In this document: piece by piece, positions 1-53,727 of the stretch
Layout of the letters: every line of letters starts with the position of its first letter
Position numbering within the stretch: position 1 is the first letter of the stretch
DNA from: Thermodesulfobacteriota bacterium
Lineage (GTDB): Bacteria; Desulfobacterota_D; UBA1144; Nemesobacterales; CSP1-2
Assembly: GCA_035559815.1 (NCBI GenBank)
Contig: DATMAT010000004.1
Span: 1-53,727, forward strand
Direction of reading: 5' to 3'
Length of the DNA: 53,727 nucleotides
Position numbers and translations under genes: made by a program
The notes under the pieces: generated by a model
Told to the model about the DNA's origin: nothing
Seen by the model: the letters and a program-made list of their open reading frames with translations, nothing else
Database searches by the model: none

Positions 1-44
1 GTTACTCTTGATTTCTCTGCCTTCTTCTCGGTATGCTTTCCCAT
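1..44 (-). CDS. Possible 5' end of an unknown gene running off the window
   Basis: An ATG at 44-42 on the minus strand is preceded by AAAGGAG with about 9 nt spacing and opens a frame to the window edge beginning MGKHTEKKAEKSRV. Only about 14 residues are visible, so no family can be named. A second open minus frame starting at 186 also reaches the edge in another frame but has no ribosome-binding site. This call rests on the Shine-Dalgarno match alone. Confidence 0.3.
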   Translation of the reverse strand, partial: MGKHTEKKAEKSRV

Positions 45-248
45 GGGTGGCGTCTCCTTTCTTTTTTGTTTTCTCAGCTAAAAAGATATAAAAGGATTCG
101 CCGCCTGCAAATACTTTTACACACTTTTTGATATTATCCCGGAAGGCATAGAGGAAGGTTTTATAAACATTAGTCTTTTTGAGCATATTTATAAAGTTGC
201 TAAATAGAAGTTGTTAGCCATTTTTCGTTTTCTAGGAGGAAACACATT

Positions 249-382
249 ATGAAAGTTGGTATAGGGTATTATAGTTTGCAATCTCCGCCTCATAACCCAA
301 TCCCTCATCAAAAACTCTACGCAGAGATGCTCGAAGAGATAAGTTTTCCGAAAGTTTAGGATTCGAGTCTGCATGGATGTTG
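249..382 (+). pseudogene. N-terminal remnant of a luciferase-like monooxygenase, frameshifted and truncated
   Basis: A strong AGGAGG at 235-240 precedes ATG 249. The frame reads MKVGIGYYSLQSPP, then a KLYAEMLEE stretch, and stops at 357-359 after 36 codons. From about 338 a different frame continues with FSESLGFESAWM. Together these match the N-terminal beta strand and first helices of flavin-dependent luciferase-like monooxygenases, where a GFDSAW-type motif ends the second strand. The rest of the roughly 330-residue family is absent; at about 375-382 the sequence switches to SufB/SufD-like coding. The gene is therefore broken by a frameshift near 335-340 and by loss of its 3' end. Assembly error is an alternative explanation. 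Confidence 0.5.
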
Positions 383-1174
383 AAGCTAAGGAAACCTCCA
401 CCGGTATAATTGCTAATATTCGGGTTAAAGAAGAAAAAAAATAGAAAACCCGGTGTTTTTTGTATCGGAATACTGCGCAAAGAAGGAGTACAGAAAATAA
501 ATATAAATGTGAAGCTCGAGAAAAAGGCTTCCGTTCAATCCTTTGCACACTGTTTATTTCCTAGAGCAGAAAGGGTAACTCATATAATGTATGCAACAGT
601 CGAAGTTGGAGAAAAAGCTCAGATGAAATATTCAGAGAATCATTATCAGGGGAATCAGGGAGGGATAGAGGTTATACCTAAAGCATCGGTAAAGGTTGGC
701 AAGGGCGGAAGATATTTCACTGATTTTAACCTGACTAACGGAAGAGTCGGCAAGTTAAATATAGATTACTTAATCGAATTAGATGAAGGAGCAGTGACAG
801 AATTGATAACCAGGTTGTTTGGCCATGCTAACGATGAGATAAAGATAAAGGAGAGGATTGTGCTCGCTCGCACAAACTCAAGAGGACTCATAAAGACAAG
901 GGTCGCTCTTGAAGATGAATCATCATCAGAGGTAGTAAACATTGCAGAGGGCAAAGCCGAGGGTGCAAGAGGTCATATGGATTGTATGGAGATAGTAAAA
1001 GACAAGGCTACCGCAAAGGCAATACCAATTGTGGATGTTTCTCATCCCCTTGCCAAGATCACTCATGAGGCTGTTATCGGGAGTATAGACAAGAAGCAGC
1101 TTGAAACTCTGATGGCTCACGGGCTCGGTCCGGAACAAGCTGTTGATTTGATCGTAAAGGGAATTCTGAGATGA
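373..1174 (+). pseudogene. SufB/SufD-family Fe-S assembly scaffold, 5'-truncated and frameshifted
   Basis: From about residue KPGVFCIGILRKEGVQ onward the protein follows the SufBD beta-helix core: AHCLFP, GGIEVIPKASVKVGKGG, EGARGHMDCMEIV, HEAVIGSIDKKQLETLMAHG, ending IVKGILR. The family contributes to the SufBC(D) scaffold for iron-sulfur cluster assembly in the cytoplasm. The longest open frame begins at a TTG at 410, and no in-frame ATG precedes conserved sequence until 587. A better continuation (MDVEAKETSTGIIANIRVKEEKK) lies in another frame from about 373 and is broken at the A8 run 434-441. The gene therefore lacks a normal 5' end and has a homopolymer frameshift. The short archaeal/bacterial SufD-like proteins usually have about 300 residues. 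No sufC is adjacent. The C-terminal two thirds are intact. Confidence 0.6.
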
Positions 1175-1215
1175 TTATTGCCACTTTTATTGCTTGAAAG
1201 GAGGAAAAACAAGAA

Positions 1216-1668
1216 ATGAAACACATTATAATTATGCTTGCTTTCGCTATGTATTTGACAGGTTCTAACCAAACCCTGGCTCAAGAGGTGTACACCGTAA
1301 AGCAGACCAGAGGGCAGGTTGAGGTGGAGAAGACAAAGCCTAACGAGTTCACCGCATTATTGCTCTCGGAAGGGAGAACAGGCGGAGTTATAGTCACTCC
1401 GGAAGAGGGCCCCAGTTTTGGCCACATAAGCTCTATTTACGCTAAGGAGAAAAAGGAGCTTCCCAGCCTGGGATATCCAAGTCCTGGCAAAATACCATCT
1501 GGAATCGAGCTTCGCGTGGTCTTTGAGAGCAACATATACGATCTTCCCTCCGACGCATGGATTACATTCAACATTTATCAGTGGGGGGCAGCAGGAATGT
1601 GTCCTTATCACAAGGGTTCGCTAATCTGCAGTTGCAACAAAACATACTCGGGTGACAGGTGCATATAA
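1216..1668 (+). CDS. Secreted hypothetical protein with C-terminal EGF-like motif
   Basis: A 150-residue protein with a clear signal peptide (hydrophobic residues 4-17, likely cleavage after TLAQ). AAGGAGGAA lies just upstream of ATG 1216. I do not recognise the central domain (residues 25-125). The last 25 residues are cysteine-rich; CSCNKTYSGDRC matches the EGF-like signature C-x-C-x(2)-x-x(2)-G-x(2)-C exactly, with two earlier cysteines (MCPYHKGSLIC) that could supply further EGF disulfides. Such motifs are uncommon in bacterial proteins of this size. It lies 41 nt after the SufBD remnant. Export to the periplasm or outside is supported; function is unknown. Confidence 0.65.
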   Translation: MKHIIIMLAFAMYLTGSNQTLAQEVYTVKQTRGQVEVEKTKPNEFTALLLSEGRTGGVIVTPEEGPSFGHISSIYAKEKKELPSLGYPSPGKIPSGIELRVVFESNIYDLPSDAWITFNIYQWGAAGMCPYHKGSLICSCNKTYSGDRCI

Positions 1669-1746
1669 GGGTAACTTCTTTCCGCGGGTGGGATCGTTTG
1701 CGGCTAGACAATGGTAATATAGAAATGGCTCCAGAAGATTAGAATC

Positions 1747-3162
1747 GTGACCAGGGCACAGGCTGAGGTGTCCGTATCAACTCAAACAAGCCCGTACATG
1801 CGAAATATTCCTGAGAAAAGAAAAAGGGTGGTAATAATGGGGGCTGCCGGGAGGGATTTCCACAACTTTAATGTTGTCTTCAGGGATAAAAAGGAATACG
1901 AGGTAATAGCATTCACGGCGGCGCAGATACCCAACATAGAAAAGCGAATATATCCGTCCGAGCTATCGGGAAGGCTTTATCCCAAGGGCATTCCCATATA
2001 TCCGGAATCGGAGTTGAAAGATATCTTAGTAAAAAAGAGCGTTAATGAGGTAGTCCTTGCATATAGCGACCTATCCAATGAAGAGGTAATGGAAAAAGCC
2101 AGTATTGTGCTTTCCTCTGGAGCAGACTTTAAACTCATGGGCCCTCACTGTACGATGTTGAAATCGAAAAGACCGGTCATCGCGGTTTGTGCCGTAAGAA
2201 CAGGGGTAGGGAAGGGGGTGACTACTAGAAAAACAGTTAAGATTCTTATGGCAAAGGGATTTAATGTCTTAGTGGTGAGGCATCCCATGCCTTATGGCGA
2301 TTTGAGAAAGCAGATAAGCCAGAGGTTTTCCTCTTATGAGGACCTAGAGAAAAACAATTGCACACTGGAGGAAATAGAGGAGTACGAGCCCCACATCAGG
2401 GAAGGGACAGTGGTCTATGCCGGCATTGATTATGCAAAAATATTGAAGGAAGCCGAGAAAGAAGCAGAAATAATCGTCTGGGACGGGGGGAACAATGACT
2501 TGCCATTTTTTAAGCCCGACCTCCACATCGTTATCGCCGATGCAAGGAGGGCGGGACACGAGGTCAGTTATTTTCCCGGCCAGGCTAATCTCATGATGGC
2601 AGACATCGTCATCATAAACAAGGTCAAGACGGCAAAGAAGAAAGATGTTCTAAAGATCAAAGAAAACGTCCGGAGGCTTAACCCAAAGGCCGTGGTAATA
2701 ATGGCAGATATGCCTAAGCATGTGGATAAGCCGAAATTGATCATGAACAAACGAGTGGTTGTAATAGAAGACGGACCGACATTAACTCATGGAGGCTTAA
2801 GCTTTGGGGCAGGTACATTAGAGGCAAGGAGGTTAAAAGCAAGGATAATAGACCCCCGTCCCTATGCGGTGAAAAGTATTAAGGAAGTATATGAGAAATA
2901 TCCAAACATATGGAAGGTGCTCCCAGCAGTAGGGTACGGAAAAGAACAGATAAGAGACCTGGAGGAAACCATAAACAGGGCACCCTGTGATTCAGTCCTA
3001 ATAGGAACGCCAATAGACCTGGGTAGGTATATCAAAATTAATAAGCCCTATGCCAGGGTTACTTATGAAATAAAGGAGCTAGGCAAACCAGACTTGGAAG
3101 AGATAATAAATGAATTTGTCTCACGCTTATCTAAGCACAAGAAAGTGGGGGTACGAGCTTAA
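1747..3162 (+). CDS. Cyclic 2,3-diphosphoglycerate synthetase-family GTPase-like protein
   Basis: A 471-residue protein beginning (after about 27 poorly conserved residues) with KRVVIMGAAGRDFHNFNVVF, the hallmark N-terminus of the cPGS-like family. In the middle CAVRTGVGKGVTTRK is its P-loop. The C-terminal half has THGGLSFGAG and the terminal GRYIKINKPYARVTYE, also typical. In hyperthermophilic methanogens the named enzyme makes cyclic 2,3-diphosphoglycerate from 2,3-bisphosphoglycerate with ATP; in bacteria the family is common and its reaction unproven. GTG 1747 gives the full frame, but neither it nor ATG 1798 (MRNIPEKRKRVV) has a good ribosome-binding site; 1798 fits the family start better. 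It is monocistronic between a secreted protein and a repeat. Family assignment is firm, reaction uncertain. Confidence 0.75.
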   Translation: MTRAQAEVSVSTQTSPYMRNIPEKRKRVVIMGAAGRDFHNFNVVFRDKKEYEVIAFTAAQIPNIEKRIYPSELSGRLYPKGIPIYPESELKDILVKKSVNEVVLAYSDLSNEEVMEKASIVLSSGADFKLMGPHCTMLKSKRPVIAVCAVRTGVGKGVTTRKTVKILMAKGFNVLVVRHPMPYGDLRKQISQRFSSYEDLEKNNCTLEEIEEYEPHIREGTVVYAGIDYAKILKEAEKEAEIIVWDGGNNDLPFFKPDLHIVIADARRAGHEVSYFPGQANLMMADIVIINKVKTAKKKDVLKIKENVRRLNPKAVVIMADMPKHVDKPKLIMNKRVVVIEDGPTLTHGGLSFGAGTLEARRLKARIIDPRPYAVKSIKEVYEKYPNIWKVLPAVGYGKEQIRDLEETINRAPCDSVLIGTPIDLGRYIKINKPYARVTYEIKELGKPDLEEIINEFVSRLSKHKKVGVRA

Positions 3163-3184
3163 TCGGTTATTCGTTATTTTGCCT

Positions 3185-3395
3185 TACCTGTCCCCGGTTA
3201 AACCGGGGGATCAATCGGGGATCCTTCCCGCATGTCATCCCCGAATGTTACCTGCTAAAAAAGTGCGGGGACAGGCTTTATCGGAGATCTAGAATTATAA
3301 AACTGGATTCCCGCTTCCGCGGGAATGACAGGTCGGGGGATTCCCACTCCCCGCTTACGCCAGGTGAAGTTTGGTGGGAATGACAGCTTTTCTAT
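3185..3395 (+). repeat. Dispersed compound intergenic repeat, copy 1
   Basis: This gene-free stretch is built of short inverted blocks: CCTGTCCCCGG..., GTCATCCCCGAATGTT, GGGGACAGG, CTGGATTCCCGC followed by a CGCGGGAATGACA hairpin arm, and ATTCCCACTCCCCG. The same blocks in the same relative order occur on the opposite strand at 19345-19545. It is thus a dispersed non-coding element rather than a gene remnant. No protein or terminal repeat of an insertion sequence was seen. Confidence 0.7.
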
Positions 3396-3477
3396 CTAGA
3401 ACTCACATTATGTAAAATCGGCGATTATGAGTTTACGATAAAAAACATTGCACTTCTTTAGGAAATTGATGTAAGCC

Positions 3478-3723
3478 TCAACTAATGCGGGCTGATATGT
3501 AACTTACAATATCAGCTAATGTTCCTAGTTGACCATAATCTGATTCCGGTATATCAATCCCCAGCTCTGCGTTCAGTCCGATGAGAAAATTAAGAAAATC
3601 AAAGGAGTCGATATCCAATACCTCTCGTAAATTCTGGTTTGGTTCGAGCTCAGAAAAATCGGCTTCCGGAGCTATTTCTTTAAGTAGCTTGAATATGGTT
3701 TCCTTAATCTCTGAATCGGTCAT
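3478..3723 (-). CDS. Acyl carrier protein
   Basis: An 81-residue acidic helical protein with the phosphopantetheine attachment motif IDSFDFL (Ser at about residue 40) and the expected length for an ACP. Its ATG overlaps the stop codon of the E2 gene (ATGA), so translation is probably coupled. It is the last gene of the acsA-PDH operon. An ACP fused by operon structure to a 2-oxoacid dehydrogenase is unusual: it may be a dedicated carrier for lipoyl/octanoyl or acyl groups made from acetyl-CoA rather than the housekeeping AcpP, which normally sits beside fabF/fabG. ACP identity is firm; its partner enzyme is unknown. Confidence 0.88.
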
Positions 3724-4901
3724 AGTTTCTCTGCCTCCTGCAGATAACGATTAAGGGTTTCCAAGAACCGACTGCCTCTGTGGCCGTCGGTGGCACGGTG
3801 GTCCGCTGCCAATGTGGCACTGACAATTGGCCGAATTCCGATCATGCCGTTCTCCGCCCAGGGTTTTTCGGTAATCTTGCCGAACCCTACAAGCGCTACC
3901 TGCGGTGGATAAATGACACCGAATACGGTTTCTGCCCCGGTATCGCCGAGGTTAGTCAATGTAATGGTGGCATCAGTAAGCTCGGAGCTGCGCAGATGTC
4001 CGGATCGCGTCCTTATAATTAGGTCGCACATTTTCTCCATTATCTCGTCCAGGCTCTTTAGGTCCGTATTATGGATAGCCGGTATAACCAGGCCGCCTTG
4101 TCGGAGCGAAATGGCGAAGCCGATGTGTATAGCTTCCTGTAAATCTAATCGGTCATTAACCCAGTATCCGTTGAGCTCTGGAACATCTCTCAATGCGAGA
4201 GCCGTTGCCTTAATAAGCAGTACTACGGGTAATAGCCTTTCTTTAATAGGACGCTTTTGGTTTTCTACTTCTAATCGTCGTAGTGCACTGCTCATATCGA
4301 TGTGTGTCTCCAGGTAGTAGTGAGGGATTTCCCGGTTAGAGCGTGACATAGCCGAGGCGATAGCTCGACGCATCCGGGTACTTAAATCGACCGGAGGTTT
4401 CTTGGTTGTAACCGGCGGAGAAACTTCCTCTTCCAGAGGCACCGGTTTAGCCATTTTTTTTTCTTCTGCTGCCTTCTCCACATCTGAGCGCTCTATAGCT
4501 CCTCCCGGGCCCGTACCCTTTATAACACTCAGGTCAATTCCAAGCTCTGCGGCTAGCTTCCGAGCCAGGGGCGATACCCTTATATGCTTTTCTACGGGCT
4601 TAGCTATCGGCTCTTCCGGTTTAGGCTCCTCGACTGCTTTGACCTCAACTCTGGGAACTTCCTCTTTTTCTGTCCGAATCACTGCTAGCACATTTCCTAC
4701 AGGAACTTCATCCCCGGGCTGAGCGATGATTTTATCGATGACTCCGTCCTCAAAGACCTCGATATCAATGGCTCCCTTGTCCGTTTCCACTACGGCGATG
4801 ATATCCCCGCGCTTTACCCTGTCGCCGGGCTTAACATTCCATTCAATCAATGTCCCCTTTTCCATGTCTGCGCCCAAACTGGGCATACGAAACTCACCCA
4901 T
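3720..4901 (-). CDS. Dihydrolipoamide acyltransferase (E2) of a pyruvate/2-oxoacid dehydrogenase complex
   Basis: A protein of 393 residues when started at ATG 4901 ([16 protein letters not shown]). Domains in order: one lipoyl domain with the lipoylated lysine in ETDKGAID (about residue 43), a charged/Pro linker, a peripheral-subunit-binding domain ([15 protein letters not shown]...GTGPGGAI), and the acyltransferase core ending in [14 protein letters not shown], whose His and Asp are catalytic. It transfers the acyl group from E1 to CoA. A longer frame upstream to 5084 reads antisense-like residues and overlaps E1beta, so 4901 is preferred; it overlaps the E1beta stop by 8 nt. The substrate could be pyruvate or acetoin; sequence alone does not decide. 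No E3 gene follows. Confidence 0.9.
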
Positions 4902-5895
4902 GCGGTTGCACCATCCTTCTAACAGTCGTAATAATGGTTTCAACCTGTGGTAATGCCGCCTGCTCCATGTGCCTTGCGTAGGGCATGGGCACTTCCGCAC
5001 TACAGATTCGTTCAACCGGGGTATCCAGATCGTAGAAAGCCCCCTCCATGATTCTTGCGCTGACCTCAGCGGAAATGCTCCCACTGCGCCACCCTTCGTC
5101 TACGATTAGAGCACGATGTGTTTTTGTAACTGAGTCGAGAAAAGTTCGGTCGTCTAAAGGACGGAGGGTTCTAAGGTCAATTACTTCGGCCTCGATACCC
5201 TCTTCAGACAACGCTTGGGCTGCATCCAGTGCTTTAAACAGGCTGGCACTATAGCTAATAATAGTCAAGTCGCTACCGTGACGGCGTATTCGGGCCTGGT
5301 CAATGTCCACCGGACCGGCGTTGGGGGAGATCTCTCCGCTCATGTTATATAAACCGGCGTGCTCAAATATTAAGACTGGGTCCGGGTCCTCTAACGCAGT
5401 CCAAAGCATACCCCGTGCATCTTCTATAGTTGCTGGGGTCAGCACCTTAATCCCAGGGATGTGTGCATCCCATCCTTCCAAGCTATGTGAATGTTGTGCC
5501 GCGAGCTGTCTTCCTCCGCCAGTGGCCATTCTTATGACCAGAGGAACGTTGAACTGACCCCCTGACATATGCAGATATTTAGCAGCGTTGTTGACGATTT
5601 GGTCCATAGCCAGAAGGCTGAAGTTGACAGTCATAATTTCCACGATCGGTCTCATGCCGCCAAGCGCAGCGCCGATACCAGTGCCAACAAAGGTTGATTC
5701 CGATAGCGGTGTGTCCCTTATGCGCTCAGGCCCAAATTCCTCCAGTAATCCCATGCTGACTGCATAGGCCCCACCGTATCGTCCTACATCCTCTCCCATA
5801 AGAAATACGCGTTCGTCCTTTTGCATAGCTTCACGTATCGCCTGCCTGACCGCCTCACGGTAGGTAAGTTTGATTCCCTGCTTATCGTTTTTCAT
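4894..5895 (-). CDS. Pyruvate/2-oxoacid dehydrogenase E1 component, beta subunit
   Basis: A 333-residue transketolase-type beta subunit: N-terminal [28 protein letters not shown], then [16 protein letters not shown], and a C-terminal transketolase domain with [11 protein letters not shown] and VDEGWRSG. It pairs with the E1alpha encoded just upstream to form the thiamine diphosphate-dependent decarboxylase. Start ATG 5895 overlaps the E1alpha stop (5882-5884) by 14 nt. Length is normal and no defect is seen. Confidence 0.92.
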
Positions 5896-6899
5896 TGTGC
5901 TCCCGTTCGGAGTAGACGAACCGCGTCAGGTCTTCTAACGGTTCCCACGAGCCCGCCTCGGCGAAGGCAACGGCTTCTTCGATTTCGGTTGCCACTTTCC
6001 GCTCGATTTCCTCTAAATCGGTCTTGTTGAACAATCCCCGGTCCTTGAGATTTTGGGTTAGAGTAACGATGGGATCGCGTTTTTTCCACTCTTCGACCTC
6101 CGACTTACTCCGATATAACTCGGCGTCGAACATAGAGTGAGCCCTAAAACGGTATGTACGGCACTCCAGGAAGAAAGGCCGATTCCTGGCACGCACTGCC
6201 GCCGCTGCGTGTCTGGCTGCCCCCTCTACCGCCAACACGTCCATGCCGTCTACGGTTTGTGCTGGTACTGCATAAGGCAGCGGCTTTACTGGCTAGGTCG
6301 GTGACGGAGTGTGAGAATCTGATTGCCGTCCCCATGGCATAGAGGTTGTTCTCGCAGACAAACAGGACCGGGAGTTGCCACAAAGCGGCCAGGTTCATCG
6401 ACTCATGAAATTCCCCTTCGGCAACTGCTCCGTCGCCGAAGAAGCAACAGGTTACCTGTTGCCTTCCCTGCATCTTATCTGCTAGCGCTAGCCCTACGGC
6501 AAGGGGAAGTCCGCCTCCGACGATAGCGTTCCCGCCGTATAATCTAGTTTTGACATCGAAAAGATGCATTGAACCCCCTCGTCCTCGGCTGCAACCCTCC
6601 AGTTTGCCATACATCTCTGCCAGGATGACACCCACTGGCATTCCCCTTAGGAGCGCATGGGCGTGCTCACGATACGTGGCTACCACATTATCTTCCGGTT
6701 TTAGCGCCTCTATAACACCGACGGCCACTGCTTCCTCTCCGATGTAAAGGTGAAGGAATCCCCGAATTTTCATGGCGCTGTAAAGTTCGGCTGATTTTTC
6801 CTCCAAGCGACGGATGCGGAGCATCTGGTGCAAGAGGTGCATCGTGTGCTCACGGTCTATCTGGACTTGGATATTTTTTTTATTTGGTCTTTTAGTCAC
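5882..6899 (-). pseudogene. Pyruvate/2-oxoacid dehydrogenase E1 alpha subunit, interrupted by a one-base frameshift
   Basis: Two frames together give a complete E1alpha of about 338 residues. Residues 1-207 read from GTG 6899 and carry the thiamine diphosphate motif ([15 protein letters not shown] through [10 protein letters not shown]). The frame is lost after LASKAAA. One base earlier in the AA pair at 6274-6275 (TT on the coding strand) the other frame continues [15 protein letters not shown] and runs to 5882 with the usual C-terminal [14 protein letters not shown]. Deleting a single T restores the whole protein. The start codon overlaps the acsA stop (GTGA). Either the gene is newly inactivated, it is rescued by recoding, or the base is a sequencing error; the intact flanking operon favours error or a recent event. 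Confidence 0.8.
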
Positions 6900-8674
6900 T
6901 CGCCTGTCTCCAGAGTGGATAAATCTCCCTCCGGTAATCCCAGCTCTCTTGCCTTTAGCAATCGCCTCATGATCTTGCCGCTACGAGTCCGGGGAAGGTT
7001 CTCTATAAATTGGATCTCCTTGGGAGCCACGGCTGAGCCAAGCTTCTTACGTGCGAACCCCAGTAACTCTAAACGAAGCTGGTGGTTAGGCTCTACACCC
7101 GGTTTTAAGGAAACGAAGGCCTTCACCAGTTCGCCTATGGTTGGGTCGGGTTTGCCGATGACGCCGGCTTCGGCCACCGCTGGATGCTCCATTAGTGCGC
7201 TTTCTACCTCGAATGGGCCGACCATGTGGCCCGAGGTCTTGATGATATCGTCTGCACGGCCAACAAACCAGAAATAACCATCCTCATCCCTCTTGGCCAA
7301 GTCGCCAGTAATATACCAGCCACCAACGAAGCACTTCTGATAGCGCTTCTCGTCGTGCAGGTACTCTCTGAACATGGAGGGCCAACCGGGCTTGAGCGCC
7401 AAGTCACCTTCTACTCCGGGTTCTTTTACTACTTTAACCGTGTTTTCATCTAAACGGTGGACGATCTCCGCCTCGACCCCGGGAAGTGGAAGTCCCATAG
7501 AGCCAGGGCGAATATCTACGGATGGAAAATTAGCAATCATGATTCCACCTATCTCGGTCTGCCACCAGTTATCGTGAATCGGTAAACCCAGTACTCGTTG
7601 CCCCCAAACGACTGCTTCAGGATTAAGAGGCTCTCCGACGCTGTGGATTAGTCGGAGTTGGCTCAAGTCATATTGCTCTTTCGGGTTGATATTCGTGCGC
7701 ATCAACATACGGATGGCGGTAGGAGCTGTGTACCAGATATTTACCTTTTGTTCCTCCAGTATGCCATACCAGCGCGGTGCATCAAAGTCTGCCTCGTCAA
7801 CGATGTTGGTGATGCCGTGCGCCAGCGGTGCAATGATTCCGTAGGAGGTGCCGGTTACCCACCCCGGATCGGCGGTACACCAGAATACGTCTTGAGGATG
7901 GAAGTCCAACACGTATTTCCCGGTTATGTAATGGGTAAGAACAGCATTGTGCACATGAACCGCTCCCTTGGGCATCCCGGTTGTGCCGCTGGTAAAATGC
8001 AGAATGGCCATGTCATCCGGGTCAGTCGGTGAGATGGTAAAGTCACCAGATGCCTCTGACATTAGCTTAGGTAGTGACCATACACCTTCGCTTATATCTT
8101 CCTCTACGTCTGCAAGAAGTATGTGCTTGAGCTGAGGCAGTCGGTCTCTCAAGCTGGCAACTTTCCTTTTATATTGCCCCTCGGTGGTCATCAGAACCAT
8201 GGCGTCTCCTCTACTCAAGCGCTGGTAGATTGGCTCGGGCCCAAAGGCGGAGAAAAGGGGGCAAAAGACGCTTATGTTTTTCAGCGTGCCAAGTGCAGTC
8301 AAATATAGTTTAGGAATGCGTCCGGCCAGAGCAAATACTTTATCACCTTTTTTCACTCCTAGTTTTCCAAGAACATTGGCAAAGCGATTGGTCTTTTCCT
8401 TTAGGTCAGCATAGGTGAAGTCAGCTGCTTGACCATCTTTTCCAAGCCAGCGCATAGCCAGATGGCCACGTTTAGGTCCGTCGGCATGTCGATCAACTGC
8501 TTCATGGGCTATATTCAAGCCTTTGCCATTTGGTAAACCATCAAGCTCTCGACGAACTTCCTCCCAGGAGAATCTGGTATACGTTTCCCGGTAATCTAAA
8601 AGATTTGGTTGGACAGCATACGTACTTGGGAATTTTTTTATTACATCAACCATGTTTTGGTCCGCAAATACCAA
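6896..8674 (-). CDS. acsA: Acetate--CoA ligase (AMP-forming acetyl-CoA synthetase)
   Basis: A 592-residue ANL-superfamily enzyme that activates acetate with ATP and CoA to acetyl-CoA through acetyl-AMP. Visible motifs are the P-loop [11 protein letters not shown] (about residues 230-240), the A5-type region [32 protein letters not shown], and the C-terminal [11 protein letters not shown] whose lysine is the usual regulatory acetylation site. Length fits the shorter AcsA branch rather than the 650-residue Acs branch. It is the first gene of the operon acsA-E1alpha-E1beta-E2-acp. A sigma-54 promoter lies at 8756-8770, giving a predicted leader of about 70 nt. Placing acetate activation beside pyruvate oxidation makes this an acetyl-CoA supply operon. 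Confidence 0.93.
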
Positions 8675-8755
8675 GATACAGCACCAAGAATAGAGGCCGA
8701 TGATTTTTCAATAATGTCTATCGCTATAAGGTTTCATATTAATGATTTTTATAGA

Positions 8756-8770
8756 GCAAAGCTTATGCCA
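8756..8770 (-). promoter_or_regulatory. Sigma-54 promoter of the acsA-PDH-acp operon
   Basis: On the minus strand the site reads TGGCATAAGCTTTGC, matching the sigma-54 consensus TGGCAC-N5-TTGC with the invariant GG-N10-GC spacing. Predicted transcription start is about 8744, 70 nt before acsA. The shared palindrome at 8844-8867 lies about 75 bp upstream, a normal place for an enhancer-binding protein. Confidence 0.75.
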
Positions 8771-8843
8771 TCTGGCCAATTTCAGAAAACTTATTAAAAC
8801 TAGTAGGATAATCAACTGGCAAACTTTCTTTCTGGATAAGAGC

Positions 8844-8867
8844 TGTCAGAATTTAAGACATCTGACA
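8844..8867. promoter_or_regulatory. Shared palindromic upstream activator site, copy A
   Basis: Arms TGTCAG and CTGACA are perfect inverted repeats separated by 12 bp; on the minus strand the core between them reads ATGTCTTAAATT. Near-identical copies lie at 11822-11845, 18059-18082 and 30750-30770. Here it sits in the 361-bp gap between acsA and the ZIP gene, flanked by a sigma-54 promoter for each. The rest of the gap shows no gene. Confidence 0.7.
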
Positions 8868-8992
8868 AAGTGATAGCCGGTATTGATTAAAGGTATCTGT
8901 TGAAAGTTTTATTTCTTAAACTCTATCGAATATACAAATCATGAGCACTATCACGGATGATAGATTAAATAGGTATACTCAAAGCTTCTTTT

Positions 8993-9008
8993 GGGCCTTT
9001 TTTTTGCA
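8993..9008 (+). promoter_or_regulatory. Candidate sigma-54 promoter of the ZIP transporter
   Basis: GGGCC followed by a T8 run and GCA keeps the GG-N10-GC spacing (GG 8994-8995, GC 9006-9007) with a strong -12 TTTGCA but a weaker -24 box. Predicted start about 9019 leaves only a 17-nt leader that begins at the Shine-Dalgarno AAAGGAG, which is tight. The shared palindrome is about 125 bp upstream. Confidence 0.45.
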
Positions 9009-9035
9009 GATGAATATTAAAGGAGATTTCTGAAG

Positions 9036-9848
9036 ATGCTCGATTTTTTTCTCGATTTACACCCTATAGTTCAAGCCTTTCTGGCCACCTGTTTTACCTG
9101 GGGAATGACTGCTCTCGGGGCAGCCACCGTTTTCTTGGCTAAGGACCTAAGCAGGAAGATATTGGATGGAATGCTCGGTTTTTCCGGAGGGGTTATGATA
9201 GCGGCCAGCATCTGGTCCCTACTTATCCCTTCGATCAGGATGTCTGAAGCAAGTGACCTCCCAGCCTGGTTTCCGGCCGTGGCAGGCTTTCTTATCGGAG
9301 GAGCTTTTCTCTTGAGCGTTGACAGAATATTGCCTCACCTTCATCTAGGATTCCCTACGCAAGAGGCTGAGGGAATTAAGACAAACTGGCAGCGGGTTAT
9401 ATTGCTTATTCTAGCCATAACCCTGCATAACATACCGGAAGGTCTTGCCGTTGGAGTGGCATTTGGGGCAGTTCTGTCTGGTCTTTCCGATGGGACGCTA
9501 TTCTCTGCTATCGCTCTGGCAGTCGGAATAGGAATTCAAAATTTTCCAGAAGGAGTGGCTGTAGCCATGCCCCTTCGCCGAGAGGGAATGCCAAGACTTA
9601 AGTGTTTTTGGTATGGGCAACTGTCTGCTGTCGTCGAGCCTGTAGCCGCCGTTATGGGAGCGGGGGCAGTTATCCTTATGCAACCCATACTGCCCTATGC
9701 CTTGAGCTTTGCTGCGGGAGCCATGATATTTGTGGTGATCGAAGAACTGGTCCCGGAATCTCAACGCGGCGGGAACGTGGATTTATCTACCATAGGGGTA
9801 ATGCTGGGCTTTGTGGTGATGATGATACTGGATGTGTCGTTTGGATGA
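9036..9848 (+). CDS. ZIP-family divalent metal transporter
   Basis: A 270-residue polytopic inner-membrane protein of the GufA/ZupT branch. The two metal-coordinating helices carry HNIPEGLAVGVAFG (about residues 132-145) and GIQNFPEGVAVAMP (about 168-181), the diagnostic HNxPEG and QNxPEG motifs. The linker between helices III and IV (residues 92-118) has only HLHLG, not a long histidine loop. It probably imports zinc or other divalent cations. AAAGGAG precedes the ATG. It is divergent from acsA and apparently monocistronic, sharing the palindrome-containing regulatory gap, which suggests co-control of a metal transporter with acetate metabolism. Confidence 0.88.
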   Translation: MLDFFLDLHPIVQAFLATCFTWGMTALGAATVFLAKDLSRKILDGMLGFSGGVMIAASIWSLLIPSIRMSEASDLPAWFPAVAGFLIGGAFLLSVDRILPHLHLGFPTQEAEGIKTNWQRVILLILAITLHNIPEGLAVGVAFGAVLSGLSDGTLFSAIALAVGIGIQNFPEGVAVAMPLRREGMPRLKCFWYGQLSAVVEPVAAVMGAGAVILMQPILPYALSFAAGAMIFVVIEELVPESQRGGNVDLSTIGVMLGFVVMMILDVSFG

Positions 9849-9948
9849 TATCAATTAAAACAAATAAATGATATATCATCCGCAATTTCGGCTTTAACAT
9901 ATTCTACAACTTCTACCAATTGGCTTATCTGAATCTAGCAAATATTTT

Positions 9949-9963
9949 TGGTCTCTTTCTTGC
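9949..9963 (+). promoter_or_regulatory. Possible sigma-54 promoter upstream of the MTH1187-family gene
   Basis: TGGTCTCTTTCTTGC has GG-N10-GC spacing and a good -12 TTGC, but the -24 box matches only TGG. It would give a leader of about 135 nt. No copy of the shared palindrome is nearby, so this is weaker than the others. Confidence 0.35.
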
Positions 9964-10108
9964 TACGTTATAAACCTAGATTTGAGTTTTCAATTAATCT
10001 TCTCTTCGTGATTAAAAGTGTTCTTGAAGAACAAAGTGGATTTTGGGTATAAAGAAAGAGGCAAGTCAGGAATTAAAAAAAACCAAACCAGGATAGGGAG
10101 GTGTTACT

Positions 10109-10426
10109 ATGGCACTTGCAGAAATTAGCGTTATACCTATTGGCACCCCTACGTCAAGCATAGGGGATTGGATTGCCGAGTCGGTAAGGGTACTTCAGAA
10201 GGAGAAGGTCAATTATGAAGTGAGTCCTATGGGGACTCTTATCGAAGGAAAAGCTTCGGATATCCTCAGGGTAGCGGGGAAAATGCACGAGTCGGCGTTA
10301 AAGAGGGGTGTAAAGCGCGTAGTTACAACTTTGGTAATCGATGACCGCCGGGATAAAGAAGTCACGATGAGGAGTAAGGTGGCATCGGTTAAAAAAAGGC
10401 TTAGGACTTCTCCCAAACCTAAATGA
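10109..10426 (+). CDS. MTH1187/YkoF-family thiamine-binding-type protein
   Basis: A 105-residue protein opening ALAEISVIPIGTPTSSIGDWIAESV and containing YEVSPMGTLIEG, both typical of the MTH1187 (former DUF77) ferredoxin-like fold. Members form tetramers and some bind thiamine or its precursors; the in vivo role is unsettled. GGGAGGTG lies 7 nt before the ATG. It is convergent with the hpf gene, ending 42 nt from it. A link to thiamine diphosphate supply for the nearby dehydrogenase is possible but unproven. Confidence 0.8.
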   Translation: MALAEISVIPIGTPTSSIGDWIAESVRVLQKEKVNYEVSPMGTLIEGKASDILRVAGKMHESALKRGVKRVVTTLVIDDRRDKEVTMRSKVASVKKRLRTSPKPK

Positions 10427-10468
10427 ATTTTTTAAAAGGGATATGTTCCGGGAGCTTAATCCATTAAT

Positions 10469-11023
10469 TTAAGTCTTCGAGGAAATAAGCCCGTATTTCC
10501 CGCTTTTTTTCCTATATATAACGTTTATCTCCTCCGTTTCTGCGTTTCTGAAAGGCAGAAAAAATCTTCCCTCATCCTGCAGCACCATGAGTGCCTCTTC
10601 TACGCTAAGCGGTTTCAATATCGGGAATTTTTCTTCCACCACGAGCTCGAGTGGGAGGGGGGAAACCTCTTCGGTATGGCTTTTGGCCTTTTCTCTGGCA
10701 ATTTCTTTTCTCCTCTCAAGACGCCTCTCTTTCAACCGGTTAAGCTGTCTCTCTATATCGTCTAGTGTAAACTCCAATGACCTATAAATATCGTTACTCT
10801 CCTCCCATGCGTGCAAGGTTCCCCCACCCGGGGTTTTCAGGTACACATCTATATCCACACGATGACGCTGTCTGTGCTTCTCTACATTGAAGGTTACGAC
10901 TACCTCTACTTCACCCTCACCTACTTCCCGGAGGTGTTGTTCGAATGACGAAAGCTTGTGCTCGACATAACTCCTCAAATCCTCAGACACGTCTATGCCT
11001 TTTCCTATAAGCTCTATGTTCAT
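10469..11023 (-). CDS. hpf: Ribosome hibernation promoting factor, long form
   Basis: 184 residues with the two domains of long HPF. The N-terminal S30AE/YfiA domain spans residues 1-105 (MNIELIGKGIDVSEDLRSYVEHKL, HRVDIDVYLKTPGG, DIYRSLEFTLDDIERQL); a charged linker follows; the C-terminal dimerisation domain spans about residues 130-184 (FPILKPLSVEEALMVLQ, FLPFRNAETEEINVIYRKKSGKYGLI). Long HPF pairs 70S ribosomes into inactive 100S dimers during starvation. ATG 11023 overlaps the stop of the phosphoribosyltransferase (11020), so both are translated from one transcript whose sigma-54 promoter lies at 11732-11746. Ribosome dormancy under sigma-54 fits the stress theme here. Confidence 0.92.
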   Translation of the reverse strand: MNIELIGKGIDVSEDLRSYVEHKLSSFEQHLREVGEGEVEVVVTFNVEKHRQRHRVDIDVYLKTPGGGTLHAWEESNDIYRSLEFTLDDIERQLNRLKERRLERRKEIAREKAKSHTEEVSPLPLELVVEEKFPILKPLSVEEALMVLQDEGRFFLPFRNAETEEINVIYRKKSGKYGLISSKT

Positions 11024-11715
11024 TCACTTCCCTCCTTATGAAATTTATCTCTTTTCTTGCTTTCATCCAGATATTTCTTAACTTCCTCGTCCGATACCTG
11101 TCTGAAGTCGAAGTAGTGCACGCCAACTGCTATGAAGGGAGAAGGTGTGTGCAGAATGACTAGCTTGTCGGCAAGCCCGGATAGTTCCTCAATCATATCG
11201 CGAGGCGCTACCGGCACGGCTACGATTAATTCCTTAACCCGAGAAGCCTTAAGAGCGCGTATGCTGGCTATCATGGTTGCCCCGGTGGCTACTCCATCGT
11301 CGACCAGAATTACTGTTTTTCCAGAAAGAGGAGGTGATTCCACTCCGCCCCGGTAAAGCATCTGACGGCGTTTAATCTCCTTTTTTTGGTAGGATATTTC
11401 TTGCTCTAAATACCCATCCGGACAGTAATCCATCAAATCTTGGTTAAGGAATACCTCTCCATTTTCAGCCAACGCTCCCAGTGCCAACTCCGGGTTATCC
11501 GGAAACCTCAATTTCCTGGTTATGAAAACATCCAGAGGAGCACCTAGGGTTTTAGCCACCTCAAAGGCAACCGGAACCCCGCCTCGCGGCAGGGCCAATA
11601 CCATTAGATTCTCGGCTGCTTTATATTTCTTGAGCCTTTCGGCTAGTTTTATTCCGGCCTCTTTTCTATCATGAAAGAGCTTATTTTCTTCTTCACGCAC
11701 CATTTGACTACCCAT
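11020..11715 (-). CDS. Phosphoribosyltransferase-domain protein
   Basis: A type I PRTase fold protein of up to 231 residues: LALPRGGVPVAFEVAKTLGAPLDVFITRKL near the N-terminus and the PRPP loop VILVDDGVATGATM (about residues 135-148). This ComF-like stand-alone family often sits with stress and low-oxygen genes; its substrate is unknown. Start choice is uncertain: ATG 11715, ATG 11703 or GTG 11700, none with a Shine-Dalgarno; the predicted sigma-54 start near 11720 would make the 11715 start almost leaderless. It overlaps hpf by 4 nt. Confidence 0.82.
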   Translation of the reverse strand: MGSQMVREEENKLFHDRKEAGIKLAERLKKYKAAENLMVLALPRGGVPVAFEVAKTLGAPLDVFITRKLRFPDNPELALGALAENGEVFLNQDLMDYCPDGYLEQEISYQKKEIKRRQMLYRGGVESPPLSGKTVILVDDGVATGATMIASIRALKASRVKELIVAVPVAPRDMIEELSGLADKLVILHTPSPFIAVGVHYFDFRQVSDEEVKKYLDESKKRDKFHKEGSE

Positions 11716-11731
11716 TTTAAATGTTTTAATA

Positions 11732-11746
11732 GCAAACAGTATGCCA
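11732..11746 (-). promoter_or_regulatory. Sigma-54 promoter of phosphoribosyltransferase-hpf
   Basis: The minus strand reads TGGCATACTGTTTGC, an excellent match with GG-N10-GC spacing. The predicted start is about 11720. The shared palindrome lies about 75-100 bp upstream at 11822-11845. Confidence 0.72.
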
Positions 11747-11821
11747 ATAGCTTTCTAAGGAGTAATGCCTCAAAACCCATTAATTAAATTTAGTTAACCC
11801 AACCGACTTGGGAATCGCTAT

Positions 11822-11845
11822 TGTCAGTTGTCTTAAATTCTGACG
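11822..11845. promoter_or_regulatory. Shared palindromic upstream activator site, copy B
   Basis: TGTCAG, core TTGTCTTAAATT, then CTGACG. Relative to copy A it differs at two of 24 positions. It lies between two divergent sigma-54 promoters (11732-11746 minus, 11919-11933 plus) in a 333-bp gap that holds no gene. Confidence 0.72.
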
Positions 11846-11918
11846 GATAAAAACCTTGTACAATAATGTATTCTACTCAATCTTCAAATACTTGGGCAGG
11901 TTAGGGTCGGTGATTAGT

Positions 11919-11933
11919 TGGCATATTGTTTGC
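11919..11933 (+). promoter_or_regulatory. Sigma-54 promoter of the YbaK-family gene
   Basis: TGGCATATTGTTTGC matches TGGCAC-N5-TTGC with exact spacing. Predicted start is about 11945, giving a leader of about 104 nt before ATG 12049. The shared palindrome is about 75 bp upstream. Confidence 0.74.
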
Positions 11934-11970
11934 CCAAATAAAACATGAGGAAAGCTAAAATTTATTAGGA

Positions 11971-12030
11971 CTTATGAGGTATAAGAAGCGGCTCTCTGAA
12001 TCTGGATCATTACTCGTCTGCCCTCATAAG
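11971..12030 (+). promoter_or_regulatory. Leader inverted repeat in front of the YbaK-family gene
   Basis: CTTATGAGG at 11971-11979 is exactly complementary to CCTCATAAG at 12022-12030, with a 42-nt loop, all inside the predicted untranslated leader and ending 7 nt before the AAGGGGAGG ribosome-binding site. It could form a closing stem that presents or hides the start; no known riboswitch fold is recognised. Confidence 0.4.
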
Positions 12031-12048
12031 AACTAAGGGGAGGTAGCA

Positions 12049-12522
12049 ATGTCGGTTTCCGAGAGATTAAAGGATTTTCTTGACCAGAACAAAATCAAAT
12101 ACAATCTGATCTCACACTCTAAGGCGTATACGGCTCAGGAATTAGCGCACAAGATGCATATCTCCGGACTGGAAATAGCCAAGGTAGTCATTGTCAAAAC
12201 GGACGGCCAATTTGCCATGGCGGTTATGCCCGCACCGCATCATATCGATTTCGGCAGGTTTAAAGAAGCCACTGGAATTAAGAATGTTGAGCTGGCTACG
12301 GAGAGGGAATTTAAGAATCTATTCCCGGATTGTGAGGTTGGAGCGATGCCCCCTTTCGGCAATTTATACGGTCTACCTGTTTATGTGGCTAAGCCCTTAG
12401 AAGAAGACGAATACATTGTGTTTAACGCCGGCAGCCATACCGAAGCTATTCGCATGGAATATAGAGAGTTCGAACGATTGGTAAAACCGATCGTGATTGA
12501 ATACACAAGAGCAGGAAAGTAG
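12049..12522 (+). CDS. YbaK/ProX-family aminoacyl-tRNA deacylase-like protein
   Basis: A 157-residue protein of the YbaK/EbsC superfamily: LIEHSKAYTAQE-type N-terminus (LISHSKAYTAQELAH), KVVIVKTDGQFAMAVMPA with the conserved lysine, and the C-terminal GAMPPFGNLYGLPVYV followed by NAGSHTEAIRM. Such proteins hydrolyse mischarged aminoacyl-tRNA in trans. GGGGAGG precedes the ATG. It is monocistronic, divergent from phosphoribosyltransferase-hpf, and preceded by a strong sigma-54 promoter. Family is firm; the amino acid edited is unknown. Confidence 0.85.
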   Translation: MSVSERLKDFLDQNKIKYNLISHSKAYTAQELAHKMHISGLEIAKVVIVKTDGQFAMAVMPAPHHIDFGRFKEATGIKNVELATEREFKNLFPDCEVGAMPPFGNLYGLPVYVAKPLEEDEYIVFNAGSHTEAIRMEYREFERLVKPIVIEYTRAGK

Positions 12523-12651
12523 AATAGAGATAACGGCCGAAACAACCGGGTAGGGTGTTGGTTTTGCTGCCCTAGGAAGGTTTATTCCAGATTGTCAAGA
12601 TGGCTAAGACATCTCCTAAATTCCTGATTTGCTCGTTAAGGAGGACTGTAG

Positions 12652-13548
12652 ATGGAAAAGATAGACAAAATACTCTGGGCTACGGACGGATCCAGGGAGG
12701 CTAGGTATGCCCTTGGCTATGCTAAGCTTCTTGCAAAGACTTTCAATTCGGAAATCATCGGTCTTCATGTAATAAAAGTGGGCAGTAAAAAATGGTGGGG
12801 TCTTCTTGGCAAGAAAGTGGACCTTGCTGAATGGTCTAAAGATACCGCGGACAAGTGGTTTGTTTTATTCGAAGGGGTGAAGGAAAACCTGAAGAGAGAG
12901 GGATTAAAGTTCAACTATAAAGTTGTAACCGGCCTGCCCGATGAGAGGATTGTAGAAACTGCCGAGAAAGAGAAGGTCGGTCTTATCATCATGGGGAAAA
13001 GGGGGTTCGGCCTCAAGGATAGATTGTTGGTCGGCAGTAATACGATCAAAGTTCTACAGGGGTCGCAAATACCGGTCTTGGCGGTCAAGAGCGGTAACGG
13101 AAGGTCGCTGCCAAGGGTGAGGAGAATACTGGTGCCTTTTGACCTGGCCGAGAAATTCGATTCGGCCTTAAGATATGCCCTCTATTTTGGTAAAGCCTTT
13201 AACGCAACCGTTTCCCTGGTGTATGTTCTCGAGCTTATCAGCTATCCCTACGAATTTCCGCTTAATATATTGAATGAGATGAGAGAGGAGTATGATAAAG
13301 AGCTTAAGGCCAAAATAAAGGAATTATCCTATCCGGGGTCTAATCGGGTAAAAATCAAGCATAAGGTAATAGAGTCTATAAATCCTTATTTGGGCATCGT
13401 TGCGTTTGCCGAAGATGAGAAACCGGACCTCATCATCATGAACACTCACGGGCGGAAGGGTATTAAAAGGCTGGCGCTGGGAAGCGTCGCCGAAAAAGTG
13501 ATTCAAGAGGCGCCCTATTCCATATTGGCGCTAAAGCCGTCGAAATAA
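12652..13548 (+). CDS. Universal stress protein, two tandem UspA domains
   Basis: 298 residues: UspA domain 1 (about 3-146) and domain 2 (about 158-297). Both carry the ATP-binding signature: MGKRGFGLKDRLLVGSNT in the first and MNTHGRKGIKRLALGSVAEKV in the second. Tandem Usp proteins are cytoplasmic and bind ATP/AMP in starvation, hypoxia or membrane-stress responses. AAGGAGG lies 9 nt before the ATG. The upstream gap carries a degenerate half of the shared palindrome near 12595-12620 (on the minus strand ATGTCTTAG then TTGACA) and a poor GG-N10-GC site near 12553; these do not by themselves prove the same control. It is paralogous to the gene at 20553. Confidence 0.9.
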   Translation: MEKIDKILWATDGSREARYALGYAKLLAKTFNSEIIGLHVIKVGSKKWWGLLGKKVDLAEWSKDTADKWFVLFEGVKENLKREGLKFNYKVVTGLPDERIVETAEKEKVGLIIMGKRGFGLKDRLLVGSNTIKVLQGSQIPVLAVKSGNGRSLPRVRRILVPFDLAEKFDSALRYALYFGKAFNATVSLVYVLELISYPYEFPLNILNEMREEYDKELKAKIKELSYPGSNRVKIKHKVIESINPYLGIVAFAEDEKPDLIIMNTHGRKGIKRLALGSVAEKVIQEAPYSILALKPSK

Positions 13549-13678
13549 GCTTGAGAAATTTGAGCCAGTTTTACTAGGCTCTTACATTACGCATTTCAAA
13601 TCCCGGGTTATAATAAAGTAAACGATCCTGAAAGATTGGGTATTTTACGTCCAGGCAGCGAGTTAATCGTAAAAGATT

Positions 13679-14353
13679 ATGACTAAGGAAAAACCATTAG
13701 ATAATAAATCTTCAGACCGGTTACCGGAAAGAGGAGTGGAAGAAAATGCCGTAAAGTTCAAAGCGGAAGAAGGCGTTTCTGCTCCACCCGCCCTTCTTCG
13801 AACCCGTCTGGTGCTGGATACAAGCCTGTTTGTTAATCCGGATGCTCAGCGTCAGCTTGGCAAGAATCTAGAAGATGCGGTGCAAAAACTTTTAAGAACT
13901 GCTCGGGTAAAAAACATTGAGCTCTATATGCCCATCTCTATCTTTCGTGAATTATCCCACTTTGCTCCCCCGGAAGCGCTAATATCTTTTCGACAGGAGG
14001 CCATAGTGCGCGCACCCGACCTCTATAATCTTCAGGTCCCGGCCGCAGTATTCCAAGCGTTTATTCGTGAGTTACGGGAGCGTATAAACAAGGGCCTGAG
14101 AATAGCGGAGGAGGCAGTGTATAGGGAGCCTACAGCCGATAACCTCCGCCGATTGAGACAACAATACCGAGAGGTGCTGCGAGCCGGTATAGTTGACAGC
14201 GTGGAGGACCTGGACGTAGTATTGCTGGCCAAAGAGATTGGGGGGGCGATTTTATCCGCGGATGAGGGAATCGCTAAGATGGCGGAGGCATTGGGTATAG
14301 AGGTTATATCCGCCAATTACTTCATCCAGATATATGCAGTCGAAGAAAGCTGA
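13679..14353 (+). CDS. RNA ligase partner protein, PIN-like (MJ0548/TIGR03875-type)
   Basis: A 224-residue protein. After a charged N-terminal 35 residues it has RLVLDTSLFVNPDAQRQLG, whose Asp opens a PIN-like nuclease fold, and DVVLLAKEIGGAILSADEGIAKMAEALGIEVI near the end with the second acidic cluster. This family is named for its constant position next to Rnl3-type RNA ligases in archaea and a few bacteria; whether it cuts RNA is not established. The ligase starts 12 nt downstream. A TATAAT at 13609-13614 may be the -10 element; its -35 is poor. There is no good Shine-Dalgarno before ATG 13679. Confidence 0.82.
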   Translation: MTKEKPLDNKSSDRLPERGVEENAVKFKAEEGVSAPPALLRTRLVLDTSLFVNPDAQRQLGKNLEDAVQKLLRTARVKNIELYMPISIFRELSHFAPPEALISFRQEAIVRAPDLYNLQVPAAVFQAFIRELRERINKGLRIAEEAVYREPTADNLRRLRQQYREVLRAGIVDSVEDLDVVLLAKEIGGAILSADEGIAKMAEALGIEVISANYFIQIYAVEES

Positions 14354-14365
14354 GGGTGAGATAGG

Positions 14366-15454
14366 ATGCCCGATAGGACACGCGGGGTTGAAGAGCAGGA
14401 TTATAACGGGGTCAAGTACTGGCGGTATGCGGACGATGTCGGTCACACCCTCAGGGGGACTGTCGTTTTATTCGATTCGAGCGGGCAAATCCCGATACGT
14501 ACTGTTCCCGGCTTCCCTCATATAAACCGGGTTTATCGCCTGCGCTCCGGCGTGAGACGCTTTTTCCATACCAATCCATTTTTTGTCGAGGAGAAACTCG
14601 ATGGATATAATGTGAGACTCTTAATCCACCGGGGTCAACCCCTGGCTTTGACCCGGGGCGGATTTATATGCCCGTTCACTACGGAGTGGGCAGAAATCTG
14701 GTGGCGCCGATACAGGCTCGATCGCTTTTTTGCCGATTACCCGGATTGTGTGCTGTTTAGCGAGGTACTGGGAGATAATCCCTATAATTCTCAGAGGGAC
14801 CCGGCTATATCCCCGGGACTTTATTTTTTCGTGTTCGATATCCTGGGAGGAGACGGGGAATTTCTCCATGTTCGCGACCGCTACCGGGTCGCAGAAAATT
14901 ACGAACTGCCGACGGTGCCCCTTTTGGGACAGTTTTCTTCTGACCGTATTGAAGAGTTATTCGAGGTTCTCCGTGACCTCAACGAGAAGGAACGGGAAGG
15001 CGTGGTGCTCAAGAGCCCTACGAGCAAAAGGGCTATGAAGTTTGTGACACCGAGTACGGACCTCCGCGATATCAAAGATAATCTTATCCTGGAATTTGAC
15101 CTGGAACCCCGTTTTATCATCAACCGACTATTGAGGGCGTCGCTTTTTATAAAGGAATTTGGCCTGGACGAGGATGAATACGCTAGCCGTCTTGGCCGGG
15201 CCTTTCTGGATGGATACGGATCGCTCGAGGCATTCGAGTCGGCAAGCGAGACCTATAATATATATGTCCAAAATTTAAAAACATGGAATGCGCTTCGCCA
15301 TATGCTCAGCGGACATGTCACGATTAAAGTGGAGCACGTCCTGCCGGCAAGCCTGAATGGTATAGAGATGTTGAATGTGAAATTTAGGCGGGTCTTTCCA
15401 AAAAGCACCCGTCGTTACCGTGAAGTGCTGCGGGGCTACGGTCATATTGATTGA
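14366..15454 (+). CDS. ATP-dependent RNA ligase, Rnl3/Pab1020 family
   Basis: 362 residues. Motif I EEKLDGYNVRL gives the adenylated lysine at about K77. Then come LFSEVLGDNPYN, motif III YFFVFDIL (about 152-159), motif IV EGVVLKSP and motif V AMKFV (about 225-236), followed by the helical C-terminal domain (about 245-362) found in the homodimeric archaeal enzymes. The family seals or circularises single-stranded RNA through an RNA-adenylate. The pair with the PIN-like partner plus rtcA convergent 393 bp downstream suggests an RNA end-processing and sealing module. Few bacteria have this ligase, so archaeal ancestry by transfer is likely. Confidence 0.88.
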   Translation: MPDRTRGVEEQDYNGVKYWRYADDVGHTLRGTVVLFDSSGQIPIRTVPGFPHINRVYRLRSGVRRFFHTNPFFVEEKLDGYNVRLLIHRGQPLALTRGGFICPFTTEWAEIWWRRYRLDRFFADYPDCVLFSEVLGDNPYNSQRDPAISPGLYFFVFDILGGDGEFLHVRDRYRVAENYELPTVPLLGQFSSDRIEELFEVLRDLNEKEREGVVLKSPTSKRAMKFVTPSTDLRDIKDNLILEFDLEPRFIINRLLRASLFIKEFGLDEDEYASRLGRAFLDGYGSLEAFESASETYNIYVQNLKTWNALRHMLSGHVTIKVEHVLPASLNGIEMLNVKFRRVFPKSTRRYREVLRGYGHID

Positions 15455-15847
15455 GTTAAACGACGGAGAAATCTATTCGGATTGATCAAGGCTGCTTAGC
15501 CTTCGTGTATGATGAGCAAAGCCGAGGGAGTGGGGGTGATTCACTCCCCCTGCAGCTGCTTGCTGCAGGGTGTTTCATTGCGTAAAGTTTTTCGGCGGAT
15601 GTAAATCCGCTCATCCTGAGCTAGGTCGAAGGATGTCTGTATTGTTATTCTGGACCCCAGCGGCGAGTCGAAGTGCTAAGAGTCTGCTCTGAGCACTTCG
15701 ATTTCCCGAGGACAGACTTACCAAAGGGATGAATTCCGCAACCGAAACAATCTCATTTTTGAAAGCTAATATTACTTGAACATTCTGCCGGGATAGGCCG
15801 TGAGGTGCCTATAAACTTGTTGAGTATAAATATTTTACGAGTGCATT
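15455..15847. repeat. Gene-free stretch with hairpins and dispersed repeat blocks
   Basis: This gap between the convergent RNA ligase and rtcA holds no gene. It contains a GC-rich double hairpin near 15524-15573 (GGGAGTGGGGG/CCCCC arms, then CTGCAGC..GCTGCAGG), which may end ligase transcription. At 15597-15720 follow blocks such as CTCATCCTGAGC, GGTCGAAGGATG and paired CGAAGTGC/GCACTTCG arms. Related blocks recur at 23190-23345 and 24598-24655. The sequence GCTGCTTAGCCTT near 15490 recurs inverted at 23342-23354. Confidence 0.6.
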
Positions 15848-16882
15848 TTATCTAGGATAACTTCCATCAATTAAGACCTCTCCGCCCTCAATTTGAATCT
15901 TAGTACCTTCTAAAAATCTTCTTACGACCTCAGCATTAGTCTTCATATGCTCGGTGGTTTTAGGAATTTTAAAATATGACCTGCCCGAGGATAGAGCCAA
16001 AGGGAGGATTAACTGGTCAGCCATGTTCTCATCTACCGTCGCATCGCTCTTGAGAAAATCAATCAACTTTTTACACGCCTCCTCCGCCACCGTCTCCATT
16101 CTTTTTCCTATTTCTCCGATGGAACTGAAGCTTACGGTGGTGTTCTTGAACGCTGCTTTCAGGAATACGATTGCTCCACGCCCATAAGACGGGAGCTCTA
16201 CTACTTCCGCCTCATTAGGAATATCGTTTTCATCGAGAACCTTACTAAGCTTTTTTCTTCCCCTTTCTGCAACCTCCGTCGAAAGACCCCCCACCGCGGA
16301 AATACCATAAACCTTCAATAATTCGCCACGTTCCCGGACCTCAAGCGATGAGATTGTCGCCGCGGGCTCGATTTTGGATACCATTTCTCCCCCGCCCTTC
16401 GGATAAAAACCGGCGCGCTTTAGCTCTAAATCCGCCTGGAAACCTATCCGTTTCATGAATGGTAGCCACTCTTCCTTAAGGAACTCAAATGGTGGGCTCC
16501 AGGGAACATGGGTTCCCCCGGTTATGTTGACCAGAGATACAGAGTTTCCCCGGAGGGCTAAAGGAAAGAAAATGGTCTGAAGAACCAGGGAGGTTGATCC
16601 TGCTGTTCCGATGTCGAAGTTGTACTCTCCCGATAGAACCTCTTTCGGAACAAACCTGAGAAAAGCAGAACCAAGTTCAGCCCCCTCCAGGCTGGCGGAG
16701 CATATCCTGGCTGCGGCGTTTACCGAGGCCAGATGTTGATGCCGCAGTCCTGGGTTTTTTCTTCCTGCTCTTATATTTGCTATTTCAAATGGCGCTCCGG
16801 TTATGATGGAGAGTGAAAGGGATGTTCTGAGAATCTGCCCTCCACCCTCTCCCGAAGACCCGTCAATTTCTATGAAATTCAT
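15848..16882 (-). CDS. rtcA: RNA 3'-terminal phosphate cyclase
   Basis: 344 residues, usual length. N-terminal IDGSSGEGGGQILRTSLSLS and NIRAGRKNPGLRHQH, the central GTHVPWSPPFEFLKEEWLP, then FYPKGGGEM, and near the C-terminus TTEHMKTNAEVV with the nucleophilic histidine at about H312 that takes AMP from ATP. The enzyme converts RNA 3'-phosphates to 2',3'-cyclic phosphates. In many bacteria rtcA is paired with rtcB; here it is alone, convergent with an Rnl3 ligase, which makes a functional link probable but unproven. No good sigma-54 site was found in front of it. Confidence 0.93.
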   Translation of the reverse strand: MNFIEIDGSSGEGGGQILRTSLSLSIITGAPFEIANIRAGRKNPGLRHQHLASVNAAARICSASLEGAELGSAFLRFVPKEVLSGEYNFDIGTAGSTSLVLQTIFFPLALRGNSVSLVNITGGTHVPWSPPFEFLKEEWLPFMKRIGFQADLELKRAGFYPKGGGEMVSKIEPAATISSLEVRERGELLKVYGISAVGGLSTEVAERGRKKLSKVLDENDIPNEAEVVELPSYGRGAIVFLKAAFKNTTVSFSSIGEIGKRMETVAEEACKKLIDFLKSDATVDENMADQLILPLALSSGRSYFKIPKTTEHMKTNAEVVRRFLEGTKIQIEGGEVLIDGSYPR

Positions 16883-17037
16883 GAAAAACTCCGCAGCGAT
16901 TTCACTACCTAACGTATAAGGATACAGAATTTGTTCTGTCCAAGTAAAACTATCTTTTATTCCCGGACAACCTAAGTAACTCTGATTGTCCAGCAGTTAA
17001 TCAAATATGAATTGTTCCATTGTGTACTATTATAGGC

Positions 17038-17052
17038 TGGTATAAGACTTGC
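17038..17052 (+). promoter_or_regulatory. Candidate sigma-54 promoter of rpoH
   Basis: TGGTATAAGACTTGC keeps GG-N10-GC with a good -12. The predicted start, about 17064, coincides with the first ATG of rpoH, which would make the message leaderless; this either argues for a downstream start codon or against the promoter. An inverted pair GGACAA/TTGTCC lies at about 16966-16992. Confidence 0.45.
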
Positions 17053-17063
17053 TTGAAAATTAC

Positions 17064-17951
17064 ATGATGGTAGAAATTAAGGAAGACAAGGTAAAAGAGC
17101 ATTCTCATGACAAATCGTTTCCTGCTGCTACAACCTCTATGGAGCGATATCTGGCCGAGATAAGCAATTATCCTATCCTTAGCCGAAAAGAAGAGTATGA
17201 ACTGGCAATGAGATACAAAGAGAGTGGAGACCTGGAGGCGGCCAGGAAGTTGGTTACCTCGAACCTTAGATTTGTGGTGAAGATTGCCAATGAATATAAA
17301 AGCTACGGGTTAAACCTGTTGGACTTAATACAGGAGGGGAATATCGGCTTGATGCAGGCGGTGAAGGCATTTGACCCAACGAAAGGATATCGGCTTATCT
17401 CTTATGCTGTTTGGTGGATAAGGGCATACATTCAAAATTACATCATTAAAAACTGGAGCCTGGTTAAAATGGGCACGACCCAGGCGCAGAGGAAGCTGTT
17501 TTATAAGCTGCGCTCAGCCAAGAATAAGATGGGAATAACGGATGAAATGCTCAGTCCTGAGGGTTATCAAAAATTAGCGGAAGAACTAGGGGTCACTGAT
17601 GAGAGCGTAATAGAGATGGAGAAGAGAATGGGCGGCAAAGACCTGTCGCTTGATACGGAGGTGGCAGCCGGGTCAGAGGCGAAACATATTGATTTGCTGG
17701 TGGGCGAAGTATCGAGTCAGGAAGAAATGATTACGAATATTCAGGAAAGAGAAAAGCTTAAGAACGAGTTAAACCTTGCCCTTAAAACGCTCGATGAGAG
17801 GGAACTCCTTATAATTAGGAACCGGATTCTTAGAGACAAGCCAATGACGCTGAGGGAGCTGGGCAGGAGGCTCAACATCTCGGCGGAACGGGTAAGGCAG
17901 GTCGAGGCGATGGCCGTAAAAAAGATAAAATCTTTTTTTGAAAAGCAGTAG
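17064..17951 (+). CDS. rpoH: RNA polymerase sigma-32 factor (heat shock sigma)
   Basis: About 295 residues. Region 1.2 is SMERYLAEISNYPILSRKEEYELA; region 2 is LVTSNLRFVVKIANEYKSYGLNLLDLIQEGNIGLMQAVKAFDPTKGYRLISYAVWWIRAYI written across residues about 60-120; the RpoH-type box SLVKMGTTQAQRKLFYKLR follows; region 4 has LRELGRRLNISAERVRQVE as the -35-binding helix-turn-helix. The open frame extends to a TTG at 17049; I prefer ATG 17064 (or 17067), though neither has a Shine-Dalgarno. It stands alone, divergent from rtcA. Confidence 0.9.
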   Translation: MMVEIKEDKVKEHSHDKSFPAATTSMERYLAEISNYPILSRKEEYELAMRYKESGDLEAARKLVTSNLRFVVKIANEYKSYGLNLLDLIQEGNIGLMQAVKAFDPTKGYRLISYAVWWIRAYIQNYIIKNWSLVKMGTTQAQRKLFYKLRSAKNKMGITDEMLSPEGYQKLAEELGVTDESVIEMEKRMGGKDLSLDTEVAAGSEAKHIDLLVGEVSSQEEMITNIQEREKLKNELNLALKTLDERELLIIRNRILRDKPMTLRELGRRLNISAERVRQVEAMAVKKIKSFFEKQ

Positions 17952-18058
17952 CGTATTAGGTTAAACTTTTAAGAAAGGGATTATCGAGACTAATACCTTC
18001 TGATGAAAGAATACTATATGGCTAGGTTATCACGGCGATTATAGGTATTTCCCAGAGC

Positions 18059-18082
18059 TGTCTGATGTCTTAGATTCTGACA
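18059..18082. promoter_or_regulatory. Shared palindromic upstream activator site, copy C
   Basis: TGTCTG, core ATGTCTTAGATT, then CTGACA; on the outside one more base pair (C and G) extends the dyad. It lies about 75 bp upstream of a strong sigma-54 promoter for the alcohol dehydrogenase. Confidence 0.72.
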
Positions 18083-18157
18083 GTTTCATTTGTTATTTTC
18101 CACTATCAATAAACAACAACCTGAAGAATGGCTAATAAAATAAACAATTTTTTAGTC

Positions 18158-18172
18158 TGGCATGAATGTTGC
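18158..18172 (+). promoter_or_regulatory. Sigma-54 promoter of the alcohol dehydrogenase gene
   Basis: TGGCATGAATGTTGC matches TGGCAC-N5-TTGC with exact spacing. Predicted start is about 18184, leaving a 22-nt leader that contains AAGGGAGGTG before ATG 18206. Confidence 0.78.
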
Positions 18173-18205
18173 CGTATTTATTAATCGTTTAAGGGAGGTG
18201 TCACT

Positions 18206-19264
18206 ATGAAGATGAGGGCAAATGTTTTCAAGGGGGCAAATAAGATTGGCCTCGAAGACCGTCCTGTTCCAAAGGCCGGCTTCGGCGAGGCGGTGGTTAA
18301 GGTTACTCTCACTACCATCTGCGGTACCGATGTTCACATAATGAAAGGAGAGTACCCGGTTAAGGTTGGCCAAATCATAGGGCATGAGCCGGTCGGCGTA
18401 ATCCACGAGCTCGGCGATGGGGTAACCGGTTACAAATTAGGGGAGCGTGTGGCGGTTAACGCAATAACCCCTTGCGGCCAGTGTGAATACTGTCTATCGG
18501 CAAACTGGGCCCAGTGTGGAGGATTTCTGGGTGGATGGAAGATGGGAAACACGATTGATGGGTGCCAGGCCGATTACGTCAGGATCCCCAACGCCATGGC
18601 CAATTTGACCAGGATTCCGGACGAGCTTTCCGACGAGGATGTATTATTCACCACCGATATATTCTCCACCGGCCTTTCCGGTGCGGAGAGCGGAGATATC
18701 AAGGTTGGAGACATAGTGGCTGTGTTTGGGCAGGGGCCAATCGGTTTAAGTGCTACCGCCGGGGCCAAGCTTAAAGGCGCCGCCCTGATCATAGCCGTAG
18801 ACTCGGTTCCACCCCGGATGGAAATGTCCAAGAAGATGGGAGCAGATATTGTTATCAATTTCAAGAAGGTAGACCCGGTTAAAGAGATAATGAAGATTAC
18901 GAACGGAAGGGGAGTGGACGTGTCCATAGAGGCGATAGGCTTGCAGGAGACATTTGAGAATTGCGTAAAGTCTACCCGGGTAGGTGGAACCATATCGAGC
19001 CTTGGTGTTTATCCGGCTCATCTCGGGAATATCGGCGTGCCCCTTCCGGATTTCGGGTTCGGCATAGCCGATAAGAAGATCGTTTCTACCCTGTGCCCGG
19101 GCGGAAAAGAAAGAATGAGAAGGCTGATTTCCTTGGTCAAGAACGAAAGGGTTAATTTAAGACAGCTCATTACCCACAGATTTTCATTGGACGAGATAGA
19201 GGAGGCTTACCGAATATTCTCGAATCAGCTTGACGGGGTCATCAAGGTGGCGATAAAGCCTTGA
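18206..19264 (+). CDS. Zinc-dependent medium-chain alcohol dehydrogenase
   Basis: 352 residues. The catalytic zinc site is supplied by CGTDVHIMKG (Cys about 38) and GHEPVGVI (His-Glu about 61-62). The structural zinc loop CGQCEYCLSANWAQC has all four cysteines. The Rossmann domain has VAVFGQGPIGLSATAGAKLKG (residues about 172-192) and the nucleotide-binding acidic residue in VDSVPPRMEMSKKMGAD. The overall sequence is closest to the threonine/secondary-alcohol/isopropanol dehydrogenase branch. It would interconvert an alcohol and aldehyde or ketone with NAD(P). Copy C of the palindrome and a sigma-54 promoter control it; it appears monocistronic. Confidence 0.88.
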   Translation: MKMRANVFKGANKIGLEDRPVPKAGFGEAVVKVTLTTICGTDVHIMKGEYPVKVGQIIGHEPVGVIHELGDGVTGYKLGERVAVNAITPCGQCEYCLSANWAQCGGFLGGWKMGNTIDGCQADYVRIPNAMANLTRIPDELSDEDVLFTTDIFSTGLSGAESGDIKVGDIVAVFGQGPIGLSATAGAKLKGAALIIAVDSVPPRMEMSKKMGADIVINFKKVDPVKEIMKITNGRGVDVSIEAIGLQETFENCVKSTRVGGTISSLGVYPAHLGNIGVPLPDFGFGIADKKIVSTLCPGGKERMRRLISLVKNERVNLRQLITHRFSLDEIEEAYRIFSNQLDGVIKVAIKP

Positions 19265-19344
19265 GTAGGAGGACTGAATGAGGTCTCTGTTCATTACAAA
19301 TTTAATGTTATGCACAGGGGAGAATAATTTGCAATGTCATTACC

Positions 19345-19545
19345 ACGAAGCTTGTCCCCGACTCCGATCGGGGAGTGGGAATCACCAATTTGTCATTCCC
19401 GTGGAAACGGGAATCCAGTTTTTCAAAACATGGATCCCCGATTAAACCTGTCCCCAAATGTTTATTATTGGGGAACGTTCGGGGATGACATGCGGAATGA
19501 CAAAGGTGGGATACAGGATTGTCCCCAGCCGTGGACGAGCATGAT
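19345..19545 (-). repeat. Dispersed compound intergenic repeat, copy 2
   Basis: On the minus strand this carries GTCATCCCCGAACGTT, then TTGGGGACAGG, AATCGGGGATCCA, AAAACTGGATTCCCG, a GGGAATGACA hairpin arm and GATTCCCACTCCCCG, in the same order as the plus-strand copy at 3185-3395. It fills most of the 335-bp gap between the alcohol dehydrogenase and the next stress-protein gene; nothing else is seen there. Confidence 0.7.
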
Positions 19546-19599
19546 AGGTTGATAGGTAATGAGGTTAATACGGAAACTATTAAGTCAAGGAGATAAAAG

Positions 19600-20040
19600 A
19601 TGAACATAGAGAGAATACTCTTTCCTACGGATTTTTCTCGGTATTCGGAAAAAGCCAGGGAATACACACTTTATTTAGGAGAAAAATTAAACGCGAGTAT
19701 ATACATACTCCATGCCATAGAGCCCTTGGATTACAGCGAAGCAGAGGTGGACCTGGAAGTGAAAAGGTTCTATAAAGAACTGGAGGCGCAGATGGAAAAG
19801 AAGATTGAAAAAGAAAAAGAAATTTTCCGGAAAAGAGGACTTCGGGTGGAGAATCAGATAGTCATAGGGCAACGCTGGCGGGTGATTAACACCTTTGCTA
19901 AGGAGAAAAATATAGACTTGATAGTCATGGGCTCCCACGGCTTGAAGACGGACACCGGGAAAATGGCCATAGGTACAACCAGCCATAGGGTAATCTTTTC
20001 GTCGCCCTGCCCGGTTTTAATGGTTAGACAGGATGATTAG
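19600..20040 (+). CDS. Universal stress protein, single UspA domain
   Basis: 146 residues with one UspA fold: N-terminal RILFPTDFSRYSEKAREYTLYLG and the ATP-binding loop VMGSHGLKTDTGKMAIGTTSHRVI near the C-terminus. A basic/acidic coiled stretch (KRFYKELEAQMEKKIEKEKE) lies at about 47-70. AAGGAGAT precedes the ATG by 8 nt. It begins a run of stress-related genes reaching 23091. Confidence 0.88.
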   Translation: MNIERILFPTDFSRYSEKAREYTLYLGEKLNASIYILHAIEPLDYSEAEVDLEVKRFYKELEAQMEKKIEKEKEIFRKRGLRVENQIVIGQRWRVINTFAKEKNIDLIVMGSHGLKTDTGKMAIGTTSHRVIFSSPCPVLMVRQDD

Positions 20041-20171
20041 AGAATAAAATTAATATAAAGCTCCGGCTTACCCGGAAATAATGTCAATTCCTAACGGAGA
20101 TGGGAGAAATGAATACGCATTTGATGAGCAATACACTTAGTTCGCTCGTTGAAGTGGGTTCGGAGGCGTTT

Positions 20172-20321
20172 ATGCATGTTATATGTTCCTGGTGTGGGAA
20201 ATACATCAAGGAGAAAGAGCCTTTAGAGGATGAATCTATATCACACGGTATGTGTCAAGATTGCTGCAAGAAGGCTAAAACTAAAATCAAAAAACCGGAA
20301 GAGAAAAAAACACGCCAATAA
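20172..20321 (+). CDS. Small two-CxxC zinc-ribbon-like protein
   Basis: 49 residues starting MHVICSWCGKYIKEKEPLED and containing ISHGMCQDCCKKAKT, so two CxxC pairs about 25 residues apart, which suggests a small zinc-binding domain. A longer frame begins at 20100, but CGGAGG sits 5-6 nt before ATG 20172 and the conserved part starts there. Proteins of this type are common beside response regulators and stress proteins in environmental bacteria; the role is unknown. Confidence 0.6.
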   Translation: MHVICSWCGKYIKEKEPLEDESISHGMCQDCCKKAKTKIKKPEEKKTRQ

Positions 20322-20552
20322 ATAGAAGGCCACGATAAAAGTGAGATGAGGTTATTGGGAAAGAGTCTGCGGCCAGCGTTTGGTTATGGGCCACAGGGAC
20401 TTAACCTGACTCTCATTGCCAACATTCTCGGGTAACCTGCACGGGAAGGTCGAAAATGCCTGGTGTGGACTGCGTGAAGCTATGCTGGAAGGCGAAAGCT
20501 TGGATTTTAGGGATGATGTGATATGGTGTCATAAAACCTTTTGGAGCCAACT

Positions 20553-21485
20553 ATGGAGATAAAAAAAATCCTTTGGGCGTTTGACGGGTCGAAAGAATCG
20601 GAATATGCATTAAGGTATGCAGATCTATTGGCCAGAAGCCATGACTCCGAGATTCTCGGTCTTAGTGTAATTCAGCCTGTGGATACGTCCAAGATGAATG
20701 TTCCGTCCGAGGTCAAGAAGGAATTGTCTTCGATTGAATCAGGCCGGGAAAAGAAGCAGCTAGAAAGGATGAAAAGAGCAATGGCTGGTCTAGAACTGGG
20801 GGAGGCCAAGTGTGATATGCGCATCGAGGTGGGGGCCCCAGATGAGCAAATTCTCAGGGTGGCCCGGGAAGAAGGGGCAGATTTGATCGTCATGGGAAAA
20901 CGCGGGCTGGGGCTGATAGACCGGGTCCTGGTCGGCAGCACCACCCTGAAGGTCCTGAGGAGGTCGGATGTACCGGTTCTTGCCGTCAAGGATAAGGGTG
21001 TGACTGGGCCCGTGGAGATACGCAGTATCCTGGTTCCTCTGGATATATCCGAAAAGCTAGACTCCGCCCTTGTTTATGCGATAGAGCTGGCGCGAAAACT
21101 TAATGCCCGTATTTTCGTCTTGTTTGTCCTACGGCTGGAAAGTTATGCTTATGAAATTCCTGCGGGTGTTTTAACCGAGGATTTGATGAGCGTTCTCGAG
21201 TATCTACTCAAGCTCTCTTCACTCAAGCTCTCAAAGAGGGTTGATGATGCAAAGCGAAAATTGGGGATCCTTAGCAATGAGACCTTTGATGTGGAAATCA
21301 AGACCGAGGCCATAAACGGGCTAAACCCGGCCATCTCTATAGCCGATTATGCGTCCCGGAATGGAATTGACCTGGTGGTGATAAATACCCACGGCCGGAA
21401 AGGGATAAAGAGGTTCATTCTGGGAAGCGTTACCGAAAAGGTTATCCAGGAATCTCCCTGTCCGGTCTTAGTCTTGAGGCCTTAG
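20553..21485 (+). CDS. Universal stress protein, two tandem UspA domains
   Basis: 310 residues, paralogue of the gene at 12652. Domain 1 ends with MGKRGLGLIDRVLVGSTTLKVL and domain 2 with INTHGRKGIKRFILGSVTEKVI, both ATP-binding signatures. ATG 20553 follows TGGAG with 7 nt spacing; the open frame extends to a TTG at 20541 that has no ribosome-binding site. The kinase/P-loop gene starts 16 nt downstream, so both form an operon. A GG-N10-GC site at about 20358 is poor. Confidence 0.88.
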   Translation: MEIKKILWAFDGSKESEYALRYADLLARSHDSEILGLSVIQPVDTSKMNVPSEVKKELSSIESGREKKQLERMKRAMAGLELGEAKCDMRIEVGAPDEQILRVAREEGADLIVMGKRGLGLIDRVLVGSTTLKVLRRSDVPVLAVKDKGVTGPVEIRSILVPLDISEKLDSALVYAIELARKLNARIFVLFVLRLESYAYEIPAGVLTEDLMSVLEYLLKLSSLKLSKRVDDAKRKLGILSNETFDVEIKTEAINGLNPAISIADYASRNGIDLVVINTHGRKGIKRFILGSVTEKVIQESPCPVLVLRP

Positions 21486-21501
21486 ATGGGTAATAAGCCT
21501 G

Positions 21502-23091
21502 ATGAATATCGAGGGAAAAGAAGCTCATGAGTTGATTCCGTTCCTCCTCAAGCCGTCCTCCTACCCGCATAAGCCGGGATACGTGAAGCATATACAGACC
21601 CATGCTTCCCATGTGTTCATGGTCACCCCATACGTCTACAAGATAAAGAAACCGGTCAACTTCGGCTTTCTCGACTTCTCCACCCTTGATAAAAGAAAAT
21701 TTTATTGTGAGAGAGAGGTTGAGCTGAATAGCAGGCTTTGCGATGCTTATCTGGGTGTTGAAGAAATCTCTGTCCGGAATGGGAATCTTTGTCTTGGAAA
21801 GGGTGAGAAAACCATCGAGTACGCAGTTAAGATGAGGGAATTGCCAGAAGAATATTTTCTTAAAAACCTTCTTATGCGGGGCAAGGTCAATCGAGTTGAT
21901 TTGCTCGGAATCGTAGAGAAACTGGTCCAGTTTTACAAAAGTCAGGACGTTGAAGAGGAGATAACCGGATACGGAAGACCGGATAGAGTGAGGATGAACA
22001 TCGAAGATAATTTGTCTCTCTCCGAGCGCTTTTCCGAGAAAACCATTTCCCGAACAGCCTATGATGCGGTCAAACTGTACAACAACCTATTTTTCGACAA
22101 GAAAAGCAGTCTTTTCACCGAAAGAATGGAGAAAGGTTTTATAAAAGATTGTCATGGCGACCTTCATCTGGAGCACATCAATTTAAACCCCGGGGGTATT
22201 TGCATCTACGACTGCATAGAGTTTAACGATAGATTTCGCTACATCGATATAGCTTCGGACGTGGCGTTCTTGGCTATGGACCTCGATTTTAACGGTTATC
22301 CGGACCTGGCCGAATTCTTCGTATTAGAGATTTCAAAAAGGATGGATGATCATTCGATTTACGAGGTGCTGGATTTCTACAAATGCTATCGTGCTTATGT
22401 CAGGGGCAAAGTCGAGAGTCTAAGAAGCGATGAGGAAGAGATACCGGGCGGTGAGAGAAAGGCTTCGGTGACCAGGGCAAAGAAATATTTCAGCCTGGCT
22501 CTCCGGTATGCCCTGTTTGGTTCCGGGCCGGCTCTTCTGGTGATATTCGGCCTTGTCGGGACGGGGAAAAGCACTCTAGCCAGTTTTTTATCTGAGGAGC
22601 TTCGTTGTGAAGTTATATCCTCAGACCACGTCAGGAAGGAAATAATGGGGATGGCTCCAACCGAGAGGAGATACGATGATTTTGACAAAGGCATCTACAC
22701 CAAGGAAGTTACTGAGAAAACCTACCGGGAACTTTTGGCCAGAGGGGAAAAAATTGTTAAATCAGGGAAAATAGCGATACTCGACGCCAGTTTCTCAAAG
22801 AGGAAATTCAGAGAACTAGTGCTCCAGGCGGCCAAAGACTTAGGGATTCAATTTTATTTTATTCAAACAAAAACGGACGAGGAAACGATAAAGCAAAGAC
22901 TCTTTGAAAGAGAGAGTAGTGGGGAGTCAATATCAGATGCGCGCTTGGAGATATTGGATAGGTTTAAAGAGGAATTTGAAGAGCCAACGGAGCTTCCTCA
23001 GGGGAAATATTTTACCATTAACACTGATAATAGTGTGGAACAAACACTCGTTCAAATTTTTACGGAGATAGTAACAAAGCGGCTGTCTTAG
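21502..23091 (+). CDS. Fusion of aminoglycoside-phosphotransferase-like kinase and P-loop ATPase
   Basis: 529 residues. The N-terminal half (about 20-330) is an APH-like kinase fold, with the catalytic loop CHGDLHLEHINL (about 216-227) and the metal-binding IYDCIEFND. The C-terminal half (about 345-525) is an AAA_33-type nucleoside/polynucleotide kinase-like domain: Walker A GLVGTGKSTLAS, then SSDHVRKEIMG and LDASFSKRKFRELV. This two-domain protein is widespread, usually annotated as aminoglycoside phosphotransferase plus ATP-binding protein, with unknown substrate; it commonly neighbours universal stress proteins. It follows the tandem Usp gene in an operon. A resistance role should not be assumed. 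Confidence 0.82.
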   Translation: MNIEGKEAHELIPFLLKPSSYPHKPGYVKHIQTHASHVFMVTPYVYKIKKPVNFGFLDFSTLDKRKFYCEREVELNSRLCDAYLGVEEISVRNGNLCLGKGEKTIEYAVKMRELPEEYFLKNLLMRGKVNRVDLLGIVEKLVQFYKSQDVEEEITGYGRPDRVRMNIEDNLSLSERFSEKTISRTAYDAVKLYNNLFFDKKSSLFTERMEKGFIKDCHGDLHLEHINLNPGGICIYDCIEFNDRFRYIDIASDVAFLAMDLDFNGYPDLAEFFVLEISKRMDDHSIYEVLDFYKCYRAYVRGKVESLRSDEEEIPGGERKASVTRAKKYFSLALRYALFGSGPALLVIFGLVGTGKSTLASFLSEELRCEVISSDHVRKEIMGMAPTERRYDDFDKGIYTKEVTEKTYRELLARGEKIVKSGKIAILDASFSKRKFRELVLQAAKDLGIQFYFIQTKTDEETIKQRLFERESSGESISDARLEILDRFKEEFEEPTELPQGKYFTINTDNSVEQTLVQIFTEIVTKRLS

Positions 23092-23189
23092 CTAACCTTT
23101 TCTTTTTTATCCTTTAACTTAGTTTTAATTAAATAACCTATTTCCAGAAATGGGATCAGTTCGGTGGTGGGATAAGCTCGGTAGAACCG

Positions 23190-23345
23190 TGGGCCTTCAA
23201 TCACCCTTCGTCTCAGTTTATCCTGGGCGAAGCCGAAGGACTCGAGGTGAAGAGAGCTTACCATGAATTTTCTTTAATCTTCATGGTGAGCGGAGTCGAA
23301 CCATGGGCCCTTGGATAAACTGAGAGCTTTGTTCAGCATAAACTA
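23190..23345. repeat. Dispersed intergenic repeat with paired arms
   Basis: Within the 500-bp gap between 23091 and 23600, blocks such as CTCAGTTTATCC and GGATAAACTGAG (outer arms), GAAGCCGAAGGACTCGAG, and CATGAATTTTC/CTTCATGGTGAG form a large imperfect inverted repeat, followed by CTAAGGCTAAGCAGC. Related blocks occur at 15480-15720 and 24598-24655. No coding sequence is visible. Confidence 0.55.
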
Positions 23346-23493
23346 AGGCTAAGCAGCAGTTATGAATCTGGATAGATTACCCCTCCGCTTAACTCTTACA
23401 AATGGCAAGACATAAGGTGCCATGGCGAGCTGCTTTCTTTTGATGACGAATCAATTTCTCATTTTGGACAAGTTTAACCCTAGCTACATGGTT

Positions 23494-23526
23494 ATCCTAC
23501 GTAAAATACAGTGATTCCCCGATTGA
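23494..23526 (+). promoter_or_regulatory. 33-bp conserved motif, copy 1
   Basis: The motif contains CCTACGTAAAATACAG followed by GATTCCCC and ATTGA. It matches the segment at 30104-30136 at 28 of 33 positions. It contains the short dyad GTA-AAA-TAC. It ends about 75 bp before the hypothetical gene at 23600 and is a likely regulator-binding or promoter site. Confidence 0.5.
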
Positions 23527-23599
23527 TTTCTGGTTTTAGATTCGAGAAAATGGGTTAAGGAAGGGTCGAAAAACACTTTTTCGTAGATGGGTGGTGGTA

Positions 23600-24154
23600 A
23601 TGTCCATACATAAAGCGGCTCGTATATTGGGGAGGGAATGGGAAAAACTGAGATTTTATTTTGAGTCATGTGGCGATATAGGAAACTTCAACTTTGAAGA
23701 TATCAAGAACTCCGGATTTTTATTAAGGGGAGAGGAGGGGTTTATATCGAATGTAATTAGTATGGAGAGTAAACTCCCAAAATACGGATATGCCACACCG
23801 GAAGCCCTGAATGTATTCACCGTACTGGCTACCATAGCCGCGAAAAAGCTTGGACTTGCTGGAGAACTAGCCTCAGCTTTCGGATTAGGCTATGCCTCCG
23901 TTCGTACCGGGCTACTGGCGCATCATTCCTCGGACCCTAAGCATGTTCTTTTCAACAAGTTATTCTTCCCGTTTGGAGCAGTAAAATATCAATGGGACCT
24001 TAGTGCCCAACTAGACGTTTCCTTGATGAAGAAAAAACTGGAAATCGTGTTTGATAGATTCAGAGGCTGGCAGGTTAATCCCCAGCTCTACAGCGATGAC
24101 CTGGCTCTATTTCAAAATATGACGGAGGCATGGAAAGCCTGGGATGAGATATAG
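23600..24154 (+). CDS. Hypothetical protein
   Basis: 184 residues from ATG 23600 (an in-frame GTG at 23591 is possible; GGTGG is the only nearby purine-rich site). I do not recognise the family. The protein is soluble, with no signal peptide, and has a small-residue-rich centre, ATIAAKKLGLAGELASAFGLGYASVRTGL, at about 75-105 and an aromatic C-terminus. It lies 55 nt before a small gene and convergent to the two-component block; the shared 33-bp motif in front suggests common control with the sensor kinase. Confidence 0.55.
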   Translation: MSIHKAARILGREWEKLRFYFESCGDIGNFNFEDIKNSGFLLRGEEGFISNVISMESKLPKYGYATPEALNVFTVLATIAAKKLGLAGELASAFGLGYASVRTGLLAHHSSDPKHVLFNKLFFPFGAVKYQWDLSAQLDVSLMKKKLEIVFDRFRGWQVNPQLYSDDLALFQNMTEAWKAWDEI

Positions 24155-24209
24155 GTGTTGGATTGAACAGATAGATTTTGGTGTCGTAAGATTCGTTCAA
24201 AAGGGGTAA

Positions 24210-24389
24210 ATGATGAGGGAGAGGAGCAAAGTGGAGAGTGATCGTGGAGTTGTAAAGTTTGATAGCAAAGCCTTGCATGATATGGTTATGAAAAGGCTTG
24301 AGAGATACGTCAGCCGGGAAGGTGAGAAAACTGAAACCTTTTCTATAGCGGTCGGGGAAGAGAACGGTACCGAAGAAACAGAAGAATAG
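24210..24389 (+). CDS. Small hypothetical protein, 59 residues
   Basis: ATG 24210 (or 24213) follows AAAAGGGG with good spacing and runs to TAG at 24387-24389. The protein is highly charged, with KALHDMVMKRLERYVSREGEK in the middle and an acidic tail EENGTEETEE. No family is recognised. It is 55 nt downstream of the 184-residue hypothetical gene and probably cotranscribed. Confidence 0.5.
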   Translation: MMRERSKVESDRGVVKFDSKALHDMVMKRLERYVSREGEKTETFSIAVGEENGTEETEE

Positions 24390-24467
24390 TCTCTGTTGTT
24401 ATTGTGTAATAATCAGATTTTAATGTTTTGACATGGTCTAAAAGAGTTTTTAATAAAATATATGCAG

Positions 24468-24655
24468 TCATCCCGCCCCTAATGAAGAATTCTTACTATT
24501 GTTGGGGTTTAAGATTCCTCACATTCGTTCGGAACAGGGTTCGGAATGACAGAGCAAAGAAAAATCACAGCACAATCACCGGAAGTGCCGGAACACTTGT
24601 CATTCAGACTCCTTCGCTTTGCTCAGAGCCTGTCCTGAGCGAAGCGTAGGAATAA
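24468..24655. repeat. Two dispersed repeat blocks
   Basis: 24468-24563 begins CAGTCATCCCGCCCC and ends TTCGGAATGACAGA, a pattern with imperfectly paired ends. 24598-24655 has CTTGTCATTCAGACTCC, CTTCGCTTTGCTCAG and its partner CTGAGCGAAGCG. They fill the 304-bp gap between the small gene and the convergent LuxR-type gene. No gene is seen. Confidence 0.5.
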
Positions 24656-24693
24656 ACTCCGGGAGAAATCTTAAAAGAGGAATTTCTTCCCGG

Positions 24694-25548
24694 TCACGTC
24701 AGTCTGTTCTTCATAGCAAACTTTACCAGGTCAACCAATTTGTGAATGTCTAATTTACGCATAATGCGTACTCGGTGAGTTTCGACCGTTTTAATGCTTA
24801 TGGAAAGCTCTTTAGCAATGCTTTTACTGCTGTATCCGTTTACGATATATCTTAATATCCTTTTTTCCTTCGAGGTGAGGGTCGCAAACTTATCTGATTC
24901 CGATTGCAGCTTTGCCATTATTCTATCTGGCGGGATATAAAATGGGCTCTCATATACAAGACCCTCCAAAATAATCATGGGGTGGGTTTTGAGAATATTG
25001 ACCAGGTCAACCGGTCCGATTCTTCCAACCTCAAACTGATTCATCAAGATAATAGGTTTCTCGAAGCAGATTTTATTCAACGAGGCTTTTTCCCAAGCAA
25101 AGTCGGCATCGCTGTTGGAGTAGACTTCCTTGTTACTAATCAGGATTCTCAATAACTTCGTTTTACCGTCTAAAGATGCTTCTAAGTTCTGCTTAATAAA
25201 TCGTACAAAGGAACGTGGCTCCCTGGCTTTCTCACTATGCATGCCTATTGTAATTTCCTCAAGATGCCTTTCTTTCCGAGCCTTATCTATGTTTACTCCG
25301 CTTCCTGTTAGTCTCTCTATAAGTTCTTTGGGAAGGATTTTATCCGAAATATAAATGCATTTTTCTCTATTTTTAATGCCGTGGATGAGGAAGTTAGCCC
25401 CTATCTCGAAGCGCTCCGTATCGTTGAAGTAAAGATGACAGAGATGGTCGTGTTCTTTGAGGGAGAGAAGCCTAATGAAAAAAGAGTCATTCATAGTTTG
25501 CCCCTGATTCTCAGCCAATCGCTTTGAAAAACGGTCAAGGGATGACAT
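24694..25548 (-). CDS. MEDS-domain sensory protein with LuxR-type DNA-binding domain
   Basis: 284 residues. The N-terminal two thirds (about 20-190) begin EHDHLCHLYFNDTERFEIGANFLIHGI, typical of the MEDS (DcmR-like) domain found in methanogen and methylotroph regulators of uncertain ligand. The C-terminus, about 218-284, is a LuxR/GerE helix-turn-helix: LTSKEKRILRYIVNGYSSKSIAKELSISIKTVETHR. There is no receiver domain. It is the third gene of the kinase-regulator-MEDS operon, 21 nt after the response regulator. It is probably a transcription factor; its sites could be the 33-bp motif, which is speculation. Confidence 0.82.
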   Translation of the reverse strand: MSSLDRFSKRLAENQGQTMNDSFFIRLLSLKEHDHLCHLYFNDTERFEIGANFLIHGIKNREKCIYISDKILPKELIERLTGSGVNIDKARKERHLEEITIGMHSEKAREPRSFVRFIKQNLEASLDGKTKLLRILISNKEVYSNSDADFAWEKASLNKICFEKPIILMNQFEVGRIGPVDLVNILKTHPMIILEGLVYESPFYIPPDRIMAKLQSESDKFATLTSKEKRILRYIVNGYSSKSIAKELSISIKTVETHRVRIMRKLDIHKLVDLVKFAMKNRLT

Positions 25549-25569
25549 CTAACCAACAGCCCAGCTTCT

Positions 25570-26112
25570 TCAGAGTTTCTCGATAGCTTCTTTAATTATT
25601 AATGCGGCGTTTCTTATAAGCTCGACCTTATGAAGAGTTTCCTGGTCATGTCTTTGGGTTCCCTCATCGAGGATAAGCTCTGCACCCCCGATGATAGTGG
25701 CCAGTGCGTTTTCGGTCTCTTCTCTTACTTCTCTTTCTATATTACTTTTATGAAGTGCAATCTCTATGGTGGTGCTTAATTCCTTTTCCTCGAATGGTTT
25801 AAGAATGTATCCATGGGGACTGGTTTTCTTTGCCCGTTGAAGCGTATCATCGTCGGCATAAGCAGTAAGATATACCACCGGGATCTTGAAGAGGCTGCGT
25901 ATTTTATCGGCGGCTTCGACACCGTCCATATCTTCGTTTAACTTTATGTCCATCAATACTAAATCCGGTTTGGTTTCCTCTATTTTTTTTATGGCTTCCG
26001 ACCCGGAAGAAACTATGGCCAGTACGTTGTATCCTAAACTCTTCAACATATTTTTTATATCTATTGCTACTATCCTCTCGTCTTCGACGACAACGACCCT
26101 GGAGTTTGCCAT
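25570..26112 (-). CDS. Response regulator with receiver domain
   Basis: 180 residues. The receiver domain (5-122) has VVVEDERIVAIDIKNML, the phospho-acceptor D55 in LVLMDIKL, and YLTAYADDD plus the conserved lysine in YILKPFEEKEL. The C-terminal 55 residues (NIEREVREETENALATIIGGAELI) resemble the start of a histidine phosphotransfer helix, not a DNA-binding domain. It begins 22 nt after the kinase and most likely receives its phosphate. Confidence 0.88.
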   Translation of the reverse strand: MANSRVVVVEDERIVAIDIKNMLKSLGYNVLAIVSSGSEAIKKIEETKPDLVLMDIKLNEDMDGVEAADKIRSLFKIPVVYLTAYADDDTLQRAKKTSPHGYILKPFEEKELSTTIEIALHKSNIEREVREETENALATIIGGAELILDEGTQRHDQETLHKVELIRNAALIIKEAIEKL

Positions 26113-26133
26113 TAGATTAACCTCTCCTTGCAG

Positions 26134-29100
26134 TCAGACTGGGAACGTTATCTTAAATTCTGTTCCGCTACTCGTGTCCAGCTCTATCGTGCCCTTTAGT
26201 TGGTCGGTTAACGCACACACCAACTGCAAACCTACCGATTCAGTGTTTCGAAAGTCTAAATCTTCTGGGAACTTAATGCCGTTATTGCTAATGATGAGAT
26301 GACACAGATGAGGCGTTGAGTTATCTTTGCCATAATTAGCTTTGCTGCTTGAATGAAGAGCGATTCGAATTTTCCCTTTCTTTTTCACCAGAAAGCCGTG
26401 TTTCAGGGCGTTAGAGACAATTTCGTTGATGATCAAACTGCAGGGAATCGCTTTATCAATGCTGAGATAAACATTGTCTGCTTCTATACTCAGTTTGATG
26501 TCTTTGGAATTTGCTCCATAAGAACTGAACAGATGGGTTGATAATTCTTTGATGTATTCCCTAAAGTCAATTCTGGCAAAATCTTTGAATTGATATAACG
26601 TTTCATGGATGAGCGCAATCGATTTAATGCGGTTTTGACTTTGCTTTAGCTTTTCACGCGTCCGTAAATCGTCGATACGGCTGGATTGAAGGTTGAGCAA
26701 ACTGTGAATAATCTGCAAATTGTTTTTGACCCTGTGGTGAATTTCCTTGAGCAGCACTTCTTTTTCTTTTAGCGAGGCTTTGATTTGTTCTTCTGCCAGC
26801 TTTCGCTCTGATGCCTCCAAAGCCAGTGAAACCATATCGGCAATCGAAGCCGCAAAATCTTGTTCTTCGACGGTCCACTCCCTCATGGACCCGGTATGCT
26901 CATGACCGATAATCCCTACAACCTCTCCGTGAACTCGGACAGGGACATCCATCATAGAAGTAATACCCAGTGGCTTCAAATACCCTTCTGTGTATTCTTG
27001 AGTACGGGGGTCGAAGCGAGCGTCATTTGCCGCTAGAATGCGACTCTCTTCCAGGGCCCGAAAATAGTTAGGATAATCCTGGGTCTTGAGCCTTAATCCG
27101 CTCTCATGAATGTTCTCGCTCAATTTGTAAAGATCCTTGCAGATAATTTCCGAATGGTCCTTGCTGTAATGCCAGACACTAACCCGTTCTACGCCGAGTG
27201 TTTTAGCGTCTGCCTCGGTTAACTTCTTCAGCGCTGAGTCCAGGTCAGAATTATCCATTTTAGCCAGTTTCAAGAGTACTCTTTGATAACGAAGAACCTG
27301 CTCAGTTCTTTTTCTTAGAGTTTCTTCCGCACGCTTGCGCTCCGTTATTTCCCTGGTTAATTCCTTGTTTATGTCGATTAACTCCTTTGTTCGGTCATAA
27401 ACTCGTAATTCGAGTTCTTCCTTTGCCTTTTGCAGTGCCTCTGCCTGCTTGGCGTTTTTAATCGCTATCTCAATTTGTTGGGCTACAGTTCCCAATAGGT
27501 TTAGCTCTTCTTCATCAAAAGCATTCTTCTGTAAAGAGTTGATGTTTATAGTTCCTACTGTCTTCCCTTGATAGCGGATAGGCATAGAAGCATAACTCTT
27601 CGTCCCCAATTCTCTTCCAGCTGGGCCAATAACCGTATCTTGGTCTACATCCGCACAATACCTTGGCTTCCCCTCTATGATCGTCTTCCAGGTAAAGCCT
27701 TTCGGATGGGGGATTCTTCCCACTCGCTTAATAAACCATTCGGGATAGCCTCTATAAGCCTTTAAAACCGCCTGTGGTGAGCCTGTCGAAACTGCATCTT
27801 CTCGTTCTACTAGGTAAATTGAGATGTTATCTGCTTCATCTATATTCTGCTTCATTGTCTCAACAGCATTTTCCAAGACGTCTTGAAGGTTGATTGACTG
27901 ATGGACGCTGCGAGTCACGGTGCTGATTATGGTTTCGTAACGATTCTTTTTAGATAGCTGGCCAAGGCCTTGGTTTAGGTCCGCTTCGCGCTGTTTTATT
28001 TCTTCAAACATCCTTGTCTTTGCTATAGCTATGGCAATCTGGTTACCGAGGGTGGAAAGTAAGTTTGCTTCCTTTTCATTAAACTTACGTTCTTTGTGGC
28101 TTAGAAACCACATAACGCCTATGGCTCTTTTTTCCAGAAATATAGGTATGCCCAAAGCACTATGATGTCCCAGTTCTCTACCGGCAGGGCCTATATCCGG
28201 GTCTTTTTGAATGTCCTCGACATTCAGTATCTTGCCGGTATTAATCACCTTCCAAGTTAATCCCTTAGGATGTGGTATTATGCCCGCTCTTTTTATATAG
28301 CCTTCGGGAAGGTTTCTATGAGCTTTGATTACCGCATCGCATTTTTCTTCGTCTACCAGGTAAATCATTGCTATATCTACGTTTTCCAGTTCCGTAACTG
28401 AGTTTAGAGCGACATTGTAGACCTCCTCCAGATTAGAAGATTTATGTACCGCTTGAATAAGGCTGGTTAGTATTTCTAAATCCTTTACTTTTACTTCTAG
28501 CTCTTCTTTGGCTTTTCGGTAGAGTTCTTCCGACCGCCTTAGCGCCTCTGCTTGTTGGGCGTTGTTTATCGCTACATCTATCTGCTGTGCAACGATACCC
28601 AACAGTTTTAACTCCTCATCATCGAAAGCATTTTTTTTAAAAGAGTCAATTTTTATACACCCTACCGTCCTACCCTCAGAACGAATGGGCATGGACAAAT
28701 AGCTCTTCGTTCCCAATTGTCTTCCGGCAGGGCCAATATGGATATCCTTGTCTACATCCGAGCAATACCTGGGGATTCCATCTATAATGGTTCTCCATGT
28801 AGCCCCTTTCGGATAAGGAATACGTCTAACTCGTTTCACAAACCAATCCGGGTATCCTCTGTAAGCCCTTAAAATCGCCTCTTTTCCTTCCACCAAGTAA
28901 ATTGAGACGTTTTCAGCTACGTCTATATTCTTGCTCATAACCTCGACCGCGTTTTCCAGAACTTCGGGGAGGTTGATAGAATGATGGACACTCCGGGTAA
29001 CGGTGCTAATGATTGCCTCGTATCGGTTCTTTTTGGATAACTGTGCAAGATTCTCCCTGAGTGCTTCCTCCGTCTGCCTACGCACAGTAATGTCTTCAAC

Positions 29101-30006
29101 TGTTCCTTCATAATACAACACAGCACCGTCCTCTCCTCGGATAGCTCTTGCATTTTCTCGAATAAAGATGAAAGTACCGTCAAGCTTCACCCATTGGGAC
29201 TCCAGGCCTATTACTTCGTCTTTCTGGTCGAGGAGTTCCTTGAAGTGCTTCCGGTAATGTACAGGCTGAAACCCTCCTTCTTTTTCCAGGTTGTGCGCGG
29301 CTAGATCATCGAAGGAGGAATATCCGAGCATTCGAATTAGAGCCGGATTGGCCATGAGGATGCGCCCATCCGGAGTTGTACGATAGATTCCAGTGGGACT
29401 ATTTTGAAAAAGATCCTTGTACTGTTTCTCGCTTTCTCTAAGCTCCTCCTCTAACCTCTTTTGTTGGGTGATGTCAAGAATAGTTATGATGAAATTACTA
29501 AAGTTCCCCTCACGATCGAATATCCCTCTGCCTTCCAGGTGGGCGTAGAATGGAGTCCCGTCCTTTCTAAGCATCTTGAGTTCGCCGGCTTGCCGGGTTT
29601 TAGGCTCGAGAAGCCGTTTTCGGTAATAATAAAATAGGTCCAGGCTTTCCTTCGATACATATTGAATAAAGGCTCCTTTGATTAGCTTCTCCCTTTCTAT
29701 ACCTAATAAGGAAGCTCCGGTAAGATTTGCTCCAAGAATTATGCACTTTTCATTCAATGTAAAATATCCGACGGGAGCAAAATCATACAATTCAGCGTAC
29801 TTGTTGCGTGATTCTTCGAGCTCCATTTGCGCTTGCCGAAGCTGTTCGTTCTGCATCTCCAGTTCAGTCTGATGCTCTTTTAGTTGGTGTATCAACCTTT
29901 GAACTTTATCGTCTGAAACTTCTTCTAGACTTTCTTGTGTTTTGGGGGATATTTCTGCAATTGGCCGGGGAAAATGTTCTTTTTTACGTTGGTATTTATT
30001 CCCCAT
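26134..30006 (-). CDS. Multi-PAS/GAF sensor histidine kinase (HisKA_2 type)
   Basis: 1290 residues from ATG 30006, which follows GAGGGC; the frame extends to a GTG at 30024. There are no membrane segments, so it is a cytoplasmic sensor. Domains in order: coiled coil (20-65), PAS (about 70-180), PAS (190-310), GAF (340-490), GAF (520-675), GAF (705-860), coiled coil, GAF (945-1075), then a HisKA_2 dimerisation domain with the phospho-histidine in EIHHRVKNNLQIIHSLLNLQ (about 1087) and a HATPase (INEIVSNALKHGF). GAF 1, 2 and 3 are close to each other in sequence (KAYRGYP/ RIP.PKG.TW / IGPAGR.LG), so they arose by internal duplication. GAF domains of this kind often bind small ligands or haem. 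Confidence 0.88.
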   Translation of the reverse strand: MGNKYQRKKEHFPRPIAEISPKTQESLEEVSDDKVQRLIHQLKEHQTELEMQNEQLRQAQMELEESRNKYAELYDFAPVGYFTLNEKCIILGANLTGASLLGIEREKLIKGAFIQYVSKESLDLFYYYRKRLLEPKTRQAGELKMLRKDGTPFYAHLEGRGIFDREGNFSNFIITILDITQQKRLEEELRESEKQYKDLFQNSPTGIYRTTPDGRILMANPALIRMLGYSSFDDLAAHNLEKEGGFQPVHYRKHFKELLDQKDEVIGLESQWVKLDGTFIFIRENARAIRGEDGAVLYYEGTVEDITVRRQTEEALRENLAQLSKKNRYEAIISTVTRSVHHSINLPEVLENAVEVMSKNIDVAENVSIYLVEGKEAILRAYRGYPDWFVKRVRRIPYPKGATWRTIIDGIPRYCSDVDKDIHIGPAGRQLGTKSYLSMPIRSEGRTVGCIKIDSFKKNAFDDEELKLLGIVAQQIDVAINNAQQAEALRRSEELYRKAKEELEVKVKDLEILTSLIQAVHKSSNLEEVYNVALNSVTELENVDIAMIYLVDEEKCDAVIKAHRNLPEGYIKRAGIIPHPKGLTWKVINTGKILNVEDIQKDPDIGPAGRELGHHSALGIPIFLEKRAIGVMWFLSHKERKFNEKEANLLSTLGNQIAIAIAKTRMFEEIKQREADLNQGLGQLSKKNRYETIISTVTRSVHQSINLQDVLENAVETMKQNIDEADNISIYLVEREDAVSTGSPQAVLKAYRGYPEWFIKRVGRIPHPKGFTWKTIIEGKPRYCADVDQDTVIGPAGRELGTKSYASMPIRYQGKTVGTININSLQKNAFDEEELNLLGTVAQQIEIAIKNAKQAEALQKAKEELELRVYDRTKELIDINKELTREITERKRAEETLRKRTEQVLRYQRVLLKLAKMDNSDLDSALKKLTEADAKTLGVERVSVWHYSKDHSEIICKDLYKLSENIHESGLRLKTQDYPNYFRALEESRILAANDARFDPRTQEYTEGYLKPLGITSMMDVPVRVHGEVVGIIGHEHTGSMREWTVEEQDFAASIADMVSLALEASERKLAEEQIKASLKEKEVLLKEIHHRVKNNLQIIHSLLNLQSSRIDDLRTREKLKQSQNRIKSIALIHETLYQFKDFARIDFREYIKELSTHLFSSYGANSKDIKLSIEADNVYLSIDKAIPCSLIINEIVSNALKHGFLVKKKGKIRIALHSSSKANYGKDNSTPHLCHLIISNNGIKFPEDLDFRNTESVGLQLVCALTDQLKGTIELDTSSGTEFKITFPV

Positions 30007-30019
30007 TGATAAGCCCTCG

Positions 30020-30042
30020 ACCACCCCTTTTGGGGTAGGGAT
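30020..30042 (-). promoter_or_regulatory. Hairpin just upstream of the sensor kinase start
   Basis: On the coding (minus) strand CCTACCCC, AAAA, GGGGTGG forms a short stable stem-loop ending about 15 nt before ATG 30006, immediately ahead of the GAGGGC ribosome-binding site. It may affect translation or be the end of a short leader. Confidence 0.35.
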
Positions 30043-30103
30043 TATTTCTTAATCGAACTCCAGTTATCAAACCACAATTTTATAAAAAAATAAATACATA
30101 TTT

Positions 30104-30136
30104 ACCCTAAGTAAAATACAGCGATTACCCTATTGA
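30104..30136 (+). promoter_or_regulatory. 33-bp conserved motif, copy 2
   Basis: Contains CCTAAGTAAAATACAG followed by GATTACCC and ATTGA, matching 23494-23526 at 28 of 33 positions. It lies about 100 bp upstream of the sensor kinase gene but in inverted orientation relative to it. The remainder of the 369-bp gap to 30376 is gene-free. Confidence 0.5.
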
Positions 30137-30375
30137 GTCTCGGTTTCGGCTCTGATACATTCACATTGCCCGGTAGTAAGGATTAGTAAATCCGCTTTTT
30201 CCTTGGTGTTATGGAGCTTAGGAAGGTTGGATGGGGAGCTAAGAATGGGAGAGCCACCCTATCTAAGCTCCTTTTCTTAGACGGTAAATAAAAGTAAATA
30301 CGGCGAAGGAAATTCCAACTCAGCTTGGTAGTTATGAAATAAGAAAGAACATTAGATAATATTCTAGAGCCGAGC

Positions 30376-30612
30376 CTATTCCACCCCGGCTTTGGCTGCC
30401 TCCTCTAGAATTTTCCTGGCTTTATCTATGGCCATTTCTTTGACTTTTGTCTCCTCTCCCTTATGGTTTGCTACATTGACTACTACGGTAACGGTCATAT
30501 ACCTGCCTTTTACTTCTTCATCTTTCACCATATATCCAATGGTTACTTCATAGGCTTGTCTTCCGGAATTGTAGTTGGTGCTTATGACGTAGAGTGAGCT
30601 TTCGTCAGACAT
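30376..30612 (-). CDS. Small hypothetical protein
   Basis: 78 residues: SSLYVISTNYNSGRQAYEVTIGYMVKDEEVKGRYMTV followed by an alternating-strand region and a C-terminal helix KVKEMAIDKARKILEEAAKAG. Predicted alpha/beta, soluble, family not recognised. CCAGGAGGC lies 6 nt before the ATG. It is divergent from the CBS-domain gene and shares with it copy D of the palindrome; a sigma-54-like site precedes it. Confidence 0.65.
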   Translation of the reverse strand: MSDESSLYVISTNYNSGRQAYEVTIGYMVKDEEVKGRYMTVTVVVNVANHKGEETKVKEMAIDKARKILEEAAKAGVE

Positions 30613-30684
30613 TTTTGCCTCCTGGTTTGTTCCGCGCTCGGGTCTTTCCGTATGCGATCATCGGAAGATGTATTGTAATTATAA

Positions 30685-30699
30685 TCAAACGGAGTGCCA
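30685..30699 (-). promoter_or_regulatory. Candidate sigma-54 promoter of the 78-residue hypothetical gene
   Basis: The minus strand reads TGGCACTCCGTTTGA: a perfect -24 box and TTTG at -12, but GA in place of GC. Predicted start about 30674 gives a 62-nt leader. The palindrome lies 50-70 bp upstream. Confidence 0.5.
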
Positions 30700-30749
30700 A
30701 TGATTTTTTTCAATAAAATGACCGAGTTTGAAATTAACACCCTGAGCAT

Positions 30750-30770
30750 GGTGTCTTATTTCCTGACACC
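30750..30770. promoter_or_regulatory. Shared palindromic upstream activator site, copy D
   Basis: GGTGTC, TTATTTCCT, GACACC. Over the 19-bp core it matches copy A at 15 positions and forms its own tight dyad with 6-bp perfect arms. It sits between two divergent sigma-54-type promoters. Confidence 0.6.
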
Positions 30771-30849
30771 TGACATCTGCGGGGTGTTGTGTAGCTTGAA
30801 ATCATGACGAAATATTGAGGAATGTGGCCCTATCTCCTATAATCTATTC

Positions 30850-30864
30850 AGGCACATGAATTGC
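30850..30864 (+). promoter_or_regulatory. Sigma-54 promoter of the CBS-domain gene
   Basis: AGGCACATGAATTGC matches the consensus at every key position except the first base. Predicted start about 30876 lies downstream of an in-frame ATG at 30866, so that ATG cannot be used; ATG 30905, with AAAGGAGAG, is the real start. Confidence 0.75.
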
Positions 30865-30904
30865 CATGTATATCAACATTACAACTACAAAAGGAGAGAT
30901 AGCG

Positions 30905-31327
30905 ATGATCGCAAAAGATGTGATGAAGGCCAATGTTATTACCGTGTCGCCGTCCACCCCGGTTTCCGAGGCCGCACTCTTGATGAGGAATGAGGACATA
31001 GGAGCACTGGTAGTAGTTGATACTGCCGGGAGGCCGGTGGGCATAGTAACGGACCGGGATATAGTGATTTCGATCGTGGCCGACGGCGACAACCCTGCTG
31101 ATTTTGTGGTCGAAGATATCATGAGCAAGAACCTGCACCTGGTTCAGGAGGATGAAAGTATATTCGGGATACTCAAGATTCTGGGAAAGCATTCCATAAG
31201 AAGGGTCCCAGTATTGAGAAAGGGAAAGCTAGTGGGAATAGTTTCGGTTGACGACCTGATTGTGGTCATCACCACCGAACTCTCCAACCTAGCCTCGGCT
31301 CTCAGCAGCACTTCTAAGGTTCTTTGA
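30905..31327 (+). CDS. CBS-domain pair protein
   Basis: 140 residues made of two CBS motifs: IAKDVMKANVITVSPSTPVSEAALLM with VDTAGRPVGIVTDRDI, then VEDIMSKNLHLVQEDESIFGILKILG with VLRKGKLVGIVSVDDL. Stand-alone CBS pairs (Bateman modules) bind adenosine nucleotides and act as energy sensors; many belong to hypoxia/stress regulons. The start at 30905 is fixed by its ribosome-binding site and the promoter position. A perfect 28-bp palindrome lies just downstream. Confidence 0.88.
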   Translation: MIAKDVMKANVITVSPSTPVSEAALLMRNEDIGALVVVDTAGRPVGIVTDRDIVISIVADGDNPADFVVEDIMSKNLHLVQEDESIFGILKILGKHSIRRVPVLRKGKLVGIVSVDDLIVVITTELSNLASALSSTSKVL

Positions 31328-31349
31328 AATGGAAGGAAAACCTAAAGTA

Positions 31350-31377
31350 GTAGGAACACGCCGCGGCGTGTTCCTAC
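31350..31377. repeat. Perfect 28-bp palindrome
   Basis: GTAGGAACACGCCG followed by its exact complement. A copy with two mismatches between the arms occurs at 32333-32360. As RNA it would form a 12-14-bp stem with almost no loop; a following T-run is lacking, so it is better seen as a REP-like dispersed palindrome than a terminator. Confidence 0.7.
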
Positions 31378-31446
31378 GGTAATTCTCGATATGAGATTAC
31401 CTAGCGGTGATTAAGTAATGAAGAATGAAGAGTAAGGAGGTAACCA

Positions 31447-31713
31447 ATGCTTTTTTTCATAACGCAGAAGCACGAACCGGGTAACTGCCCGAAGGATATG
31501 GGAGGTTTCAGGAAGGTATTCATAAATGAAAAGGTAGAGGGAGTGGTTTTAAAGGATGTCTATGTTGAGCACGGGTCGCACATGATTTTCTACATCGTAG
31601 AGACGGACAACTACGATAACCTGGTCCGTTTTCTGGAGCCGGGTATGTTGAAGTGTACATCATCGATATCACCGGTTTCCTCCCTGCCCGTTTCTGAAAT
31701 TTTAAAGAAGTAG
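31447..31713 (+). CDS. Small hypothetical protein (DUF3303-like)
   Basis: 88 residues: MLFFITQKHEPGNCPKDMGG, then GVVLKDVYVEHGSHMIFYIVETDNYDNLVRFLEPGM. The pattern MLFxxTxxHxPxxCP with a ferredoxin-like alpha/beta layout resembles DUF3303 proteins; the match is by eye only. AAGGAGGT precedes the ATG by 5 nt. The next CBS gene starts 10 nt after the stop, so they are one operon. Confidence 0.6.
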   Translation: MLFFITQKHEPGNCPKDMGGFRKVFINEKVEGVVLKDVYVEHGSHMIFYIVETDNYDNLVRFLEPGMLKCTSSISPVSSLPVSEILKK

Positions 31714-31723
31714 AGGTGGAAAA

Positions 31724-32149
31724 ATGGTCGTAAAAAACTGGATGAAGAGAAACCCGATCACTGTAGAACCGGAGATGGGGGTTAAATCTGCCTTCGCTCT
31801 ACTTAAGAAGTACGGGATAAGACAGCTTCCGGTGGTGAAGGATGGAATAATAGTCGGAATTGTAACCGACCGGGACTTCAGAAAGCCGGAGCCCTATGGT
31901 CACTCGACACCGTGGGATAAGATATACCGGTTGCAGGATGGCTTCACCGTTGGAGACATCATGAAGATGGACGTAATCACCGTCACCGAGAATACGCCCA
32001 TAGAAGAGGCAGCCAGCCTTTTGCTAAGACACAAGATTAACGGGCTGCCAGTAATATCCGATGACGGGAGGCTCAGCGGAATAATAACCACGTCGGATAT
32101 CTTAGCGGCTTTTGTAACGCTCCATAAGCACGAATACAAGACCGGATAG
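31724..32149 (+). CDS. CBS-domain pair protein
   Basis: 141 residues with two CBS motifs: VKNWMKRNPITVEPEMGVKSAFALLKKYGIRQLPVV...IVGIVTDRDFR and VGDIMKMDVITVTENTPIEEAASLLLRHKINGLPVI...SGIITTSDIL (cut here for length). The linker contains KPEPYGHSTPWDKIYRL, typical of AcuB-like CBS proteins. It likely senses adenylates. It is the last gene before a terminator-like hairpin. Confidence 0.88.
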   Translation: MVVKNWMKRNPITVEPEMGVKSAFALLKKYGIRQLPVVKDGIIVGIVTDRDFRKPEPYGHSTPWDKIYRLQDGFTVGDIMKMDVITVTENTPIEEAASLLLRHKINGLPVISDDGRLSGIITTSDILAAFVTLHKHEYKTG

Positions 32150-32150
32150 A

Positions 32151-32187
32151 AAAACCGGCCTTATGAAGGCATTTTCAGTTCGGTTTT
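32151..32187 (+). terminator. Terminator-like hairpin after the CBS operon
   Basis: GCCTT-ATG-AAGGC (32158-32170) is followed by ATTTTC; outer arms AAAACCG (32151-32157) and CGGTTTT (32181-32187) can enclose it. It starts 2 nt after the stop codon. Confidence 0.5.
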
Positions 32188-32332
32188 ATGGGTGCTTACC
32201 ATGCTTAGCGGCTCTCCAAAAATCGCGGATGGTGCTGTAAATCAATTTCCTTTAACCGGGGTGATTCGGAGACAGCGTGTCTCTCCCTCAAGGGAGTAGA
32301 GATTTTGTATGTCCTCTGCGCAGCCACGGGGA

Positions 32333-32360
32333 GTAGGGGTACGCTGCAGCGTGCTCCTAC
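32333..32360. repeat. 28-bp imperfect palindrome, second copy
   Basis: GTAGGGGTACGCTG followed by CAGCGTGCTCCTAC, two mismatches between arms. It shares its outer GTAGG/CCTAC arms and its CGC/GCG centre with the palindrome at 31350-31377, and both flank the second CBS operon. The rest of 32190-32430 shows no gene. Confidence 0.55.
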
Positions 32361-32431
32361 CACTCTTGCCCAAGGCAGTTTATACATGTGATTGTAGGCT
32401 ACAGGTCTTATAAAGACTCCGTATATAAATG

Positions 32432-32464
32432 CCCGATATTTCGTGGATAGCACGGTATATCGGG
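32432..32464. promoter_or_regulatory. 33-bp inverted repeat upstream of the mla promoter
   Basis: CCCGATATTTCGTG, GATAG, CACGGTATATCGGG: 14-bp arms with two mismatches around a 5-nt centre. It lies about 100-130 bp upstream of the mlaE sigma-54 promoter, the position of an enhancer-binding site, and it is unrelated in sequence to the shared palindrome. Confidence 0.5.
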
Positions 32465-32562
32465 GGTAATCCGGAGGGAGGGAGTACCACTATAATCTTT
32501 ACTTACAATTAAATGCTACCAATTACGGCCAGTTGCCGGTTTCACTGCCATATCCGCCCAAA

Positions 32563-32577
32563 TGGCCTGTCCATTGC
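32563..32577 (+). promoter_or_regulatory. Sigma-54 promoter of the mla operon
   Basis: TGGCCTGTCCATTGC with GG-N10-GC and the -12 extended as TTGCAC. Predicted start about 32589, 14 nt before the TTG start of mlaE. Confidence 0.65.
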
Positions 32578-32602
32578 ACGTAATTGATTTAATTAGGAAA
32601 GT

Positions 32603-33766
32603 TTGAATACTTATGCACATATGAAAGGCATCCCGGACAATACGCTTTTCCCCTCTATAGAGATTCAGAAGAAGGAAGGAGAAATCCTAACCCTGAAAAT
32701 CGCCGGCCGGCTCGATTCGTATACGACCGGAAGAGCCTGGAGCAAGGCTCTATCCGCTCTAGAAAGTTCTTCACCGAGACAGTTGGTAGTAGATGCTTCT
32801 CAAGTTAATTATTGCGACGGCTCGGGAATCGCTTTATTCATAAAATTACGGGAACTCCAGGAGAAGGCCGGAGGAAGATTCGAGGTTAAAAGCCTGGCCA
32901 GCGAGTTTCAGCAACTGCTCGACCTATTTCCCGCTCAAGAGTTTAAAGAGACGAGTGCGGAAAAGCCTAAAGATATCGCGCTGCCCGAGGAAGTGGGTGT
33001 AGCAACCGTGAATATATGGCAGGAGATTCGGGCTAATATTTCCTTCATTGGAGAAGCGGTAGTTGCACTTTTTCGGGCCCTTCTTAACCCGGGTAAGATA
33101 AGGTGGAAGGACGTGTTTTTGACCTCGGAAAAGATCGGGGTGAATGCCCTTTCCATCATCGCATTGGTTAACTTCCTGGTAGGGCTGGTGATAGCTTTTC
33201 AGTCAGCCATACCACTCAAAAAGTATGGCGGGGAAATATTCGTCGCCGACCTTCTGGTCCTGGCTGTGTTCAGGGAGCTCGGCCCGCTAATGACGGCTAT
33301 CGTGGTCAACGGCAGAAGCGGTTCGGCGTTTGCCGCAGAAATCGGGACGATGAAGGTGAATGAGGAGATAGATGCACTCAATACCATGGGGCTCGATCCG
33401 GTTAGGTTTCTGGTGGTGCCAAAGCTGATCGCCGCCATCTTCATGATACCGATCCTGACGGTTTTCGGCGATCTTTTCGGCATTCTGGGAGGGGGCGTGG
33501 TCATGCTGGCGCTGGGTTTCCCACCGGTTGCCTACGTGAATGAGATGGTGCTGGCGGCTAGCTACGTTGACCTTCTTCAGGGTCTTTTTAAGTCCCTCTT
33601 TTTTGCGGCGATAATAGCCGGTGTAGGATGCCTGGAAGGGCTGAGGACTAAAACAGGTGCGGCGGCAGTGGGGGATTCTGCGACCAGTGCGGTGGTCAGC
33701 GGCATAGTATTAATCATATTTGTCGATGGAATATTCGGTGTCTTATTCTACTACCTGGGAATTTGA
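32603..33766 (+). CDS. mlaE: MlaE-type lipid ABC transporter permease with N-terminal STAS domain
   Basis: 387 residues from TTG 32603 (weak AGGA in front); ATG 32621 is the alternative but lacks a ribosome-binding site. Residues about 15-115 are a STAS domain (LTLKIAGRLDSYTTG, VVDASQVNYCDGSGIALFIKL). Residues about 135-387 are the MlaE/YrbE permease with five to six membrane segments and the motifs FRELGPLMTAIVVNGRSGSAFAAEIGTMKVNEEIDAL (shown here in family order, split over 230-265). In E. coli the STAS part is a separate protein, MlaB; this fusion is known in other phyla. It moves phospholipids between membranes with MlaF and MlaD. Confidence 0.9.
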   Translation: MNTYAHMKGIPDNTLFPSIEIQKKEGEILTLKIAGRLDSYTTGRAWSKALSALESSSPRQLVVDASQVNYCDGSGIALFIKLRELQEKAGGRFEVKSLASEFQQLLDLFPAQEFKETSAEKPKDIALPEEVGVATVNIWQEIRANISFIGEAVVALFRALLNPGKIRWKDVFLTSEKIGVNALSIIALVNFLVGLVIAFQSAIPLKKYGGEIFVADLLVLAVFRELGPLMTAIVVNGRSGSAFAAEIGTMKVNEEIDALNTMGLDPVRFLVVPKLIAAIFMIPILTVFGDLFGILGGGVVMLALGFPPVAYVNEMVLAASYVDLLQGLFKSLFFAAIIAGVGCLEGLRTKTGAAAVGDSATSAVVSGIVLIIFVDGIFGVLFYYLGI

Positions 33767-33772
33767 TTAGGC

Positions 33773-34546
33773 ATGAGCGAAAGCCAAGAGCCGATTATAC
33801 GGGTCATAAACTTCACTGCGGCTTACGACGATAGGGTTATAATCGATAATATCTCTTTCCAGGTCTACAGTGGGGAGATCTTTGTTATACTGGGCGGGTC
33901 GGGATGCGGAAAGAGCACTGTGCTAAAGCACATGATCGGCCTGTATGAGCCGGCAGAAGGGCAAATCCTGATTGACGGTGATGACATTGCCGCGGCGGGT
34001 GGGGAGGACCGCATCAGAATATTGAAGAAGATCGGTGTCATGTACCAGCGCGGTGCGCTTTTCGGCTCTATGACGCTACTTGAAAATGTGCGCCTTCCTC
34101 TCGAAGAATATACCGACCTTCCTCAGGATGCCATGGATTTAATCTCGCGTATGAAGCTCAAGCTGGTGGGATTAGATGGATTCGAGAATTATATGCCCTC
34201 CGAGATAAGCGGGGGGATGCAAAAGCGGGCGGCCATAGCCCGGGCTATGGCTCTAGACCCGGAGATACTCTTCCTCGACGAGCCGTCGGCGGGGCTTGAC
34301 CCTATCACTTCGGCAGAGCTAGACCACTTGGTCTTAAGGCTAAGGCAGAGCCTCGGCATTACGTTCGTAGTGGTAACACATGAACTACCGAGCATCTATA
34401 CCATTGCCGACCGGGTAATCATGCTGGATAAGAGGACGAAGGGTATTATAGCAACGGGCAAGCCACAGGAGTTGCGGGATCATTCTCCAAACCCATGGGT
34501 TCGTCAATTCTTCAATAGGGAGGTAGAACTGGATGCGACAGGGTAA
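33773..34546 (+). CDS. mlaF: MlaF-type ABC transporter ATP-binding protein
   Basis: 257 residues with Walker A GGSGCGKST (about 41-49), Q-loop, signature ISGGMQKRAAIARAM (about 143-157), Walker B EILFLDEPSAGLDP and the switch histidine in VVVTHELPS. It powers the MlaE permease from the cytoplasmic side. It starts 6 nt after mlaE. Confidence 0.93.
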   Translation: MSESQEPIIRVINFTAAYDDRVIIDNISFQVYSGEIFVILGGSGCGKSTVLKHMIGLYEPAEGQILIDGDDIAAAGGEDRIRILKKIGVMYQRGALFGSMTLLENVRLPLEEYTDLPQDAMDLISRMKLKLVGLDGFENYMPSEISGGMQKRAAIARAMALDPEILFLDEPSAGLDPITSAELDHLVLRLRQSLGITFVVVTHELPSIYTIADRVIMLDKRTKGIIATGKPQELRDHSPNPWVRQFFNREVELDATG

Positions 34547-34579
34547 TAAAGATAATCTAAGCGGAATGGAGTATGCGGC

Positions 34580-35566
34580 ATGAGCGCAAAGACCAATTAT
34601 TACAAGATCGGCGTTTTCGTTATTGTCGGATTTATCATCGTGGTCATAGGCATCATAGTATTCGGTGCCGGTAAGTTCTTTCGAGCCAAGGTTACCATAG
34701 AGACGTATTTTAATCAGTCTGTCCAGGGATTGGATGTCGGCGCTCCGCTAAAGTTCCAGGGGGTTCAGATCGGTAACGTCAGTGAGATTTCCTTCGTGTT
34801 TAACTATTACAACACCGAGTATGATTACGTGCTGGTCCGGGCAGAGATTTATCCGGAGCTTGTTGGTCCCAGATTAAGCCGGGGTGGGATATTACCGGAA
34901 TTGGAGCGAAAGGACCTGCTTAAGGCAATGATCGACAAAGGATTACGACTGGAGCTGGCCTCTCAAGGGGTCACCGGGGTAGCCTTTCTCAACATGCTTT
35001 ACCTAGACCCTAAGCGGTATACTCCCCTTAAGATAGACTGGGAACCGGATTATTTCTACGTGCCCTCTGCCCCGGGCACTATTACCCTTATTACCCAGGC
35101 AGTAGAAAACCTGACGCAAACAATCCAAAGCATAGACATAAAGGGAATTGCGGATAAGGTTGACCTACTTCTCGTCAATACTAATAAAGTAGTAGAAGAC
35201 GCGCAGGTTGCCGCCGTCTCTCAGGATATAAGGAGGCTGGTGGCATCGCTAGAGAATAACTCAAAGAGGTTAGACGCAATAATGGAGAGCGAAGAGGTTC
35301 AACAAAGCTTGAAGGATGCTTCAAAAGCCCTTCAGAATATCAATGTCGCATCCCAGGAATTGCCAAGAACGATTGCAGAGTTTAATAGGGGCTTAAGTTC
35401 CCTAAACACATTTACTGCCAGCCAGCAACAAGAAATAGAGATAATACTCGATGAAATAAGAAGGGTTTCTGAAAATTTAAGCGAGCTAATGGATACGGCC
35501 AGGAAATATCCATCCTGGGTACTATTCGGCAATCCCCCGCCGCGCTTGGATGAGGTGAGCAAATGA
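34580..35566 (+). CDS. mlaD: MlaD-type MCE-domain substrate-binding protein
   Basis: 328 residues: one N-terminal membrane anchor (about 9-31, IGVFVIVGFIIVVIGIIVFG), then an MCE domain (about 38-120: TIETYFNQSVQGLDVGAPLKFQGVQIGNV), and a long helical C-terminal part (about 185-315) rich in Gln/Asn/Glu. This is longer than E. coli MlaD (183 residues) and closer to the PqiB/LetB-like or chlamydial MCE proteins with coiled-coil tails. It holds lipid in the periplasm between the inner and outer membranes. Confidence 0.9.
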   Translation: MSAKTNYYKIGVFVIVGFIIVVIGIIVFGAGKFFRAKVTIETYFNQSVQGLDVGAPLKFQGVQIGNVSEISFVFNYYNTEYDYVLVRAEIYPELVGPRLSRGGILPELERKDLLKAMIDKGLRLELASQGVTGVAFLNMLYLDPKRYTPLKIDWEPDYFYVPSAPGTITLITQAVENLTQTIQSIDIKGIADKVDLLLVNTNKVVEDAQVAAVSQDIRRLVASLENNSKRLDAIMESEEVQQSLKDASKALQNINVASQELPRTIAEFNRGLSSLNTFTASQQQEIEIILDEIRRVSENLSELMDTARKYPSWVLFGNPPPRLDEVSK

Positions 35567-36201
35567 TGAAAGGATATCCGGTTTTCCCGCTGTTTATAGT
35601 AGTAATTCTGGGCTTGTCCGCTTGTGCCAAACTGCAAAGGAGCTATCCAGAGAGGAATTATTACATTCTGAGCGTTGCCGATAATAATAATCCGAATAAG
35701 CAGGCGGTGTACGGAGCCACGCTGGAAGTGGACAGACTGCAGATATCACCGAGCTTTTCGGGTAGGGAGTTTGTCTATCGAAAAGGTGAGCTGAGCTACG
35801 AATCGGATTTTTATAACCAGTTCTTCCGGGCACCGGTACTCCTAATCACGGATGAAGTCATTAAATACCTATCCCGGTCTGGCCCATTCCAGCACGTGGT
35901 GGACTCAACCGCCAATTTGAATACTGATTTTACACTCCAGGGTAACGTAAGCGAGTTGTATGGTGATTTCAGGACCCGGAGTGCACCGAAAGCAGTTTTG
36001 GCTATACAGTTTTTTCTCATAGACGACCGACCGGCCAACCCGGTGATAGTTTTTCAAAATAATTACCGCCGGGAAATCGCGCTAAGTTCTAATTCTCCTT
36101 CCATCCTGGTGGAAGGGTGGAACGAGGCTCTTGAGCAAATCCTGGCCGCTCTTCAAGAGGATTTGAGAAAGGTCAGTATTAGTGGAGTGAGCAACCGCTG
36201 A
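35563..36201 (+). CDS. ABC-type transport auxiliary lipoprotein (PqiC/LAM family)
   Basis: 212 residues beginning with a lipoprotein signal (FPLFIVVILGLSAC, lipobox Cys about 21), then NYYILSV, DRLQISPSFSGREFVYRKGELSYESDFYNQF, and a C-terminal helical region. This matches the auxiliary lipoproteins that accompany MCE transporters (PqiC). It overlaps mlaD by 4 nt (ATGA). It likely sits on the outer membrane as the receiving end. No mlaC homologue is present. Confidence 0.82.
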   Translation: MMKGYPVFPLFIVVILGLSACAKLQRSYPERNYYILSVADNNNPNKQAVYGATLEVDRLQISPSFSGREFVYRKGELSYESDFYNQFFRAPVLLITDEVIKYLSRSGPFQHVVDSTANLNTDFTLQGNVSELYGDFRTRSAPKAVLAIQFFLIDDRPANPVIVFQNNYRREIALSSNSPSILVEGWNEALEQILAALQEDLRKVSISGVSNR

Positions 36202-36233
36202 GCCGGGATTAAGACTTTCCGGCACACTTTTTA

Positions 36234-36986
36234 CTAGCCTGAAGACCGGTCTTTTCCGGACTCCTTTCGGAGTTGACGGTGAAAAAGTTCCATGGATACT
36301 AGCCTGGCAATAAGTATCACCGGAAAAAGCTGACCAACTAGTGCTTCAAGAACCGCCAAGGAACGGGCAATAGGATTCGCCGCTGTTATATCCCCATAGC
36401 CGACGGTGGTTAGCGTGGCAAAACTGAAGTATAAAAGCTTCGGCGGAGGGATCTCGTTGTTCAGGACCGACATGGGCGAGCCTTCCGCCACGAAAGATTG
36501 AGGCCGCAATAGCTCGACCAGGTCATAAGCATATGCCCACATTAAGCCGAGAAGCAGATAAACGACTACTGCTCCCATGATTCTGTGCATCGTTACCGGA
36601 CCCTCACGGAGCACCTGTATCAGCACTACCACTGCGAGCACCCCCATGAATAACATAGACATTAAGTTATCCAGGATCACTAGCTTCTCAAAAGGTAACA
36701 GAATACGCATCCAGCGAACCAGGAAGGAGGCCAAAGCGAATGCAACGGCCAGGAAGGTGATGAATTGATATTTGACTACTGACATCACACCGGTAATGAG
36801 TATGAGCGAGAATATAATCTCTGAGATAAGGAATGCACGAAGCTCTCCGGCATGGTGTAACGGGGTGATGATAAATATGGATATAAATAACAATACTAGA
36901 AGAACGGTCAGGCTTAGGTCGGTTTCCCAAAAGTGCTTGATTGGGTGGGTCAGCTTCTTCACGGTTTGTTGAGCTTTTTTAACCAT
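36234..36986 (-). CDS. Ion channel with two-helix pore (potassium-channel-like)
   Basis: 250 residues, about seven hydrophobic segments. Near the C-terminus (about 200-215) is a pore loop with the filter motif in YFSFATLTTVGYGDI, then a final pore helix. The N-terminal four segments do not show an arginine-rich voltage sensor. The family is often annotated as ion channel or two pore domain potassium channel. It is the paralogue of the gene at 37086, in the same orientation. Confidence 0.82.
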   Translation of the reverse strand: MVKKAQQTVKKLTHPIKHFWETDLSLTVLLVLLFISIFIITPLHHAGELRAFLISEIIFSLILITGVMSVVKYQFITFLAVAFALASFLVRWMRILLPFEKLVILDNLMSMLFMGVLAVVVLIQVLREGPVTMHRIMGAVVVYLLLGLMWAYAYDLVELLRPQSFVAEGSPMSVLNNEIPPPKLLYFSFATLTTVGYGDITAANPIARSLAVLEALVGQLFPVILIARLVSMELFHRQLRKESGKDRSSG

Positions 36987-37085
36987 AGACCCTTAATATA
37001 TATAATCTTGTGCCAATTGTCTGTAATCAAGAGCCATTCGCTAGCCTGAGAATACCACGTATCGTTTTGTTTTTTATATGCCATT

Positions 37086-37781
37086 TTATTTATCCCGCCC
37101 CGATTCTTTTTGGTAGATCTGAAGGGACACAAGTCTAGCAATCAAGATTGCGGGAAAAAGCTGACCCATTAGGCCTTCAAACATCACCAGGGCACGCGCA
37201 AATGGATTTATGGCCGTGATGTCGCCATAGCCGATTGTCGTGAGTGTTACAAAGCTAAAGTATATGAGACTCGCTGTGAGTTGATGAATTAGGGGTACAT
37301 AGGGTAGGCCATTAATGTCAAAAGAGTTTGGTGAATATAACTCAATCAACAGATATGATTGAGCCCAGATAAGGCCAAACAGCATATAAGCGACAATGGC
37401 ACCCCTGATACGGTGCGCGGTAATCGGACCCTCACGAAAGACATGAAAGAGCACTACAAATTCAAATAGACCTAGAAATATGAGTGATACTAAAGTATCG
37501 ATAAAATCTAGAAGCGTAGCCTGAGATTTTAATAAGTAGTGATGGAGCACAAAAATAAGCAGTATAAATGCGATTGCTGGTATCTTAATAAATGACCTAT
37601 CAGTAACGGCTGTGACGCCGGAGATTAAAACAAGAGTAAAAAATAAAGATATAACAAAACCTCCGAATGCGCCGAGAGTGGAAAATGGATATAGTATTAA
37701 CAAGTAGACAACCATCACAGCGAGCAGAACAGTAAGCCCTCTATCATCGGTAGACCAAAATCTAGAGAATAATCTATGCAC
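37086..37781 (-). CDS. Ion channel with two-helix pore, paralogue
   Basis: 231 residues from a GTG; same layout as the neighbour at 36234, with YFSFVTLTTIGYGDITAINPFARAL as filter and inner helix (about 178-202). The two share the REGPITAHRI/REGPVTMHRI loop before the pore. Base composition is lower in GC than the neighbour, hinting at a separate origin or relaxed selection. It lies between the efflux operon and the first channel and may be part of that transcript. Confidence 0.82.
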   Translation of the reverse strand: MHRLFSRFWSTDDRGLTVLLAVMVVYLLILYPFSTLGAFGGFVISLFFTLVLISGVTAVTDRSFIKIPAIAFILLIFVLHHYLLKSQATLLDFIDTLVSLIFLGLFEFVVLFHVFREGPITAHRIRGAIVAYMLFGLIWAQSYLLIELYSPNSFDINGLPYVPLIHQLTASLIYFSFVTLTTIGYGDITAINPFARALVMFEGLMGQLFPAILIARLVSLQIYQKESGRDK

Positions 37782-37870
37782 CTTATTCTCTCCCTAGAGA
37801 TACTGCTCTTTACTTGGCACAGATAATATGAGAATGAAACTATTAAAGCATTATTCGATTGGTATTGGAG

Positions 37871-39304
37871 TTAATTTTGTAGTTTCTGCGAACTATCACT
37901 CAGCTTTTCCGCCTCCACCACCCAGCCTCCGCCTAGAGTTTTGTACAAACCCACAAGGTTTAGGAAGTGCTTGCCTTGTGTTTGTGCTTGTGCAAGCTGG
38001 GCATCAAAGAGTTGTCTCTGAGCATCGAGTACGTTTAGGTATTCCACCAATCCCTCGTCATACTGGAGTTCGGCCAGACGAAGGTAATCCTTCAATACGG
38101 CTACCTGCCTGGCCTGTATTCCTAACTCTGCATCAGAATTTTTATATCCTACGAGTGCATCATTAACCTCTTTAAGCGCGTTAAGTATTGTCTGTTCGTA
38201 GTTGAAGAGCGCCTGTTCCTTGTGTGCTTCGGCTCCCTTAACCTTGTATATTATTCTTCCTCCCTCGAAGAGCGGCTGGGCAAGGACGCCGCCAAAATGG
38301 TAGAAAAGCGAGGAGTGATCGAAAAAATTATCAAGCTCCGGCGTTTCAAAACCAAGGAGGGCGGCAAGGTTGATTTTTGGGAAATACTCGGCCTTTGCCT
38401 CGCCGATTCTTGCATTTGCTGCAATAAGCTGATTCTCGGCTTGTAGAATATCAGGACGTTGCTCGAGCAAATCCGAGGGTTGTCCAGAAGGAATGTTAGG
38501 CAATGACAGCTCATCAATTGTACGACCCCTTTCTATGGCACCGGGATTTTTTCCCAATAATACGCTCAACAGATTCTCTTTCTGGGCAATCTGAGTTTCC
38601 AGTTGTGGAATCACCACAGCAGCAGACTCAACCTGCGACTGTGCTTGCCGGACTTCCAATTCCGACACAATTCCACCTTTGAATTGAAGCTCAATAAGAC
38701 GGAGGGATTCCTCGAAGGACTTAAGTGTTTGACGGGCGATATCGAGTCGTTTATCAAGATCTAACAAGTCAATGTACGTGCTAGCTACGGAGGTAACAAG
38801 GGTTAGAATAACGGTACGCTGGGCTTCTTCCTGGCTCAAAAGCTCGGCGCGGGCAGCCTCAGTTGCCCTTCGTATACGTCCCCATATATCCAGTTCATAG
38901 GAAAGGTTAAAGGCGATGACAAAGGCATTGAAATTTCGGTCAACGCCTTCAGAACTGGGGAGAAAGCTACTCGAAGACCTTATCCTGCCTGCCGCACCTG
39001 CTGCATCTAACTGGGGGAAAAGCTCAGAGCGGGTAATGCCCAGCCGGGCGTAGTATTCTTGAACCACTGCTATGGCTATCTTGAGGTCTTTGTTTTGCTC
39101 AAGCGAAGTTTGTATGTACTTGCTTAAAACCGGGTCATTGAACTGTTCCCACCAGGAAACGTTGGCAACTTCATTAGCCTTCTCGACTGATAAACGCCAG
39201 CCTTGTGGAACATCCAAATCCGGTCGGCTGTAATTCGGCCCAAGCATGCAGGCTGAGAGCATCAAAGCAAAGATTATTGGGAGAATAAGAAATTTGAGCA
39301 TCAT
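37871..39304 (-). CDS. Outer-membrane efflux factor (NodT/OprM family)
   Basis: 477 residues with a lipoprotein signal (FALMLSACMLGPNYSRPDLDVP, lipobox Cys about 19) and the GPNYSRP motif of the NodT family. Two TolC-type repeats follow: EVRQAQSQVESA and EYLNVLDAQRQLFDAQLAQAQ. It forms the outer-membrane channel of the tripartite pump. It begins directly after the RND gene stop (39305), so it is the third gene of the operon. Confidence 0.92.
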   Translation of the reverse strand: MMLKFLILPIIFALMLSACMLGPNYSRPDLDVPQGWRLSVEKANEVANVSWWEQFNDPVLSKYIQTSLEQNKDLKIAIAVVQEYYARLGITRSELFPQLDAAGAAGRIRSSSSFLPSSEGVDRNFNAFVIAFNLSYELDIWGRIRRATEAARAELLSQEEAQRTVILTLVTSVASTYIDLLDLDKRLDIARQTLKSFEESLRLIELQFKGGIVSELEVRQAQSQVESAAVVIPQLETQIAQKENLLSVLLGKNPGAIERGRTIDELSLPNIPSGQPSDLLEQRPDILQAENQLIAANARIGEAKAEYFPKINLAALLGFETPELDNFFDHSSLFYHFGGVLAQPLFEGGRIIYKVKGAEAHKEQALFNYEQTILNALKEVNDALVGYKNSDAELGIQARQVAVLKDYLRLAELQYDEGLVEYLNVLDAQRQLFDAQLAQAQTQGKHFLNLVGLYKTLGGGWVVEAEKLSDSSQKLQN

Positions 39305-42300
39305 TTAGACTTTTTCCTCTTTTGGGTTTACGGTCTGTGCCACCCCATCGCCGTGTACCGGCTCTGCAGTTGTGACCTTCTTCTCTTTACCGAAAAAACG
39401 CTCGCTGAAGTTCTCTACAAGGAAGAAGAATAGCGGCACGAAGAATACTGCCAGTAACGTGGCCGAGGTCATGCCGCCCATAACCCCTGTACCGATCGAG
39501 TGGCGGCTGTTGGCTCCTGCTCCGCTGGCAATGACCAGGGGCACCATACCAAGAATGAAGCATAGCGAGGTCATCACGATCGGCCTAAGCCTGAGCCGCG
39601 CCGCTTCTGCTGCCGCATCTAAGAAAGAAAGCCCTTCCCGGCGTTTTAGCACCGCAAACTCGACGATTAAAATTGCATTCTTCGCAGACAAACCGACCAG
39701 TGTAACCAGGCCGATCTGGAAATAGACGTCGTTGTCGAGCCCTCGAAGCCAGACGGCCAGCAGTGCACCGAAAATGCCAGTCGGTACGGCCAGGGTCACA
39801 CTCAAAGGCAGAGACCAGCTCTCATACTGGGCTGAAAGGATGAGAAACACCAATATAAGACCGAATATAAAAGCGAGCGATGAAGTCCCGCCACTCTGTT
39901 TCTCCTCGAATGCCTCTCCGCTCCAGGCAAACGTAAAGCCCTCAGGCAGTACTTCGCGGGCAACTTCTTCCATGGTTGCTATCGCTTGTCCTGAGCTATA
40001 ACCGGGTGCAGCGCTGCCGGTGATCTTCGCTGAAGGAAAGCCATTAAACCGGGAAACCAGGTCAGGCCCGGTAGTATAGCGGGTCTTAACTACCGCTGAA
40101 AGCGGCATCATATCTCCCTGACTTGTGCGCACGTAAATCTGTCCAATGTCCTCCGGGCGTACCCGGTATCGAGACTCTGCCTGCAAAATGACCTGGAACA
40201 CCTGGCTATACTTGTCAAATTGACTCACATAGAGCGAGCCGTAGAGCGTCTGCATGGCGTCATACACATCCTTAATGGGCACTCCGAGCGCTTGAGTCTT
40301 TTGCCTGTCAACCTCGAGGAAAAGCTTTTGACTGGTAGAGTGGATAGTACTGGCCAGTCCTACTAGCTCCGGGCGTTGGCTGGCCTTCCCTATAAACTCG
40401 CGCGTAACTTTATCCACCTCGGAGTAGCCTCCGCTGCCCCGATACTGGACCCAAAACTCAAAGCCACCAGTTACACCAAGACCGGGTATTGACGGTGGGT
40501 TCATGGGAAAAACTTGAGCATCCTTAATCGCTGCAAGCTCTGGGAAGACCTCCTGGATTATCGCAGGAGCCTGCATGGACTTTTCCTCACGCTCTTCATA
40601 GTCCTTGAGTGAGATAAAAAGCGTTGCCGCATTTGTTTTCAATTGAGAATCAAGCAAGCTATATCCATTTGGGACGGCGACCGAATAGACGGCAGGATTC
40701 TTAAGAAAAATGTCGGTTGCTTGTTTGCCCACCTTCTCCGTTCGGTCTAGGCTTGCCGCATCGGGCAAGTAGGCTACACCAAACAAGTAACCTTGGTCTT
40801 CAGCGGGCACGAAGCTCGTCGGGATGGTGCGGAAAAGACTATATATCCCCACCACCATAATACCGAACAGAATCAGGGCCAAGGTTGCCCGTTTAATCAC
40901 GGAACGGACTGCGTTGGTATAGTGGTGTGTCATACGGTCGAACCAGTCGTTAAACCACTTGAAGAATCTTCCTAAGAAGCCTTTTTTATCACCGTGCTGC
41001 GGTTTAAGGATGATAGCCGCAAGCGCCGGCGTGAGCGTCAGTGCCACAAATCCGGATATAGCCATGGATATTGCAATCGTGACGGCGAACTGTTTGTAAA
41101 GCTGTCCGGTGATACCGCCAAGGAACGCTGTCGGAATGAAAACAGCACCAAGCACAAGGACAATGGCGATAACCGGACCGGTGACCTCCTCCATGGCACG
41201 CCGGGTAGCCTGGCGTGGCTCCAGGTGGAACTCATGCATGTTACGCTCGACGTTCTCGACGACTACGATTGCATCATCTACCACAAGACCAATCGCCAGG
41301 ACCATACCGAATAACGTCAGCATATTGATGGAGAAGCCCAACGCATACATGCCGATGAACGTACCCACTATTGAGACCACGATGGCGATACAGGGTATGA
41401 CCGTTGCCCTGAAGCTCTGGAGAAAAAGGAAGACGACCAGCACCACAAGAACTACCGCTTCCATTAGAGTATGGAACACCTCGTCTATTGACGCCTTAAT
41501 GAACTTGGTGGCGTCCAGCGCAATCTGATAGTCCAGTCCGGGCGGGAAGTCCTTTTTCAGTTCTTCCAGAGTCTGCCTAACCTGCTTTGAAACATCGAGG
41601 GCATTGGCGTCTGCCTGCTGGTAGACTGCTATCAGCGCCGCCTGTTTATTGTCGTATCTGGAGCGTAGCGAGTAACTCTGCATGCCGAGCTCTGCGTGCC
41701 CCACGTCTTTTATTCGTACTACCGCTGCGCCCGTGTAATCGGTGCGCAGGATGATATTCTCGAACTCGGAGGGGTCAGACATCCGCCCCTGCGCTATGAT
41801 AGGGAAGCTAAGCTCTACCGGGTTAGATGTGGGTGATTGGCCGATCTGTCCGGTAGAATACTGCTCGTTCTGGGCTTTTACTGCCTCGGCAATATCGGTG
41901 GCGGTAATCTTTAGCTGTGCCATACGGTCCGGCTTCAACCATAGACGCATTGCATAAAAAGGAACGCCAAAGATCTGAGAGAGGTTTGCACCAGGGATAC
42001 GTTTAAAGGCATCCAGGACATAGAGATTGGCATAGTTGGTTAGATAGGCTTGGTCGTATGTGCCGTCGGGAGAAACCAGAGCGATTACCATGAGAAAGGA
42101 GTTTGTGCGCGGTTGCACCTGTATGCCCTGCGCCTGTACCGAGGTAGGTAGCTGAGCCATTGCCCATTGAACCCGGTTCTGCACGTTGACCTGGGCGATG
42201 TCCGGGTCGGTATCTATGCCAAAAAACACCGATAGGGTGTAATTGCCCGTGGAAGAACTGGTCGAGTACATATAGATCATGTCTTCGGTGCCGTTTACCT

Positions 42301-42505
42301 GGTACTCTATCGGGGCGGCGACCGCATTGGATACGTCCTCAGCGTCCGCACCGGGGTAGGTTGCCGTCACCTGGATCTGAACCGGGGTGATGTTGGGATA
42401 CTGCGCTATAGGTAATGTCAGCGCTGAAACAAGTCCGGCCAGTACAATTATAATCGAAATCACCGCCGCTAAAATCGGTCTATCAATAAATATCCCGGAA
42501 AACAT
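39305..42505 (-). CDS. RND multidrug efflux transporter, HAE1 family inner-membrane pump
   Basis: 1066 residues, 12 membrane segments in two halves. N-terminal FIDRPILAAVISIIIVLAG; the proton-relay helix carries GLVVDDAIVVVENVERNM with paired aspartates (about 408-409); DQGYLFGVAYLPDAASLDRT and FIFGLILVFLILSAQYESW are typical of AcrB/MexB relatives. It exports hydrophobic or amphiphilic compounds by proton antiport; substrates cannot be told from sequence. 23 nt separate it from the adaptor gene. Confidence 0.95.
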   Translation of the reverse strand: MFSGIFIDRPILAAVISIIIVLAGLVSALTLPIAQYPNITPVQIQVTATYPGADAEDVSNAVAAPIEYQVNGTEDMIYMYSTSSSTGNYTLSVFFGIDTDPDIAQVNVQNRVQWAMAQLPTSVQAQGIQVQPRTNSFLMVIALVSPDGTYDQAYLTNYANLYVLDAFKRIPGANLSQIFGVPFYAMRLWLKPDRMAQLKITATDIAEAVKAQNEQYSTGQIGQSPTSNPVELSFPIIAQGRMSDPSEFENIILRTDYTGAAVVRIKDVGHAELGMQSYSLRSRYDNKQAALIAVYQQADANALDVSKQVRQTLEELKKDFPPGLDYQIALDATKFIKASIDEVFHTLMEAVVLVVLVVFLFLQSFRATVIPCIAIVVSIVGTFIGMYALGFSINMLTLFGMVLAIGLVVDDAIVVVENVERNMHEFHLEPRQATRRAMEEVTGPVIAIVLVLGAVFIPTAFLGGITGQLYKQFAVTIAISMAISGFVALTLTPALAAIILKPQHGDKKGFLGRFFKWFNDWFDRMTHHYTNAVRSVIKRATLALILFGIMVVGIYSLFRTIPTSFVPAEDQGYLFGVAYLPDAASLDRTEKVGKQATDIFLKNPAVYSVAVPNGYSLLDSQLKTNAATLFISLKDYEEREEKSMQAPAIIQEVFPELAAIKDAQVFPMNPPSIPGLGVTGGFEFWVQYRGSGGYSEVDKVTREFIGKASQRPELVGLASTIHSTSQKLFLEVDRQKTQALGVPIKDVYDAMQTLYGSLYVSQFDKYSQVFQVILQAESRYRVRPEDIGQIYVRTSQGDMMPLSAVVKTRYTTGPDLVSRFNGFPSAKITGSAAPGYSSGQAIATMEEVAREVLPEGFTFAWSGEAFEEKQSGGTSSLAFIFGLILVFLILSAQYESWSLPLSVTLAVPTGIFGALLAVWLRGLDNDVYFQIGLVTLVGLSAKNAILIVEFAVLKRREGLSFLDAAAEAARLRLRPIVMTSLCFILGMVPLVIASGAGANSRHSIGTGVMGGMTSATLLAVFFVPLFFFLVENFSERFFGKEKKVTTAEPVHGDGVAQTVNPKEEKV

Positions 42506-42528
42506 CCATACGCCTCCTTAATCTATTA

Positions 42529-43764
42529 TTACTGTCCCGCTTGCGAAGAGGGATCTGCGCCCTGGGCCCCCGCAGTACTCTGCTGAGCAATCTTTACCGG
42601 CGCACCTTCTCTGAGCTTATTGGTTCCGGTTACGACCACTTCTTCTCCCCTTTTCAGCCCCGACGTGATGAACCAGCCATCGGCGCCCTGCCATTCGCCG
42701 ACCTCGACGTTACGAAGCTCCGCTTTGCCGTCTTTTACCACATACACTGCATGTCCTTTTGCTGTTTGCACCACCGCTTGTTGCGGCACGACAATGGCAT
42801 TTGGACGGGTGGCTCCGATCAACTGTACCTGCACAAACTGTCCCGGACGCAAAAGACCATATGGGCTAGCTGGCATAGGCGGGTTAGCCAGCACAGCCCG
42901 GACGAGGAAGGTTCCGGTTTGCTGACTAAACAACGGCGCGGCAAACGTCACACGGCCCTTTTCCGGAAAGATCGAACCGTCCGCCAGCACCAGTTGCACC
43001 TGGAAATCGTCCTTCGGTGGGAAGTTTAAATACCCTTTGATAATCTGGTCTCGATACTTAAACAGGTCGTTTTCTGAAACACTGAAGTAGACCCACATCG
43101 GGTCGGGAACGGATATAGTCGTAAGCAGGCTGTCCGGTCCGGGTGATACCAATGCGCCTTCTCGCTGAGTGGCGAAGTCAGAAAGCCCGGTAACCGGAGA
43201 AGTGATTGTGGTATAACCCAGGTTGACCTCGGCATCCATGAGTTTCCCCTTGGCTGATTGTACGGACGCCTCCGCTTCTAGAAGGGCTGCCTCGGCATTA
43301 TCTCGGGTTCTTTGACTCACTGCATTTTGTTTATAAAGGGGTTCTATACGGGCATACTCGCGCTTAGCCCTGGTAAGATTTGCCTTTGCCGCAGCAAGCT
43401 CCCCTTTTGCCTCCTCGACTTTAGCCTGGAATGGGCGTGGGTCAAGTTGAAACAATAGGTCGCCTTTTTTGACCAGAGAACCTTCTTTATAGGCTATTTT
43501 ATCTATATAACCCTCGACCCGGGCCCTAATCTCGACGATGTGGGAGCTCTGGGTTTGCCCCACGTACTCAATCGTCACCGGCACGGTTTTAGGCTCGGCC
43601 TTGATGACCGTAACCTCGACGGCGGAAGCCTGAGACCCTTCTTTCTTCTCCCCGTGGCAGGAGTATAAGAGCGAAATGAGAAGGAAGAAAAAGATAAATC
43701 CGTGTAATTTACAAAGCGAGAAAACCGTACCTAATAAGCCCAATCCGATTCTAATGCTATTCAC
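42529..43764 (-). CDS. RND efflux periplasmic adaptor (membrane fusion protein)
   Basis: 411 residues from GTG 43764 with GAGGAGGG in front. It has a lipoprotein signal (FFFLLISLLYSC, Cys about 35), a hybrid lipoyl-type domain (VEIRARVEGYIDKIAYKEGSLVKKGDLLFQLDPRPF), an alpha hairpin (about 110-175) and the beta-barrel and membrane-proximal domains (TFLVRAVLANPPMPASPYGLLRPGQFVQV). It links the pump to the outer-membrane factor. First gene of the efflux operon; the AT-rich gap upstream (43765-43947) shows no sigma-54 site. Confidence 0.93.
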   Translation of the reverse strand: MNSIRIGLGLLGTVFSLCKLHGFIFFFLLISLLYSCHGEKKEGSQASAVEVTVIKAEPKTVPVTIEYVGQTQSSHIVEIRARVEGYIDKIAYKEGSLVKKGDLLFQLDPRPFQAKVEEAKGELAAAKANLTRAKREYARIEPLYKQNAVSQRTRDNAEAALLEAEASVQSAKGKLMDAEVNLGYTTITSPVTGLSDFATQREGALVSPGPDSLLTTISVPDPMWVYFSVSENDLFKYRDQIIKGYLNFPPKDDFQVQLVLADGSIFPEKGRVTFAAPLFSQQTGTFLVRAVLANPPMPASPYGLLRPGQFVQVQLIGATRPNAIVVPQQAVVQTAKGHAVYVVKDGKAELRNVEVGEWQGADGWFITSGLKRGEEVVVTGTNKLREGAPVKIAQQSTAGAQGADPSSQAGQ

Positions 43765-43947
43765 ATTCCCTCCTCACGAGACTCACATATTTTATTAGCT
43801 TAGAGTCCATCTTTTTTATTTTTTTTAATCCAATCTTTTTCCTTTTATTTTTTTGATTTGTTATATTACCCGTTCCCCATCAATATATACATTTTGTGAA
43901 CTTTCCTGCTCTATTCTCCGTTTAAGAGAGTTCTCCTAAAAACAGGT

Positions 43948-45063
43948 TTATCCCGGCATGAAATAGAACATGAGCGCTATAATAACATATACAGTGATAA
44001 GCTGAACTCCTTTATACCAGTTGGCGTGGCCGTCCCCAGAAACCACTGCGCCGATGAGGACAGCGAGAAAAAGCGTCCCGATCTCCATCCTTCCGAAAGA
44101 GAGGGTCAAGGGATTTGGAGCTACTACATAGCTCATCAGGACCAATACGGGTGCTACGAATAGCGCGATCTGGATGCAGCTCCCGAGTAGTATCCCCACG
44201 GAGAGGTCCATCTTGTCTTTCCTGGCAGTGACAATGGCTGACCCGCTTTCCGCCGCACCACCCACGATTGCAAGAAAGACAAGACCGATAAACGTCTGGG
44301 ACATGCCCAAAGCTTTCCCTGTCCCCTCAGCCGCGCCAACAAGAATCTCACTCATCAAGGCGGCTAGCACCGAGGCGGCTAAAAGGCTCCCGACGGCCCT
44401 GGGTATCCCCCATTGCCGGCCTTCGCTGTGGTGTTCTTCATTATGGCCGGCGCTGGAGAAAACATCGGGGTGGGTCTTCAGCATAAACAAGAGATAGAGG
44501 CCGTAGGCAACGAGTAGAGCTATCGACAGCCCTAGATTCAAAAGGTGCTCCTGCCGCACGGTGTCCTGAGAAGAGAAAAACCGGCTGAAGGCGCTCGGCG
44601 CCGCTAAGCTGATGACGGCCAGAAGCATCATCGAGCTATAAAGTCGCATCGCCGATGCGTTATATTCCTGTACGTGGTGACGTAAGCCTCCAAGAAGGAA
44701 CGACACCCCCTGGGCAAGTAGGAGATTCGCAAGGATTGCTCCGATAAGTGCCGCCAGAACCATGTCAAACAATCCGGCCTTCAGCGCAACAATAGTGATG
44801 ATCAGCTCAGGGGCATTCCCGAAAGTGGCGTTGAGAAGCCCGCCTATGGCATCACCAGTACGTGCGGCAATCTGTTCTGTAGCCTTTACGATTAGACTGG
44901 CTATGGGGAGGATCGCTAGTGCTGCAGAGAAAAAAATAAACGGAGCCGGAATATGCCCTGCATGTTCGAGCACAAGAGTCACCGGAATAAAAACGAGCAA
45001 CCAGTTGAGGGTAGGTTTTTTTAGTGATAGATGCGTGAGCCCGTGATTTGCCGATTTCTCCAT
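43948..45063 (-). CDS. Calcium/proton exchanger (CaCA superfamily, Cax)
   Basis: 371 residues, about 11 hydrophobic helices. The two alpha repeats are visible: GGLLNATFGNAPELIITIVALKAG cut at about 75-95 (GNAxE) and GGAAESGSAIVTARKDKMDLSV at about 265-285. An internal acidic/histidine stretch (HNEEHHSEG, about 205-213) separates the halves, as in Cax proteins. It exports Ca2+ using the proton gradient. Possibly monocistronic; the next upstream gene is an 88-residue protein 54 nt away. Confidence 0.9.
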   Translation of the reverse strand: MEKSANHGLTHLSLKKPTLNWLLVFIPVTLVLEHAGHIPAPFIFFSAALAILPIASLIVKATEQIAARTGDAIGGLLNATFGNAPELIITIVALKAGLFDMVLAALIGAILANLLLAQGVSFLLGGLRHHVQEYNASAMRLYSSMMLLAVISLAAPSAFSRFFSSQDTVRQEHLLNLGLSIALLVAYGLYLLFMLKTHPDVFSSAGHNEEHHSEGRQWGIPRAVGSLLAASVLAALMSEILVGAAEGTGKALGMSQTFIGLVFLAIVGGAAESGSAIVTARKDKMDLSVGILLGSCIQIALFVAPVLVLMSYVVAPNPLTLSFGRMEIGTLFLAVLIGAVVSGDGHANWYKGVQLITVYVIIALMFYFMPG

Positions 45064-45117
45064 TGTTTGTTCCTTTGTTCTTTTCTTTCCTGTTCCGCTA
45101 TTCCATTGCTTCAGTTC

Positions 45118-45384
45118 TCATTCTTCAGCCATACTTGCTAATTCAGCAAAAATACGCTTGAAGTTCTCCGGAAATTCGCTGACAGCTTTGTTCACATATT
45201 GTTCAAGTTGTTTAGCATCAATGACCCCGCTATCTATCAAGAGTTTCTCCAGAGCTTGGGCTCTCAGTAGATTGGTCACGGTATTAAATGCCAAATCAAA
45301 AGCAAATTTCCCCCGGGCTTCGGATTCAAATAGATTTATTAGCAAGCTAACCAGCTTCTCATGTCTTTGGTCAACGCTACCCAT
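45118..45384 (-). CDS. Small helical hypothetical protein
   Basis: 88 residues, all predicted helical: HEKLVSLLINLFESEARGKFAFDLAFNTVTNLLRAQALEK and a C-terminal acidic helix. No family recognised. AAGGAGGGT precedes the ATG. It follows the short MaoC-Pta remnant by 33 nt and may be cotranscribed with it. Confidence 0.6.
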   Translation of the reverse strand: MGSVDQRHEKLVSLLINLFESEARGKFAFDLAFNTVTNLLRAQALEKLLIDSGVIDAKQLEQYVNKAVSEFPENFKRIFAELASMAEE

Positions 45385-45417
45385 AACTTACCCTCCTTAC
45401 ATTTAATATTTTTACAT

Positions 45418-45534
45418 CTACTTCGTAACGAATCCTGCAGTTCTTTTTGCACGAGCAACCAGTGCCGTCACCGCCGTGGCACCCACCTCTATCTCGTCAA
45501 ATGTCAGGTTTGGTACTTTAGTTTCCAAAGGCAT
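45418..45534 (-). pseudogene. Internal-deletion remnant of a bifunctional MaoC-phosphate acyltransferase gene
   Basis: A 38-codon frame with its own AAAGGA ribosome-binding site. Residues 9-21 (NLTFDEIEVGATA) match the start of the intact MaoC-Pta gene at 50711-52111 (TTFEEIEIGATA), while residues 20-33 (TAVTALVARAKRT) match its last residues (TAVMALVAHARRT). The middle, about 430 residues, is missing, and the join is in frame at CACGGCGGT, a sequence close to one present in the 3' part of the intact gene. This is best explained by an internal deletion in a second copy. The short frame may still be expressed. Confidence 0.65.
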
Positions 45535-45553
45535 TTACTTAATCCTTTCAATG

Positions 45554-46564
45554 TTAACTTGACCCCGGCCCCAGTTCTGTCTGATTTTCCGCTCTACTTA
45601 ATTCCGCAACGGTTCTCTTAATTACTAATGTAAGCGGTATTGCCAGTATTACCCCGATCGGTCCTAAGACCCAGTTCCAGAAGAGCAGCGAAAGAAAGAT
45701 GAGGAGTATAGATATATCCAGTCCCTGTTTCATCAGCTTGGGTTTGATCACGTTGTCGCAGACGTTATTTATGACTATGAAACCGACGGCAACTATAATG
45801 GCTTTAGTCCAGCCAAACTCTAAAAACGCCAAAAGAAAAGGCGGGATAAGAGATAATATGCCTCCGACGGCGGGAATAAAACTAAATAGAAAAGATAGAA
45901 CTGCCCAGAGCAATGCAAAGTCAACTCCCAATATAACAAGAAGGATTAAGTTCCCGCAGGCGGTAAGAAAGCCAACCAAAGCGGTAATTGATACAAACTT
46001 TCTGATGTCTTTTCTGACCTCTAATCTCCGTGCGTTAATTATTCTCTGAGTATACCGGCCCTCCTGCAATTTCTTCTCAAGATTAGTAATCTCTATTACC
46101 ATTAAAGCTATCAATATTAAGAGGAATATAGAGTTGCCGATCATTTTAAGCACCGTGCCGAGAAAGGAGCCGACCGTCCTGATTATGGCCCTGGAATCGA
46201 ATTCGGTGGAAGAGAACAGCTCCGAGGGGTCGATTTTTATGCGTATGAGAATATCCTTCACACTCTCCTTTAAACCGGTTAATTGGGACTCATAGGTGGG
46301 CAAGGTTTGAATCAACTTTGACAGGGAGGCTCCGACTAACGTGGTAATAGCCATACCGCCTATAATTAAAACTATAATGGTTATGGATAGAGCCAGCGAA
46401 TGCTTAAGCCCCTTTCTCTCCATCCAATCAACGATTGGGACGATACTGTTTGCCAGAAGCGCTGCAAAAAAAACAAAACCGACTATTGATGCTGCTGCAT
46501 GCATACCCGCGATTATGATAACGATGCATGCAGCGCCTACGAGCATCCTAAGAGGAGGGTTCAT
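45554..46564 (-). CDS. AI-2E family transporter (PerM-like)
   Basis: 336 residues, six to eight membrane segments. N-terminal helices IIIAGMHAAASIVGFVFFAAL, a soluble loop at about 65-140 with PTYESQLTGLKESVKDIL, and the family motifs FSFIPAVGGILSLIPPFLLAFLEFGW and VNNVCDNVIKPKLMKQGL cut at about 225-285. Some members export autoinducer 2, others act as Na+/H+ antiporters; the substrate here is unknown. Confidence 0.88.
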   Translation of the reverse strand: MNPPLRMLVGAACIVIIIAGMHAAASIVGFVFFAALLANSIVPIVDWMERKGLKHSLALSITIIVLIIGGMAITTLVGASLSKLIQTLPTYESQLTGLKESVKDILIRIKIDPSELFSSTEFDSRAIIRTVGSFLGTVLKMIGNSIFLLILIALMVIEITNLEKKLQEGRYTQRIINARRLEVRKDIRKFVSITALVGFLTACGNLILLVILGVDFALLWAVLSFLFSFIPAVGGILSLIPPFLLAFLEFGWTKAIIVAVGFIVINNVCDNVIKPKLMKQGLDISILLIFLSLLFWNWVLGPIGVILAIPLTLVIKRTVAELSRAENQTELGPGSS

Positions 46565-46595
46565 TCTTCAGATACCTCTAAAATAGAGATTTTTA

Positions 46596-46721
46596 TTATG
46601 CCGCTATAGTGATAGAGCCCGGCTTCTTCATCATCGACGAAGTTAACGTGTTCACATTCAAGGAAAAGCTTCCAGCCTCGATACCTGGGAGTTCAGGTTT
46701 TAATCTTTCAGAACCAGACAT
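46596..46721 (-). CDS. Short ORF, 41 residues, possibly an Hsp20 remnant
   Basis: MSGSERLKPELPGIEAG is followed by SFSLNVNTLTSS and ends KKPGSITIAA. The PELPGIE stretch with a beta-strand after it recalls the start of the alpha-crystallin domain of Hsp20 (AELPGV..), but the rest does not fit. AAAGGAC lies 4 nt before the ATG. It could be a second deletion remnant of the same kind as 45418-45534, or chance. Confidence 0.3.
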   Translation of the reverse strand: MSGSERLKPELPGIEAGSFSLNVNTLTSSMMKKPGSITIAA

Positions 46722-46766
46722 TTTGTCCTTTCTTTCATCACACAGCTTCGATTTAAGCTATGGGTT

Positions 46767-49139
46767 TTATCGAACCCTTCTTGTTGATGCTTTCATCTTT
46801 TTCGGTGGAATAGGGCGAACTCCCTTCTCGACTGAGCCTATCTTGAAATCCGGTGCGGGTGAACCCAGAACCTTGCCGATTTTTTCCAGTATGGCCCTTT
46901 GCTTTTGGTTGAGTTCAAAATCCGCTTTAACCCTTTCCAGAATCGAAAGCATCTTCTCCTTGTCTCCATGATTAGCAAGCAACACAGGCAGTGACTCTAA
47001 GGCGCGCTTGGGTTCGAACTCTACGATAACCACCTGCTCGTTTCTGATCCTCCGCCGTTCGTCTTCTGACATCTTTGACACTACCTCGTCAGAGCGTATA
47101 AATTTATCAGCAAGCTCCAATCTGTGAAGTGGAATCGCTTCGGCTCCCGTGCCCACAAGCACTGCGATTCTTGCTAGTGCTTCGGGGTAACCACCTTTAT
47201 CTATCACGGAGAGAGCCTCCTTCACGAAGGGTAATTCTCGCGGGTCTACCTTAGCTTCGACCCCTTCTTCCCATTTAGTTCCTGTTACACCGAGAGCGAC
47301 CATGCTGCCGTAAATTTGGAAGAAAAGGGATTCTTGTGAAGCGTCACGCAGGTCCCTGAGCAGGTCAAGCCATGCGCTTACCGCCTTCGAACCCATCTTC
47401 TCGAACATCTTGTACGGGTTTTCGGGGTAAGAAGGTTTACGCGAGTTTTTGACAAATGGGGTTATCACCGCTAATGGCCACATGGCCGGATTCAAATCGC
47501 TGAACGCCCAGCACTGCCAGCGCAAAGGGTTGAATACCCGGCCAAGCTGGGCAGTAGTCTCATTGACCATGGGACGAATGAATGGACGGGCAAAGAGGGT
47601 ATAGGCTTTTTCATTAAGTTGAGATACCTCTTCAACCACTTCAAACGGTTTTTCGTCTTTACGCTCCAATTTGTTTGCACGGCGTAAGTCTTCCAGCCTT
47701 TTTTCCTCTAGGGTAACCTCATAACGTATTCCTTCTTTACCATTAACCTCGTGAATGCGCATCAGGTATAAACCGGGACGAAGCCTTTCTATATACTGAA
47801 GTACTTCGACGATCTGAGAATGTTCTTTTTTTGCTACCCGGCCGGACACAAAGATTCCCAGGTGTCCAACCTCCTCCTGAATCAGCGCCACGATTACCTG
47901 TCCATTGGCTTTGATTTCTTGAGTGCTAGTGTACACGTCCGCAATCCAGTTTAATGCCTGTTGCGGCGGCGTGATGTTGTCACCTTTAGAGGAAAATACT
48001 ATGATCGGGGAGCGAATGGACTTTAAATCGAAGAAGGAATGAGACCCGGCTTTCACCTCGCCGCGGGCCAATTTGTTGCCGATGAAGAGATTATCCACTA
48101 TCCAGTGGATTTCTTCTTCGTTCATGAGAGAATAACCATGCCACCATTTTTCAAATTCGAGAAAGCGCGGGGGCTCTGTGTCTACATTTTCAAAAAGATG
48201 ATAATACTTGTCCCAGAATGTATTCGCCAGGTTTAGATTCTCGAAGTTCTGCACCAAATTCGCACCGTCGAACTTTCCGTTGCCCAGGTCACTGGCCAGA
48301 AGAGCCATCCATGTACCACCCAAGAGTCCTCCGGCATAGCGCATGGGGTTTTCACTTTCACCCCCGCTCCAGCTCCCGCTCCAGTATGACAGCGGTGCCC
48401 CGTTAATGACGACCGGCCCGACTATGTCGGGGCGCGATGCGGCCACCATCATCGTAGCCCAGCCGCCCTGACAGTTGCCGTAAATAACCGGTTTTGGGCT
48501 ATTGGGATGTCGGTCGTGTACGACTTTCACGAACTCAATTTGCACATTGGATACGTCGAGCATAGTCTGGTCAGGCATCGGCTCGGGGAAAAAGCTCACC
48601 AGGTAAACAGGATGCCCTTCCTTGAGAGCAACACCGACCTCGGAATCCTTTTTGAAACCGCCTATTCCGGGACCATGCCCGGCGCGCGGGTCGATGATGA
48701 TGAAGGGACGTTTGTTGTCGTCAACTTTGATTCCTTTCGGCGGAATTATTCTTAGAAGCGCAAAGTTTACCGGCTTCTTGAACTCACGCCCGTCTACGAT
48801 TGTTTCGTAATCAAAAACAAGTACCGGCGGTTTTCCGGCGCGCTCATGTTCCATGAAAATGTTGCCCCGCTGGCGCATGGTGTCCCAGAAGAGGACGGAA
48901 CGCTGGATGGAATCCGTTACGTAAGATAACCATGCTTGCCAGGGATTCTGGTCTTCAGTGTCTCCAGGATGAGCATTGACAGCGCCGTCTGGTTTGAGAT
49001 TGTCTTGAACGGCTTCTTCCATCTTGGCCATAAAGGCCTTCTGTGCGTCAAAAACCCTCTTAAAGTATAGTTCGCCTACTTTTGCCATTAGATTGTAGAA
49101 ACCAGTAAATTTTTTGGTTTGTTCTTTAACGTCGTCCAT
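46767..49139 (-). CDS. DUF3141 protein, PHA-synthase-like alpha/beta hydrolase
   Basis: 790 residues from ATG 49139, chosen because GGAGG lies 5 nt upstream; the frame extends to a TTG at 49151. The N-terminal half is an alpha/beta hydrolase with the nucleophile elbow YGNCQGGWATMM (Cys about 223), i.e. the G-x-C-x-G box of polyhydroxyalkanoate synthases, after DPRAGHGPGIGG. The middle has FSSKGDNITPPQQALNWI (Asp) and VGHLGIFVSG (His), completing a Cys-Asp-His triad. The last 200 residues are helical. The family is regularly beside acetate kinase, Pta and FabI genes; its reaction is unproven. Confidence 0.85.
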   Translation of the reverse strand: MDDVKEQTKKFTGFYNLMAKVGELYFKRVFDAQKAFMAKMEEAVQDNLKPDGAVNAHPGDTEDQNPWQAWLSYVTDSIQRSVLFWDTMRQRGNIFMEHERAGKPPVLVFDYETIVDGREFKKPVNFALLRIIPPKGIKVDDNKRPFIIIDPRAGHGPGIGGFKKDSEVGVALKEGHPVYLVSFFPEPMPDQTMLDVSNVQIEFVKVVHDRHPNSPKPVIYGNCQGGWATMMVAASRPDIVGPVVINGAPLSYWSGSWSGGESENPMRYAGGLLGGTWMALLASDLGNGKFDGANLVQNFENLNLANTFWDKYYHLFENVDTEPPRFLEFEKWWHGYSLMNEEEIHWIVDNLFIGNKLARGEVKAGSHSFFDLKSIRSPIIVFSSKGDNITPPQQALNWIADVYTSTQEIKANGQVIVALIQEEVGHLGIFVSGRVAKKEHSQIVEVLQYIERLRPGLYLMRIHEVNGKEGIRYEVTLEEKRLEDLRRANKLERKDEKPFEVVEEVSQLNEKAYTLFARPFIRPMVNETTAQLGRVFNPLRWQCWAFSDLNPAMWPLAVITPFVKNSRKPSYPENPYKMFEKMGSKAVSAWLDLLRDLRDASQESLFFQIYGSMVALGVTGTKWEEGVEAKVDPRELPFVKEALSVIDKGGYPEALARIAVLVGTGAEAIPLHRLELADKFIRSDEVVSKMSEDERRRIRNEQVVIVEFEPKRALESLPVLLANHGDKEKMLSILERVKADFELNQKQRAILEKIGKVLGSPAPDFKIGSVEKGVRPIPPKKMKASTRRVR

Positions 49140-49152
49140 CTTAACCTCCAAA

Positions 49153-49497
49153 TCAAGATATTATTTCCCTCCAGGCCTTCCATGCGACCTGCCAATTTTG
49201 CATAAAAATAGTCCACGCAAAGGAAACCGTTACCAATGCAACGCCGTCGACGGATTTCAGGCTGTCAAGAAGTCTCGTGATTCTATCCTTCCGCTCCGCC
49301 GATACCGACGCTTTCCATCTGCCAAGAAAGAACCAAACAAAAGGGTTTGGGGTTCTAATTAGCTTAAATTCGTCTAGAAGTGCACGAACTGCTTTACCAA
49401 CTTCTTCTTCATTCGGTCCTTCCATGTCAAGGCTTGTGACAAACAGGCAGATAGGTTCGAGGTCATCCACGTTCTTATTAATAATCCCCAGGAACAT
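49153..49497 (-). CDS. Small hypothetical protein
   Basis: 114 residues; a mixed alpha/beta N-terminus (PICLFVTSLDMEGPNEEEVGKAVRALLDEF) and a tryptophan-rich C-terminal helix (FAWTIFMQNWQVAWKAWREI). GGAGGTGCAGC precedes the ATG. Gaps of 22 nt to ackA and 13 nt to the DUF3141 gene show an operon. Family not recognised; the terminal WxxW helix might contact a membrane or the DUF3141 protein. Confidence 0.6.
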   Translation of the reverse strand: MFLGIINKNVDDLEPICLFVTSLDMEGPNEEEVGKAVRALLDEFKLIRTPNPFVWFFLGRWKASVSAERKDRITRLLDSLKSVDGVALVTVSFAWTIFMQNWQVAWKAWREIIS

Positions 49498-49519
49498 GCT
49501 GCACCTCCGACATGTTTGC

Positions 49520-50704
49520 TTAATCTCCTTTCTTTAAAAGCATCTGCTTTGTGTGCGTAGCAATCATTAACTCTTCGTTAGTCGGTATTACCCAGGCAGA
49601 AATCCGGCTATTTTCCTTGCTTATTTGTGGGCCGCCCGTTTCGTTTGCTTTCTCGTCAAAGTCAAGACCAAGCCATTTAGCGTCTCGACAAACCCTGGCT
49701 CGGATAATAGCCGAGTTTTCACCTATACCCCCGGTGAATACGATCCCATCAATTCCGCCCAGGGCGGCGAGAGAGCCAAGTTCCCTATCGATTCGATAAA
49801 CGAAGAGGTCAACCGCCTCTTGAGCGCGCGGGTCCTTGCTTGCCAGCAGTGCCCGCATGTCGCTGGAGATGCCCGAGACGCCCAACAATCCGGATTGATT
49901 GTAAATGAGATTTTCTATGGATTGAGCATCCATACCGTGCTGATTCATCAAATAAAGCAGTATGCCCGGGTCAATTGCCCCACAGCGTGTTCCCATCGGT
50001 AAACCGCCGACCGCGGTAAAACCCATCGTACTTGATATGCTCCTGCCATTCCGCATTGCGCACATACTGGCCCCGTTGCCCAGATGTGCTACGACAGCGC
50101 GGCCAGCGGCCAGTTCCTCGTCGTACTTGGGTAAGACCGAAGAGATGTATTCGTAGGATAGGCCGTGAAAACCGTACCGTCTTACTCCTTCGTCGGTGTA
50201 CTTGCGCGGTATTGCGTATATCTGCTCGATAGCCGGTTGAGTTCGGTGAAACGACGTATCAAAGCAAGCAACCTGGGGGAGTTCCGGTACCCTTTGCATT
50301 ATAGCCTTTATCGCCGCCAGGTTGTGAGGTTGATGGAGGGGTGCGAGGGGTTCGAGTCTTTCCAATGCTGAGATGACATGGTTATCTATCACCACTGGTT
50401 TTGTGAATTCAAGCCCTCCATGAACTACCCGATGTCCAGCGGCGGCAATACCGTGCCCTTCGAGCACGCCGGTTCTTCCCCATTTAAACAGAAACTCGAC
50501 GGCCCCTCCGTGCCCAAGATTCGTCCCCGAAGGCCAGTCTTCCTCTCCGACAATATCACCTGAATCAGCGCGTGCTACGAAATGGGGCTTGGTCAAAATG
50601 CCCTCAATCTGGCCTCGAAGAAGCAGCTTGAGACTGTCTTTAAGGAATACCGAGAATTTAAGACTGGACGAACCAGCGTTGAGTACGAGTATCGAATCGG
50701 ACAT
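49520..50704 (-). CDS. ackA: Acetate kinase
   Basis: 394 residues, normal length. Signatures: VLNAGSSSLKFSVF at the start (first acetate kinase signature) and GHRVVHGGLEFTKPVVI with the substrate-binding Arg, plus VAHLGNGASMCAM and FTGGIGENSAIIRARV for nucleotide binding. It interconverts acetyl phosphate and ADP with acetate and ATP. It follows the MaoC-Pta gene by 6 nt, so acyl-CoA to acyl-phosphate to acid plus ATP is encoded as one unit. A butyrate or propionate preference cannot be excluded. Confidence 0.93.
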   Translation of the reverse strand: MSDSILVLNAGSSSLKFSVFLKDSLKLLLRGQIEGILTKPHFVARADSGDIVGEEDWPSGTNLGHGGAVEFLFKWGRTGVLEGHGIAAAGHRVVHGGLEFTKPVVIDNHVISALERLEPLAPLHQPHNLAAIKAIMQRVPELPQVACFDTSFHRTQPAIEQIYAIPRKYTDEGVRRYGFHGLSYEYISSVLPKYDEELAAGRAVVAHLGNGASMCAMRNGRSISSTMGFTAVGGLPMGTRCGAIDPGILLYLMNQHGMDAQSIENLIYNQSGLLGVSGISSDMRALLASKDPRAQEAVDLFVYRIDRELGSLAALGGIDGIVFTGGIGENSAIIRARVCRDAKWLGLDFDEKANETGGPQISKENSRISAWVIPTNEELMIATHTKQMLLKKGD

Positions 50705-50710
50705 TTTCTT

Positions 50711-52111
50711 TTACCTCACGGGGAGTTTTCCGGTTCTTCGGGCATGGGCGACAAGAGCCATTACCGCCGTGGAGGCCAGTCTTGACCGTACCGAATCGGC
50801 CCGGCTGGTCAGCACTATGGGCACGCGTGTGCCCAGTACGATCCCGGCGCTTTCTGCCCCGGCAAGATAGGACAACTGTTTTGCCAGCATATTCCCAGAT
50901 TCCAGGTCCGGCACCAGCAGTATGTCCGCAACACCGGTCACCGGCGACACTATGTGCTTAGTCTTGGCCGCCTCCTCGCTCACGGCATTGTCAAACGCCA
51001 ACGGCCCATCCAGTATCCCCCCGGTAATCTGCCCCCGGTCGGCCATCTTGCACAATGCCGCCGCCTCTATGGTCGACTCTATCTTCGGATTCACCGTCTC
51101 CACCGCCGATAGTATGGCCACCTTGGGCTCCTCTATCCCCAGCGCATGCGCCAGGTCTATGGCGTTTTGCACTATGTCCACCTTCTCCTCCAGCTTGGGA
51201 TAGATGTTTATCGCCGCATCGGTGATCAACAACATACGGGGGTACGATGGGACGTCCATGACAAACACATGGCTGATCCTCCTCGAAGTCCTTAGGCCGG
51301 TGGCAGACGGCACGACCGGTGCCAGGAGTTCATCGGTGTGGAGACTGCCCTTCATCAACGCCTCCACCTCTCCCGCTCTGGCCAGCTCCACCGCTTTCTC
51401 TGCGGCGGCATGACTGTGCAGTGTAGGGACTATTCTGTATGGACTAAGGTCAACCCCCTCAGCCTCGGCCACACCACGTATCCTATCCTCAGGGCCGACC
51501 AGCACCGGCTCTATAATTCCCCTCTTTGCCGCCTCGACCGGCCCGAGGAGGGAGTTCTTATCGCAGGGGTGCACGACCGCACATACTACCGGCGGTATCT
51601 CCTCGCAAGCTTTGAAGAGTTTGATGAATGCGTCTCCCCTTCGAAGCACCAGTTGAGGCGGGGCTACTTCGCTGTAACTTATCTTCTTTGTCGGGGCGGA
51701 CACGGTTACCGTCCCGGAGACCAGTTCCTGGCCGTCCTGGTTGACACAGCGGCAATCAAACAAGACCAGGGCATTCTTTTTTCGCTTCTCCTTGGCGGTA
51801 ACGGTGGCGGTGAGTTTATCTCCGACTGCGATTGTTCCGTCGAAGCGCAGGTCCTGCTCGATTATCTTCATCCCCGGACCAGGCAACTTCGTGCCTAATG
51901 CGGCAGACACCAGTGCTTCGGCACCGACTCCCTGCGTCGCATTTGCGTCAGATTGGACCTCGAAATCATCCTCACTCTTTATATGAAAGGGATTTGCGTC
52001 TCCCGATACCAGGGCAAGGACTTCAATGTCGGTCTTGGATAATATGCGTGTGAGTGTCGCTGTTGCCCCTATCTCTATTTCCTCGAAAGTTGTGTTACTC
52101 ATCTTGGCCAT
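50711..52111 (-). CDS. Bifunctional MaoC-like enoyl-CoA hydratase / phosphate acyltransferase
   Basis: 466 residues. N-terminal hot-dog domain (about 5-140): TFEEIEIGATATLTRILSKTDIEVLALVSGDANPFH, with the MaoC-type Asp/His. C-terminal phosphate acetyl/butyryltransferase domain (about 160-466): MKGSLHTDELLAPVV, RISHVFVMDVPSYPRMLLITDAAINIYP, GILDGPLAFDNA, LVPDLESGNMLAKQLSYLAGAESAGIVLG (listed in order). It would move acyl groups from CoA to phosphate for acetate kinase. This two-domain form is common in proteobacteria beside ackA and fabI. GAGGACATAC precedes ATG 52111. Confidence 0.9.
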   Translation of the reverse strand: MAKMSNTTFEEIEIGATATLTRILSKTDIEVLALVSGDANPFHIKSEDDFEVQSDANATQGVGAEALVSAALGTKLPGPGMKIIEQDLRFDGTIAVGDKLTATVTAKEKRKKNALVLFDCRCVNQDGQELVSGTVTVSAPTKKISYSEVAPPQLVLRRGDAFIKLFKACEEIPPVVCAVVHPCDKNSLLGPVEAAKRGIIEPVLVGPEDRIRGVAEAEGVDLSPYRIVPTLHSHAAAEKAVELARAGEVEALMKGSLHTDELLAPVVPSATGLRTSRRISHVFVMDVPSYPRMLLITDAAINIYPKLEEKVDIVQNAIDLAHALGIEEPKVAILSAVETVNPKIESTIEAAALCKMADRGQITGGILDGPLAFDNAVSEEAAKTKHIVSPVTGVADILLVPDLESGNMLAKQLSYLAGAESAGIVLGTRVPIVLTSRADSVRSRLASTAVMALVAHARRTGKLPVR

Positions 52112-52135
52112 GTATGTCCTCTTTCCTAATTGAAG

Positions 52136-52636
52136 TTAAATGCTTTCCTCTGAAGATTCTTTCCAACGGTCCTTCGGGGAGCCAATGCTCTTAAGCCTCT
52201 TTTCCATTTCTTTGACTGCTTCTGTCTGGTGTTTATCGATCGGTCGGTGGAACCCCTCGCGATGCAAGACCCACAAGGATACGACGACGTTTCTTCTATC
52301 TTCGTCCCGGTCATCCCCGGGGATGTAGAAAAAGATGCTGTTATGTCGTTTAGTCTCGAATCGGACCTCGGGGTTCTCTTTAGGTATAATCCATTGGGCA
52401 ACTCGGTCAAGGCTGTCGAATATCTCTGAGGTCTTACCTTTGTCGGAAACTTTCTGGCGTGTTCCGACAAGGGCTAAGACGAAGCCGTTTTTTACCTTAT
52501 CCCCTTTCTCATTCGTATTAATCATCTCTTGGACTATCCAATAAACTTTGTGTTTCTTCACAATTTGTTTTAGCTGAGAAATTTCTTTGTTGCTGTCAAT
52601 TAGCTGGTCAATCTTCGGTTCTAATTCTTCCGGCAT
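52136..52636 (-). CDS. Hypothetical protein
   Basis: 166 residues, soluble, with KQIVKKHKVYWIVQEMINTNEKGDKVKNGFVLALVG cut at about 24-58, NSIFFYIPGDDRDEDRRNVVVSLWVLH in the middle and a charged C-terminus. No family recognised. GAGGAGG lies 8 nt before the ATG. It lies between fabI and the MaoC-Pta gene (24 nt gap), so it is part of the operon. Confidence 0.62.
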   Translation of the reverse strand: MPEELEPKIDQLIDSNKEISQLKQIVKKHKVYWIVQEMINTNEKGDKVKNGFVLALVGTRQKVSDKGKTSEIFDSLDRVAQWIIPKENPEVRFETKRHNSIFFYIPGDDRDEDRRNVVVSLWVLHREGFHRPIDKHQTEAVKEMEKRLKSIGSPKDRWKESSEESI

Positions 52637-52713
52637 AGGTTAAGACCTCCTCTTAACTTCGGTATTTCGCATTAAACTCGTATGTAAAATCATCCTTACC
52701 TCATTGCTTAAAG

Positions 52714-53487
52714 TTAATCGATTATGTGGTACCCACCGTCAACGTATATAGTCTCACCGGTTATCAACTTCCCTGCTTCAGTTGCCAATGCCGCGGTTGC
52801 ATTCCCTACATCATCTATTGAGGCGAGTGCTTTGGCCGGGGCCTTCACGGTTGCTATGCTTAGAAGCTCATCGAAGTGTGAAAGGCCGGATGCTGCGCGC
52901 GTCTGGATGGGCCCGGGAGAAATTGCGTTAACCCGGATCTTCGGGCCTAGTTCTGCCGCCAGGTATCTTACGGTAGCTTCCAGGGCTGCCTTTATCGGCC
53001 CCATGAGGTTGTAATGTTCCACGACCATGTGCGCGCCATAGTAGCTCATGGTAAATAGGGTTCCGCCTTCCTTCATTAGGGATTCGGACAGCCGGGCCAT
53101 TCGTATGAAGGAATGGCAAGAGACATCCACTGCGGTGAGAAATCCTTCAAGGGATGAGTCAACCAGCCTTCCTTGCAGGTCACCCTTTGGGGCAAAGGCT
53201 ATTGAATGGAGTGCGATGTCGAGTTTGCCCCATTTTCGACCAATTTCAGTAAAAACTTTTTCCAGGTCTCCCTCTTTTCTCACGTCGCATGGCATGAAAA
53301 TAGATGCCTCAAGCTCCTTTGCCAGAGGCTCGACGTAGGGTTTAGCCTTGTCGTTAAAATAAGTAATCGCTAAATCGGCTCCGAGGGATTTGAAGGCCTT
53401 TGCGCAGCCGTAGGCAATAGAATCTTCGTTTGCAATGCCAATCACCAGGGCTTTTTTATCCTTCAGCATGAATTTTTCTATGTGCAA
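52714..53487 (-). CDS. fabI: Enoyl-[acyl-carrier-protein] reductase (NADH)
   Basis: 257 residues of the FabI short-chain reductase: LKDKKALVIGIANEDSIAYGCAKAF (cofactor loop), DVRKEGDLEKVF, SIAFAP, then the catalytic TMSYYGAHMVVEHYNLMGPIKAALEATVRYLA, whose Tyr-(x)6-Tyr pattern appears as Y..., with the Lys in GPIKAAL, and RVNAISPGPIQTRAASGL. TTG 53487 has TTAGGAGAG about 11 nt upstream; ATG 53469 is the alternative without a ribosome-binding site. It reduces trans-2-enoyl-ACP in fatty acid synthesis. First gene of the operon through DUF3141; sigma-54 promoter at 53609-53623. Confidence 0.9.
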   Translation of the reverse strand: MHIEKFMLKDKKALVIGIANEDSIAYGCAKAFKSLGADLAITYFNDKAKPYVEPLAKELEASIFMPCDVRKEGDLEKVFTEIGRKWGKLDIALHSIAFAPKGDLQGRLVDSSLEGFLTAVDVSCHSFIRMARLSESLMKEGGTLFTMSYYGAHMVVEHYNLMGPIKAALEATVRYLAAELGPKIRVNAISPGPIQTRAASGLSHFDELLSIATVKAPAKALASIDDVGNATAALATEAGKLITGETIYVDGGYHIID

Positions 53488-53608
53488 CGTTGTTGGCTCT
53501 CCTAATTCTCATTGTTTTATTCAAGCTTGTGTGTGAACATGACAAAGAGGTTTACGCTAAGAATAAAGTAGGCAATTTTCTAATCAAAAAGTTTTTCAAA
53601 TATGTTGG

Positions 53609-53623
53609 GCAATTAGGATGCCA
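53609..53623 (-). promoter_or_regulatory. Sigma-54 promoter of the fabI-Pta-ackA-DUF3141 operon
   Basis: The minus strand reads TGGCATCCTAATTGC, a near-consensus site with GG-N10-GC. Predicted start about 53597, a leader of about 110 nt. Roughly 70 bp upstream (53678-53697) TAAGCCTGACC resembles half of the shared palindrome (TAAG..CTGACA), but the match is too weak to call. Confidence 0.7.
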
Positions 53624-53727
53624 AATATAAATTACGGATAAAGGCCAGATAACCAGTAGATAACATTAATGTTTTTGTGTGCTAAGCCTGACCAAGTTAG
53701 TGAGAAGAGGTCAAAGACGCCCGATAT

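Follow-up and report, generated by a model that had tools for sequence, protein, structure and literature searches.

A recurrent three-half-site element as the predicted enhancer of an NtrC-type, sigma-54-dependent regulon in Candidatus Dadabacteria

A 24-bp element with a wide distribution within one clade of Candidatus Dadabacteria most likely represents, with a probability of about 0.88, the upstream activating sequence of a single NtrC-family regulator that drives a low-oxygen/low-energy sigma-54 programme. The sharing of sites between intergenic regions was confirmed, and their reading as sigma-54 activator sites was supported by motif, conservation, promoter linkage, helical phasing, domain content, and the co-occurrence and adjacency of the regulator, all of which were computed, while we infer binding and activation. 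According to the proposed mechanism, oxygen loss or a redox shift would be read by a FixL-like PAS domain of a multi-PAS histidine kinase, and the phosphorylated regulator would bind the 24-bp element through a 17-bp NtrC-like dyad plus a third, abutting TGTCAGA half-site. The bound regulator would activate sigma-54 RNA polymerase at promoters that flank the element on one side or on both, at a distance of roughly 55–90 bp and on the helix face that matches it. It would drive its own operon too, and the regulon as a whole would constitute a low-oxygen or low-energy programme of anaerobic metabolism and survival genes.

Four sites in the window and the genes beside them

The window, i.e. the whole stretch of 53,727 nucleotides that was analysed, had been described in a sequence-only reading as carrying four copies of one site. 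For three predicted activator sites this description held: site 1 (8844..8867, minus strand; TGTCAGATGTCTTAAATTCTGACA, the exact consensus), site 2 (11822..11845, plus strand; TGTCAGTTGTCTTAAATTCTGACG) and site 3 (18059..18082, plus strand; TGTCTGATGTCTTAGATTCTGACA) matched the 23-letter pattern TGTCNGNTGTCTTANATTCTGAC with 0 mismatches, and dinucleotide shuffles of the window gave 0.00 such matches. The fourth copy was real as well, but its register had to be shifted by 2–5 bp and it was assigned to the opposite strand (30752..30775, minus strand; TGTCAGGTGTCAGGAAATAAGACA). This predicted site 4 retained all three TGTC/GACA half-sites without the ATGTCTTAAATT core and was the weakest, scoring 15.4 bits versus 35–42 bits for the others, which counts against the favoured explanation.

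Seven GG-N10-GC promoters had been assigned to these sites, five of which are good matches to this pattern, while the one at 30685 (minus strand) ends in GA and the one at 8992 (plus strand) has a poor T-run. Site 1 is flanked by a predicted sigma-54 promoter at 8756..8771 (minus strand; ATGGCATAAGCTTTGC; orthologous position in G005, L071:2187), which points toward the acyl-CoA ligase/PDH-E1 genes, and by the weak sigma-54-like promoter at 8992..9007 (plus strand; TGGGCCTTTTTTTTGC), which points toward a ZIP metal transporter gene (9036..9848, plus strand; Pfam PF02535). In G005, the region orthologous to this weak promoter has a promoter at a similar place. The first gene of the leftward operon encodes an AMP-binding acyl/acetyl-CoA ligase (6896..8674, minus strand; Pfam PF00501). 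The PDH E1 homologue at 5882-6899 (minus strand) was split into two overlapping open reading frames, which cover positions 2-184 and 195-293 of the profile; the split suggests either a frameshift or an assembly error.

Site 2 lies between a predicted promoter at 11732..11747 (minus strand; TTGGCATACTGTTTGC) and another at 11918..11933 (plus strand; TTGGCATATTGTTTGC). The former is directed at a phosphoribosyltransferase gene (11020..11715, minus strand; Pfam PF00156), which is followed by the gene for HPF (S30AE; 10469-11023; Pfam PF02482), and the latter at a gene for a YbaK-like aminoacyl-tRNA editing protein (12049..12522, plus strand; Pfam PF04073). Next to site 3, a predicted promoter at 18157..18172 (plus strand; CTGGCATGAATGTTGC) faces the gene for a zinc alcohol dehydrogenase (18206..19264, plus strand; Pfam PF08240/PF00107). 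Just upstream of this site, positions 17049-17951 hold a relative of a sigma-70-family gene of G002. Site 4 is accompanied by the sigma-54-like GG-N10-GA promoter at 30685..30700 (minus strand; TTGGCACTCCGTTTGA), pointing toward an ORF of 78 amino acids (30376-30612), and by a predicted sigma-54 promoter at 30849..30864 (plus strand; CAGGCACATGAATTGC) ahead of a gene for a protein with two CBS domains (30866..31327, plus strand; Pfam PF00571). Farther downstream of the 78-amino-acid ORF, on the same strand, is the gene for a large PAS-GAF histidine kinase of the HisKA_2 type (26134-30024, minus strand); in the N-terminal region, one part shares 53% identity with the regulator-paired kinase described below, and the two kinase domains are of different types.

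Relatives from other genera carried the site ahead of the same genes, in agreement with what footprinting in relatives had been expected to show. In G005 it precedes the orthologues of the acyl-CoA ligase/ZIP pair, the PRTase-HPF/YbaK pair and the alcohol dehydrogenase gene; in G003 it precedes the YbaK orthologue; and in G002-G006 it precedes genes for CBS proteins of the family found beside site 4. The genome to which the window belongs, that of an uncultured organism, also has the rpoN gene on which the prediction depended, in a single copy (PF04552; G000:C17).

Architecture of the element and helical phasing of promoters

A matrix built from 36 copies gave the 24-bp consensus TGTCAGA-TGTC[T/A][T/G]A-[A/G/T][A/T][T/A]-TCTGACA, with similarity ending at the element edges and flanks holding 0.1–0.4 bits per column. 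The site had been taken for a plain palindrome, and positions 1-7 and 18-24 do form an outer palindrome. A simple two-arm architecture was not retained, as the element consists of three TGTCAGA half-sites, two arranged head to tail and one inverted. The 17-bp NtrC-like dyad, TGTCnnAnnnTnnGACA, occupies positions 8-24, and 17 bp is the size of an NtrC site. In 622 kb, the matrix at ≥9 bits yielded ~90 real matches versus 0 for the reversed matrix, and the relaxed 24-bp pattern with ≤3 mismatches gave 19 matches in the window genome versus 2 for the reversed control. The 17-bp core TGTCTTANNTTCTGACA alone was unspecific at the genome scale, where allowing 3 mismatches gave 97 matches for the core and 114 for the control, so that the full 24-bp element is needed. 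There may be a few sites that comprise only the 17 bp, including ones upstream of the regulator operons of G001 and G005, although some such matches arise by chance. No convincing independent example of the outer palindrome without the middle half-site was found.

The enhancer-binding-protein geometry that the sequence-only reading had recognised was borne out by the positions of the copies, and no scattering of the palindrome within genes lacking sigma-54 promoters was seen. In three genomes, 44 of 47 copies were intergenic, although intergenic sequence makes up 15% of the total, and in the Dadabacteria loci 57 of 58 copies had an outward-facing GG-N10-GC promoter within 300 bp, compared to 22% of random positions. 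With a stricter promoter score and intergenic controls, these proportions were 85% for sites and 9% for controls. The distances between the 24-mer centre and the first G of the -24 element clustered near 56, 67, 78 and 88 bp, with a step of about one DNA turn. This phasing was detected in each of three genomes separately (P = 7e-4, 4e-3 and 1e-3), these values being somewhat optimistic because period and axis had been picked on the pooled data beforehand. In a per-side test that allowed for the choice of period, none of 2000 random sets (0/2000) reached the observed value. Left and right promoters were in common phase when viewed from the 24-mer centre but not when viewed from the inner dyad, whose centre was rejected as a phasing axis with a fit of 0.21–0.28 versus 0.61–0.66 for the 24-mer centre at periods of 10.5–11.1. 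The 3.5 bp that separate the phasing axis from the centre of the 17-bp dyad count against the explanation that we favour.

A candidate cognate regulator

An NtrC-family regulator co-occurring with the site had been predicted, and such a protein was found by co-occurrence and adjacency. The candidate is an NtrC-type response regulator of 449 amino acids encoded outside the window together with a PAS histidine kinase (G000:C8:138904-140250), its gene being located ~4 kb from a site. It comprises a receiver domain, an AAA+ domain (PF00158) and a Fis-type HTH (PF02954), and the G-x-FTGA motif (GAFTGA or GSFTGA) was present in 15 of 15 aligned orthologues. The orthologues are 63–100% identical, compared to at most 44% for the next full-length relatives; the best relatives in Myxococcota among the top 80 matches are ~40% identical, no better than those in other phyla. 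As judged from sequence, we identify this protein as the cognate regulator with high confidence.

To score co-occurrence, 58 genomes from the phylum were searched, with ≤2 mismatches counting as presence of the motif, and the presence/absence profile was computed for the orthologue set of one activator out of the 23 strong PF00158 sigma-54 activators in the window genome. The motif was found in 19 of 20 genomes with a regulator orthologue and in 5 of 38 without (Fisher P = 8e-10), a value that overstates independence because the genomes are related, although the pattern recurs in three families. Among the five motif-bearing genomes without an orthologue, four had 1-2 marginal matches each, and G003 had 11 sites. 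The failure to find an orthologue in G003 counts against our explanation, but this assembly consists of 710 contigs and the gene may merely be missing from it. Of 20 regulator loci, 19 had a site no more than a few kb from the gene, and most of these loci lay outside the matrix-building set. In G007 (G007:C30, L131, 6850-8192) the orthologue is broken between frames, there is no nearby site, and the motif is absent from the genome. The surroundings of 74 other NtrC-type regulators, 946 kb in total, contained no site of ≥13 bits. In G005, a site (G005:C61:7126-7149) lies ~130 bp downstream of the gene for a paralogous NtrC-type regulator that is 43% identical.

In about nine genomes, a site with a sigma-54 promoter precedes the operon for a GNAT protein, the kinase and the regulator, which implies positive autoregulation. 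The regulator's own operon in G000 has a degenerate site only, which again counts against the favoured explanation.

Regulon content, probable signal and alternative readings

One regulon had been predicted over the window genes. This prediction was supported, except that the regulon extends beyond the window. Behind the sites we found genes for acyl-CoA ligase with PDH E1, ZIP, PRTase-HPF, YbaK, ADH, CBS and Hsp20 proteins; for PFOR, ferredoxins, cytochrome c, USP and a phosphate-selective porin; for a molybdate transporter, Rrf2, RtcB, radical-SAM enzymes, a FeoB-type GTPase and a sigma-70-family factor; and for hemerythrin, a molybdopterin oxidoreductase, citrate synthase, a cation ATPase and ArsD/ArsA. 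In G002, about fourteen sites fall within 75 kb (G002:C5, L067-L070) that include the regulator operon and form a stress/anaerobic island. The sigma-70-family gene of G002 (L068:2592-3654) is placed behind a site and a sigma-54 promoter, which suggests a sigma cascade. Two kinase genes, L066:7287-8576 in G000 and L074:2165-3412 in G005, also lie behind sites; their products have catalytic cores ~60% identical to that of the cognate kinase and are possible extra inputs to the cognate regulator.

The cognate kinase contains PAS, HisKA and HATPase domains only. Its third PAS domain aligns with the heme PAS of FixL (PDB 1dp6; E 3e-17) and, among characterised sensors, is closest to the heme PAS domains of FixL and DosP. 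The residues equivalent to FixL's heme-binding His and distal Arg were invariant in all 17 orthologous kinases that cover both positions, although PAS domains without heme binding may carry similar His/Arg motifs. Since oxygen-sensitive metabolism and survival genes are found together behind the sites, and since the kinase carries this FixL-like PAS domain with its invariant His and Arg, we regard low oxygen or redox as the probable signal. A reading that keeps the regulator and the site but makes energy, carbon or general starvation the signal would fit the dormancy and energy-stress genes for HPF, USP, CBS and Hsp20, as well as the frequent binding of adenine nucleotides by CBS and USP proteins (PMC11841059). 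This is a serious candidate that we nevertheless consider doubtful, because it leaves aside the FixL-like PAS domain and the genes behind sites for PFOR, ferredoxins, hemerythrin, cytochrome c, molybdopterin oxidoreductase, and molybdate and FeoB-type iron uptake.

Other readings concern the sites themselves. Were they to belong to another regulator, be it a different sigma-54 activator or a non-activator DNA-binding protein, the association described above would be indirect; the genome offers 23 strong PF00158 proteins for this role, and G003 has sites without a detected orthologue. Such an arrangement is improbable given the presence/absence match, the adjacency in three families, the sites inside the promoter of the regulator operon and their absence near the other NtrC-type regulators. 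Palindromes near promoters are typical of repressors too, so the sites could be operators for a repressor of sigma-54 promoters that depend on different activators. We judge this still less probable: the sites do not overlap the promoters but lie some 55-90 bp upstream, sigma-54 promoters require an upstream activator, and the linked protein is itself of the NtrC activator type. The many near-identical copies within one genome region might also be taken for an interspersed repeat or mobile element beside coincidental promoters. This reading was refuted by the data on position and phasing, the copies being intergenic and promoter-phased, and it also disagrees with the sharp loss of similarity at the 24-bp edges and with the conservation of the site ahead of the same genes across genera. 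Activation by the one NtrC-type regulator remains the reading that we prefer.

Several known systems resemble the one proposed here. The heme PAS of FixL appears similar to the third PAS domain by alignment and by the matching His and Arg residues, but FixL acts via FixJ, not via an NtrC-type activator. Universal stress proteins and related survival proteins, some of them clustered, are abundant in the gene lists of DosRS in Mycobacterium tuberculosis and of the lxa locus in Burkholderia cenocepacia, and DosR is not known to be a sigma-54 activator. Their low-oxygen gene sets are alike to ours (PMC6127331), the genes being analogous and the regulator type not homologous. Another such system is NmpRSTU in Myxococcus xanthus, where an NtrC-like regulator with sigma-54 governs genes for CBS and USP proteins, a cbb3 oxidase and hemerythrin in a hypoxia-induced regulon with an autoregulated operon (PMC11841059). 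The two systems share the NtrC-type regulator, sigma-54, the CBS, USP and hemerythrin genes and the driving of their own operon, but the NmpR site is GCGCA-N5-TGCGC in pairs instead of a three-half-site TGTCAGA element, and sensing proceeds through the protoglobin kinase NmpU and the hybrid relay NmpS instead of a PAS kinase (PMC11841059). Among the domains of the linked kinase, no counterpart of the protoglobin/hybrid NmpU-NmpS pair was present. NtrC, CbrB and Desulfovibrio sigma-54 regulons likewise have a REC-AAA+-HTH8 activator and a 17-bp dyad upstream of -24/-12 promoters (PMC4641369). Compared with NtrC-type enhancers, the element has another half-site sequence and a third, abutting half-site (Desulfovibrio motifs being compared by description; PMC4641369), as well as tight one-turn phasing with two divergent promoters that share a single site. 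In the literature searched, we encountered neither a regulator described as having this site nor anything about regulation in Dadabacteria. The operator and the sigma-54 regulon are new, whereas the kind of system is already known; the three-half-site operator is unusual and the one-turn phasing is clear.

It is conceivable, at somewhat less than even odds, that the enhancer, asymmetric and made of three half-sites, works as a two-way switch, in which one activator complex serves two divergent promoters at whole-turn distances from its centre, within a phylum-specific, oxygen-gated regulon in a genomic island of uncultured bacteria. The roughly 60 natural promoters, spaced in one-turn steps, provide unusually clean data on enhancer-promoter closeness and helix face. 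A phylum without such a regulon in the literature searched thereby gains a regulator, an operator and a likely signal, and dormancy-type genes are linked through sigma-54 with anaerobic metabolism, a parallel to DosR, lxa and NmpR.
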